From Terebella lapidaria (lineage: Eukaryota; Annelida; Polychaeta; Terebellida; Terebellidae), in the NCBI GenBank assembly GCA_949152475.1, contig OX424567.1:30529402-30593401 (forward strand): a DNA stretch of 64,000 bases. The letters run 5' to 3'. Both the position numbers and the translations under genes were made by a program. A model generated the notes under the pieces. That model was not told the origin of the DNA and made no database searches. It saw only the letters and a list, made by a program, of their open reading frames with translations. Below, piece by piece: positions 1-64,000 of the stretch (the stretch's first letter is position 1; every line of letters starts with the position of its first letter).

Positions 1-156
1 GAGAAGCATTTAGTGACCTTCCAGCGGGAACACCCGGATATCTTCCAGAAGGTTCTAGATCTTTACCAACATGACATGGATTCATACGGATACAGTTGGG
101 ATACCAAAAACAACAGTACATGTGGTTATGGTGGCAGTGAGGACGTCTGTTGTTGA
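1..156 (+). CDS. Carbohydrate sulfotransferase-like, C-terminal end (partial)
   Basis: The first frame is open from the left edge to TGA at 154-156 and gives the last 51 residues of a protein. The stretch containing FQREHPDIF and LYQHDMDSYGYSWD resembles the C-terminal end of Golgi carbohydrate sulfotransferases of the CHST/HNK-1 type (Sulfotransfer_2 family). In those proteins an LY..D...FGY motif closes the catalytic domain. Such enzymes move sulfate from PAPS to sugars of glycosaminoglycans or glycoproteins. The PAPS-binding motifs would lie in upstream sequence outside the window. After the homologous block comes a short Cys/Gly-rich tail ending CC. A possible polyadenylation signal lies about 140 bp downstream. 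Family assignment rests on this short block only, so another sulfotransferase subfamily is possible. Confidence 0.6.
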   Translation, partial: EKHLVTFQREHPDIFQKVLDLYQHDMDSYGYSWDTKNNSTCGYGGSEDVCC

Positions 157-297
157 TAAATTGTTGATATGTCTTGTGGCGATTGCGTGGAAACTACTGC
201 AGAATATTGGAATTTCATTGCAAGCACTGAAAAATAATCGTTATGTTCTCTTGAACGTTATATATTATTGAACACATATGTGTTGGAAAGTTTTTGA

Positions 298-303
298 AAT
301 AAA
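298..303 (+). terminator. Putative polyadenylation signal of the sulfotransferase-like gene
   Basis: AATAAA lies 142 bp after the stop codon at 156, followed by an A-rich stretch and then T-rich sequence. This is the first canonical hexamer downstream of the exon. Confidence 0.45.
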
Positions 304-1035
304 AAACACACATCAATCGTGGATTTTGAGAAAATTATTTTAAAGTTTTAAATTGTGTCAATTCGGCAGAATTCGTCACTAAAGTGGCCGCAGAATGACC
401 AAAAACGATTCAATGGGGAAAATAAACGTCTCCATTTATTTCTTTGGACGGACGGAAAACCATGACAATACGTGTAGCTTATCGGCACATCTGGTTCGGT
501 AAACTAAAAATGTTTTTCGATTTTTAGTGGTATGAATAGTAGAGTTATTTGATTGATGGTACGTCCGCTGTCCTACGGAATTTGGTGACGTTGAACCAGA
601 TATTGTATTTTATAGTTGACATTATGAAAACGTATTTGAAGGATTTTGAAATCAAATTCATTTCGAAAACTTATTCAAATTTGCGAAGTACACACATGTA
701 CAATTACAAGTATCGAGTAATTAATTCAACAAAATCAATTAATTAAATAACTGATTACGTTTTAATAATCAAGTACTCCTACAAATATTTGTGATAACCT
801 ACTTATTTTCTTTGAAGAATAATACACTACATGTACACTGAATATATTCATGTACGTACATCACCTAAATAAATACTGGATCAACCACTATAAATGATAT
901 AATCGGCAAATTTTTGAACGTCATTCCGAGTTTCCTGATCAAGCATAGTTTGTCTTGTAAGCTATTTTTCTGAGACCACATGCATATTGTAATTGGCTTG
1001 GAACAAATAGGTTTTCTGCCAATATCACATTAAGC

Positions 1036-1085
1036 TGCATGACTCAAAGCCGGGAGGTCATGACTTCGAATCCCATATCGCGGAG
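1036..1085 (+). repeat. Possible tRNA-derived SINE remnant
   Basis: A stretch containing GACTTCGAATCCC resembles the internal B-box of RNA polymerase III promoters, and TGACTCAAAGCCGGGAGGTC precedes it, as the anticodon-arm side of tRNA-like SINE heads often does. No complete cloverleaf can be drawn and no A-box is clear, so this is at best a decayed SINE head. Confidence 0.25.
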
Positions 1086-1889
1086 AGTCCAAAATACCAA
1101 ACACTTCCAAATCGATTTCGATTTCTACACAAGACTCATTGTCTATGCTACCTCCTATATGAAATAACTGTTCGTCATATTTCACTATCTATGTGAGTCG
1201 CCATAATTTACCTGCAAGTTGCGGTCTACTTTAAATATGAAAGTGAAATATCTGAGACTCTGGTCAAACGTACATGCTTTAAACTATGAATTTGGAACTA
1301 TTACTTTTTTATATGTCGTAAAGACGAATAATATTTCTTTTCTTTTTTTAATTTTATAGAAATAGTGAAACAATATAAAAAAAATAATAGCATAAGCAAT
1401 GTATATTGGTGAAATGAACAGTCATAAAATATTTATCACAAATACTCACAATGCAAATTTGATATATCCTGTTTTTAGACTCGAGTCTTCTCAAATTGCT
1501 GGAAACAGTTTTTTTAAATTTACTGTGATAAAATCGTCACCATATTGCTGCCAAATGTATTTGATGAAGTATTGTAGAAAATACAGTATTTTCTCGGAGA
1601 ACATAGTAAGATATTATTTTATTTTTAATATCTTACTATAACAATAATTTCCGATTTCCTAGTCTTGCGGCAAAATATAATTCAGTCCATAAATGCCTTC
1701 TGCATAAGCGGTCATGATACGGTTTTTGCACGTTGAAGAAAAATCGACCACAAGAATTTTTTTTCTGATCAATCTCAGTTTATGTATATAATGAGATTGC
1801 CGAAAAATGTTAGATTCGTGCAATTCTACCTAGCCATTTGTTTTTAATTCCACTCTTCCCATATTCATACGCGATTTCTGCACAATCAT

Positions 1890-2088
1890 ATACTAATTCC
1901 ATCAGGTGTACAGTAGAAACAACTACATTTAACACACTCTCTGCCCCTGATGACGCCAGTGTGTCTTTGGATAAACTATTTGGTCGGGCTTTGTTTCTAT
2001 TCCAAAATGTTCTATTTTACGTTTGTTTTTGGCATTATCAAAATCTGACTATTGGTGGTAATAGATTGATACTTACATTCCGAGTTTC
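1890..2088 (+). repeat. Dispersed repeat, copy 1
   Basis: This stretch aligns with 49875-50062 in the same orientation. Shared blocks include ACAGTAGAAACAA, CTGCCCCTGATGACGCCA, TTTGGTCGGGCTTTGTTTC, TTGGCATCAT-like and GGTAATAG.TTGAT. The other copy ends in an (ATTC)n run, as the 3' ends of some LINE and SINE families do. No coding capacity is seen. Copy 1 ends about 60 bp from the left inverted repeat of the nested element at 2150. Confidence 0.6.
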
Positions 2089-2330
2089 TTTGTATACTGC
2101 GAATCACAGATTTGCGTCAAATGATCAGTAAAAAGAAACAGTATGTCCACAGTGTGGCAACCGACTACGTGAACGCGCGTTCAATTAGTCAAAGATGGCG
2201 ATAGGCAAATGCGGTTCGTTTTTGTGCACCCAAAATGAGACATTAAAAGTAGCTGTTGCTGAATGAGTGACCACACTTTGGTCAAATATACGGTGGCTCA
2301 TTACCGCCAATTACGTTCGTGTATTTCTCA

Positions 2331-2627
2331 CCCCATTTATAATTACCACCTCATAATATTCACCGCGTTTATAATTTCCACCCCGTTTATAATTATCACC
2401 TCACAATTTTCACCCCCTTTATAATTTACACCCCGTTCATAATTATCACCTCAGAATTACCACCGCGTTTATAATTTCCACCCCGTTTATAATTATCACC
2501 TCACAATTTTCACCTCGTTTATAATTTACACCCGTTCATAATTATCACCTCAGAATTTTCACCCCGTTTATAATTTCCACCCCGTCTATAATTAACACCT
2601 CAGAATTATCACCGAGTTTATAATTAT
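2331..2627 (+). repeat. Degenerate tandem array, left arm
   Basis: Runs of a roughly 20-bp phrase of the form CACC(CCG/TCA) followed by TTTATAATT or CAATTTT, alternating CACCCCGTTTATAATTTC and CACCTCA. The same phrase appears inverted in the right arm (3299-3924), so the two arms could pair as a very long hairpin. Confidence 0.85.
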
Positions 2628-2700
2628 GAATTGATCACAATTATTACTAGGTACAGAATTTCAATTGGTGTATTACTATGAACACTCTTGGTATTCTGTG

Positions 2701-3240
2701 TACCGTATTGACGCGCATATAAGGACATGTCCTCATATATGAGCACATCCTTTTATCCGGACATAAAAACATGTCCTTATATGAGAACTTTCTTTAGAAA
2801 CTGCCTGTAAAACATCTGACCCACATATGAGGACATTTTGCTCGTCGATGATTATAAGTTGTGAAAAATAACGCAACTAGAACACATGTAGCACGTACCA
2901 CCACGTATACCATGTTCAGCATATTAATCTCGAATAATCTTGTGGTCTCAAAATTAAATTGTATTCTAGTTGAATGTATGTGTTATAGACCTACAGCGAA
3001 TTGTGTGTCACTCAAAGGGACAAAATTAATTGCGCCAATAATTTAATTAGGCCCCAATTCTTCGGTTTATAGTAGTGCATATAGTGTCCTTATAAATGAA
3101 TAAACGGGGTGTTTTATGTCTGGATAAAAGACCGTCTCCTTATAAGTGAACATGTTTTGAATTTTCGATATACAAATGTATTGTGATAATGGACAAATCC
3201 ACATATAAGGACCTGTCCTTATATGCGCTTCAATTCGGTA
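2701..3240. mobile_element. Innermost element: 540-bp inverted-repeat unit
   Basis: The left end TACCGTATTGACGCGCATAT continues into AAGGACATGTCC. The right end, 3209-3240, is the inverted copy (about 32 bp, few mismatches). Both termini start TACCG, so a TA target duplication is possible. The interior repeats the palindromic word AAGGACATGTCCTT and variants several times on both sides. It is the third nested level inside 2150-6123. Confidence 0.6.
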
Positions 3241-3298
3241 GCTGTAGAGGCATTTCCACAAAGATCTTGTTGCCCTAGGGCTGCAGATGTTCATGAAG

Positions 3299-3924
3299 TG
3301 AGGTGATAATTATAAACGGGGTGGAAATTATAAACGCGGTGAATATTGTGAGGTGATAATTATAGATGGGGTGGATATTTTGAACTCGGTGAATATTGTG
3401 AGGTGATAATTATAGATGGGGTGGATATTATAAACTCGGTGAATATTGTGAGGTGATAATTATAGATGGGGTGGATATTTTGAACTCGGTGAATATTGTG
3501 AGGTGATAATTATAGATGGGGTGGAAATTATGAACGCGGTGCAAATTATGAGGTGATAATTATAGATGGGGTGGATATTATGAACTCGGTGAATATTGTG
3601 AGGTGATAAATATAGATGGGGTGGAAATTATGAACGCGGTGATAATTCTGAGGTGATAATTATAGATGGGGTGGATATTTTAAACTCGGTGAATATTGTG
3701 AGGTGATAATTATAGACGGGGTGGAAATTATGAATGCGGTGATAATTCTGAGGTGGTAATTATAGATGGGGTGGATATTATAAACTCGGTGAATATTGTG
3801 AGGTGATAATTATAGATGGGGTGGAAATTATAAACGCGGTGAATATTGTGAGGTGATAATTATAGATGGGGTGGAAATTATAAACACGGTGAATATTGTG
3901 AGGTGATAATTATAGACGGGGTGA
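3299..3924 (-). repeat. Degenerate tandem array, right arm
   Basis: About 15 units of the form GAGGTGATAATTATAGATGG followed by GGTGGA(A/T)ATT and (A/T)GAAC.CGGTGAATATTGT. This is the inverted counterpart of 2331-2627 but longer and more regular, so it has expanded independently since the arms formed. Alternating near-identical unit types (AACTCGG versus AACGCGG) suggest that pairs of units were amplified together. Confidence 0.85.
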
Positions 3925-3999
3925 GAAATGCAGGAATATAATTGGCGGTAAGGAGCCACCGTATAAATAACACTCGCAGCACAAAGTGGTCAAAGTCTT

Positions 4000-5815
4000 C
4001 GAGTGTTTTATTCGTTTATGATCAAGATATTGATCAAAGACGTTATCGTTGTGACTACGTGAACGCAAACACTTGACTACGTGAAAGTTGAGCGTGTGTT
4101 TTTTGGTGACTACATGAACGCTTTGAATCGAATGTATTTATGTATGGTAGTGCATTCAAAAGTCAATGAAGAGTAATTGTATTCCTCAAAATTATCTATT
4201 TCAGGTATATGCAACTCACGATGCTGAATTAGAGAGCACGCACTGTCATATAAAGTGAATCAGGGTATCAAGTTATTTTGTAACATTCAATAGGCTTTCA
4301 ATATCTTTCTACATGGTTCTCTCTCTCGAAACTGATGAATTTTGTGACAAATTTCCAGGAATGTGTTTTGTGTCCGGAATACTTGTTGGGCCAGTTGAAA
4401 TAACTATTGTAATAATATTGTTTATAATGCCGTAATTACAAAACAAATACCAAATAAGAGGACCAGAAACCCCAACAACAACACACTGTACTCCAACAGT
4501 ACACAGTACTATGAGGATATTATCCCCGTCTTCACCGGGATGAGAATGGCTTAGTGTAACACACGGAGGCGAAAAGAAAAGGAGCTCAAACTACCGTTAG
4601 TGTGAGCACGGAAATGCACATGATTCCACAACGGAACGAAAAGTCAACAGATATTAAAACCGACAACGTAGCTCAATGTCCGTGCGGGTAGAAATGTATG
4701 AGATAAATATATTCTGAATTGGGCTAAGATTCCCCGTGCTTCAAGGAGGGAATGGATATATTGTCGTCATTGACTGTGGTACCGTCGGCTCATTCAATCA
4801 CGATGTTGAACTGCCATAACTGACCCACGGAATATAACGTATTGAAATAAATACGCAGATCTTCCTTGGGATATGAATTGGTACCAACTTCTCTATGTTT
4901 CTCTTTCTTGCACTTATAAATATTGTGTTGATATGATTCGCAAGTTTCTGCAAAATGAAACGAATTGAAATTACAAAGAAATTTGATTTACAAGAAATTT
5001 GGTTTCCATGGAATGCTCTGGTAGATTTGGGGGAGGGGGAGGAGTGCTAGAAGTAGTGAAATCACCCCTCCTCATGTTGCAATTGTTGTTGCGCCCTTGG
5101 AGCATGGAATATTAAATCTAAGTTGTATTTTGCACAGGGCTATGTGATAACTTTCTGTTTATTCTCTTATCACAAAATCCATGCGAGGGCTAATATAGAC
5201 ACGAGGACGAGATCTAGTAGTTGACCCGCGAAAGGTGTTCTATCATCTTCAGATTTCCAAACCATTATTAGTTTGACATTGGCATTCGAGAACAGAATCC
5301 GGATCAAAACTCAAAAATTGAAACCCATTCAAATAGTGGAACTATATATAACGGTACTGTCGCATTTCTCTGTTGCTAATGCACATACACAATGTACTTA
5401 TCGCGGAGGCCTCGGTTTACTATGGCCCAGCCCCGATGGCCAACGCTCAGTTGTTTGATAAATACAATGTATACATACAAAATGGGTTTAATAGTGTCAT
5501 TGTAATATTTCGTGTTGTTGGACCGTATGTATCTCAGGCAATACTGTAATGAAGATTTTCAATAAATAGATAAGTAAGTCAAATTAATAAATTAATAGAT
5601 CCCCCATTTTTGCATGTCATACAATTTGTAGATGTTTGTAGAGCTGTAGGTCGATACAGGTGTGAATTCTTGTGAAAAATTATTGTGTTGTTTAAACCCT
5701 TTGCCGATAATACAATCCTTTTGTAGTTCATTCGTCATTTCTGCGCATTTTTATTTTTGAATTACTTCAGTTTCAGACCGAGATACGATAAACCGTATAC
5801 ATTTCATACAAAACA
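4000..5815. other. Interior of the outer element, no gene seen
   Basis: No transposase-like frame occurs on either strand. There is a G-rich patch near 5030-5040, and subterminal GACTACGTGAACGC-type words lie at 4052-4115. The open frame at 5273-5458 is short and has no recognisable domain. Confidence 0.5.
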
Positions 5816-6125
5816 ACACAAGCTCGTATGCGCTTTCACTTAGTCGTCTGAATGCGTTCATGTAGTCACGAAAGTTTTTGCTTGTCTGCTTTCACGTAGT
5901 CAGTGTGCGACTTTGGATAGCGTCTATCTCACCAACAGAACTATAATACGATGTCAAATAAAGCTGAACTGTTACATAACTTTCTGATGACCCTAAAACA
6001 TTAACACAGTTCGACCAACGAGACACAGAAAGGCTGATTACCGCTTTGCAAAAACGAACCGCATTTGCCTGTCGCCATCTTTGACTAAGTGAACGCGCGT
6101 TCACGTAGTCGGTTTCCACACTGTG

Positions 6126-8622
6126 ATGTTGATGTGCTGTATATTACACGAATTTCATTTGTGAACAAAAGCAGACTATTATGTCGTAATGACAGTTGTA
6201 TTCCTGGTTTCATTCCAGTCTGCTATGTGGTGTAACTCACTGGAACACGTTATGATATCGCTTCAGGGATAAATATAAGCCATTCCCCTGGACTTGAGGG
6301 GGCATATATGATTCTATGCATATAAATCTCTCCTACATTTCCGTGATTCTATGTCACCATACCTCATGCCATCAGGGGCGGACCCATGATTGTGTCAGCG
6401 GCCCATGTCTTTTCAACCCAATGAATGCTACAATTCAAGTGTTTTCAATCAATCTGAATTAGTCTAAAATTTCTGAATTAGTCTAAAAATACAAATTTGC
6501 ACTTTCCTACACTTCCAATGCGTATGTAGCCATGATTACTGGCAGCGGGCTTGATAATAACACATAATTATGATGTAACATTATGGACCGTGAATATATG
6601 ACATTAGAAGAAAAAATTATACAGTCTGCACTTATTTGCGCATCGTTTTCATTGACCGAGTAGTGATATATGAGTGCTATTCGTGTGTGTTATGGAAATA
6701 CAGTAATACAGTTTGTCTTGCGAGAACAGAATCCAATGTCCGGATTCTCGAAACAGAATAGTGAGTACTTGCTGGCACGCCCAATATGACTCTCCCATGA
6801 ATATCGGTGTTCACGGATTGTTGATGTGTGATACCGGTATATGGATATAAGCGTCAGGGTGTGCACCATGTTCAGTTCAATATATATAGGTGTGCAAACA
6901 TAGGGTATTTATAATTATCATGAACAGTGCACATACACGTTCACTTTTAGTTCTATTTATGACAGAGTCAATAAGACGAATAACTGTTTTCATACTAAAG
7001 TAATATCATTCAAAATTATAACTTGTATTATTGTAATACAAGGATTATGCATCTAATTAACTTTCAAAGAGAAATATGAACAGGTAACGGAGAAGTTGAT
7101 GAAGCGAGCATACTCGCCAATTTGTTTCCGTGAATGCCCGTGATGATTTATTGATCAAGGCCGGCAACCCTAAACCCCACAGAACCTGGGCTAGGGCGGA
7201 CATCTGGGTCCTTCCGACGTGAGAGAAAGGACGTGGAATATCTAAGCCGTGGGGGGTCGATTCAGTTTGTCCAATCGATGGGAATTCAACCTCAATTTCA
7301 GCTCCCCTTGTACACAATGCAACCGATTGATAATTGTCTTCATTTCTTTTCTGATGAGAGGGTATGTTGTTCAAGACAATACTTGATGTCATGTGGAGAT
7401 TAACATAGTAAATTTTGTTTTATATATTATGAGGCTGAATACAAAATTTCAGAGGATGATATAAAGAATAAACTGAATTTCCGTCGAGCATTTGGAGTCG
7501 TCTCTATGCGAGTAGTGGACACTCACGCCCTTTAACGTGGAGTTGACGTAGCGTCTTAGGCTATTTATAGATGTACCGCATACATCTGAAGAGCGCAGAA
7601 ATCGATGACGTAATGATATATGATGTCCTTAAACCGGTGCCAACGCCTACTGTACTTGGGGGAAAACCCCGTGCTTTAATCGGTACGGCTGCCGGCATAT
7701 CATATGGATTTTTCACACCACGGTAGAAGGGGAATCTAGAAATAACAGGTGAGTATGGACTGAAATAGACATATATAAGGGCAATAAACATGTACCAAAC
7801 GGGTGTATTGAGATGATACGAGGATTTGTTTACGTGATATCAGAGCATGTGCAAGATCTTTATTTTTCATACGTTGACATGTGCTGTCACTGCCAGTGTC
7901 ATGCGATGAATGAACGAGTACAATTCCCCCACCAATGGCGCTAAGCCCGATGAGATAGGATAGAGCTACTGGAGAAAAACAATCGAAATAATTAATAAAC
8001 ATCAAACCAAATACCCCTTGTTCGTAAATTTGATCATGACATTGAATCAACCTTGTAATAGTGTCATTCATATTTGCGGTTGATGAAGTTGTTATGAATA
8101 ATGAGCAATATCGATTAGAAAACAACGTACCCTAAGCTTACGCTCATATGGTACCATTAGGTCATTAACGCGACTTTTGTAAGTCCTCATAACAGACAGG
8201 CTGATGCCAAAGGCGATTAATCTTTCTAGGTGGCGTACATACTCACCTACCATACAACTTCATAGTATAAATTCATTATACTCATCCCTAAAATTTCTGA
8301 ATAATAAATGGATGACATAAAGCTGAATACCACCAGCAAATATGACCCGCCCCTACAATAGATCCCTGAATTGACCATTATACAACACACGGCCACAATA
8401 GTGCACTAAGCAGAATGGAAACGTATTCCATACAAATATCATTTTTGTGTGTATCACCTAACCACTTAGAACATAATAAATTGTCCCCTCCACTTGTATC
8501 GAGCGTACCACCCGTACATAATAAAACAAGTGAATAATTTACACCGATGTCCCTAAACATACGACAATACTTGATCAATGTCCTAACATTTTAACCCCCC
8601 CCCCACCCTCCCTATTTTTCAG
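6126..8622. other. Intergenic region upstream of the GPCR gene
   Basis: A+T-rich, no supported gene. Minus-strand frames at 7057-7392, 7561-7791 and 7736-8125 contain pieces such as a hydrophobic stretch (ALSYLIGLSAIGGGIVLV), but their splice phases do not join and no family was recognised. A poly-C/pyrimidine tract at 8591-8620 directly precedes an AG and probably serves the next exon. Confidence 0.4.
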
Positions 8623-9156
8623 GTGCCGGAAGCAGGCGTGGTTATGGGCCCATTACCAAGGCAGTTCAGAGGATGTTATCAAGCGATAATGCCTCCAGAT
8701 GCAGCCCCCCTCGCTTCACCATATAGTACACAGCACATATATATGAGACAACGCTGAAGCATCTAGAGGGAATCTAAGAGGAGATAGTGGCTGCATGATG
8801 ACACCGTCTAGGGCGTTGCCTCCGTGGACAGCGCCTGCTTCAACACCGTGTAGACGGACCGACGTGAACCCGTGTTAATGCCCTGGGTAATCACATTGGT
8901 GCGGCGTGCGGACTAATTTGCATTCGCAATATCCATGGCAAATGCAGTTGCGTTTTATCTGAATGTATTGAAGTCCGGAGATGAAGGAATCATCTAAAGT
9001 GGTTCATCAGTGACAATGAGACGTACTGACTGTCGCCAACACCTCATGATTTGGATCTATCAGGGATAAATCTACTCTGACAGTCACACTGTTCTGTATC
9101 AAGTCTTGATTCTCACACCAAACGTACACCAGGAGGGGCTATCATAAACCGCCACC
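8623..9156 (+). other. Probable 5' UTR exon of the GPCR gene
   Basis: A long pyrimidine tract (C-run plus TATTTTTCAG) ends at 8622 and looks like a strong splice acceptor. The sequence then stays free of strong donors up to the ATG at 9157, which sits in an excellent Kozak context (GCCACCATGG). This suggests a noncoding leader exon continuous with coding exon 1. Several upstream ATGs are present, so leader-mediated translational control is possible. Confidence 0.45.
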
Positions 9157-12077
9157 ATGGATGTTATGATGGTGTGTCTCGGCGTCGTGGCGGCGCTAGG
9201 ATGTGCCGCTATTGTGACGTCATTCGTCGCCATCTTTACTCTTCGCCACGTGATCCGGTCCATGGATATATTCCTATCGTCTATCTTATTGACGTTGCTA
9301 GGCAACAGCGCGGTTGTCGTCCTAATGCCTACTGTTCTCTACCTGGCCTCGTATCTACATAGATGGGACACGCTGACATGTAAGATGTACTTATGGGTGG
9401 TCACCGCCCTACGCGTTAATTCCATGGTGAGCCTTGTGGCTATAAGTCTCGAGCGAGTATTGCTCATCCGGCGCCCGGGGAAGTATCACTATAGAGCCAC
9501 TCTGGCAGTCTGCCTGGGCGTGGCGATCACGTGGGTCGTTGCCATGGTGCTAGCTCTGGTCCCAGTCCTCGGCTGGTCTCACTTCAAGTATCGCGAGAGT
9601 GGAGTCAGCGAAGACGAGAGTTACGTTTTGCACGGGTATTGTACGCTTTTCCTGCATGAATTGCATCTTGGATTGGGAATCGGAATACTTGTTTTGGAAT
9701 TCGCATGTGTATTCTCTAGTATCGTTTGTGTATCTGATATCTACTGTCACCTTCGGTATCTGTCGAAGAGAACGTTATTCTCGTCCAAGTCTCGCGACGC
9801 GGTGGCTGTCGGGAGAGATTGCTACGCCGATTTGAAGATGGCAAACTCCCCATCCCACACAGCTAAAATTGGTCACACAAACCCTGCATTCAAAAGCATT
9901 TCTAGTATCAACAAAACGAACGAATTGACTAGCAATGCCGTGATTACCGACGAGAACAGTGCATCTACTGACGTCACGGGGGAACTGCCCCTTGGAACTG
10001 TGCAGGGGTCGGTTCAATTCGCTGCGGCTCTGGACAGCTGCAAAATCGTGATTGTAGCCCTAGCGGTTATGGTCTTAATGGATCATATTCCATATACGGT
10101 ATGTTTCACGTAATAGAGCCACAATTTATTTATACTTTGAATAATTGCACATGGACATGTAAATTGGTTCGTAATATTGCATACTGAAACATGACATCAT
10201 AATGTAGCGATAATTTTGGTTCGTACTATATGGAATTTTACTGATAATTTATGTTGTTGACTGCAGGTTTTGACGACGTACGGAATTGTGCATAACTTCG
10301 ATACTCACATTGGCCAGGTGGTAATGATGTGGCTGTATAGCTTTGAGAGTATTGCTGTGGCCGCGTGTTTGTGGCTGTTCAATGTCCGATACAGGAAGGC
10401 GCATGTGCGAATATTCACGTGTTGGTGCCGTGGGCAGTTCTTCCTCAAAGGTAAACATAACAGAACAAGATTCCGTGTAACAATATATGTGGGCAACATT
10501 ACTAGAGGAGAATTAAATATGGCTATTGATTTCACATTATACTTTATGAAATTGCAATCTCTCCGTTTGGGGCAGAACCATTATGTTCAATCTGATAGCG
10601 ATTGCCTAGTTCATGTCCCTAGTTTGAGCTATAGACCTGAGCATATATCCTTGAGTCGCACAACCGTTGAAATCATTTAATTTTTACTTCAGAAGATGAT
10701 GATGTGATCGCAGATGTTCACAATGTGAAATATTTAGAACCGCCGGACTATGCCTCACATAAAACACGTTACCATGACACCAGCAAAATGGTACATAAAA
10801 CTATCCTCAATGACAAATCCCTGACCAGCCAATCACAACACTGCTACACGAATGACGTCATGGCCTCGACTAGTACGTCATCGAATGGTTCCGCCCACAA
10901 CATGAATGCCTCAAGTGGAGACAACGCAACGTCAAGCCAAGAAACACTGGAAAATACAGGAGATACACAAGAAATTGACCTGTCGTCTATGGTAGCAGCA
11001 CATAAAGTACACGCGAGGCATCTCCGGGAACAAGTTAGTCCGAGAAATTCCAACAGCGATGCTCCTTCTGAAGACAGTGATACTAATAGTTATCTCTCTC
11101 TCAGAAGATTCGTCAACAGATCTTCAGATGATCTTGGAACTCCGTTAACAGGAGGTGTTGAGACAAATGCAGAAACTACACATGAGAACTCAGCCTTCGA
11201 AACTGGAGAGGATTATGAAGTATTGCAGGCTCAAAACTATGGTAACAATACCGCTGGTAGTCATGTTGATATACACAGAGAACAAAGTCAAGAAATCAGA
11301 CTTAACCAAAAGCACGAACAGCCTGGGAAAGAATCAAACGTATTTAGTCATTCAGACCTTCCAGGCCATTCAGATGGCGTACTATCTAGTTCCGCTCAAA
11401 TTCTTGGCCCGAAGGAGGATGTGATGCAACAAAAGAAAGCTGATCCCACTCCAAATGGTGAACCTGTCCACGTAATCAGAACCCAGGACTCTGTCGACAG
11501 TGTTGATGTCAGTCAGGTACAAGCCTATACATTGGATGATATCGAAGAGGCGTTGGAGACCTCAAGGGATAGACTTCATCCGGATACGTTTGGTGCTAGA
11601 AACACTGATTTGGAAATTGCATTATATGCAGAAAATGAAAACAGAAACAATAGCAACGAAGTCGGTTCTGAATGTTCGGTGACCCAAGTAACTTCAGAAG
11701 ATGGTGAAGCATATTATTCATGTGAAAGTGGTGATGCAACAAAACCAGCCAATCACGAATTTGCGCTCCAACATGATCTAGATGGCCGAGAAAAAGAAAC
11801 GATTAACATTCGTGAAGACTCCGATGAATTCGATGAAATATTTCAGTATAAACGCGACAGTACTGCTTTGAGTCTTGCTGATGAACTCCGTGAGGCTCAC
11901 TTCTGCAACTCTTTGGAGAACGACAGCAGTACATCTGAAGACGAGAAATATGCATGTGCCAGCCCACAAGCTGGAAGCTTTGTAAATAGCCCGGTGATGG
12001 AGGAAAATGGCAGAGTAGAAAACGATCAAACGTCACTTCGCGAACAACAAGACGCCCGTTTGAGTACAGTTTATTAA
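9157..12077 (+). CDS. Seven-transmembrane orphan receptor, GPR153/GPR162-like
   Basis: Three coding exons: 9157-10098, 10267-10450 and 10693-12077, with GT-AG introns in phases 0 and 1, giving 836 aa. Hydrophobic helices lie at about 3-28, 36-64, 74-103, 111-139, 167-195, 287-320 and 331-357. Cys75 and Cys162 could form the usual disulfide between helix 3 and the second outer loop. The pattern GW (139-140) followed by HGYC, then E..LGLGIGILVL, and a helix-3 SLER in place of DRY resemble the vertebrate orphan receptors GPR153/GPR162. Helices 6 and 7 lack CWxP and NPxxY. Intracellular loop 3 is about 85 aa. Exon 3 encodes a tail of about 460 aa rich in Ser, Thr, Asp, Glu and Asn, probably disordered. 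The receptor should sit in the plasma membrane; ligand and coupling are unknown. Seven-helix identity is firm, subfamily assignment moderate. Confidence 0.85.
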
Positions 12078-13043
12078 CATTTTGGTATGAGCCAGGAACA
12101 AATCGCATCCACGGCTAACAACAGAGGAAGGGGCAGAACTCTTGGTACATTCACTTAGCAAATGTTATTCCATTCGTGCATTTGCAGGCCTCGTGTGAAA
12201 ATTGGATGTTGATGTTACAATATGTTGTATGGTTCCGCACCCGACATTAGGATGTTTTACTGTTAATTTTATGTTTATGTTATATATCCCCATGAGTATA
12301 TTAGTGTACGCGGATAGATATTACTATACAGATGTATGAAATTACGATATGTTGTTTTCCTGAAGGCGTATGATCACAAAGTATTGTCCAATGAAAATAG
12401 ACATGTTGTATTTGTGGCTATGATGAAATTCATTTCTGTTATTTCATCGATCTCAACATAATATCGATCTTTAGTGATGTCCCGGTGGGCTTGTTTTATA
12501 CTTGTTCTACTCACAGGTATGATGGACAAGTGTATTACAGTGTGATAAATTATTGGTTTTGTGGTCAATGAGTTCATCTGCTCTGGTACAAAAAGTGAAC
12601 ATAACTATATAATATTCAATTAAATACTAATATATCTGAATACAAGTATGTTCATGCAAGCTGTTTTATCACAATTTATTATATGATATCGAGATCTCGT
12701 AATTTGGAAGACAGCACACGCACATAATTCTTACCCACACACGAACATCACCATGATCAGAAATAATAACATGTGATAAAAGCCTTCACACGTATGTGTG
12801 TTAATTTGTCACGTTTTCTATACTGACGATTTTTATGTTCTGTCTATCACTCACAATTTGAATTCTTAATGTGATATCCAATCATTATTGTCTTCTTTAT
12901 TTATTTCATTATGAACTAATGTGATGTTTTTATTGGTATTGTTATATGCATTGTTATATCTATTGGAGTACACATGTTTATTTTTTTTTAAAATGTGAAT
13001 GTCGCAGGTCGGAATATTTACCTTGTTGTTGGTTGATATTAAT

Positions 13044-13049
13044 AATAAA
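13044..13049 (+). terminator. Putative polyadenylation signal of the GPCR gene
   Basis: AATAAA about 970 bp after the stop codon, followed by T- and GT-rich sequence (13090-13135). It is a plausible 3' end, but other weaker signals could be used. Confidence 0.3.
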
Positions 13050-13734
13050 CAATTGTTCACGGAATGCCTTTTTGACACAAGTGGATCGGTGTCCGGCTTT
13101 GTTCAATTAGTTTTTTTTATTCGCTGGCTTACGGATTTTTAACAAGAAAATTTGGGTGGGGGGGGGGGGGTATCGGAATATAAAAATAAATATAATTTAA
13201 CAGTTTGAAAATAAAAATAAAGAAAAGTAAAAATAAATATAATCTGACAATTTGAGCAGTCGGTTGCCCCAAAATTAATATTATTTATGATCATCTCTCA
13301 AGGATCTAGAAGCTTTAGATTATCTAAAGGCCTGCCAGTGCTAGATAATTCATATATAGTGTGTCAGCACTAGATAATTTATATATTTTATGGAGCTTGA
13401 CAGTACGGTCGGTTGCAAAAAAAATAATTTGGTACTTTGGAACCAATTATATTTATTTTTCCATTAAGAAAAAAGGGTTGCGGGGATCCGTAAACCAGCA
13501 AATTAAATAACTCTGGCCTATAGCCCGAGTTGTGAAACATGACAACATCTCATTTTGCAACAGTTTGCGTATACTGCATAAGAAGGAATTGAAGAAATTA
13601 CAATACTGCTCAAAGTCGTACTTTATTGGATGGTCATACATACATGGGTTTATTGACTTCATACAAGTACAATGTTTTCTAATCTGTTTGCATACATTTT
13701 GCTCGTTCATGTACTTCAGCGACTAATACGAGTT

Positions 13735-13870
13735 ATGATGCTTGGCACACCACTTTGCGAGTCGAACGGCAGTTGTTCACCAAACTTCAGGCATCAGTCT
13801 CACAAATTTGCGTTGTAGATCGCCAACTGTTCAACTTTTTGGATCGAGAAGTGAAAGTTAGTAGAAATTC
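13735..13870 (-). repeat. Dispersed repeat family R2, diverged fragment
   Basis: Contains GAGTCGAACGGCAG, then CACCAAACTTCAG and AGATCGCCAACT. These match, in inverted sense, the phrases TGCCGTTTGACTCCCA, CTGAAATTTGGT and AGATTGCCAACTTTTTCAAT seen at 19790-20440 and 30440-30960. Confidence 0.5.
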
Positions 13871-15078
13871 GTCATCTAATTCCACCTGACTTGTGTGAAG
13901 TCACATCAGGATACCTATTAGCGTCAGAAAACTATGGACAAAACGTCTGATAATAGGTTATACAAACCCGAGCAAATATCTCGAGTTAATTTTGGGTTCT
14001 TGCTTGTGTACGTCAAATACACTGATGACTCGAAACCACCGTATACCCTCAAAATAGAAATATAAAGATATTCAGATATGTGGAGACTTTTCGACATAAA
14101 TATACAGTATATCACAAAGCGCAAAACGGTACAACAATGAACTTGAGTGGACAATATTGAATACAGGTTTCTCACAATATAGTCTCAATGATCTGGTACA
14201 ACATTCAAATTCCAAACTTTACTCTGTATTTGTTTTGATAATGTAATAGTAGCAATAGTAACCATTACTATATACATGTATAGCATACACCGATATTATA
14301 CCGAACACAGGCGCGAAAAGTTTGAAACTTACAAAGTCAAATGGCAAGCAAAGAAATCAAAATGATAATCATTAAAATTACAATTCTAGCATTAACATTT
14401 CTAAAACTTTAATTTAAATTCAAATAACAAATGTTGTACACTGTTGGTCAATGATATTTTTGGTATTCCATGAAGTAATATTTATCAATTTCAAAATATG
14501 CTATACTAAGTATATAGGAGCGACATGCTATTACGAAGCTTACAACGTGCAGCCAAAACGAGAATATGACATTGTATCCCCATAAAAATCGTGTATTCCC
14601 CGTTGCGGTCATACATATCACAAGCACTTTCTAATTCACAGAGAGTGCAAGCTAGTAAGTTATTCAGTTCAAATTTAACATGAAAAGTATCTTGGAAGTC
14701 CAAAACATTCGTCTACATAAATCCAATTTGTTCTTTTCGTGTTCAGCGCAATCGCACTATTGTTTCAGCGCACCAAGACAACATAATGTAGAAAATATAA
14801 CAACATTTGCAGGGTCATCTGTGTACACATGATTAAATGATATGTAAATAGACCAATTTTGGCAAGTGTATACAAAATTATCTGACTAATTTTTTCATTG
14901 AACGCAAAATACATGTAAGGAGAACACAAAATTTCTAATCACCATCAATTAGAATAAACACCGTGATTGATGTGAGTTAAGCAGTATGTTATCCATATAT
15001 ACATGCGCATAATCGCAATCCAGGAAGGTGCCTGCCTTTATGTCACTGTGACGTAGTGCCCACAAGGTGATGGCGTCA

Positions 15079-16095
15079 TCAGAAAGGGTTAATGAGCAGC
15101 ACGTGCGCGTGAATTGTCCCCGGAAGTTTCAGTCGAGTAGTGCCGTACAATATATTACCACATCTGTAGAGATGTGTACGAACCACGCGTACACACAAGT
15201 CCTTGAGCGGTACGACTTCGCTGAGGTATGAATCCATCCACTCGGGTTCGGTGAGCGCCTTCCCATAGCGACGTAATGACTCGGTAGGCTGCAGCCCATT
15301 ACGTATTAGAAACACGTAGAGATAACGTGTCAATTCAAGTGATTCCTTGCCGATTGTTCGCAGTTCGTTTTCAATGGCTGCCATTTGTTTTTTATGTTCT
15401 TTCTCTGGGATGGAACTATTCGCTAGGGGGCGGCACACTGTACCTTGTACGACCATCTTAAACAGTTGCTTATAACATTCCTTCGGGCTCTTCAGCGGCG
15501 TGTAAATCACCTGGGCTAGGGGATCACTCCAGTAGCCCAAGTTCTCAAGAAGCGGCCCACAATTGGCCCCAGCTAAGAGCAAACCCTGCAAGATCTGTGG
15601 GTTGGACACGTCTATAGCGAGGCGTACAGAACGTGCAGTGACTGCTGCTCCAAAGGAAAGCAGAGCACGTACGGAATCCAGTCTCTGGAACGTAATGGCG
15701 TAGTCGATTGGCGGGCGGTCGCACTTCTCATTCCCGCGACTGTTGATGTCCGCGCCTGCCGCCAGGAGCGCCCTGATAGTCTCCTCCGGATCCGTTTCGT
15801 CGATGGTCCGGAAGTGAGCCAAATGCAGCGGAGTGCATCCGTTTTTCTTGTGGAAGCGATGAGGGCTTCCGCCATATTGTAAAAGTAACTTGACACATCG
15901 TGTGTAGCCCAGCCACGCGGCCTGATGCAGTAGGAACTTCTGGTTGATTTCGTCAGATCCAGCATGGCTTTCCTGTAGGAGAGTTTCTAGTCGCGATAGA
16001 CAGTTGTCCTTAACAGCCTCCTCCAAGGCACGCAGCAGAGCATCATGCGCGCGCGTTCCTACGCAACCGGAGAGTGTCATCGCGTCACGTGGCAT
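15079..16095 (-). CDS. Ankyrin repeat and SOCS box (ASB-type) protein
   Basis: An uninterrupted 338-aa frame. The ATG at 16095 is chosen because upstream, in the same frame, only GTG and then a TGA occur. Ankyrin repeats cover about 53-180: LLHQAAWLGYTRCVKLLLQY, then GCTPLHLAH with ALLAAGADIN, then PPIDYAI with RALLSFGAAV, and a weaker fourth with LLLAGANC. The C-terminus (about 296-335) is a SOCS box: BC-box PLKDLCVRVVRTHL followed by a Cul5-box-like LKLPGTI. ASB proteins bridge a substrate, bound by the ankyrin stack, to Elongin B/C and Cullin-5, forming a ubiquitin ligase; the substrate here is unknown. Some 115 residues between the ankyrin stack and SOCS box match nothing I recognise. The whole CDS is one exon; an acceptor-like TTTACTACAG near 16172 hints at a spliced leader exon. 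Confidence 0.87.
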   Translation of the reverse strand: MPRDAMTLSGCVGTRAHDALLRALEEAVKDNCLSRLETLLQESHAGSDEINQKFLLHQAAWLGYTRCVKLLLQYGGSPHRFHKKNGCTPLHLAHFRTIDETDPEETIRALLAAGADINSRGNEKCDRPPIDYAITFQRLDSVRALLSFGAAVTARSVRLAIDVSNPQILQGLLLAGANCGPLLENLGYWSDPLAQVIYTPLKSPKECYKQLFKMVVQGTVCRPLANSSIPEKEHKKQMAAIENELRTIGKESLELTRYLYVFLIRNGLQPTESLRRYGKALTEPEWMDSYLSEVVPLKDLCVRVVRTHLYRCGNILYGTTRLKLPGTIHAHVLLINPF

Positions 16096-16179
16096 ACTCT
16101 CAAATCGTGCAATAATCACAATATTTCACTTTAGTGGAACCTCGCCAGCAACAACTGTGCAGGGAACATCTGTAGTAAA

Positions 16180-17470
16180 CAACAATATGTGATGAGTCAC
16201 TGAAGCTTATGGCGTGTGTCAATTCAAATGGCAATAATAATAATATAATAAATAATGTCCATGTATAACTAAGATCGACATTGTTTATAGGCGTCGGTGA
16301 AACGCGAAGAAGGGTTTCCGAAAGCAATATATTGCAAGCACGAATAGTTCAAATCGATATGACTGTGCAGTAGCAAAGGCTTTGATGCAATATTGAGGTT
16401 CTGCGGTAGTTTTTAAATCAATATCACGTGGAAACAGCTTTATTTGCACGGCATATGGACCGGTTTTATAGATTGACACATACATACTCACAGTTATTCC
16501 GTTTCTGAATATTGCTGTCTTCATCAGCTTACGAATTTAAACATAAGTGCATAGGTTGCCTTTAGAAGAGATGCATGTAATACCGTATAAACAACTAGCA
16601 GCAATTAATAAAGACGTCGATATTTCGTCGACATTTTATAGATGCAGTTTTTCCGAAGACAATAAAAAGCAAAGATATATGTACACACAAAAGAAAAATA
16701 CTGTTAGATCTGAACAACATTGCTCATGGGATATTTGCATAACTCAGTGCAAATTACATTTTTTTCCGAAACTTGGATAATGTTTGATATCACTATTCAC
16801 GGGGTGTAACGACAAATATGGTGTCTGGTTAGGCATATTGTAACAATGCACGAGTGCTGCCGATTTTACTAAGCGGCCATATTTGCACAAATCATAGACT
16901 TCATGTTTTTCCCTCCCACGCAAAAACACGATAGCCCGTCATGTACTTGCACGGTCTATAAATATCAGAAAACCCTGGACTGGAATCATGGTAAAACATG
17001 GCGGACCAGTCTGCCTGCACAAACCATCCTTAGCTTCTTACCCTCGAACTGTGCCCGTGCAATATCACTGCCATATTGCCCGCAGTATTCCGGATGAAAG
17101 ATTCGACATCCGACCCCGGCCATGCTCCACTATGTTGGCACATGTGTACGTTGTAGTATGAATTGATGACGTTCACTTTGGCGTTCCATATTTGACATGT
17201 GGTGCCGATTGTTTTGGTGCTGATTGTATTGGACTGCTTAGCACGACGCTAGTCAATGTGCAGTGCAGACAGATCGGTTGTGTTCGGTGAACATCGGCAT
17301 CTCCTTATATGGAAGTTTTCGTCGCGGGGTTCCAAGGGGCTGATATTGGCAGCCTTAAAGGTGTGGATGTTTGTAGTACTGGAAACAAATCGTAATTGAA
17401 ACCAACTCTACTGGGAGCGACCGCATATTCACATGTTTCATGAAACGTTCGAATTACGCTGGCCGTCTTC
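16180..17470. other. Region upstream of the ASB gene
   Basis: Should contain the ASB promoter and any leader exons. A more G+C-rich block at 16990-17140 could be a leader exon on the minus strand, but no coding homology was recognised. No clear TATA box can be tied to the gene. Confidence 0.3.
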
Positions 17471-17473
17471 TAA

Positions 17474-17891
17474 GGTAGTCCGCTCCAAACAGTGAGGGGA
17501 GGGGATCAAAGAGTTTTTTGAAACAAATAACTGTATCAACATAAACCAGAGCTTCAAAATGACACAGTTTATAGCGTAACTGATCAGCATCCTAAAACCG
17601 AAAAGAAAATAGGGGCTCACCGTATCCGTTCGCATAAAAAACACGATACAAGATGTGAATATGGACAAAAAAATGTGTTACAATGCCATAATTTATGTCA
17701 TTTAAGGTAATTTTTTGTGTGATTTTGATCGAATATGTCGAAGAAACCAGCACGGTGAACCCCTATTTCCTTTTCAGTATCAGGAAGCTGATCAGTTACT
17801 CTATAAAATAGGTAATTTTGAAGATATATTATTCAAGAAATACCTTTTAAATTTTAAATCTTCGTAACCTCACAGTTTGTAGCGGACTACG
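17474..17891. mobile_element. Palindromic MITE flanked by TTAA-like sites
   Basis: The ends read GGTAGTCCGCTCCAAAC (left) and, inverted, CGTAGTCCGCTACAAAC (right). The two halves are inverted copies over most of their length (shared AGTAACTGATCAGC-like, GAAAATAGGGG.TCACCG). TTAA follows the right end (17892-17895) and CTAA precedes the left. TTAA targets are typical of piggyBac and Kolobok elements. No ORF is present. The right half matches the partial copy at the window's end closely. Confidence 0.75.
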
Positions 17892-17899
17892 TTAAGATA

Positions 17900-19200
17900 T
17901 GAATAAAAAAAACATTTGGATAATTATATGTTCATGATAATATTTGATTGAATGACAAGAATTATGCAGGTTTTTCTGCGAAAATTGTTGTTCAATTGCA
18001 CCCCGCATATTTTTCTGTTTGCTTGTACGGCCATGAACCCTTATGAACCAAACAATATTTGATATACTGACATTTATTTGTATAATGACAGAGGCTTGCA
18101 TATATGCCTGAGCATATAAAAATGAAAATAACCATGCCGTGTTGATTTCACGTTCGTGTGTCGTAAATTGCCTCCGTGATAGTGAGGCTGCTATCAGAAT
18201 CCAAGCCGCAGCATCCGGCTTGCACAGAGTGCTCGTGCAAGCGCCGTGTATGGCACGCCGAGGGGCTATTTTCGCCTTTGCTCGATCAATAATTCACATC
18301 GATTGGACACCAGCTGTCTACGTGCTGCAATAGATGAAGATCCACACAGATACAGCGTGCCATGCAGACGTATACTAACAGATGTCTTACGGTGCATATA
18401 TATGGGGGAAATCCTACGACTGTCCTTTTAATGGTATCAAGTAGAAAGATCACGGAAACATTACGATATATTGATCTGAAATAGAGTATCCATTATTATG
18501 AAATGAGCGAACTAATTAATAAAACATTTTCTGTGTGCAAGTCAACCGAAATACCAAGGAACATTTTTTGCGGAAAATTTAAATCAATCAATGCCAGTTT
18601 ACGGGGACACTGGGCATTTTAGGGACTTTTACCTCAAATATGGATATTCTATGAAAATATTTTTGAGGAATCGCTTGTATGAGGACAGCTTATAACTTTC
18701 AACTCGACCTATATTGGTCGCTTTGTGAAATGGCTCCTGGGATAATACACGAATATATACTATATTTTCGCTTTATGAACATAAGTAACTAATTGTCAGT
18801 GTTTCTTTTGGTGACTTCAAGGTTCTGGCTTCCTTGTGTTCTGTACAAAATCCATTTGGAAACAAAATATATCGGATAGAGAGTGGATCCCCATTTCATA
18901 GGCATGCTTGTGTTGTGCATCTTGAACTGAACCTTTATGACCTTAATATGTTTGGTATATCTTAAGATGTGTTGGGTATATCATAACGCATAGATTAATT
19001 ACTGAAATACTAGTACGAGCCAAAATTGAACATCGACTCGGTATTAGTGAGCACACTACACCCCCCATTCTGAGCGTCGTGGCTTTGCCTTGTGGAGATT
19101 CAGTCAAGCATATCTCGGACACTGATTTGCAATAAAGAAGGTGACGCGTGCGCCATTCAAATAAAAACAATAGGAAATGGACCAATGATCTATGGCTAGC
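17900..19200. other. Intergenic, no gene seen
   Basis: Mostly A+T-rich sequence. A G+C-richer block at 18139-18420 has no recognisable coding content. No repeats were identified with confidence. Confidence 0.4.
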
Positions 19201-19209
19201 TGTTTATAG

Positions 19210-21130
19210 CTTAGATCCTGACCTTGAGTGGTATATTTCAAGGCCAAATTTGACATGAACTATGTAAATTGGCCTCTGCAGATGAACTGACTACTGGTAG
19301 ATGTCTAGATTGTATTACGGGTATTTGTGGAATCATATATAGTGGATCCAATGGTGACCTTGAACTTGACCTCGGAAATCATAACACTATCGATCTAAGT
19401 GTGTCGGTAAGCTACATCATTCTTGGTGCTAAAGTCAAATTCATCTATCAGTGAAACACGCTTTTTGGCCGTAGTTTTGTTTTGGATATTCAGATCATTT
19501 TGAAATTTGGTGCGTCTTCATTGGGTATCATGCCATAATTTTGCATCAAATTCGAGAATTCTATCAATGTTAAATTTCAGTCCAAAATGGGATCAAATAA
19601 ATTCCAACAAATTCAGGGCTTCAATCGTGTTTATGCCCGTACAGAATGAACCTATTGCTCTGATTTTGGAGTCTGACTGCGTAGTTAATGTATATCAAGT
19701 TAGATATGTTTATTTTGAAAAATTATATAACTCGTAAATCGAAAAAAGTTGGGTTTTCATGCAGTCTCTGAAATTCCATGTAGAGGCTGAAATTTAACAT
19801 TGGGGTAGATTGCCAACTTCTTCAATCTTTTGGATAGAATTCTGAAATTCGGGGACAAATACGACATGATACATGCTTAAGATACACAAAATTTCAGCTT
19901 GATACGATGATCCAAAACAAAACTATGGCCAAAAAGGGTGTTTCACTGATAGATGAAGTTGACTTTAGGTATGTCGAAAAAATACCATTTCAGACTCAGC
20001 TTCAACACTGTACATTTCTCCGGTAGCCTTACGTAATCCTTTGGCTCAATTTATACTTAGGCCAGGTGTATTGTATAACTACGGAGCCGCTGAGAGGACA
20101 TGGGAGAAATAGTTTTGAACATATCGTTATTGAGTTCCCTCGTGATCTTAATGCGTTCCCTAGCATTCCGGATTGCGTTCCTTCGCGCTGTTATCGCGTT
20201 CCCTCGAATTATGGATCGCGTTCCCTCGCATTCTGGATCGCGTTCCATCGCGATAGCCTTCATTGTGCTGATGACCATGACTTGTGAGAATTTTCGCAAT
20301 AAAGTCTGAAATTCGGTAGAAAATTGCCGTTTGACTCCCATGTGAAGTATGCCAAGTTATAGAACGATACCATTTAGTATCGCAAAAATATCAGCGAAAA
20401 ACAGTGTAAACGAGTCAGAAAAATCAGAGTATAGGCAAGAAAAAATTTTCACCCTTTGAAAAAAGTTTTGGACTTTTATATGGCGATTGTGAGGTGACCT
20501 TGAATTTCACTTTGCATGACCTTGAAAGGCCAAAACAGCCATTTTTGGGTCGAAAAATCCTCAAGTTTGCACCTTGTTTTTGATCGAAAACTGTCTGATC
20601 AATTTTGAGATTATTATTTCAAAACATAGTAATTGGGGGTTTTGACATTGTGTATAAAGATGGAGTGCCTTGAATTGCTCAAAAGGTTCGAAATCTAGAC
20701 TAAAAGGACCCCAAATTTAATTTTTGGTCGTTTTCCTTCAAAATGATCTGATCAGTTTTGATATTTTTGTTATAAAACATGCTTATTGGGATCCCTGACA
20801 TTGTGTATAAAGAAGGAGTGCCTTGAATTGCTTAAATGGCCCCTTGAGTTTGTAAATTGGCCTCTACAGCCAAACAAATGTTTGTAGGTATAGGTGGAAT
20901 GGGAAGGCATATATACCACATCTTTTGGTGACCTTGAACTTTACCTCAGATGACATTGAGTGCTATATCTCAGTGTCACGTCCAATAAGAAATGTGTAAA
21001 TTTCGTCTATAGACAAAAGACTTTTAGATAGACCTTGTATTTGTATTTTGAACATACATGAATACAAGGTTATATGCTGCACACTTAATGATGACATTGA
21101 AGTTCACAAAGATGACCTTGACTGGTTAAT
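19210..21130. repeat. Repeat-rich region with AAGGTCA/TGACCTT phrases and R2 family copies
   Basis: TGACCTTGA-type phrases recur (about 19216, 19353, 20494, 20930, 21105), spaced by diverged copies of one another. For example, the phrase GACATTGTGTATAAAGA.GG followed by AGTGCCTTGAATTGCT appears at about 20646 and 20797. R2-family pieces lie at about 19530-19900 and 20305-20445 (GTAGAAAATTGCCGTTTGAC). No gene is seen. Confidence 0.6.
20132..20262 (+). repeat. 21-22 bp minisatellite, about six units
   Basis: GCGTTCCCT-type starts occur at about 20132, 20153, 20175, 20196, 20218 and 20239, with TGGATC or variants at the unit ends. Confidence 0.8.
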
Positions 21131-21139
21131 ATGAACGTC

Positions 21140-22088
21140 ATTTCTCACCTGTCGTGTTCAACTAAAATTGTCCGGTAACCTATCTTAGACCTTGGGCTAT
21201 TTTTTTTTATATTTAGACCCGGTACACGAAAGCATTCAAATTCAATGATTCCATATATGGAATAGTGTGGTTGTTTTATGTTAATAAATGTTTTCAAATT
21301 TTGTTTCCAATATAACCACAAATTTAGCGAACACAAACTCAATCAAGAGTCTCGTTAGATGAGTAGTATTAGGGCAGCTAAAGACCATAATTAGTTCTGT
21401 GGACAATCATCAATTTGAGAGCAATGTCAAGGCCATGTTAGGTTGAAAACAATAGGGCGATAATACCGAATTTACAATAGTGCAATGGTTGTATCAATGC
21501 AGTTAATTGCCATTGAGAACATTGAGTGGGTCACTCCTCTGTTTGTAGACGGTATATAAACAAATCAAGAACACGTTTTGTGAAATAAATATTTACATAA
21601 CAACGAGTAGACATACAATAATATGAAAGACAATATTTACCTTCACTTTTAGTTCGTGTGAATAAACACCACATTCACTCGATAATCCATTAATATTTAC
21701 CATTCAGACATGTATCGCATAGATTCATATTATATTCAAAATATCTCTCATATACACATGCATAATTATCTTTGGTTTGTAGAGTTGATTCATCGACATT
21801 GTTTAAGTACAAATACAAATATACATTGAACGCAATAAGTGATCCTGCACGACTTTTTTACCCTCGGTGATCATTGTATCGCTAGAGTCATAAGAGCAAC
21901 GAATTCGTAATATAGCAATAGTTAACATATCATGAGTGTATATTCTCTACGTTCATCGCAAGCTATCAATGCCAATACAGTCATCAAAGTTGAAATCAAT
22001 ATTTTTCGACAGACGTAGATTTCAAACATATTCATAAATACATAACCATGATGGAATATTGTCGGTGACGTTAGGCCACCAAAAGTTA
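21140..22088. other. Presumed 3' UTR and downstream region of the guanylate cyclase gene
   Basis: Lies 3' of the cyclase stop codon on the minus strand. A+T-rich; I could not place a convincing minus-strand AATAAA close to the stop. No other gene is seen. Confidence 0.4.
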
Positions 22089-24549
22089 CTATTTGAACTC
22101 GTGTTCTTCAATAGACGCTGCTTTGCCCATGTCGGGTAAAGGTTTGTTGTAACCTTTCTTCCCTCTCAGAAAATACGTCGTTATTGTTCCTTTTCCCTGT
22201 GAAAAAAAACATTAAAACTTGTGTGTTTGAACCACATAGAATAATGGCAAACCAAATCTATTTAGTAGTTTACTTTAATCAGTTTTATCACCACTCGAAT
22301 CGCCTCAGGTAATATTCATGAAAACCAACGAAGCAATCATTAAGTCCGATGTACAGCATGTTACCTTCATGGCCACTTCCCCGCGGGTCTCCAGATTGTA
22401 TCCCCCGAGCTGGTCGAGAAGAGCCTTGCACTCCGGACTGACGTGGATTCTTAGAGCTGTAACAGGGACTCCCAATATTTTACAACTTAAAAATCCATGT
22501 CAATTCCTATTAGTTTGAATGTGCTGGTGTTATTCTCCCCATAAATATGTTCCAGTTATGAATTTGAATACTCATGATGTGCTCATGAAAAATATATACA
22601 TGCATAAATATCTTCGCAAAGAATGTGGAATGATTTTGAATAGAATATTATCCTTCCTTGAAGGGACTGATTATATGCCGTGTCGAAAAAAAACCTCACC
22701 GAGCCCACTGGATTCCATCCGAGACGCGTAGTTCACAGTGTCGCCAAATAAACAAAACCGCGGCATCTTCAAGCCGACAACACCCGCGACTACTGGACCT
22801 GGCGTAAGGATACACAAATACAAAGTAGTCCGGATGATAAACAGCTGATGACACAACTGACTATGAATATCCATTGTAGTTTTTCTGTAAGCCACTTCCC
22901 TTGCAACTTATTATTTTTTTCATTATATCATTTCGTTTCAATATAAAGCAGCTAATATATCTGCTAGGTGTCCACCATTCGTTTATCATAACGTACCTGT
23001 ATGGACACCACATCGCAGCTGTAGCTGTTTGTTAGGTCGATGTCTGATTTTGAAGTTCCTTATAGCACTGAGTAACTCCAGTGACATGGTGCATATCTCC
23101 CCAGCGTGTCTGATCCCGTTCTCTACCGGGACGCCGCTTGCGACCATGTAGGCGTCTCCGATAGTCTCAACCTTAATGTATGGGTCATTACAATATCAGA
23201 ATTCAATTAAAATTACGTAAATATTTGCTTTCATAATTTCATTTTGAGTGTGGATATATCTGAATATAGCCGATACATAACGTATACATGTTATGATTCA
23301 TTGTTTGTATATATTTATTATTAATTATAGCCAGGAATGTACAGACATAGATTGCACACCTTGTAGACACTGAAGCTGTCGATGATATTGTCGAAACATG
23401 TGTACAGGTCGTTCAAAAAGTCCACGACCTGCGAAAATCAAATCAAATCACAATGCCTCCTACTCATTCAGATTTAAAGAAACATGAGAAACGAACAACA
23501 TGGCACGATACTTCAAATTTTTTTTGCAATTATGACTAGTGGAAGCGGATCCTAGCTTCTAGCGAAAAAAACAATGCATTGAATCTATGGTCAAAATGAC
23601 TTATTTACCATTGCTCCTAAAATCATGATTTGTTCGTCATGTTGCTTCGTACGGCCCTTTACTGTACCTGTAGCGGAGAGCTGGCTGCAGCAAGGGCTGT
23701 GAACCCCACCACGTCACTGAAGAATATGGTGACGGAGCTGTAGGCTTGAGGGGCCACAGTGCGTCCTGCCTTCAACTCATCCGCCACCGACCTAGCACGG
23801 AGGTATATCGTGAAACCTTCCAAATCATGTATCCAAAAACATAGGCTCAAGGAGAATATTGCTCGATGGACACAGTGAATTTAAACACGCAGGTCATCTA
23901 AGGTCTAATTCAAGGTCACTCAAAGATGCACCCCATACGGCTTCCCATACCTCAGTAACAATACCTCAGGTGGGAGCAATCAAGGTCGTCTGACATCAAA
24001 TTCAAGGTAAGCATAAATTGCACCACAGATGATTCCTACATGCTCATTATACAAACCTAAATTCTGTAGCTTATACCCGAGCACTCAAGGTCAATTTAGG
24101 TCAAATCAAAATCACCACGAGAAGCATAGCCCATATATTCCTGGTGTACAGTTAAGCTCTGGCCAATTCTAATTCTAAAACTCTGACCTCTATGACCAAT
24201 TCACGTATCTTAGGGCCGCTGTAACCCTGAGTCAGAGCACTCATGATCATTAGAGGGAAAAGTAAATGTCACCGACTACACAGATATGGAACATGGAGAA
24301 GCTCTTGACCAGAAATTTCATCTTAATCGAAACTTTCAAGCTAACCAATACTTTCCCAGACCTCGTCCCAACTCAGTGTGCTATATCGGTAGGTACATTT
24401 GTCCTTACTTCGGTAGCATCCTACAGAGCAGCTCTTCCGTCTTCTTCTGCTCCTCAGCCAGCTGTTTAGTTCTCTCGTCCACGAGGTCCTCCAAATGGTC
24501 AGCGTACTTCTCCATCATGTGCATCATCTGGTCCACGAGGTTCGTCTGG
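22089..24549 (-). CDS. Guanylate cyclase: coiled-coil and catalytic exons 16-22
   Basis: Exon 16 encodes the dimerising linker ([16 protein letters not shown], then [10 protein letters not shown]). Exons 17-21 encode the class III cyclase: [10 protein letters not shown] with metal Asp837, [10 protein letters not shown] with guanine-contact Glu877 and metal Asp881, [14 protein letters not shown] with guanine-specifying Cys949 and the catalytic Asn956 and Arg960. All key residues of an active guanylate, not adenylate, cyclase are present. Exon 22 has [10 protein letters not shown], the usual domain end, then a basic stretch and a short acidic tail ending at TAG (22089-22091). Confidence 0.93.
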
Positions 24550-27500
24550 CTGCAAGCGAGGGTTATCAGAAATACATGGTACGTTCTGGTTATCTACTTG
24601 ACATGTCGTGCTTTAGTTTGTGCGGGAATTGACAGTTGGAAGACTCTTGAAATTCTGGTGTTTATGTATTTCACGCATACAACTATACTTCATTGACTAG
24701 CTATTTTTTTCCGATGTAAGTGTATATCTACACTACATATCAATTACCGGCCATGGTTGAGTTTCTTCAGTGAGTCGCGTATGGTGGGGAAGTTCGGACG
24801 GAATGCGCATATCTCCTCCCAGCAGATCCGCATGAGATCTCTGATCTCCTCCTCAGCATCATCAGCCGGGACCAGAGGGCGGAATACAGGGTGTTCTCGC
24901 TTCTTGACTCGCTCTATCACAGCTAGATGGAGGAGAGGGGGGGGGGGGGTTAAGTAGACGTTTGTTGTGAAGTCAAATTCAATGTTGATGTTTGTTCTTC
25001 AAAATTTGTGCGGAATGGACATGTATTCGAAATCTTTCCCCAGTTATGGATGACTATGTGATGTCTGACATTTATACATCGTCACTGTTTTTGTAGGAAT
25101 TTTACCTTCAATTGAATAAAATATTGAATTAAAATTTCACTGTCATGATACAAAATTTGTATTGCTTCCTTGTACGTATCCTCTCGTTTCAAAAAAAAAG
25201 AATCACATCGCAGGTGTACACGCCCGCTTATGTTGGGTGTATTTACTTTTCGGGTCTTCGGAGTAGTCTAGGAATGGCGGCGAGCGAGTCATTATCTCCT
25301 GGAGTATCACCGCAAACGAGTACACATCGCCCTTCTTGCTGCCTGTACGACTGCCGTACTCCTCCCGGAGGTGTTCTGGGGCTGTCCACAGCAGGCCTGG
25401 GGAGGGGGTATATAATTACTTCAGATGTATTGATATATTGGCACAAGCACTATTCTATTGTGCGTTGTCGCAACATTTATAATTGTGCATGCACAAGTTA
25501 TAGTTGATATATTGTTTCTCCGAAGCTTGGTGATTGTACACTCGCATAAAATTACGCATAATGCGCATTATGGGACGTTATGATTAGTTCATTTTACACA
25601 AGGCCAAACTCTGACCATGATCATTCCGAACGACTTGCCCCCTACAATCTTCATATCATATCCTATCCTATCATATCACAGGCGGTGATACGTCACAAAC
25701 TGAGCATGCGTACGGTAGTAGTAAGCGTGTTCCCCTCTGTTCGCGACTTGTCGCTCCCCCTCGCGGAATCTCCGCAGACCAAAGTTCGATATTTTACATG
25801 TCCAGTGATTGTCCAGTAGCACGTTAGAAGACTTCAAGTTGCCATGGTACTCCACCACGGAGTCATGCAGAAAAACCATCCCCTGTAACAGGGAGTAAAC
25901 AAATATTCACACAAAAATAATGTTTACAGATGTATTCATTAGCTATTTATACAACTTAGTTCAAATTTCTCCCAATTCGCAACAGGTACTTATAATTTGA
26001 TACATATTTCATGAAATATAGTTTTGTGATAGAAGATATGTTTGCAATGACATAAAATTGAGACACAAAGAAAAATCACACAAAATAATGCTTAAAAGTA
26101 ATGTCTTTTTCATGAATATCTTATAATCTCTTTATGTCTGACAATATTTTTGAAATTGGTCCGAATATATTCAGAAGCAAAAACAAAAGTTACAGAGAAT
26201 TTATTGAATTAATTTCACGAATATATTAATGATCCCCACCTGTGCGATGTCTGAGGCGAAGGATATTTTGAAGATGTGATCCAGTTTGATGTTGTCGTTC
26301 TCCAACACGTCCTGCAGGGAGCCTTTACTGCAGTACTGTGACACAATACAGATGTGGTTCGGCTCTACTGTAGCTCCTAGAAACTGGTTCAAGTTCAGAT
26401 GGTTCATGCTCCGAACCTGGAAAACAGAGCACTTGTATGTTGTAAATCCAGTGAAATTTGGGGAAAAAAGACATAGGATATGCTTGTTAGAAATCATGTC
26501 GACAAAAATGAATACAAACCAATGCTTCAAAATCACATTTTACAGAAAAAATTCACACCGCATTTCTGTACCGCAAAAGTTTTTTTTTTTTTTTTTGTCA
26601 ATGACATTTTGCGGTGAATAATCCAGAATTATCCCCACCAGTTATGTCACCAGTTTGTATAAAGAACGACGGATTATGACCCTCCATACCTGGTTTAGTT
26701 CATGCAGCATATCCTTGTTGACATAGACGTAGTTTTTATGCAGCTGTTTGACGGCGACCACTGTGCCCTGGTAGATGCCGACTTTGGTGAAGATCTGTTG
26801 CTCTCCCGTTACCGAGAGATCGTCCTTCAGCGAGGCACCTTGAGACGTCTTCAATGTACTGCCAAAGTCGTTGTCCGACCCCTGCCCGAGACAAAGTTCA
26901 AAGACGATCTTTTTTGTACATTACACGGTTTAGGATGTGTGCTATTTAGAACGGAGGAGGCGCCGGGCTTGGTGGTCCGTCGTCACAAAATTCACCCGGG
27001 ACTTAGTGGGTACCGGTTGAGGACTAAGTGCTGAGTACCCCTCGAGTGAGGCAATTCAATTAACATTATGTCCAGGGATTCATGTCGACAGAAAAAAGGG
27101 TAGAAATATAGGCCTGATTAGACCTACCAAATGCATGAGCTTTTGGAGTTTCATATTTACATGCACCACTATGCGATTTGGAATGGGAGGAAACTCCTTT
27201 TAAAAAGCGGAAAATCTAAATAAATATATTTACCTTTGTTATACTGCTGCCGAATTGACTTCTGCTGCCTGACCGTACATTCAACTGAAGATCTTCATAC
27301 CGAATCTTCCACTGCATGCTAATCAACATACTGGCGCGTCTCTGTCGTCTGCGCATGTGCAAGTTTATGAATATTCAAGGAATTTAAACCAGAAACATCT
27401 AAATGGTGTGTTAGTTTTTCATAAAAAAAAATATATTCACTTGCATCCAGTTTCGACAACATACATGTACAATAAATTTCTGTTTTCGCCCGACATTTTT

Positions 27501-30500
27501 GATATAACTTTGTAAGTGAAATGCCCGAGTGATACGTGATAATCTATATACTATTACAATGTCCAGTGGCCTATGCACTACCTGTAGATCCATATGATGA
27601 ATGCAATAATTGCACTGAGCAGGAGGACCGACACTAGAACAGCGACCCCTATCACCCAGTCTGCAGAAGAAATGTAATATTTAGAGAATATTCTATCAAT
27701 CGGAAAGTACATAAAATGTGGCGATCGTTGATTTGATTGATGTGACTCGGGGCCATATCACACTTTTGTTACTTACCCTGTCTGCAGACTCCGGGGCCAT
27801 ATCACACTTTCGTTACTTACCATGTCTGCAGATCCCGGGCCACGCATACGCTTACGTTACTTACCGTGTCTGTAGACCCCCGGGCCATATCACAGTTTTG
27901 TTACTTACCCTGTCTGCAGACTCCCTTCTCACAGACGTATCTATCACTGGGTGGTGACGACAGACCCCCGGGCCATATCACGCTTTTGTTACTGATCACC
28001 AGCCGAGCACTACTAGGGGTGAAACAAGAATATTAACGGCTTTGGGGGCACCAATGCATCCATACAATTTGACAAATGATACGTAGCCAAGCGAGGAACA
28101 AAAAATAAATTGAATCAGAAATACCGACGTTTATAACAAACACTGAATTACAATGTAACAATATATAAAGGATGACTGGTTTGGAGTGGAACGTGGCGAA
28201 ATTTTCCCCCGAGGAGTAAATATTGCCCGAAGCGAAGCCGAGGGTAACATTTGCTTCGAGGGGGAACATTTCGCCATGTTCCCCGACACACCAGTCACCA
28301 TTTATTTTATATACCGAATGTCACTGGTGCTATTGTGATAAGCCTTTGCATAAGCCATTGTTAAAGTCGGCAATCTTCGGAAGTCTTCGATCGCAGCGGT
28401 AAATATTTTTTGGCAATTTTTCATGGCAAGACAATGTTCCCCGCTGCTAGGGACGTTGTTACGTTTGACGTGGAACATGCGTTTTGTTTCACGGCTGATT
28501 AACCAATCAGTGGCGAGGATTATAAACATGAGGTGTAATAACCATCAATGAGTCACGTTCTTTGCAGACATATTGCGACAATATTTTTATACCTCTCGAT
28601 GTACTCCAAGAGAACCTCAAAGCTCCCATTCTGCAGGATTCTCAGAGAGAAATCCACGACCGCGTTCCCAGATTCATCAATAGCCCGGTCACAACACAGC
28701 TCGGGTGCTGGGGGATAACATATGTGAAAAAGAGCTGTATTTTCACACAAACATCATGAAACATGTATTACAGTACATGTAAGTAAATATTGTTACATGT
28801 GTCATCATAACTTTGGTACAGTTGTGTGGGTTTTTCCCCCAAAACTTATGGAACGAATACATTTACATGTATCTTACATGTGGACGGTATTTTTTTCTTT
28901 TTTTCTCAGAAAATATCTCGTAATTCCTTTTCGAAAGTTGTCAAACCACACATACATTCCAGCGTTCTGTTGAGGAGTTGAGCCACGACGTTCCTGCCGT
29001 TGATGCGGCTCTGCCCATGTGAGACCAGGCTGTCCACAGCGAGGCCGTACAGCACTATGGCGTCGTGCATTAGGTACGGCGTCACCGTACGCTGTAACGT
29101 CATAGGGGTGAGGTCATGAGCCGAAATAGTCATTTATGTAATTGAAAACAGAATTGGAACAGTTATCCGGAGTTATTTTACAGACAGTCGCTGGAGTGCT
29201 CTCAGAATAAAGTCGTAATCAGGAAGTGGATTTGTAAATTATAAGGTTCTGATTTTACAGTTATATAACGCTAAAGGCGGTTACACACCGAAGCCGCGCG
29301 ACCGTTTTACGGAACCGTTTTGTGCTTCCGTTTTTTAAGGCCGCGCAAGCTATGATAGAACTCGGCTTTCCAAAGGGGAATGTGTACACAGGTTCCGTTC
29401 TAGCGCTCCGCTTTCTAAAAAATAGAACAGTGTTCTAATTTTTACGCCTTACGTCCGAAACGCCAGCGCATGATATGAGTGAAAAATGCATTTAGAGGTT
29501 GAAATATCGCTATATGTTCCATAAATTGTCCACATATATGCAGAGACAACTGCCTGGTCTCTCCGCCGGATTACGGGTAGTTTATTGTGACCTTTGTGGA
29601 CTGCAACTGCATGCACGATGCCAAGCAAAGGTACGGTAATGACCAAATTATTTAGTCTTGGTAATATTAATTGTTGCTCTTTTGTATATGTCATGTATAA
29701 ATAAAGTTGTGTTTAGGGTTTCCCACAGCTATTGCTGAATCCTATGTAATTTGCTAATAATTGCATTATTATTCTGGAATACAATATGACAGCCAAAAGT
29801 GGTCATTCAGCCATCTTGGATCTTATTTTTGTGGAAAAACAGTGCTTTTTCACAAATGAAGGCTATCTTGGCGTCTCATTTTTTTGTACATGGACATACA
29901 TCATGCATAGACAGACGGTAACACGTACTTCACGGTTGCAAATAGGCCTATGTAGGTATATATTTTGTGGTACATGTAAACAATAACAAACAATGTAAAA
30001 ATCACATTAAACTTTGTCAAACTGCTCTTTTGAAATGCGAAAATAGTTCTGGTATTTGTCTGGGTATTCTTCCAGTTCCCGTACCAGCCTATATTCACCA
30101 AGGTGGTTTAGTGGAGGGATGCAAAGGATTTATCAGGATGCACAGAGCCCAAAATTTGTGTCTTCTTTTAACTCTATTGGCCTTCTCATCATCCTTTTTT
30201 TTATCAAGTATTTCTTTAAATAGTCTATGACCGCGTGTTGAAATTGCAGGTGGAGGGTGTACATAATTTTTACGGACATGACTTAAGTGCTAAAAACAAA
30301 CGTCATTACTCGGTGTGAACAGAAAACACGGTACCGTTCCTAAATTGACATGGCCGTCAAGAAACGTTGACGTCGCCGTAAACGGTCGCGCGGCTTCGGT
30401 GTGTAACCGCCTTAATGCTAACGTACGGAATATACTTGGATGATGCTAAAGCTATCGTTCTATAACTTGGCACACTTCAACTGGGAGTCGAACGGCAATT

Positions 30501-31413
30501 TTCTACCAAATTTCAGACAGCTAACCCGAAAAGTGAAAAAGTTGGCAATCTACCTCAATGTTGAATTTCAACCCAAAACTGGATCTCCAGAATCTGAGCA
30601 TATTCGGGGAATTGGTCCTCCTGTTTACATCCATCCGGATTCGAAATATTTGTAACTTTGAACCAGAAGATACACTGGGGTGCATTCTACACAAACATGT
30701 TGATTTTGAAACATTGCTCCGCTATAAAACTGAGCAAATGCACAAAATTGTGTGCGGACCCAGAAATTAAATAATCGGGCTAAATTTAACATTGGGGTAG
30801 ATTGCCAACTTTTTCAATTTTCGCGATAGCTGTCTGAAATTTGGTAGAAAATTGCCGTTTGACTCCCAGGTGAAGTATGTCAAGTTATAGAACGATAGCG
30901 TTTAGCATCACAAAAATATTAGCGAAAAAACAGTGTAAATGAGTTAGATAAATCCGAGTATTTTTTTTATACACGAAATATAAAACACTTTGCTTTGGTT
31001 TAAATATTGTATATAGAAGTGCTCGTGGAGGAATGGTTTTATTGTTCCAAGTGCAATGGCAAGCTAACTAGACCTAAGCATGTGCATCACGTCAAAACAC
31101 GTGCAATAATTAATTATTTTCACAGAATACTGTGTCGTACATGAAGTTTGATAGACAACTCTTAAAAAAAATTAATGCTAACGTGCATAGTGCATGCTTG
31201 TACTGTAGATTATCTGCTGAATGTGCAATGATTTAATATTGGTTGAAGTCAAATTGGGAGGATTGTTTGCTCTGTTTTTTTGTACACATTATGCGTACAC
31301 GTGTATATACAGAGAAATCTATCCCGTCCAACCGTTATCGTCCCCATTGGCTGATTATTCGTCATAACTTGCATATCACTGTCTGCTGACATGTTCGGAG
31401 GCATACCATTCAA

Positions 31414-31474
<61 letters not shown>

Positions 31475-33808
31475 GCCTAATAGCCTATTGTCTAATATGA
31501 ATTATATATTCAATGTAACATCGTTCAACGTTTTAAATATTTTTCCTCGAATTTTAATCCTTCGGGAATGTTTTGTGTTCGAAATATATTCGTTTGCTTA
31601 TGAACAGTCGAAAAACAACTCGAGAGCGTGGAATGCTTTGAGATAAAATATAAAATCAAAAAATCATGAACAAGTGAAAAATAAAATTGTAAATTCACGT
31701 GATTTATTTTAATTATTACGTGTGTGTGCAAGGAATTTTTTTAACGTGACAGTTCTGCGGCACAGAGCCACAGATTATAATCGAATATTTTTTTTTCTGC
31801 CACAAGAGATAAATAGTTTTCCATCAGTTACAGCATCATGGGATATTAGGGTATGGGATGGGGGTTGGGGTGGAAATGGGAGGGGGTAGCCTGGAAGTTG
31901 TGGTCAAACAAAATGCACGAAGAACTAGACGTTCTGTCGCTGCTGACGACAAGCTGTATCTCTTCATCACTCCCCTTATCACCCAGCTTTTATGCAATCT
32001 GACATGACAAGTATGAGTAAAAAGTCAAACTTCATCCAATGTTTTCTGTTTCAATCGAATTGATTCATCTGAAAAGCCAGTGTTCCACTTCAGGAGATAA
32101 TCCGAGGTCAAATTCAGGGTCACAATTTTGAGATACATAATATTATATTACTCGCCATACGTGTACATTACAAATAGAGTAAAATTTTCCTAAAGAAATG
32201 AGCACAAAAAATACAATATTTGAAACCTAGAATTTGGTAAATTTCGAACTCAAGGTCACTATTCTAAGCATATATTTATTCTACCAGGTCATATTTTTTC
32301 CTTCAGTGTTTTTTATCCTCACATTATTGTCCTAGCAGTTCGCTAAAGTGAATCTGTGGACGCAACGGCAACATCACCAAAACCATAGTATCCCCGACCT
32401 GACGTCCGGGGATACACTACTTCTTGTTTCATCTATTTATAAATAAAAAATAACTACTGTACATCCGTCCACAAAAATGTACCAAAATAAATAACATATT
32501 CATGGTGCAGTGTATGCGCGCCTGGCGTGACCTTATATGTTGCCATTCAATTATGTCACGTGTTTCGAGACTATTCAACTAAATCACGAGGATTTGGGCA
32601 ATTTAACGTGATGTTGCATTCCAGGTTCGCAAATTGAAAATCAAAATGATATTTACATTGTCAAACCATATATCTCACTTTTGAAACAGGAACAAAAACA
32701 AAAAACAGCACGCGCGTGGGATTGGGCCTTACTTGAAAGCTGTGTGTCTTGGATATTTGCAAATCTGCCAAACATTGCTGAAAATATTCAAAGCACCAAC
32801 CATCCTATTCAACAATATGCTCAAAAAATGTTATCATAACGTACAGTGCAATTAATATGCCCATGCTTTGGGTATATTTAAACCAGGCATCACACCGAAG
32901 TCAAACGTCGAAATAAATTCAGTCAAAGTATCCATTGCCTTGCTAAATTCATTTCTATGATATATCTAGAACGATATACATTTACATGCGGGAGAATGCG
33001 TGCACTCAGATCCAGAACATATAATTTGGTGCAGGCAACACGCTGTTTTCTCAAATTTTTGTCATAGAAGCGAATAACAATTATGACAAATAACAAGCAA
33101 ATATCACGAAAGTTACAGATTAGTCGTGATATTCCACCAAGAAACATTGTACAAATCTAACGCTCACTATATACAATACATAAGCTTATATATGCATATA
33201 GATCTGTCTAATGCATATTTTTTTAATATGTACCACCCTAGGAAATACGATATTACACACAAACCCACGAAGAACTGTATTATCGATGTATCGAAGTATA
33301 AATAGCGTTTGTTACTGGCCTACCTCATGCAGAGCCTTGATGTGATCTGGGAAGTGAGTTGTAATGTCCAAGAGTCCTGAAAGAACGCGACAAGAAAGAC
33401 TATAGTCACCCTCAGTACAGCGACCACTCAATAAAAGAGTCACTCGTTAAAGCGACCAATTATCGTAGCGGGTGAGTGAACACTCCGAGTGCATTCATTG
33501 TAATTGTCTCGAAATCGAATCTTATCAATATAAATGACAGTCAAAGTAAGCTACACTCAACGAAATGAAAGGTTCCTGGATTATAATCGTCTGTCAGCCT
33601 TGTAATTATGATGGCTTAGGCATTACGTATTTTACAAAGTCAATTTTTCTGGATACTGTATGAGTGTAATCTCTATAGATGTCATATTTCCGCGGGTGTG
33701 GATACTCTTTATATAGCTATGTTGCTCGACTTTAATCATGTAAATGAAGAGATAGTACAAAGGAATGAATAAGGGATGCATCCTCAAAGCGAGCAAAAAC
33801 CCAGCACC

Positions 33809-33846
<38 letters not shown>

Positions 33847-36800
33847 TTCTTTAGTCATATAATGGCTCAAAAAATAGAATAGTTCAATATTCATAAATAG
33901 CTATAAATTGTATGTATTATTTGATAACAATTTGAAATTTAGTTTCAAATTAAAAAAAAAACATACCTTGATATATGTTTAGATCCTGTCCTTCATCCAG
34001 AGTACGCACTAGGGAATCGGTTATCATGTTCATGGAGATGAAAACATAGTCGCCGTTGAACATTCCCAAATTAACTGCTTCACGCAATATTATACCAGTT
34101 TCCGTGCGGTTAGCGCAGATAAATATAGCTGTAAAACGATAAAAAGAGTAGTTAAAGAATTTGAAAATGACATCTGATGTGAGAAGTTCCACGCCAGATA
34201 CCACGCTTACGTTGGGCCAACGTTGGCGATTGGTTGGAGAAGTCGGCGTTGGTAATACAACGTTGGTCCAACAGAGGGCCAGTGAAGTGCTGCCAACATC
34301 GCGATTACATTGACAGTACCACGTTGGACCAACATTGGCAGTGTGTCGGAAAGTCGACGGTGGTAATTCAGATTTAATCCAATGGAGGGTCAATGTCACG
34401 TTGCCAACGTCTGACCGACGTTGTTCACCAACGTTGGACCAACGTCTAAATACAACCAAGATCCAAGGAATGCCGCCATTTTGTAATATAAAAACTAAAA
34501 CATGGTGAAATATTAGAGTTGTCAAAAGGCGTCAAATATATGGAATAATTCTCAAAGTTACACGATAAAGTGAATTTGTTTTCATTTCTTTTTTACTTTT
34601 GCGAGAGGGATCAATTCTAAATCTCAAAAATTTTATTGTTCCATCATTGGGCCAACATTGGCCCAATGGTTTTTATAATGTTGGGCCGATGCTGAATATT
34701 AGGTGTGGGTCAACGTTGGCCCGATGAGCACCACGATGTAGGCTCGATATTGTGTGCCAACGCTGGGCCAATTTTCATGTAGTTGTTGGTTCACTGTAGG
34801 GCCATTGTAAGCATGCTATCATTCCAGGATATAGAAATTTGATTAGTCGATTTGATCTGGAAGGGTTTTTTGAAGAAATCGATACCGTTGACGGTGAGTA
34901 CTGAGCGGGATGCATGTTGACCTCACCCTCTCCCCTCGGCTCATGGAATAAAATGCTTAATAATTTTATTCACATTACGAGTTTTCTGACGAAAATGTCA
35001 GATTATCGGAAAACATTCAAGGATAAAACCTACAGTTATCGTATAACGAATAAATCGAGCGAAGATTGCTAAGTTTCGCGTTGATTGGGCGCACCTTTTG
35101 TTGAGCCGATGGTATCCATAAGAACCTCGTGTGTATGTCGTATCATCTCCCACATAAACCCGATAGTTTTCTCGTGCACTGTGTAGCCAGCTTTAGCGAT
35201 GTCATACTGAAATCATCACAAGGAGAGATTCTTGTTATAAGTTTCTAATTCTTCGTCCGTGCATATTGATGGATTATTGGCAAACAATATTGTTTTTACT
35301 TAAGTTTTAACCAATGCGTATAAATTTTTTTTTTTTAAAACACCATAATATACACACAAAACACCCGGTCATTGATCAATTATTCGCACTACTGTCCTGG
35401 TGAATCAATTACTTGAAATAAAAAAAAAGAATACCAAAAAACTTACTCCAATCTCATGAGCGGCCATTGCCCAAGTTTGTTCATGCGAGCGAATAATAAC
35501 GAGCGTTTTCCAGTGGTAGTAGGCTAGAGCCTTCAACAGAAGGGGTGACACTTGAGCATAGGACGGTGCCGTGCGCAAAAACGTCGGGTACCGCTCCTTA
35601 TTGGACAGCATGTCAGCACCACAAGAGTAACTAAACATGGGGACGTCCCATTGGCTGGCCAGGCGTCCGGTCGTGACACACTCATCATCACAGCCAGGAC
35701 CTGCATGCAAAGTGAGAAAATCCGTTTCACTTTTCATTTTGATACGTAGCATAATATTGCTAGAGGACATTAATCGTTACATTAATTACATTAGTTATTG
35801 ATTTGAACATTGTTTTGTCTCTACGACCCACGTTTGTTGTTTCTTGGAGATGTTCGGATGTCTGGGAGCCATGTTTATGTTTGGTGTTGATAAACGTACA
35901 TTAATCCAGTCATGAATGTCACGTGCCACATGTGGGAAGGAAATACTGTTTTGTGTCACTGCGTTATCACAGATATCACTACGTTATCGTCTCATGTGCG
36001 TCTTTTGTTTACACTCAATATTGGAATTCGATCTTTACCAAATGTAATATGTGAAGGGTGGGTGGCCCATTTATGTGTATTTGTTCATGATTTTGGAGAA
36101 GCCCAAGGGAATTAGTCGTATTTTCAATGCCTGACAACCCTCTTTTCGTGAAATGAACACAACAATCAAATATATGCATATTAGATTATGCATTTATGCA
36201 TATATAGTATGATATTTACATTTCAAATATTTAAATATTTGAAGATTAAATTTACCGTGCGTAATTTGTCCACTACTGTTATGCACGACCGTAGTTTTGT
36301 CATGGAATAGCTTTTTTTTAACAAACAGGCTAAGGCGCCTACGACTTGTTAGAGTATTGATTGTGAATATGGTCATGTATTTGTGGTACATGATATAATT
36401 CTGTTCTGTTACCAGATTTTTGTAAGCCAATTATATCGTGCAAATATCAAATGTTTTCAAAATAGCCCTATTCAAATTTACATTTATGAGTCTTCTTGAA
36501 GAAAAACTTTCCAAGTCTGACTGCAAAATACCATACAATGACGCTGTATAAAGTGTCAAGCCGTATGTGTCCAACACGAAAATTGATCATTTCCTACATG
36601 AAGTCACATGGCGCCATGTCACTACCGGGATTATAGCATCAGGGACTGAGAACAGGCCAGATTACTTTCCTGTTTCTCCGTCGTGTGGGGGGAAATATAT
36701 CCTGTGGGCTCAAGGTCGTCATTCAGGCATTTTGTGATATCACAGATTGAGTGACAGAACTGTCGCCGGTTAGTGCTGATGCTATAAAGTGAACCTTGCA

Positions 36801-39800
36801 CGTGTATATGTTTAATAACTGTAGTGTTAATACATGGTAAGTCTTAGAATATATGTGTTAATGATACCGGTGAGCAATCATGACCTTTCTATCAATATGG
36901 CTTTTGTCTATGATAAGTTTTGATCTATATATATATTTTTTAGTTTTCATTACACATATCTTTTGGATTGAGCAATAAAGCTGTGTTCCTACATGCTAAA
37001 GAATCACACAGAAGTTATCAAAATAAAATACACAGTATATTGGAATATTGTATCTCTATTTGGAGTACAAATACTAACTTATATTATATATTTTTGAAAT
37101 CTATATAATATTTTCTTGCTGTTCGATTACATGAGGCACTGATCACATCTTATAGAATGGCTTGCACAACACAGTTTTCATACCTTATGAACACTTGGTT
37201 CCTTGGAAGTCAATCGTGAATTGTCACTGGTTTAAACATGTCACATGTATTCCTATATATAGTGTACAAAAACTAAAGAATGGGAAGAATATTTATTATT
37301 GATCGATTTCGAGTCTATTGGAGTCGACTTCCAATGCTTCAAACTAGACGATCTAGTTCGAGGACACCGCGGAAAGGCAGAATGACACCTTGCGTGCTTC
37401 GAGGAGATTTTTACAAAGAATTTTTCCTTGTCGTAATGTGTGATATGTGTATAAAACATATTGAATTGTGTGGTCGGAATTACAATTATCCGTGTAGACG
37501 ACAGTCACTCTACGCTGATATCGTATTTTATATACCCAAAACCCTTTTTATTTTCCTCCCTGCATTCGCAATTGTTCGCCCATGGAGACTCCATCGTTAA
37601 GATTTGTAAAACTAATATCAATGGCACAGAAGGTGTCTCATTTTACCTTCCAATAGCTCCCGCGATGGGCACACGTTACTCCCCGCCGGTGAACAGCGAG
37701 GCCTCCCATTTCAAACGACACGATACCAGCGGATTAAATTAGTAAAACTGCCCCCACCCGCAATGTATTCTTCCGCCGAGTGAGTAGGCTTGGCCAAATC
37801 ACAGCGCCGTTTCTTTCATGTGCGTGTACTAGCCGTCAGGCAGTCCGCTCAAGGGAAGTCACACAAAAGTACAGTCGAACAAAGACGTAAATCACATCAG
37901 CTTACAGGGGTAATATCGTCAACAGATTTTCATTATATTTTTTGTCAGAAAAAAATCATTTGTAATACTATATACATTTTAATGAAAGCGATGCGAGACA
38001 TATTGACCGTATATATTTCTTTCGAAGCTATATGTTTAATTTGAGAACACATATGTGTATACTAGTCTAATAGAACTGCAAATTCAATTTTCTCGCGTAT
38101 GTGCATTTCTTGACGGCATCACGCTTCTGATATTTGTCTGAAGACATATATGTATTTTAATGCCACCAGAAACACAGAAAGAAAGATCTCCGTTAGTATA
38201 TCTAACAACATGGTTATACGCTAATGAAATACCACATATAATCCGACGAGGTAATTGTCGACCTGGTCATAAACGGGCCACCAGTTAGTGTTTTTTTCCC
38301 GGTCTTCCCAGTCTGATCGGAAGTCTCAATGACCTGGTGCAAGGATCGCTCTGATTGTACGGGTCATTAACTCATTTGTAGGGGGAAAATCAGCACTGAC
38401 GACCGAGTTGATTGAGATGTATTGGTAGGGCTGAGTAGCGATAGTACTGGACTAATGACCCGATGGGCCTCATGACGTCAGACCAGGCTGTTGCACTTCG
38501 ATAGTATAGGTACACAACGTTGGGCATTTGTCTCAAATCTCGATCTATTGGATAATTCGTATTACGAATATTGTCTATGACTTGTTGTTGTTTTGCTATC
38601 AACATGTAGTCTAATATATGAAACACGTCATTGGGTATACTCTAATCAAACACCGACCTGGAGAATTAACACTCATTTTGGACCAAAATGCATGTTTGAT
38701 CAAAGATAACGCCACAAATAAATTATTCGGAATATTTCATGAGCAAGCCAGACAGTCCATAGCAATCCATAGCTTATGGGAAAATGTACTGACATCATGA
38801 CTCATACTCAATCACGTATTCTTTTAATATCCCAACCATTCATACATGTACATTCTCCTATTCCAATCCCAACTCAAGGATTACGTGTATATATTTGTCA
38901 GACTCGTTGTGCAGTGTCCTACAACTACAAAAATGGGACTGTGGGGTCGTTCCTGCCTTTCAGGACGATTTTTGTACCGCCATCCAAACTTGCTTGTCCT
39001 CTGATCAAAGAGTGTAACGATCTTCGCTCTGATATCAGTATTTGTTACACTCCTCAAATATGCTCATTTTGCAGTGCTTCCTAAATGTAAGTTTAACCAT
39101 CGTGTTGTTTGTTGAAAGTCATGTGTGTATGATGCGAGCGAAATAATAAATTACAATTTTAGTATTTAAAGTGTGGGACATTAGAGTTAAGTATTTTATA
39201 TCTGAATACATTCGAGTCCAGAATGTACAATATGCACTAATAGTTTCCCTTGAGTCGATTTCGATCGAAACATGCTCTTTATTGATATCACGTATATTCT
39301 GTAATGCGATATACCATGCTATTTTTCAAGAAGGCTTCCTCTTCCATTGTCACAAAGACTACCAAGCCATAGCTTTGTCCATTGTTAACAGCAACCTTGG
39401 CTGACATAATCGCGATTGGGACACCCTTATAGTTCGTTCGTACCCGACAGGCTGATCTAATTGGCTTAGTATGGAACTAGTGGGCGGTAAACACGTCGCA
39501 GTAAAGTGTTTTGTTGTCACCTCAATTCAGTATATACAGCAACGCCAAGTGTTAAACCCACAGGCGCGAAAACGCCCACAGAATGTAAAAACGAATTCTT
39601 CATGTACTATCACGAAATAAATGGTTGTAGAGTAAAAAACAAAGGTAATTTCGAATCCGCATGGAATATACTTTCATTACAGGAGTAGGTCTTAATCGGA
39701 TTACACCTGTTTTGTCAAGTTACACCAATTTTGTAAGCATTTGTGTTTGAAGGATCAGGAAAATTCTACCATAAACCTTGAGGTTAAATGTGCAGACGAT

Positions 39801-41847
39801 GGATACAATGCCATGACAATATATCGCACTACAAAAACTTTTTCTTTACTACGAAAAAAATGACAACGTGACGAAACTGACATAATTAGATCAAGAATTA
39901 AATTCAGCGTCAATGATGGTACTTTGGTCTTCTTTTCCAAAATTGACGCTTGCAACATAAGAGATATATGTTCGAAATATTTTCCACGGGAGCCTAAAAG
40001 TGACATGCGCGGCGCAAAACGATGTGAAATTTTTTTCGCCAAAAAGAATCAAGTTCGCACGTAGAAAGTGCAAAGCTACGGCATAACCGCGTCCATTGTA
40101 GGAAGGTTCAGAGCTACCACGTTCACACGTGGAAACATTTGAGACTGCCACACCTTAATCTTTCCACGTGCGAACGTGGTAGCTTTGAATCTTTCTACGT
40201 ACATGTATGAACTCAGATATCCTTTCACACCTGAGCGTAGAAATATAAAATGTTTCCAAGTTTCTACATGTGAACGTGGTAGCTCCGAACGTTCCACGTG
40301 TGAACGTGAGAACGACAAATACTTCCTCGTGTGAACGTGGTAGCCTTGATCTTTCTGCGTGCGATCGTAATCAGCTTTGAATGCTTCCACTGTGAACATA
40401 ATATTTGACTTGTGTACGAGTGAACGAAAAAACTGTTTCCAAGTGCGAACGTGGTAGCCTCAAGCGCTCCTACATGCGAACGTTAGAGTGTTAAATGTTT
40501 TCAGATGTCAACATTCTATCCATGCATGGCACTTATGGCCTTCCGTAAATTTCTGAAATCGGACAATTCTTTGAAACGTTATGGGCCAATTAGGGTGCTC
40601 AAAATGAAGTAAAACGTATCTCGCTCAAAATTGGTTGTATAGGCAAGAGGAACTCATTTCCAGACTCCCGACCAAGAAAATGACGAGGAAATGATAAAGT
40701 TGACATAATTAGGTAAAAAATAACAGTGTGATCCAAATTGGAGTCAACAGTGAGCTTCGGCCTACTGTGTGACGTCATGTTTTAAAAAATTTCCACATCT
40801 GGGGGTATTTGACAAAACTCGATTTCACTTTTGTGGTTTAATTTTTTCCAACATTTTGTGGGTGGAGTTTTTCACATTTGTGGGTAATTGACATAAAAGA
40901 ATTTTACTTTTGTGGGTGACCATTTAACAGTTGAGGGTGATTGACAAAATTTGTTTTCACATTTGTTGTGTTTTCACGCTTGTGGATTCAACAACCGACC
41001 CAATGAAAATATCATCACATCAATATATGGGTCCATTTCTGAGACTCATTGCCTGATATGGAATTCTTACGTCAGAACAGAATCGGCAGTAATCTTCCAG
41101 GTCCAAGAGATTCGTGGTCGTTTGAACCTGCTGTTTGTTTTGTTTTGGTGGACTCTTTCTGGTTTTGTACTATTGTTCAGGACTCGGACGGGCACAGATT
41201 CTCAGTTTTTGAATGAATTCCATTTGGTCGAGTGTCTCAGTAGGCGTGCTCGGTGATTTGCTGTAGGTTTGTACATTGCAATGAATAAGTAAAATCTACC
41301 AGTCATTGATACTAAAAATTCGGTACAGTTGACAATTTCCAACCATTTTGGACAAATGAAAGACCCGACGTACGAGATGCGTGTTTAATATATTTGCACA
41401 GACTCTGGTCCACGAAGGCCTGGCATTGATGGATGTGGTATTTCCGTAGCTGGTGACACATGTCGTAGGTTATTGGGTCACGCGTAGCAGCCCTAAGTGC
41501 AGTACGCCAGTCCGAATTAATCACTTACCTATTACCGCTTCCACTTTGTCAGTCTTCACGAGGGCTACAAATTGCGATAACGCGACGCCAGAATCGCACA
41601 GCGTGTCACGTTGGTAGAACGTGAAGTTATGGCCACCCGCACGGAGCGCCGCTAATGTCGGTGACGTATTAATTTTGTCGACGGCGAACGTAATCGTTTC
41701 CGTAGCATTCGTCCACTCATTCCAGTCATCGGACTGCGGGAGTAAGACGCCAATTTTGAAGGTCCTAGCCCACACGATAGATGGCGTGATCGTCGTCAGG
41801 ACGACGCAGAATGTCGCGTGCAGTGCGCAGTTACGCCGAACTCGCAT
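22089..41847 (-). CDS. Receptor-type (natriuretic-peptide-receptor-like) guanylate cyclase
   Basis: I read 22 coding exons on the minus strand: 41847-41529, 35700-35447, 35206-35095, 34128-33967, 33376-33324, 29091-28956, 28707-28593, 27991-27909, 27660-27582, 27348-27234, 26881-26690, 26416-26240, 25882-25714, 25396-25247, 24922-24748, 24549-24409, 23791-23668, 23428-23360, 23171-22997, 22798-22700, 22456-22365, 22196-22089. All junctions are GT-AG, phases agree, and the total of 3099 nt gives 1032 aa plus stop. Order: signal peptide (1-27), ANF-receptor ligand-binding domain (about 28-405), one membrane helix (413-436), kinase-homology domain (about 470-760), coiled-coil linker (about 764-808), class III cyclase (about 810-1000), short tail. 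It should make cGMP from GTP at the plasma membrane in response to an extracellular ligand, as a dimer. About 20 residues expected after exon 5 are missing, so one small exon may be overlooked. Confidence 0.93.
23880..24250. repeat. AAGGTCA-rich repeat in a cyclase intron
   Basis: Within the intron between exons 16 and 17, phrases such as TTCAAGGTCA, CTCAAGGTCAATTTAGGTCA and ATTCAAGGTAAGC recur. They resemble those at 19210-21130, 32100-32260 and 63211-63711. Confidence 0.5.
24748..27660 (-). CDS. Guanylate cyclase: membrane helix and kinase-homology exons 9-15
   Basis: Exon 9 is the single membrane helix (starting [15 protein letters not shown], ending IIWIYR). Exon 10 carries the conserved WKIRYEDLQ. 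Exon 11 holds [10 protein letters not shown] with the nucleotide-site Lys (K521) kept. Exon 13 reads HGNLKSSN where kinases have HRDLKxxN, and ISNFGL where kinases have DFG, so both catalytic Asp residues are Asn (614 and 632). The domain should bind nucleotide and relay the ligand signal rather than phosphorylate. Exon 14 has [10 protein letters not shown], exon 15 [13 protein letters not shown]. The exon 13 donor (ACC|GTACGC) is weak but the reading frame continues cleanly (YYY-RLLWTAPE). Confidence 0.9.
27744..27991 (-). repeat. 44-bp tandem repeat duplicating exon 8 sequence and its splice donor
   Basis: Units at 27744-27786, 27787-27830, 27831-27874 and 27875-27918. On the minus strand each contains TAACAAAAGTGTGATATGGC (or a variant) followed by GTCTGCAGACAGG|GTAAG. 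The first part equals the 5' start of exon 8 (27963-27991) and the second equals its 3' end with the donor. Four GTAAGTAAC donors therefore occur 44 bp apart (after 27909, 27865, 27821 and 27777). The array fills most of the roughly 250-bp intron before the membrane exon. Confidence 0.88.
27909..41847 (-). CDS. Guanylate cyclase: signal peptide and ligand-binding exons 1-8
   Basis: Exon 1 begins with a hydrophobic signal peptide and then [16 protein letters not shown], typical of the start of a periplasmic-binding-like ANF receptor domain. Exon 2 continues without a gap ([12 protein letters not shown] across the junction, then [11 protein letters not shown]). Exons 3-5 carry [27 protein letters not shown] and ITTHFPDH. 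Exons 6-7 carry [15 protein letters not shown] and [19 protein letters not shown]. Exon 8 ends the domain with SVIWPGG and a Cys-containing juxtamembrane stretch (RYVCEKGVC). N-glycosylation sites include NAT and NFT in exon 1. Upstream of the ATG an acceptor-like CACGCGCAG at about 41884 suggests a noncoding first exon further upstream. Confidence 0.88.
28161..28315. repeat. Foldback repeat in a cyclase intron
   Basis: The left arm (ATGACTGGTTTGGAG, TGGAACGTGGCGAAATTTTC) and the right arm (inverted: GTGACTGGTGTGTCG, GGGAACATGGCGAAATGTTC) pair across a centre with GAAGCGAAGCCGAGGG. Related GGAACATG phrases continue to about 28475. No coding capacity. Confidence 0.6.
29275..30412. mobile_element. 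PIF/Harbinger-like non-autonomous element with TAA target duplication
   Basis: Terminal inverted repeats of about 38 bp, starting AGGCGGTTACACACCG and continuing AAGCCGCGCGACCGTTT with one length difference, lie at both ends. TAA occurs directly outside each end (29272-29274 and 30413-30415), the 3-bp target duplication (TWA) typical of PIF/Harbinger transposons. The 1.14-kb interior has no transposase frame. It sits in the intron between cyclase exons 5 and 6. Confidence 0.8.
30440..30960. repeat. Dispersed repeat R2 in inverted arrangement
   Basis: The left part (30455-30590: CTATCGTTCTATAACTTGGC, GAGTCGAACGGCAATTTTCT) is the inverted copy of the right part (30785-30910: AGAAAATTGCCGTTTGACTC, GTTATAGAACGATAGCG). 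The right part also matches 20305-20445 closely. No ORF of note. Confidence 0.7.
31416..31473 (+). repeat. (ATT)n microsatellite
   Basis: About 19 uninterrupted trinucleotide units within a cyclase intron. A second, shorter ATT array lies at 33808-33844. Confidence 0.95.
33808..33844 (+). repeat. (ATT)n microsatellite
   Basis: About 12 uninterrupted units in the intron between cyclase exons 4 and 5. Confidence 0.95.
34187..34446 (+). repeat. CCAACGTTGG-word array, two-plus units of about 112 bp
   Basis: Unit starts at about 34211 (GTTGGGCCAACGTTGGC), 34323 (GTTGGACCAACATTGGC) and 34433 (GTTGGACCAACGTC), with matching interiors (GGA.AAGTCG.CG.TGGTAAT). The 10-bp palindrome CCAACGTTGG or near variants recurs throughout. 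It lies next to cyclase exon 4 and keeps a long minus-strand frame open by composition, not by coding. Confidence 0.8.
34640..34805 (+). repeat. Second CCAACGTTGG-word array
   Basis: Looser repeats of TTGGGCCAACATTGGCCCAA-like words (34646, 34680, 34710, 34775) in the intron between cyclase exons 3 and 4. Related to 34187-34446 but more diverged. Confidence 0.65.
40000..40510. repeat. CCACGTTCGNACGTGG-word element, diverged copy with one recognisable end
   Basis: The left end GTGACATGCGCG (40000-40011) matches the end sequence of the element at 60858-61688. Inside, words such as CACGTGCGAACGTGGTAGC, CACACGTGGAAACATT and CTACGTACATGTATGAAC recur about every 20-25 bp. The right end is not clear. 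No coding capacity. Confidence 0.7.
40791..40985 (+). repeat. Array of TTTTCAC(A/T)TTTGTGGGTGATTGAC words
   Basis: Seven or so loose repeats of CACTTTTGTGG/CACATTTGTGGGT, often followed by ATTGACAAAA. The CAC...GTG halves are inverted to each other, so each word is a short imperfect palindrome. Confidence 0.65.
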
Positions 41848-41883
41848 CCTGATTGGTCGTCACATGCACGATCCCAGAAGTCC

Positions 41884-43700
41884 CTGCGCGTGAAGAAGAC
41901 AGGAAATTAGTTGTGGTTAAATACCGATTGCGTGGCCGGATATGAGAATACTCATTTTGCTTTGCAATCTGGTTATGTTTTATGCAACACAACTCGAATT
42001 GCCGGTTTTTACCAGCGTACGTGTAGGGCCTACAACCTAACCATACAATCAAACGATAATCACAAGCAATAAGTGCAAATTTACAATAACTGATACAGTA
42101 GTATTTTGCCTTTGGGAACATAATATTTCGTTTATTGAAAAAGTCCGTTCTTTGTTAACTGAGGGTCATAGGGTGTAATAATTACGAATGAATATCTTGA
42201 ACTAAACGCCCTGTAATTCTGTTCAATGCACCCGTTTCATTTTCACAAAAAAATGTGTATTCCACACGTTGTCACAATTCGATTTTATTCCTACAGTTTA
42301 AGATTTCTGTCACATCAAATTTGTCGTATTAAATTCAGGAAGAACAATGTTAGCTACGCAGAATGACCGTTTTCTACTGAAAATATTTCCCCCAGAAGCG
42401 GATTGTTCGCGGATCCACATGTGAAGTAATGTTGGCTCTTCTAACTGGCTGACAAATATAGGCGTATTTTAGTTGGACTGGTAAGTCGCGTGACGTCACA
42501 GTGCGACTCTGGTGACAAGCTAATATACACCTTATAATATTAGCGATTATGATGCAACTATTGATCCTGTGCCGTTCTCATATCGACTCCCCACCAGAGT
42601 AGGCTCCAGTAAAGAGGGGAAAACACTATGGTGTGTCATTTGGGGTATACCTGCGCCAATCGTGAAGTCATTGAAGTCATTCGGTAGAGACCCACCCACC
42701 TCGCGTTTCATGCCCTTAATAATTTATTTTAGTCATGCATGATTAAACTGTGATAATGGGAATATCTTTATTTGGTGTAAGGTGGGTCTAGATACAGAAA
42801 GACACGAACAATTTGTACCTTTCGATAATGAACCCCATCATCACCTTCAAACCTTGGTCGCTGTGCACTACGTGGACTTCCATAATGAACAATGCCCTTC
42901 TCCACCAGTGCCTTGTCGACACTATAAACAAAGCTTATGTGTACGGCCTGGACATACATGATATACTTATCGGTAAGGACGATGATATACTCATAGCCTC
43001 CCTTTGATGACTCCGGACTCCGGAGTCAACAAAAATCCATACACTTGCGGGTGCGAAGCCTTGTTTTCAGATAGACAATGCGACGATTTGAAATTAATAT
43101 TGAGACAGGCTTCAGGGCTTACAACGTATCCGTACTTGTAATAGTCGCCTAGCGCCATGTTTCACTTTCTTTTTTAGCTTCACAGTCAAATGCACACGGC
43201 CACTTAGTTTTGGTTTGCCAGTGACTTGGACGGGCACTAGCATGAGTGTTTCTTCCCATTCATGTTGAGGTGATAGCAGCCCCTGAGTGAGAACTTTTTT
43301 TTTTCGGCTCCCATCGACCTATCTGAAGTTCCAAATCCATGTAGTCAGTCGACAAGGTCGAACCAGTTACTTACCCAATGTTACTTGATGTTCACCTTGA
43401 ACATCAATCTTCCATATTATGGTGGTGACTTCAGCATCAACCTGCTCACCACAGAGGATGTCTCTGATGCCCATCACCATAAGGAGGGACCAGCAAATGG
43501 CTTGGGCTTTTTTGCTTCTACAGATGAACAAGGATACCCTTGTGTCATTCGAGAAAGCATGTGCATGAGACGAGTTCAACAAAAAAGTTGCATGTGCACA
43601 ATTCTGTCTGCCACCTTAGACTCACTGCATCAAGTATGACACTGGAATGTACATAACTGAGGTGGCATTTTGCGTCACCACAGTGAAGGTTTTGCCATAA
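41884..43700. other. Region upstream of the guanylate cyclase gene
   Basis: Should include the promoter and a noncoding first exon of the cyclase on the minus strand. The clearest signal is the pyrimidine-rich acceptor ending at 41884. No TATA box could be tied to it. Short frames at 42768-43834 were not recognised as any family. Confidence 0.35.
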
Positions 43701-43797
43701 AGATTGTCTCGATTTATGAAGATTGTGTCTCGTACGTGTATCTCGAACAATGTGTTACACAATCTTGGGATAACTGGACACGAATCGGCGATATAAC

Positions 43798-44022
43798 CAA
43801 AGAGTGTAACATCGATAAGAGGCCTTACTCCCAATAAAATGCGTGACTGAGCAATTTGAAGTCGAGAAACTCAAGGTGACTTCAATGCCAGGGGATCGCT
43901 CCTTCACCGGCGAAGTTCATGTTGTTTGCCACTCCTCCACCGGCAAAGTTTTTATTGTTTGTGCTTGTTACATAGGGCTATAGAGAGTGGGGCTTCTTAT
44001 TGATGTTACACTCTTTGATAAT
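43798..44022. repeat. Inverted repeat with 40-bp arms
   Basis: AAAGAGTGTAACATCGATAA (from about 43799) recurs inverted at about 43985-44019 with two or three differences. The loop between carries a direct repeat of CCACCGGC(G/A)AAGTT (about 43907 and 43937). Confidence 0.65.
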
Positions 44023-44029
44023 AACCCTG

Positions 44030-47000
44030 TGTGTCCAAGAACACGACGGACCTCATCTTCTGTGGATCTTCTCTGGATGGATAGCCTATGTTCAGAATGA
44101 TTACTGTTGATTCAGGAGAACCCATCTCCACAGCGTCGCTAGCTTGATGCCGCAGCCACACTACCATAGCTGTGAAAAAAAACTCCCTGAAGCTGCTGAA
44201 AATGTTCATGCATGGGTTTAGAAAACTCGATTATGTCGAGGTAAATGAAAGCAATATGGCACGGGAGAGGCGCCATAGGCCTGTTGCCAATGGGGAGCAA
44301 AATAACACAGCGCACACATAGTCTCAGTATAAAAGTTATGCAGATGAACTGGCACAATTAAATTACCACTAGCTTGAGGACGAGAACTTGATCTAAACAC
44401 ACAAATTCATACCATCACAGGCATTGGAGACGAACGACGCCGTGTCAAACTCAAATATACATGTATGTACACAGGTTTCGTTGTTCTGGGAGCCATGGCT
44501 GGAATCTGCAGTCCAAGAAGATGCATTGATATTACGGGTGGAGGTATCACTGGGCATTCAAAGGGCTAATCCAAAGCATTCTTTCATGTGAACTGATAAG
44601 ACTGCGTATCTAGACAAATGTGTATCCACACTGGTTCCGAATCCAGTAAGCCAGGGCCTACGGTATCTGACATTTGGTGAAAAAGTACGGTTATATGCCA
44701 GATGGAAACAAATAAAATTTAAATTGATCCGACCATCCTAAACGAAGTTATCGCCAAAAATCATATGAAGTTTTGGTGTTGAACTTGAGTTTAATTCACC
44801 TCAACCTGTTAAGATGTGACAACAAGAAGTGTCCATCATATTAATAACATATAAGTCTATTTATTTCGGAACTGATCTGTATATGCACTGTATCACAACA
44901 ATCTAATGTATGAATGTTCTGTACCCTACTACATGTATAGCAACATCTAGGCCTATGGACTACAGTCGAACTCTATGGAGGTCTACATGTCCGGGGCTCA
45001 GCGGGCGTTCGGTGTAATATGGGGCAGGTGTGATCCATATCCCGGACGCAGTGTCTTCTTTGATGTGACTAATGTGACTAATGTATTCGCTTTTGTACAA
45101 ACGAGGACTTTCTACTACATACACAAGATTGGGACCTGTAAAGAAACCACTTCTGTGTCTTATACGAGAACTTCTTTGTTTTGTATGAAAAGCTTGCCCT
45201 ATCAAGAGGGGGCATTATATGGACTGCATTGGGAGGGTTAGGGTGGGGATACATATGGGATTATGTATTAGCCAACTATTATTAGTTATTGATATGCACT
45301 GTGCATATTAATTAACAAGCCTTTGTGTCATGGAAATTTGGCCGTCACCGGTCGAAGTTTCCAGTAATTTCGGCCATAGAATTAGCTCTCAATTTCCATT
45401 GATTATGTTCATTATACATGTATATACATGTATCACATACCACTCTATAACTTGCAAGTATGTCAGGTTCTATATCAATGATATATAAAGATGCATTCTA
45501 GTTATCGTTACCCTGAGCATAGCTAGTTAATATATCCACTGGTCAAAATACTCGTCTCATTTCCTATTTGCTTTTTCACACATGCAAGTTTTAAAAAAAG
45601 CCGATGCGATATTTTTGTTTGCCAACTTGGTATTTCGGTGCTGTGAGTGTGCGGTAATGTATACATGTACTAGTATGTTGAAGTCCTACTTTGGAATGAA
45701 TGGACCTCACAAACGGCTGCAGTTTTTCTTTGCATCGTCCGGTCTAATTAGTTTTAATTGAACACATGCTTCATATTTTGCATGTTTAATAATTCATGAT
45801 TGTTTGAAAAATGACAATTAGTCAGCTTGGACTATGAAGTTGTCAAATACTGTGGTTCAACAAGAACTTATCTGTTATCCGTCTTTTATATGTGAAACGT
45901 ACGTACGCCCCTACACATGAAAACTTAAATATTACTTTCTTTTAACGATATGGTTTGGAGGCTTCTGTCGGCGTAACCCGTGGATAGATTCAGTTGAAAT
46001 AAACTCTGATTTTACAACACAATGACAGAACACGATACATTACAACTCCAGCAAACGGTGTTGTGCTTCTCACAATATTGAAATCTATTTGAGTGTATAC
46101 TTACATGTACCAATATACATTTCAAATTCTTGTTTCACCGTGATTATGCCGGTACTAGTAATGTAATGTATTAATAACAGTTTTCAATTGGTTATCACCA
46201 AATTGCACTTGTTGATATGATATTAATTTAAAGTGAAAGAGAACCGTACGATTTTTACGCGATCGCGAAACGTCCAGATTTAGAAGAATTTCGGAAAGCA
46301 GAACATTTCTTCACGATTCATGGTCTAATTGAATCGTTAATTATCCGGTGCACGATTCAATCTCATTCCGGCATATTTGCAACCCGTGTTGTATCGTGTT
46401 TGGTGTTTATCTGACAGATATTGACTAGAAAGAGGGATACAGCGGGTTCCTTATGCTAATGGTTTGGCAGTACGTATATTTGATTATGTTCATAGCATAT
46501 ATATCAAGGGCGTTGTGTTTGGCACAGTAACTGCAAATCGTGTAACAAGCAATCTGATCCGTATGTTACAAGCAGTGTATAGGAGTAAGGGTCAAGTAAA
46601 AATAAGAATTGAGGTAACAAATCTTCGTGTTGAGTCATTGTTCTAACATGTGACTCAATGTGTACTGTTTTTTTAATTGATCGTTTTACATTTATCACCA
46701 ATTTGTATCTGGCTCCGGAGTCCGGATTGGTGTCGTTTATTTATATAACCAGGGACGTGATATTCATACACTGATGCAAGCAAATATTGTTTCGAATGGT
46801 GCAAATACATAAATATGCATATAAAGATATAACAGAAAACGGTGCAAAACATTTATTTCAGATATCATTTGATATGTTATCGTTACGAAGGTTGGTTATG
46901 CCGGATTGCAATGAACAACATCATAGTTATATTTTTCATTCCTATAATACGACTGTTATATAACATTGCGGAATATAATATTGATTATATAATATTGCGG

Positions 47001-49870
47001 AATAAGTCATACAACCTTTTGCATGGAAAGATTGACAACCAAAAACGTAGGAACACCAAACCTAAGATACTCAGCTTTCGCGCTGTGACGCATCAACTTG
47101 CCATGTCAGATATTTTATCCCCTGCAGATAAATATATCAAATAAACCAGTGGATCGTTTGTCAAACGTTGGGAATACGAACCGTTGGGTTACAGGCAATC
47201 TGGCAATCGATACTGACCAATCAAAGCCCTATTATGTCGGTTTCGGATCGGGCAAGCTAGCGTGATATAACATGAACAATAGTACCTGCTCGTCACATCT
47301 GCCACTGTGAATGTGTTTGATCCTTTCACTGTCAGAGCAATTCGGTTGATAGGTTATTATTTCATGGAACACAGATAATACTGACAAACAGATATAAGTG
47401 TCGGCCACGAAGACGTGGTGGAGAAGCGATTTTTTTTACTCTACCGAGGCATAATTTCATTGATATATTTCATCGCACCCTATTTGTACTTGCACTGTTA
47501 GTGCTTGTGTTGCAGTTAATATTAAGTGGCTGCGCGGGAAACAGAAATACGCAAAAACGAGACACAAACAACCGAAGTATGTCCTAGGGACGCATGTTAT
47601 CAGGTGACACATATTTCTGGCTTTACACGGTTAGTTTAGTCAAGACTGTAATTCTTCTCAGGAATATTAAAAACAACTGATGCAAAAAGAAGTATATCAA
47701 TGCCGACTACATGGTCTATAGATATGTGAACGAACATCCATTGATATTTTCGACATTTCACGTGCAATATACGTACCTTAAAAAGTTTCGTCTAATCAAA
47801 ATGACATTTTTGAAGTCCAAAAAAAATCCAAGAAAATCACGGTTAGTGACTGTCGGTAGTTCCACTAGTTAGAAGTCAATGTCCTAACTCAGCGTCATTG
47901 CTTCAGCCTTGGTGTTTCGTGTTTACCGCGCATGTTTCCACCAAAGGGTACTGGACTATTCAGCCTTATTGTGTCTTTATCCACAGCACAAGAAAAGTAA
48001 TGACGGTGGTAACGACTTCGGTGCTTTGACGGCGTGAATCGGCCAGGTTGAAGAGGCATCTACCGAGAAGACACAGTCGCTGCAATGGACGGAAGCTACT
48101 GCTACTGGGACTTGGATGGAAGGAGCGGTGGGGGTGGGGTTTGCCCGTGTGAGAAATGGTGGCTCGTGGGGTGCCGATACCGGTAGTGGGTTACATACAC
48201 GCGGGGACGTATCTCGCTAATAGACATAAGCCTCCCCTACGAGGCAATACGTGTGTCACGACAGCTGACCCCATGTCTCTCTCCCTGTCACTCTCACTCT
48301 ATGATTTCGACGTGTTAACGAGGAGCAAGAAAAGCTTACTACACCCCACCCCTCTTACCCCCAGGAGCTTTCATTCCATTCTAGGTGACTGCACCAAAAC
48401 AGGGGTCAAAGTGGCACATACGGGTGCAGAGCATCCTGATTTTATTGCTAATCGGCAACAATGATTGTATTTATGTATATTAGCACCCGAACTGGCGGAT
48501 CCACAAACTTCTGAAAATTGGGTGAAGGGTTTGAGAGGAGGGGAGAAAATTGCACAATTTTATGTTATGAGTTCCATGCGATAATGGATGCAGGAGGTTT
48601 GTGTTATCTCTTGTTATGTTTTCAATAAGAAATGAAAAAATATTAAATTATATGTTTGCATTGGATGAGTAGAAATAGCAGATTACGTGGGTAGAATGAT
48701 GCTGCTGTATCAGTTTTGAATATGAGTAACCAATGACCAAAGGCCAATAACAAATACCGTAGTATTCTTGGTTACATGTAATTGTGTCTGTGTTTCTCAC
48801 AAGATGGAAGGAACAGCTCCGCGTGGTAATGGAAGTCAGAAGAACATTGTTTGGGAACAGTCCAAACTAGATATAACCGAAGCAAAAGTATCCTGGACCT
48901 AAAATTTGAAAAGGCGAAATGCGTCAGAACACATTTCATTCTGATATTGGCGAGATCAAATTCATGACTCCACGGATCTGAAGTAACCAATCAGAGCGAT
49001 GATGAGAATCTAGCTTTCACAGTTTGTTCCCCTGAAGACAAAGTAGATCGTAAAGAGAGGTGTACTTATTAATGCGAAATTAGCCCTGCTCGCCATCGTA
49101 ATGTGTTCAAAATAGCGTCTGTCGTACCGCTGTTCCTCCACCTTATAGACCAAACTGTGGGGACTCGTCATGTCTGAAAGAAGGTCAACATTACATATTT
49201 TTCAGGAGCCATGCAATATTGACTTTTATTCTAATTTATATAGCAAACAACTTTTTGAAACTGTACCACCCTCTCACAAATATCCACACAAACATACTAC
49301 CATGCTTAGGAAATTCAACAATATGTGCCTACAGATCAACCTTAGATCCGCCCAAGCTTTTCCTTCCGGATAATATACATATTTATAAGTTACATTGTTC
49401 TTGTCACTGATAACTGGCCATTCATTGAAAGTACTTGCATATATCGAAACGACGACATGTGCGCAATCGGATTAATTCAATGTGATGCCCACTGGAGCAA
49501 AGAAAACAACTGACAAGCATTTTCGTACTTATTAGGCTATATTCACATATATATTAATATTTATTTTGTTCATGTGGGGAATTATAGCCAGTACAGGTGG
49601 AACACAAATTAGTCGAAAGAGGCAAGAGGCGTCTTTCTGAATGTACATGTATAGAGAGGGTATGCATTCTGATAAAATTGACGTATTCACAGTGATAACA
49701 ACTACATGTATGTGAACGTCGCACGTGTAGATTGCAAATATTGTCTTTTGCGATAATATAACATCGACTCAGTAGATTTTTGGCTTGTGATTGGGTATTT
49801 ATGTATTTGTCATACACCTTTTTCACGGGGTTTGTTTCGGGTTTCTAAATTGTTTTAATGAGTTGCTGGG
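44030..49870. other. Long intergenic stretch, no supported gene
   Basis: Almost 6 kb of A+T-rich sequence. A 33-codon ORF starting MDGSYCYWDLDGR at 48085-48186 lies in a G+C-richer block and could be a first exon of an unseen gene, but nothing else supports it. The purine- and C-rich patches at 48130-48140 and 48340-48365 are low-complexity. No RNA gene was recognised. Confidence 0.4.
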
Positions 49871-49874
49871 CACT

Positions 49875-50062
49875 AATTCCATTTGGTTTACAGTAGAAAC
49901 AAATATAATTACACTCTGTCTGCCCCTGATGACGCCACAGTGGCTTGTGATACATGTATATGTTTGGTCGGGCTTTGTTTCCAGAAAATGTTTGATGTTA
50001 GGTTTTTTATTGGCATCATCGAATTCTGGTTATCAGCGGTAATAGGTTGATTCATACATTCA
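49875..50062 (+). repeat. Dispersed repeat, copy 2, with ATTC tail
   Basis: Matches 1890-2088 in the same orientation (CTGCCCCTGATGACGCCA, GGTCGGGCTTTGTTTC, GGTAATAG.TTGAT) and ends in a short (ATTC)n run at about 50055-50070. This looks like the 3' part of a LINE or SINE. Confidence 0.6.
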
Positions 50063-50079
50063 TTCATTCATTGTTGTAT

Positions 50080-52270
50080 ATTACACACTACTAATGCGTG
50101 AACGCTCTCAAGAAATTGGTTGACAATTTATTCCAGTTATCTCTAAATGCATACTACTAAACTGGTTAGCGTATTGTTGCCTATCATGATGGCCTTGGAA
50201 AATGATTTCTCTGACATGCTTTGTGCTCGACTGGCACCCATTACCAAGCTGACCGATCTGCCTGTCAGACAGTAGACCGTCTTCCATTCCCCTCTCACAC
50301 GGACAATTCGGGGTCAACATTGTTAGATTTATTAAACTATTTTCAGGACTCTGGTTTCTATCTCGGCCACTTGTGGGTACACATGACACCTACTTAACAC
50401 AAGTACGCGTCATTCACCTCGGGTCATTGTAACTGGGGCTGTAAAATAGAATATTTACAAGATATTAATAACTTCACATACGTGATATTTGTCATGTAAT
50501 GTTTACCTCTGTTAGTGGCGAGTTGGGATTTGTGTAAATGGTTCGGAAGTTATGTATAGATAGGTATTCACAAATGACGAACTATTCAATTTTTACTAAA
50601 ACAAAAAGTGGTAGGTGTAAGGACAAAATAAATGTCGATGCTAAAAAAAAGTTATCATCAAGTATAAACACACCTTTTTGATCAAATTCAGCAGCCAGTT
50701 GAGAAAGAAGGAGTCTCCGCGCGAAGAGGGAGAACTTTTGTATTTCAGACTACGTTCAGTCTGCAAAACACGGCTTCCTCTAGAGGCAGTGAAGGATTGA
50801 CTGCGGGTAACAAACCAAACACTGTAGTGAGCCGCTCTCCCATTCATTTGTAATGTAAACATAAAGGTAACAAAATCAGCAAGACTACCCGACCCTTCTT
50901 CTAGAAACTTCATCAACAGAGATATGTATAGCCATGGATGATGAACGGAGACATGGTTCTATAAAAAGTATCACAGCGATTGTACAAACTGATGATTGTA
51001 GATATCACTTTTACACGCGTCAGCAAACAACGCGTCGTATCTTCAGCGTTACAAACAAGCTGTTGTTGGTATGTACGTTTTGTTGTGTGACCATCCAATA
51101 ATAGATGCATATATACGACTTGAATTTTTTTGAGAGGAATACAATAGGCGGATTTGGTGCACCCGAGCGCAACTCACCAGTGAGCTTTACTAGCATTACT
51201 AGTTGTCCACAGTAAAAAATAATCCTGCCGTTGGGCATGTTTTGGGTGTACATTGTCTTTTGAGGAATAAGTCACAAAATGACATTTGAAAATGACAATA
51301 ATCAAACAATTAATCATATTCAAATCTCGGTTGGTAGTCCTGGGTGGCTATAGGTCGCCACATCTAATTCTGGTGCCAAATGGATGTTTGCAAGTTCATG
51401 ATTTTGTTACCTTTATATTTACGTTATAAGTGAATGGAGAACTGGCGCGTTCCAGATTCGGGATTTTACATGCAGTACGTCCTTAATTGTTTTCCTAAGA
51501 TTATTTCTCTTGCCATGTGTTCTTGATACAAATGAATCTATGACATCATGAATTTCCATGTTCAGTATTGTTATCTTTGGACCCTGGTTATACACCGTGC
51601 TAGTATGATTCAGTGTCCAAACTGTCCCTCTGGCTAGGAACCAATTCAGTCGTCGCCGGTTCAAGGTAACCCTGGAGAACACTGCAATTTTCTCTAATTG
51701 AAAAGAGAAGGGGTTGTTCTCTTTTTGCTTTGACACCCTCTCAAATGCGACCTCTTAAGGACGACAAGGACGTTGTTGATAGATCCTGACTTTTGAATGT
51801 GAAAATCTGAACGTCTATAGACCTTCACTCATTCTCAGACCTTTACAACTTGTCTGCAGTAATGAGAATTTTGTATTACTAACTTTACCGACGAGACTTC
51901 CTGGGCGAAGTACATTTCTAGCGAAAATCATTGGCGATATTGTTTTTTTTTTTTAATTCATGGATAAATTAATGGGTGGGGCAGAAAATTATTTCTCTTA
52001 AAAACCCCTAAATCGGGCTCAAAACGGAGATTGGTCAACTTGGAACTTCACGATTTTCAATTCTTTGACATTTCTTTGGATGACGGACTCGGTCTTGTTT
52101 GAATTTCCGGAATGTTCATTAACTGAGAACGGATAATTTGAATGATTGAATGAATGAATGAATGAATGAATGAAGCTTATTTAACATGGCATGCAATCAA
52201 TTATGTACAAATTTGTATATAATATGAGCTCACGAGCTACTGTGCGATGCTTAGATAAAAACAAGTTTCA
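50080..52270. other. Intergenic, no gene seen
   Basis: A+T-rich, with short open frames on both strands but no recognisable domains. An (AATG)n microsatellite lies at 52146-52173, just left of the LTR-like element. Confidence 0.45.
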
Positions 52271-52277
52271 CATATAT

Positions 52278-53644
52278 TGTAACGGTTTTGGGGTGTTCCC
52301 AAAAGTTTCCCCTAGGTAATTCTAGCAGTATTTTGTGATATTACGGTTAAATAACAGTTTATTGAAATGTACATGTGTTTAAAGGTTCATTAGGTTCCGT
52401 ATTGGTGATATTTAGAAGGTTTTCCGTCTCGGAACTTAGTATATTTTTGATGTTGGTAAAGCCGGAGACGGAGACGGAACCGGAGACGGAGTCGGAACAA
52501 TGGAGTACAAAAACGTAATGACGTTATTTCCGGAAGGTCATGTGATCAGCCTCGTTTTCGGTTTAAAAGGTGACGTGTCAGCCACTGATTGGTTCTAGAG
52601 TGTTTTTAGAAATCCGAAAAATATCAGTGTTTTGGCGGACTATGACGTCACAATAGGTTGGTCACGTGACGTGGGTCTCAGGTCTATAAAAGCCCCCGCT
52701 TCACAGCGGACGGCGGAGTTGGTGTCCTGACGTCGACCTGTGCAGACCCCTTCTCCCATAGCAGAGTACTCCCTTGTTCCGGCTTAGGTCATACCAGATG
52801 ATAGCAGTTATGTCTTCCGACTGTACACTTAGAAAATAAACATGAAAACTGAGTTGTTTTTCCGTGTTTGTTAGGGAACTGGAATTTATGATAAAGTTAG
52901 TTCACCGGAAAAGAAAGTAATACGGAGAAAAGGGAGATAAGTCCACAGTCGGTTAAGACAAAGTTGTAACGACGTCTTAGGGTGATCCAAGAACCCAGAT
53001 CACCAAGGAAGGAGACGGAGACGGAGGTGGAATTCAACGGAGCAACTACGGAGGTGGTACCGGACGGAGCAGTTGCAGAGACGGGAACAACGAAGCAGTT
53101 GCAGAGGCGGTACCGGACGACGGAGTAGCAGAGGCAGTACCTGACGGAGCGGTTGCGGTAACCGGAAGTGAGAACACTTCCGAGATTGTCCATTTCAGGT
53201 GCAGTCGCAGGTTGCGGTGAGGCGGAGCCAACCGGAGCAGTTTGCAGTGAGGCGGAACCTGGCAGAGCGGTTGCAGTATTCGGAAACGGCAACGTTCCCG
53301 GATTCTCTATTCCAGGTGCAGTCGCAGTTGCAGTAAGGCGGAAAACGACGGAGCTGTTGCAGTAAAGTGGTATCCCGACGGAGCAGTTGCAGTACCCGGA
53401 GACGGAAACGCCTCCGGATTCTTACTTTACAGGTGCAGTTGCAGATTGGCAGTCGGACAACGGTTAAGAGGTCCATTCCAGACCACGCTACCAACCTTCA
53501 GAGACTTCTAGCCGGAGTGCAACCGTACAGCAGTAGCAGTTTCCCGGAATTTTACCGTTACAGCTCCGGTTAAATAACAACTCACCCACCTCCCAAGAAA
53601 ACCGGTTTATCAAGACGTCACAGAAGGGTGAAGAACCCGTTACA
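52278..53644 (+). mobile_element. Probable solo LTR of a retrotransposon
   Basis: The sequence starts TGTAACGG and ends CCGTTACA, the short inverted TG...CA termini of long terminal repeats. ATAT flanks both sides (52274-52277 and 53645-53648) as a 4-bp target duplication. A TATA box (TATAAAAG, 52685-52692) and a polyadenylation signal (AATAAA, 52835-52840) are spaced like the U3/R region of an LTR. From about 52960 to 53560 it is filled with a degenerate repeat of GACGGAGCAGTTGCAG(AG/TA) words, which keeps frames open on both strands. No gag-pol is present, so a solo LTR is the simplest reading. TGTAACGG suggests Gypsy, as inference. Confidence 0.65.
52685..52692 (+). promoter_or_regulatory. 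TATA box within the LTR-like element
   Basis: TATAAAAG in a G+C-rich context, about 150 bp before the element's AATAAA, as expected for the start of an LTR R region. Confidence 0.55.
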
Positions 53645-53749
53645 ATATTGTGATATGTTACATACATATAATGAACAGTTTGCATTAAACAGAGAGTTGA
53701 CGATGGTAATAAAAAATACATAGATCTTATTAGTGATACATCCATTCTT

Positions 53750-55960
53750 TCAATTCAGATATTCTCTTGAATTGTGACAAAGATGTAGTTTTTTATCCGA
53801 TAAATCTAACATATTCCATAGTTTGCTTGCAACATATTTGAGTGAGTGATAACCGTATCTCTTGGTGTTATATTTTGGCAGATTATAGGTACTTTGATCA
53901 GGAAGACTGTACGGAGATACATTTTCTTCTAGTAAACTACTCAAAAAAGACGGTGACAAAAAATTGCGAATTTTAAAAACTTCAATAGACAATAGCATTA
54001 TACACCTTTTATAGATATCTAAAAAATCATCATTGAGTAGTATTCCTCGTATGTAGAATAACGATCTTGATAAACTAGTCTGAGTGCTCTTTTGTTCAAC
54101 TTATTTAGCCGCTCTGAATTGGATTTACTGGAAAACATCCATACATTTGAACAAGAGTTAAGAATAGAAACAATAAAGTATTGAATATCGATTTCCTACT
54201 TTTGATTATTGTTAATCCTTGACAAGGCATTGATTTGTTTAGCCGTTTTTGAACAGATATTATCAATATGCTCGCTGAAGTTCAGATCCTGATCCATTTC
54301 CACACCTAGAATATTCATTGCTTCACTTCCCGTCAGTGTAAAGTTTCCGATAGACATGTCGTGTTCCGATGATATATTATCTTTTCCAAGAAACATAACT
54401 TGGAATTTTGCCGGAATGGGCTTCATACGGTTTTTCCTGAACCATTCAATAGCGATAGAGGCATCCCGTTTGAGTAAATATTTAACAGAGTCTATATCAT
54501 GGCTAATAACTGACAATGAGTTATCATCCGCGTAATTATATATAGTGTATTTCAAGTACAATAAATCGTTGATGAAAATATTAAATAGTAATGGCCCGAG
54601 AGTAGAGCCCTGTGGCATACTTTTATTGGTAGTGACTCGCTGGTGACGTTTCGATTTTAACCCTCTGACATCGATCAGATAAATATGATTAATTCACAAG
54701 TAATTCACAAGAATTTAGATGGACCCCATACATTTATGTAGTTTGGCAAGTAGAATTTCATGCGGCATACAGTCAAATGCCTTGGATAAATCGATAGCGA
54801 TCGATCCCACATATAATTTATTGTCAAGGGCAGTGCGCCAGTTTTCGACCATCAGAGACAATACGTCTTTACATCCGTGTTTTTCCCCAAAGCCTGATAA
54901 TAAAGGATGAAAAATAGCGTCTTTGAACACTGCAAATTGTTCGCTTACAACACGATCAAATATTTTCGATAGAACTGGGAGTAAATTAATAGAGCGATAG
55001 TTGCTTCTATTCAATTTATCGTTCTTTTTGTATACGGGAGTTTGAGAGATGTTGGGAATATGTTATTGCTTATGCAATCATCGATGAGTGCAGACGAAGA
55101 TCCAGCCAATAACACTCTTAATTGTCTCGATCAAAGCAGCTGGCATACAATCATAACCTGAAGCCTTGCCTTCTTTGAGGATATTATTCATGATGCGCTC
55201 AATTTCCATTGGTGATGATCATTTAAATTTGAAGAAAAATATGTTGCATTTATTTTCGATTGTCTTAATAGAGAGATATCGCTTTTATTTTTCAATAATG
55301 TACTGGATGTACATTATTTTTCATGTACATGAAAATTTATTGCATTTATTTTCAACTATTTTAATAGAGATATGATCGCTTTTTATTTTTCAATAATGTA
55401 CTGGATGTATATTTTTTTTCCAATAATGTACTAGAACGGAGTTGAGGGGTCATCTCCCGGGTCATTTTCGTTGCCTATGGAAGCTAAAAAATCATTGAAT
55501 ATCGTACATATTTCGGCATTGTCAGTTACTATATGATCTTGTTCGCGAAGCATAAAATCATCACCTAAATCAGAATATTTCGTGAAGAAGGGTTTTACAG
55601 TTTTCCAGAAATGTGCGTTGGACGTGCCAGTACGACACCGCTTGAGAAAATAGTTCCTGGTGCGCTTGATAGAAATAACTTTGTTCCGGTTAGATTTATG
55701 AAGTGAATGATAAAATTTCGATCTATATTTGTGGAATTTATTGCGAGCCATATTCCGCGGATATATTGCCGACTTCAGTTCACGGGTCATAAATAGATAA
55801 TTTCGTTCTTGTGCTTTCGCGTACGGATTGGCGCATGATCGTCAAATGACGTTGTTGATATATTATGAAAATCAGTAAAAGCTTGGTCAGGATCAGGATC
55901 TAAGCTAGACAGGTCAATGGAGGTCAAACATTTGTTTAACACTATCATAATCGATGTCCT
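53750..55960 (-). mobile_element. Decayed non-LTR retrotransposon (CR1/Jockey-type LINE)
   Basis: Pieces of one reverse-transcriptase protein lie in order on the minus strand but in different frames. They are: an endonuclease-RT linker at about 55431-55790 (ISIKRTRNYFLKR, NAHFWKTVKPFF); RT fingers/palm at 54715-55014 (NYRSINLLPVLSKIFDRVV, AIDLSKAFDCMPHEILL); RT palm with PQGSTLGPLLFNIFINDL and catalytic YADD at 54196-54618; and a C-terminal piece at 53750-53998 (LPKYNTKRYGYHS, ASKLWN). The order and motifs match CR1/L2/Jockey-like LINEs. Several frameshifts and stops separate the blocks and no full endonuclease is seen, so it is inactive. Confidence 0.9.
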
Positions 55961-55977
55961 TCATTCTCCTGTATCTA

Positions 55978-56449
55978 CCGTGGCTGATATATGCCATCAT
56001 TGTTATTTTTCAGAACACCCCTCAAACCGGGCAAAAAATAATAAATAATTAAACTGAGCAGTTTTTTACGTACAAAATTATTGATTTCGTACGTACGAAA
56101 ATAGTTTCGTACGTACGAAATTAGTTTTGTACGTACAAAATTGTTGATCTCACCATACATGTCTATGGCCTGACCCACTGAGATTAGTTTTGTACCTACA
56201 AAACTATTTTTGTACGTACCAAACTAATTCCATACGTACGAAATTGCTTAAATTATTATTTTTGTTTTGTACGATCAAAACTATTTCTGACGTGTAGAAA
56301 TAGTTTTGATCGCGATTTAAATAGTTTTGAACGCGTAGAAAACATTTTGAACGTGATCGAAATTGTTGAGTTCAATTATTTATTTTTTTTTTTTCATGCT
56401 GCTAAGCGTGTTGCAAAAAAAAAATAATTCTGGCATATATCAGCCACCG
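55978..56449. mobile_element. TA-flanked MITE with TTTTGTACGTACAAAA words
   Basis: The left end CCGTGGCTGATATATGCCAT and right end (inverted) CGGTGGCTGATATATGCCAG form about 19-bp terminal repeats. TA flanks both (55976-55977, 56450-56451). Between about 56069 and 56360 the words TTTCGTACGTACGAAA and TTTTGTACGTACAAAA recur as 16-bp palindromes. The terminal CGGTGGCT also ends the element at 2289-3963. No ORF. Confidence 0.8.
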
Positions 56450-56459
56450 TATGTATCTG

Positions 56460-59400
56460 ATATATTTACATTCTGGTTTTGGCACGTGCTTTCTCATAAC
56501 AGCTGCTTCAATTGGGACTCCAAGCAATGGATATCTGCTTCACACAACGTCCGTGAAAACTTGCTGAACATTTGTTTCTTCATGCGAGTGGATGCTACAA
56601 CCCAGTGATAAAAAACTCATGACATGCAATTTCATAAAATTAATGATAATGAACCACAATATTGTGTCAGCTATTCTGCTCCATGTTGTGGTCTGCATAT
56701 GTATTCCAAATCAACTGAATGTAAATTCATGAAATAATATTTCAAATCTAAATGATAATTATGGTATAGATATCATTATGATCATGATGATACAACTTGT
56801 TGGAAATGCACATATTTTACTGGGGAAAACATGACATCATCATAACAATTATAAACTATGTTATTATATCAAAATGTTGGTATATCCTGCATAGCAAAGT
56901 GTTCTGATTTGAGGATTGATCATGACTTGGTCTCACCTTCCACAACTTCAATCCAGCATGATTGATTATCCCAACTAACTTCTCTACATTATTACTGTAT
57001 AAGTAAGAAATATGCGGTTTGATCGATAATTGATTTAAAAGAATTGGTCAACAAAATATCAAATATAGTTTGATTTGTACTTTCACAAAATATTCGACAA
57101 ATAATCTCGTTTATTTCGTCAACCCGAGTAGTATTTTGCATAAATTGTTCGGGTAACTCAGTTAAATTAAATGATTATTGGGTTGTCGTTTTTCTGCTCT
57201 GACACTCTCGATCTCTCACGCATTATTCTAAGGTTGATGTCGACAGCTCCTGACATTCGAACGGGTAGTCCACTTTGGGAATTCACTCATTCTCAAATAT
57301 TTGGTTACTCTTGGGTTCTTTTCAAATTGACTAGAGAAAGAATATTTTTACCAGTGCAACTTCCTCAGACAAATACACAATCGCTTTGAGATTACGTTTG
57401 CAAAAAATATTTGTTTACATTATCGTTTCTTTTACAATGCAACAACGGTTGCCAGACATAGGACAGGAAATGATATCATTCTGACAACCTGTATTCACAT
57501 TACGAATTCATGGATGCGGGGATTCATGGATGATATTCGCTGATTTTCCCTTACATTGCTTTGGTTGTGATCGCGTGGACTCGGTTTTGATCGCCAGAAT
57601 TGATTTGTAAATGGAAGTGAGTAATTTGCTTCAGATATATGGAAGCAAACATAACACATGTTGACTTTTGAGAAAACAAAATTTTGTCCATGAACCCAGT
57701 CCAGTCGATAATCGGTGATTCCTGGAACATGAGAACATGAACAATAGTAAATGAAGTGAAGAGAGGTTTCACAATTGTTCCGGTCATCAATAGAGGCCAA
57801 CCAAATTTCATAAGGAAAAGTCAATAAAAAAGGGAAACTTTCTGCATAAGTTTCGGAATTGTTCAAAAATTCATGTGGAGTTCAAGTCATTAGTGCATTC
57901 GAACGTTGATACATTCATTCGAATTCTCCTGATCAGAAATTGAAAAATGCTACGGTTTCAATATTTATATGGATGTTACATGTTCATACGAATATTAGAT
58001 ATAGCATTATTCGTATTTTTATTAGCATATACTATTTTGGGGTAGCCAATTATGACATTCTTCTGTCCGCCAAGTGTGTGATGGTCTGACAAGGTTATGT
58101 ATGTATCAACCTATAACCGCTTATAACCAGATCTTGCTGATGCCAATAAAAACTATCGGACATCAAACATCAAATACTTTCAGAATAGAAACAAAGCCCA
58201 ACCAGACATTTATATCTCAAGCCAGACTGGTGTCATCGGGGGCAGACAGTGTGTAAATATAGTTGTTTTCTACTGTACAACTGATGGAATTAGTGCACAA
58301 CTGCCCAACACCTCATGACAACAATTTAGTATCTGAAGCCACACTGACGTTATGTTATTGTTATATCTCACCAGTTTTACTGATAATCAATGTGAATTGT
58401 AATTGTATTATGATTACAAATGAGCATGTCAGTTATTTTAAGCCTACAACTCACCAATTGTGTCTCACAAGAGAGCAAATCTATACCTTTCGAGGACGTG
58501 GAGCTCTTTTACATAAACAATACAAGTAACCGACAGTGGAGAGAATAATTTTTGTGGCCAGTGGAAATATGTTGGGATGGAAAAGTCTATATGATTAATA
58601 ACCCTAATTTATCGGATTAAATTGTTCATTATTTTCAATATGATAAACAAGGAAGAACATATCTATAGATGTATATCCGAGCTCAGACATTCAATGGTGT
58701 TAATGTTACCCAATGTTTTGGATCAAATTGATGATCGATGCGTCTATTTTGGGGTAAAAAAATATTTTTCATCACATTTTATCACTTTTATATCGTAAAC
58801 TATAAAAGTTGGTAAGCATTCGTAATTGTTCTGCCAACAGCAGAAATTTAGCTCAATATTTTTGTTGCGCTACTGTATGCGTATATATTAATATGGTAAA
58901 TCAACAAATATCGCAAACTCTCACATTATTTGCGTTTATTCACAAGATTAAAATGTAAAAACCTCATGGAAAAAAATAGAAATATTACTTTTGAGAGTGC
59001 TGTGATCCTTTTGTTGAGATGACTATATTTAACAAATGATAGCAGGTCCGGACCTACTCATGCCTATCCTCCGTGGGTCTGTTTTTACCCAAACTTAGAA
59101 GACCAGGGCGACGCACTGGTCAATGAAGTGGTGATGTTCGTTTATTCCTGTATGTACGGAGAATGACAATCAAATTCGAGTGTGTAAGCGGACGTACTCA
59201 GGATTGAGTGGTGAAAGGATCGATAGCAGGACCTCGTTAGCAGCTACCTACAAGGTGTTCAGGACAGGACACGGGAGCTCCATGAGCCACGGGATTTGGT
59301 AACGAGTGTGGTTGAACAGATGTCGAGGTAGAGCGATGTCTCCATGGTAGACGACACTTCAGCTGGTAGCTCTCGTAGATGCACCATTAGTAGGTTACAG

Positions 59401-59575
59401 TTATTTTAGAAGATGAAGTCGAAAGTTGAAAACTATGGAAAGTGAAAATAATAGAAATGAACATTTTTTAGTGTATTGTTTCATATTGAAAGTTCATATG
59501 ACTTTACTCATTACTTTACTCATTATCAGTAATGGCTTTACGCATTACTGATAAACCAAGAGTGGGAAGGAACTA
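56460..59575. other. Intergenic, no gene seen
   Basis: About 3 kb of A+T-rich sequence. The minus-strand frame at 57495-57866 has no recognisable domain. A G+C-richer stretch at 59045-59390 could be an exon or noncoding transcript, but no evidence was found for either. Confidence 0.4.
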
Positions 59576-59583
59576 ATAAAAAC

Positions 59584-60040
59584 TATATATAAACAGTCCC
59601 ACCATGTACATTTAGTGTATATTGTATGACCACCAATTGCATATTTCGACAGTGAAAAAAATCTATAAAAAAAAGTGCTGTATTCTAATGGTTCTTTCCC
59701 TCGGGGAGGGGTTCAATCTTCTGCACCCCTCGTGTGTGAACGACATCAGTAATGACGAAAGGGTTAGACGCTACTGCAAGGAAACACCTCGTATCAGGAT
59801 GGAAATAATAAAAAAATATATATATATAAAGTCCCACCATGCACATTTAGTGTATATTGTATGACCACCAATTACATATTTTGACAGTGAAAAAAATCTA
59901 TAAAAAAGTGTTGTATTCTAATGGTTCTTTCCCTCGGGAGGGGTTCAATCTTCTGCAACCCTCTTGTGTGAACGACATCAGTAATGACGAATGGGTTAGA
60001 CGCTACTACATGGAAACACCTCGTATTAGATACGTGTGGC
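59584..60040 (+). repeat. Two-copy tandem duplication, 235-bp unit
   Basis: GTCCCACCATG starts at 59596 and again at 59831, and the copies stay alignable throughout (ATGGTTCTTTCCCTCGGG, GAACGACATCAGTAATGACG). They differ by about one base in fifteen plus small indels. The open frames over each copy are short and not conserved in length, so coding is unlikely. Confidence 0.9.
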
Positions 60041-60587
60041 TGTCGCACAGATTTGTAACGTTATGATATTGCTGGAGCTAGTTTTGAAAGTATTGCATAT
60101 GGGACTATTATGACCCCAAAACGTTGGGACTAGTAGTATGACCCAAAAACGTACCGACTTCTGGGGGTTCATATTTAGATGAAAATTTAACCTCGAAATA
60201 TATTGATAACATGAATACCATTATATGGTCTACCTTATTGGCTATCAAACAAGTCAGTAATTTGACATCCTACTGTAATATACTTTTTAAACAGTATACC
60301 ACGCCCCAATTCTTCCACATAACTACTTGATACGCATAGGACAATGCGCATTTGTTTTATGAAGAACAATACTTCTCCAGAAACGTACGATCAGTGACAA
60401 AGCCACATTGTTATTTTTTTTCCAACGTCGTTCGACAATGCATTATAATAGGTATTGAAATCTATCAATGTCATATCGCTGGGCATTTTCATTAACTTTT
60501 TTCATGAATCTAGGGTTTTAAACAAATTTTCACATAATATGCCAATTTTCCAACTGAAATATACCATAAAAGTTTGCGCAACAAGAA

Positions 60588-60709
60588 CACAAGGCATCTC
60601 ATCCGGTATCAGAGTCTCAATTTCACGAACATTTTACTGACAAATACTCACAAGGCATCTCATCCGGTACCAGAGTCTCAATTTCACGAACATTTTACTG
60701 ACAAATACT
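60588..60709 (+). repeat. Two-copy tandem duplication, 61-bp unit
   Basis: CACAAGGCATCTCATCCGGT begins both copies (60588 and 60649), and they differ at a single position (TATC versus TACC), so the duplication is very recent. Confidence 0.9.
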
Positions 60710-60857
60710 CATATTTTATAAGGTATATCATCCCAAATGTTCGCGTCTGTCCGACATATAGACATCAGTAGCCATTTCTAAATTGTATACAAGCTGTGAA
60801 TTTGATGGTATCACAACCCACTAATTTGCTGTTCACAATCATATTCACGCTATATAG

Positions 60858-61688
60858 GTGACATGTGCGGGAAAAAATGGTCTTTTTTTCTATTAAAAAC
60901 CTTGCACGTTCGAACGTAGAAAGTTCAAAACTAGCACGGTCGCACATGGAAGCATTTAGCGCTATCACGTTCGCACGTGGTAACTTCAAAACTTTTCAGG
61001 TTCGCACGTAGAAAAGTTTTAGGCTTCCACGTTCACACGTAGAAAGTCCGAAGCTACCACGTTCACACGTGGGAACATTACACGCTTTCACGTTCGCACG
61101 TGGAAACTTCAAAACCCACCACGTTCGAACGTAGAAAGATGTAGGTTTCCACGTTCACATATAGAAAGTTTCGAAGCTACCACGTTCACACGTGGAAACA
61201 TTATATGCTTTCACGTTCGCACAAAGAAATTTTAAAACCTACCACGTTCGAAAGTAGAAAGATGTAAGTTTCTACATTCACACGTAGAAAGTTCCAAAGC
61301 TACCACGTTCACACGTGGAAACATTTATACCTTTCCACGTTCGCACGTAGAACGATTCAGGTTTCTACGTTCACACGCAGGAAGATTCAAAGCTACCGCG
61401 TTCACACGTGAAAGCATTTGATGCTATCACACCCCAAAACGCTCCTGAAGTTTCTACGTGCGAACGTGTAAGCGTTGAATGCTTTCACGTACATGTATGA
61501 ACATGGTAACCTCGGACTTTCCACGTGTGAACGCAATATCCTTTCCTGTTTCCACGTGCGAACGTGATAGTGTTCATGCTTCCATGTTCGAACGCGCTAG
61601 CTCTTTGTTGGAAAAGACATAGAAAATTTTTACGCGCATGTCACCTATGTCACGCGCATGTCACCTATATATGTCACGCGCATGTCAC
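60858..61688. mobile_element. Non-autonomous element with GTGACATGYGCG ends and CCACGTTCGCACGTGG words
   Basis: The left end ATAGGTGACATGTGCGGG is inverted at the right as CGCGCATGTCACCTAT, there repeated three times (61633-61644, 61653-61664, 61677-61688). Between about 60902 and 61600 words such as CCACGTTCACACGTGG, TTTCACGTTCGCACGTGG and CACGTTCGAACGTAGAAAG recur about every 20-28 bp. Each is a near-palindrome. The element at 40000-40510 shares both end and words. No ORF is credible. Confidence 0.75.
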
Positions 61689-61739
61689 CTATTCCGTACG
61701 ATGCTACTACGTTGCTGTTATTTTTGCTGCATCACGCAT

Positions 61740-62340
61740 GTATACAGTAGCTGAGTGGATGAATAGAAGAGCCGCACCCATCACAGGCACAGTATATTCT
61801 ATCACTGTATCTGGAAAGATTAGTGTCTACCGAATAACTCGAACAAACAATGTGAAAAAATGGTATATGAAAACGGATCTCCATGAAATTGCCATTTATC
61901 AGCACAGACGATCTATAGAGCGAGAGTCTGCTTTCCCTGTTTGTTTTATCGTTCCTGCACATCTAGGAAATAATGAAGCGGAAAAAACTGAAACCTGAAA
62001 CTATCTATGTACAAACAGTGGTATTAATTGAGTCAACGCCTTCTTGATTATGCATATACAACCAGGAACAAAGTCATATCTATGAAAGGAGTAAACCTAT
62101 TTCACACAAATAGTTTTGAAAATATATTTCATGTCTCTTCACAGAGAATGAACATCGGAAGACAAATTTTGTATCACTACGTGAGTGAAGGTTAGTTCTA
62201 CAATATGGTATGGTGTATAGATGCTTCATCTAAACATTGTAGTATCCAACTATATACATGTAAGTGGTAGCTTGGTATTAAATAACATCATATTTCATCA
62301 TATCATTTTGTACAGAATGAAATTACCAACTCATTCTTTC
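61740..62340. other. Upstream region of the collagen-like gene
   Basis: A possible leader exon lies at about 62145-62180 (TCTTCACAG acceptor, TAC|GTGAGTG donor). Coding exon 1 is preceded by a good acceptor (CATTCTTTCCAG ending 62343), so an upstream noncoding exon must exist. The frame at 61741-61998 was not recognised. Confidence 0.35.
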
Positions 62341-62346
62341 CAGAAA

Positions 62347-63181
62347 ATGGACCACAAACCAGAAGACAACACATTCTACGAGCCTTTGTCAAGGGAACAT
62401 GTGTATGAAAACTCCACATTTGCTCTAGGTACACTGAATTATGAGGATCATCATGCGAACGCAGGCTCTTCAAATCATGATGAAATTCCGTCAGAGGAAG
62501 TCGCTGTTGAAGCTGACAAAGTGGATCTCTTGAAGCAGCTTCAGAAGTACAGAACATTCCTGATTATTGCCTGCACGGGGTCGTTCATTGCAATCATCAT
62601 GAGCATTTCTTTGTTGGTCCTAGTTTTTGCCAAACTGGGTAAGGTCTACTATGTAGCTAGCATGCTCGTTCGAATGCGCATGGCAAATGAAACATGAAAG
62701 TAGGAAATAAAATGATATGTATTGGTGGAACATTCTTTACATGTATGATAACTCTCCTTTCAGACATGACCACTGGCACACGGATACAGCTTAGTACAGT
62801 CGGTCCCAAAGAGTTTACCGAATACCCAGGGCCTCCAGGTAAGATGCAAAACAGGAGCAAAATTGCTCTCCATTGTAAATAATGATTTGAAAATAAAACC
62901 AGGACCTCATAGTTTTCAAGGTCCACCTGGATTAAACGGTATCCTTGGTGAACCAGGACCGCCCGGTGTGCGAGGTCCACCTGGGGCGAAGGGTGCTGAT
63001 GGAAGAAATGGAAGACCAGGCCCACGAGGTCCGAAAGGAGATACTGGGGATTCAGGACCTTTAAGGATCCGGGGTCCTAGAGGCCCAAAAGGCGTGAATG
63101 GGTCAAAAGGGCCCAGGGGATTCGCAGGTCAAAAGGGTGTCAAAGGTCAGAAAGGACAGCAAGGTCAGAGTGGATTTGAAA
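62347..63181 (+). CDS. Type II membrane protein with collagen triple helix (5' part)
   Basis: Three coding exons: 62347-62638, 62764-62838 and 62903 (or 62921)-63181, all phase 1, with GTAAGG, GTAAGA and GTGAGT donors. The gene continues beyond the window. The N-terminal 70 residues are cytoplasmic and contain Tyr motifs (FYEPL, VYENS). Then comes one membrane helix (71-95, TFLIIACTGSFIAIIMSISL and on), a short stalk, and about 28 Gly-X-Y triplets rich in GPP, GPR and GQKG. A collagen stalk directly outside a signal-anchor helix is the layout of membrane collagens such as collectin-12, gliomedin and ectodysplasin relatives. The C-terminal domain that would identify it is missing. One Gly is replaced by Arg (GPLRIRGPR). 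The nearer acceptor at 62920 would keep the Gly-X-Y repeat perfect at the exon junction. Confidence 0.85.
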
Positions 63182-63210
63182 GTGAGTACCAAGCTGAGTA
63201 GATATATGAC

Positions 63211-63711
63211 TGCCATTATGTCCTGTGACCTTGAAAATGAGGTTAAGGTCAAATTCAAGGTCACGATAATATTCAGAATATATCATTTCCTAGATGTTCA
63301 CAATCGATTCTTAAGCTGTAAAGTCTATAATGAGTGAAATATTAACCATTTTGTGCTTTGGACCTTGGAAATAAGGTCAGAAGCCAAATTCACGGTCACG
63401 AGAATATTCAGCATAATTTCCTATATGTCCACAACTGATTCCTAAGCTGTAAAATCGACAATAAGTGAGATGTTAGTCATTTTGTCCTGTGACTTCGAAA
63501 ATGTGGTCAAAGGTCAAATTAAAGGTCATGATAATAATCTGCATATATAGTTTCCCATATGTTCATAATTGATTCCTAAGCTGTAAAGTCGATAAGAAGC
63601 GAGACATCAGCCATTTTATCCTGTGACCTTGAAAAAAGGTCAAATGTCAAATTCAAGGTCATCAGAAAATACGGCAAATATCATTTCAAACATATCCACA
63701 ATTGATTCTTA
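63211..63711 (+). repeat. Four-copy tandem repeat of about 133 bp with AAGGTCA motifs
   Basis: The phrase CATTTTGTCCTGTGACCTTG or variants begins at about 63214, 63347, 63478 and 63612. Each unit then has AAGGTCAAATTCAAGGTCA, GATAATATTCAG..TATAT, TTCCTATATGTTCACAA and TGATTCCTAAGCTGTAAA. It lies in the intron after collagen exon 3. Confidence 0.9.
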
Positions 63712-63789
63712 ACACGGGGGACTATCCGTTCCGTATAGCATGGTTTACGGCGGTATGGTTCCGATTTAAGTGTATTTGCCGACAGTTAA

Positions 63790-64000
63790 CGTAGTCCGCT
63801 ACAAACAGGGAGGTAATGACAAGTCAGAAGTTAAAAGTTATATCTTGAATATTATCTCTTCAAAATAACATATTTTATAGAGTAACTGATCAGCATTCTA
63901 ATACTGAATAGAAAATAGGGGGTCACCGTGCTGGTTTCTTCAACATATTCGATCAAAAATCACAAACATTTACTAAAATGACTTAATTTATGGTATTTTT
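63790..64000 (+). mobile_element. Partial copy of the TTAA-flanked palindromic MITE, cut by the window edge
   Basis: Starts CGTAGTCCGCTACAAAC directly after TTAA (63786-63789). It follows the inverted right half of the 17474-17891 element closely (AGAGTAACTGATCAGC, GGTCACCGTGCTGGTTTCTT, ACATATTCGATCAAAA). The second half lies outside the window. Confidence 0.8.

Follow-up and report, generated by a model that had tools for sequence, protein, structure and literature searches.

In lancelets, tandem repeats known as mirages lie across exon–intron boundaries and are reported to leave regular splicing undisturbed; in the accessible parts of the two reports, genes that carry them include Adh3, globins and troponin C, and similar repeats occur in PGBD5 (PMC3087553, PMC3902484). 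The human ABCA7 gene has a VNTR in intron 18 that starts with the donor GT of exon 18, and the available excerpt of that study puts retention of one 25-bp unit, which causes a frameshift, at ~2% of transcripts (PMC5954066). No boundary repeats are described in the accessible part of PMC2206037.

We analysed a 64-kb stretch of contig 14 from the annelid Terebella lapidaria, hereafter the window, and searched the genome to which it belongs (761.6 Mb, 438 contigs). One intron of a minus-strand receptor guanylate cyclase gene in this window opens with an array of 44-bp units. As in the lancelet mirages, so far as the excerpts describe them, the array is a minisatellite whose copies span an exon–intron boundary, and splice signals recur within the units, GTAAGTAAC opening four of four with the partial last unit included. 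Arrays of this kind also stand in several genes of the one genome: among nine other arrays, a partly hand-picked set, four copy the boundary and one more is borderline. Unlike the mirages in those excerpts, the array has an annelid host, although a lancelet host is where mirages were described and is not strictly defining, and each of its units fuses two separated parts of the exon. The lancelet mirages come with a reported splicing outcome, whereas the Terebella array is known from the sequence of one assembly. The array fits as a further case of the described mirage class. We consider it probable that it is a mirage, that is, a minisatellite of an exon–intron boundary, in which splicing at the first donor yields the receptor mRNA, the later donors are rarely used or their products decay, and the array is nearly neutral.

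The ABCA7 repeat resembles this array in that it begins at an exon donor, and there the donor one unit on is used at a low level; it is a close functional precedent. It differs in its 25-bp units, its C-rich region and its 23.7 reference copies, and a copied exon tail is not described in the available excerpt. If our reading is correct, the boundary-spanning minisatellites of lancelets also arise in another phylum, and such repeats can seed new introns or isoforms. Spliceosome choice among near-identical donors is often studied in engineered minigenes; the genome would then offer an experiment of nature on how a donor is chosen. Natural rows of exon-derived donors, including one in the conserved EXOSC10 gene, would let junction reads settle that choice in vivo.

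An array of donors behind the juxtamembrane exon

The gene encodes a ligand-binding domain (Pfam ANF_receptor, E 3.9e-28), a single helix and a cyclase domain (Pfam Guanylate_cyc, E 8.4e-6), and is thus a receptor guanylate cyclase. When four exons from the ectodomain to the helix were joined, the protein aligned with natriuretic peptide receptor 1 (NPR1; best E 4.1e-11), and the alignment covered the juxtamembrane exon and extended through the helix; the fragment made of the juxtamembrane and helix exons alone had no PDB or Pfam match. The features of the locus are given in Table 1. The juxtamembrane exon has a second possible start at 28009 because its acceptor reads TAGTAG. This NAGNAG-type acceptor (28010-28015, minus strand) would permit one additional Ser codon. 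Ankyrin repeats are encoded in a separate minus-strand open frame (15079-16125; Pfam Ank_2, E 2.8e-20), and no Rfam family was found in the window at gathering scores.

Table 1 Features of the receptor guanylate cyclase locus (positions in the window)
Feature	Position	Strand	Evidence
Juxtamembrane exon, repeat template	27909..28012	minus	splice signals, frame, joined-protein NPR1 alignment
Exon middle, 44 nt, missing from units, flanked by GTCTG copies	27917..27960	minus	
Intron with the array, 248 nt	27661..27908	minus	
Repeat unit 1, begins with the true donor GTAAGTAAC	27865..27908	minus	
Repeat unit 2, begins with the second donor	27821..27864	minus	
Repeat unit 3, begins with the third donor	27777..27820	minus	
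Partial repeat unit 4, from the fourth donor to GAGTC; TRF array end at 27750	27744..27776	minus	
In-frame stop TAA, past the true donor after Gly-Lys	27902..27904	minus	
Transmembrane-helix exon, acceptor TTCTTCTGCAG/ACTGG	27582..27660	minus	splice signals, frame

TRF reported a tandem array at 27750-27925, the end of the exon included, with a period of 44, 4.0 copies and a score of 243. The array opens the intron that precedes the membrane-helix exon. Three of its units are complete; the fourth is partial, and no further donor follows it. On the minus strand, GTAAGTAAC starts at 27908, 27864, 27820 and 27776, and the motif is identical at all four donors; four donors in tandem, after 27909, 27865, 27821 and 27777, are what the initial annotation had reported. 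Its description of them as equivalent agrees with their strengths under a simple donor matrix, 6.10, 6.22, 5.78 and 6.10.

Each unit consists of exon bases 27993-27961 fused to 27916-27906. The same annotation had proposed that the start of the exon is fused to its end plus the donor and that the middle was lost between two GTCTG copies, and base-by-base joining reproduced both points: the lost piece is exactly 44 nt long, and the joined exon is identical to units 1, 2 and 3 at 40/44, 32/44 and 40/44 positions and to the partial unit 4 at 24 of the 27 compared. Local scores of the whole exon against the full units were 28, 15 and 25, each reached by 0/300 shuffled exons, and when the terminal 60 nt of the exon alone were compared with unit 1, 1/500 shuffles reached the score. 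The exon is the ancestor of the units because it encodes a juxtamembrane stretch that can be aligned to NPR1. Among the 17 candidate exons of the gene, several with approximate ends, this is the only one with partial copies elsewhere in the window (E <= 0.01, self matches over more than 80% of an exon removed). On its minus strand the window has five copies of GTAAGTAA, four of them in the array, and on its plus strand one. Across the 761.6 Mb, the array DNA matched only its own locus and its own exon; these counts are lower bounds, and a missing match is no proof of rarity. A dispersed-repeat identity for the array was considered and found unsupported, no second genomic copy having been found in the searched sequence.

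Short tandem arrays are frequently misassembled, and the copy number of this array could be wrong in the assembly. The full units, however, are identical to one another at only 29/44, 38/44 and 32/44 positions, and because they differ in this way they are not one copy multiplied by the assembler; we regard an assembly artefact as extremely improbable. The donor nonamer does not vary across the units, and units 1-3 agree at 28 of the 44 columns. The chance of such invariance is 0.0097 for nine columns named beforehand and 0.19 for a run of nine anywhere. On the latter figure, selection preserving the donors was rejected as an explanation; the invariance of the nonamer leaves slight room for selection on them.

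Donor arrays elsewhere in the genome

The genome was scanned for three GGTAAGT motifs separated by gaps of 12-42 nt, a pattern whose hits overlap within arrays. The scan gave 1101 hits versus 743 for the backward control, and because these hits overlap, the difference does not establish that donor arrays are enriched. A stricter scan with CAGGTAAGT gave 76 hits, by eye four arrays, versus 43 in the control. Among the GGTAAGT matches listed, ~25 arrays were recognised by eye, and the CAGGTAAGT scan added two (on C7 and C11), which makes 27. Nine of these 27 were analysed at their 5' edge (L051, L062, L064, L069, L072, L073, L074, L077 and L078); L052, L053 and L079 stand outside the count, as the edge of the array was not reached.

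The exon tail and donor are copied in 4/9 arrays, which lie behind exons of EXOSC10 and a mitochondrial carrier and at L064 and L072, and in each of the four 0/500 shuffled tails reached the score of the true tail against the unit. This fraction is not a rate, because the arrays were partly selected for donor-like units (L072, L073, L074 and the C3 array, L071 and then L077, were picked on that ground). The EXOSC10 exon, ...NKQYQLADWRIR (PDB E 2.8e-28), precedes an array of 40-bp units at C1:419187. The mitochondrial carrier exon is likewise followed by 40-bp units, which number ~28 as judged from the length of the array (C1:97745480); it matches its Pfam family with E 2e-15 when joined to the upstream exon and with E 0.00017 alone, slightly under the curated cut-off. 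Units are 28 bp long at L064 and 46 bp at L072. At L073, where a MORC2-like exon (PDB E 0.00032, no Pfam match) stands before 37-bp units, the tail copy is borderline, its score being reached by 26/500 shuffles.

At L077 and L078, the array starts at the donor behind an open frame and the tail is not repeated (score reached by 310/500 and 321/500 shuffles). The first of these is the 5' edge of the C3 array (1739616-1742494), in which 31-bp donor-bearing units run for ~2.9 kb directly from the donor behind an open frame of coiled-coil-like character. The upstream tail is repeated at L062 (6/500 shuffles), yet an open frame is absent there, and L069 gave no clear call on a tail copy. L064 and L072 had no Pfam match and L077 and L078 no Pfam or PDB match; these four are therefore supported by their open frames and splice signals. 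We propose tentatively, with confidence a little short of even, that arrays of exon tail plus donor form a recurrent class of intron-start repeat in this genome, tolerated because the spliceosome nearly always takes the first of up to dozens of near-equal donors. Mirages would then be no peculiarity of lancelets.

Age of the intron and use of its donors

The array appears to be younger than its intron. In 5/5 intron-bearing paralogous loci, acceptor-like sites before the predicted helix exons fit phase 1 by eye, and three of these loci split an Asp codon, as does the juxtamembrane/helix boundary here. A sixth locus, L048, has no intron before the helix and reads through. At L050, which has two hydrophobic helix candidates, the one with a fitting acceptor ahead was chosen. 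A recent gain, in which the array itself created the intron by tandem duplication, would share with published cases a duplication over a splice boundary (PMC4974935), and in human paralogues an association between repeats at exon–intron boundaries and novel introns has been described (PMC2812944), both as given in the available excerpts. The exon end TCTGCAGACAGGGT (27907-27920) is also alike at 13/14 bases to the acceptor region of the helix exon, TCTGCAGACTGGGT (27654-27667). The intron here, in contrast to those cases, seems to precede its array: position and phase of the pre-helix intron agree by eye with the paralogous loci, and exon 7 of human NPR-A likewise holds the helix alone, according to the accessible part of PMC10665444. 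We therefore judge a recent intron gain highly improbable.

As to the order of copying, we infer that the exon start, the exon end and the 5' splice site were copied in tandem into the following, older intron. Slippage or template switching would likely have occurred at AGTAAC, which the start of the exon has in common with the flank of the donor, and at the exon's GTCTG copies. Regular receptor mRNA would come from the first donor, at the exon end. Any use of the later donors would be at a low level and would give transcripts with a premature stop, most of which would be degraded, and for these two reasons the array would be close to neutral. SRSF1 and hnRNP A1 shift the choice between competing donors to the intron-proximal and the intron-distal site, respectively, as described in the excerpt available of PMC5585400, and use of the first donor is therefore not a given.

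Reading past the true donor gives Gly-Lys and a stop, in agreement with the initial annotation, and any later donor or retention of the intron leads to the same read-through, ...VCRQGK and stop, just before the helix exon. An mRNA with a stop ahead of downstream exon junctions is expected to be a target of decay. Because this stop precedes further exon junctions, decay of the later-donor mRNA is expected.

The initial annotation had raised the idea of a soluble ectodomain. In a regulated switch of this sort, a secreted ligand-binding ectodomain ending in ...VCRQGK would result from later donors or from retention of the intron and could act as a decoy receptor. The common stop right before the helix exon and the equal strength of the four donors on the simple matrix are consistent with such a switch. 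Control of this receptor class through isoforms is plausible, because less cGMP is produced when inactive splice isoforms of NPR-A are expressed together with the normal receptor, as the accessible part of PMC10665444 reports. Against it, eight poly(A)-signal variants were sought in the 248-nt intron and none was present, decay of the message is expected, and retention yields the stop even without the array. The EXOSC10 and mitochondrial carrier arrays, moreover, are similar to this one and lie behind exons of conserved, unrelated genes with no such use. The soluble ectodomain is thus unsupported other than by the stop codon and is the weaker reading; we consider a regulated switch very unlikely.

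The array might instead control dosage, diverting a share of the pre-mRNA to later donors and hence to decay, so that less receptor is made and the copy number sets its level. The 44-nt unit is not a multiple of 3. In ABCA7, one unit is retained at the low level given above and a longer VNTR correlates with lower expression; unit retention, however, was constant across VNTR length and it was skipping of exon 19 that varied, all as stated in the available excerpt (PMC5954066). The Terebella array, besides, has only four donors. Dosage control is in our view unlikely, and the mirage reading, with a nearly neutral array, is the one we prefer. Pairing over 10 nt is possible between the end of the exon and the acceptor that follows. 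The exon–intron–exon piece showed no special fold (z +0.81, 85/100 shuffles as good), and a pairing-based switch was rejected, as folding was no better than in shuffles.

Paralogous receptors and the host genome

The ligand-binding family PF01094 gave 98 exon-level matches genome-wide. A 1233-aa open frame at C16:26035318 matches both PF01094 and a kinase-like domain, and the receptor it encodes is apparently intronless because both domains lie in a single open frame.

The mitochondrial contig, translated and read by eye, has the order nad3-nad2-cox1-cox2-atp8-cox3, in which the genes besides cox1 are putatively named; we take this to be the annelid order. Eryth_link_C (PF16915), an erythrocruorin-linker family that is presumably of annelids, gave 7 matches over the cut-off. 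No GFP match was found in the genome, which does not show absence. On another small contig, C417, a further stretch resembling cox1 (44633-46450) has TGA codons in frame and represents a nuclear copy or a second organism.

The array that stands before the helix exon of the paralogue L047 was considered as a related repeat and rejected; it is an unrelated 129-bp repeat. A 134-bp tandem repeat in the window (63212-63712) resembles by eye this L047 repeat (3629-4016), and the two probably belong to a dispersed tandem repeat family.
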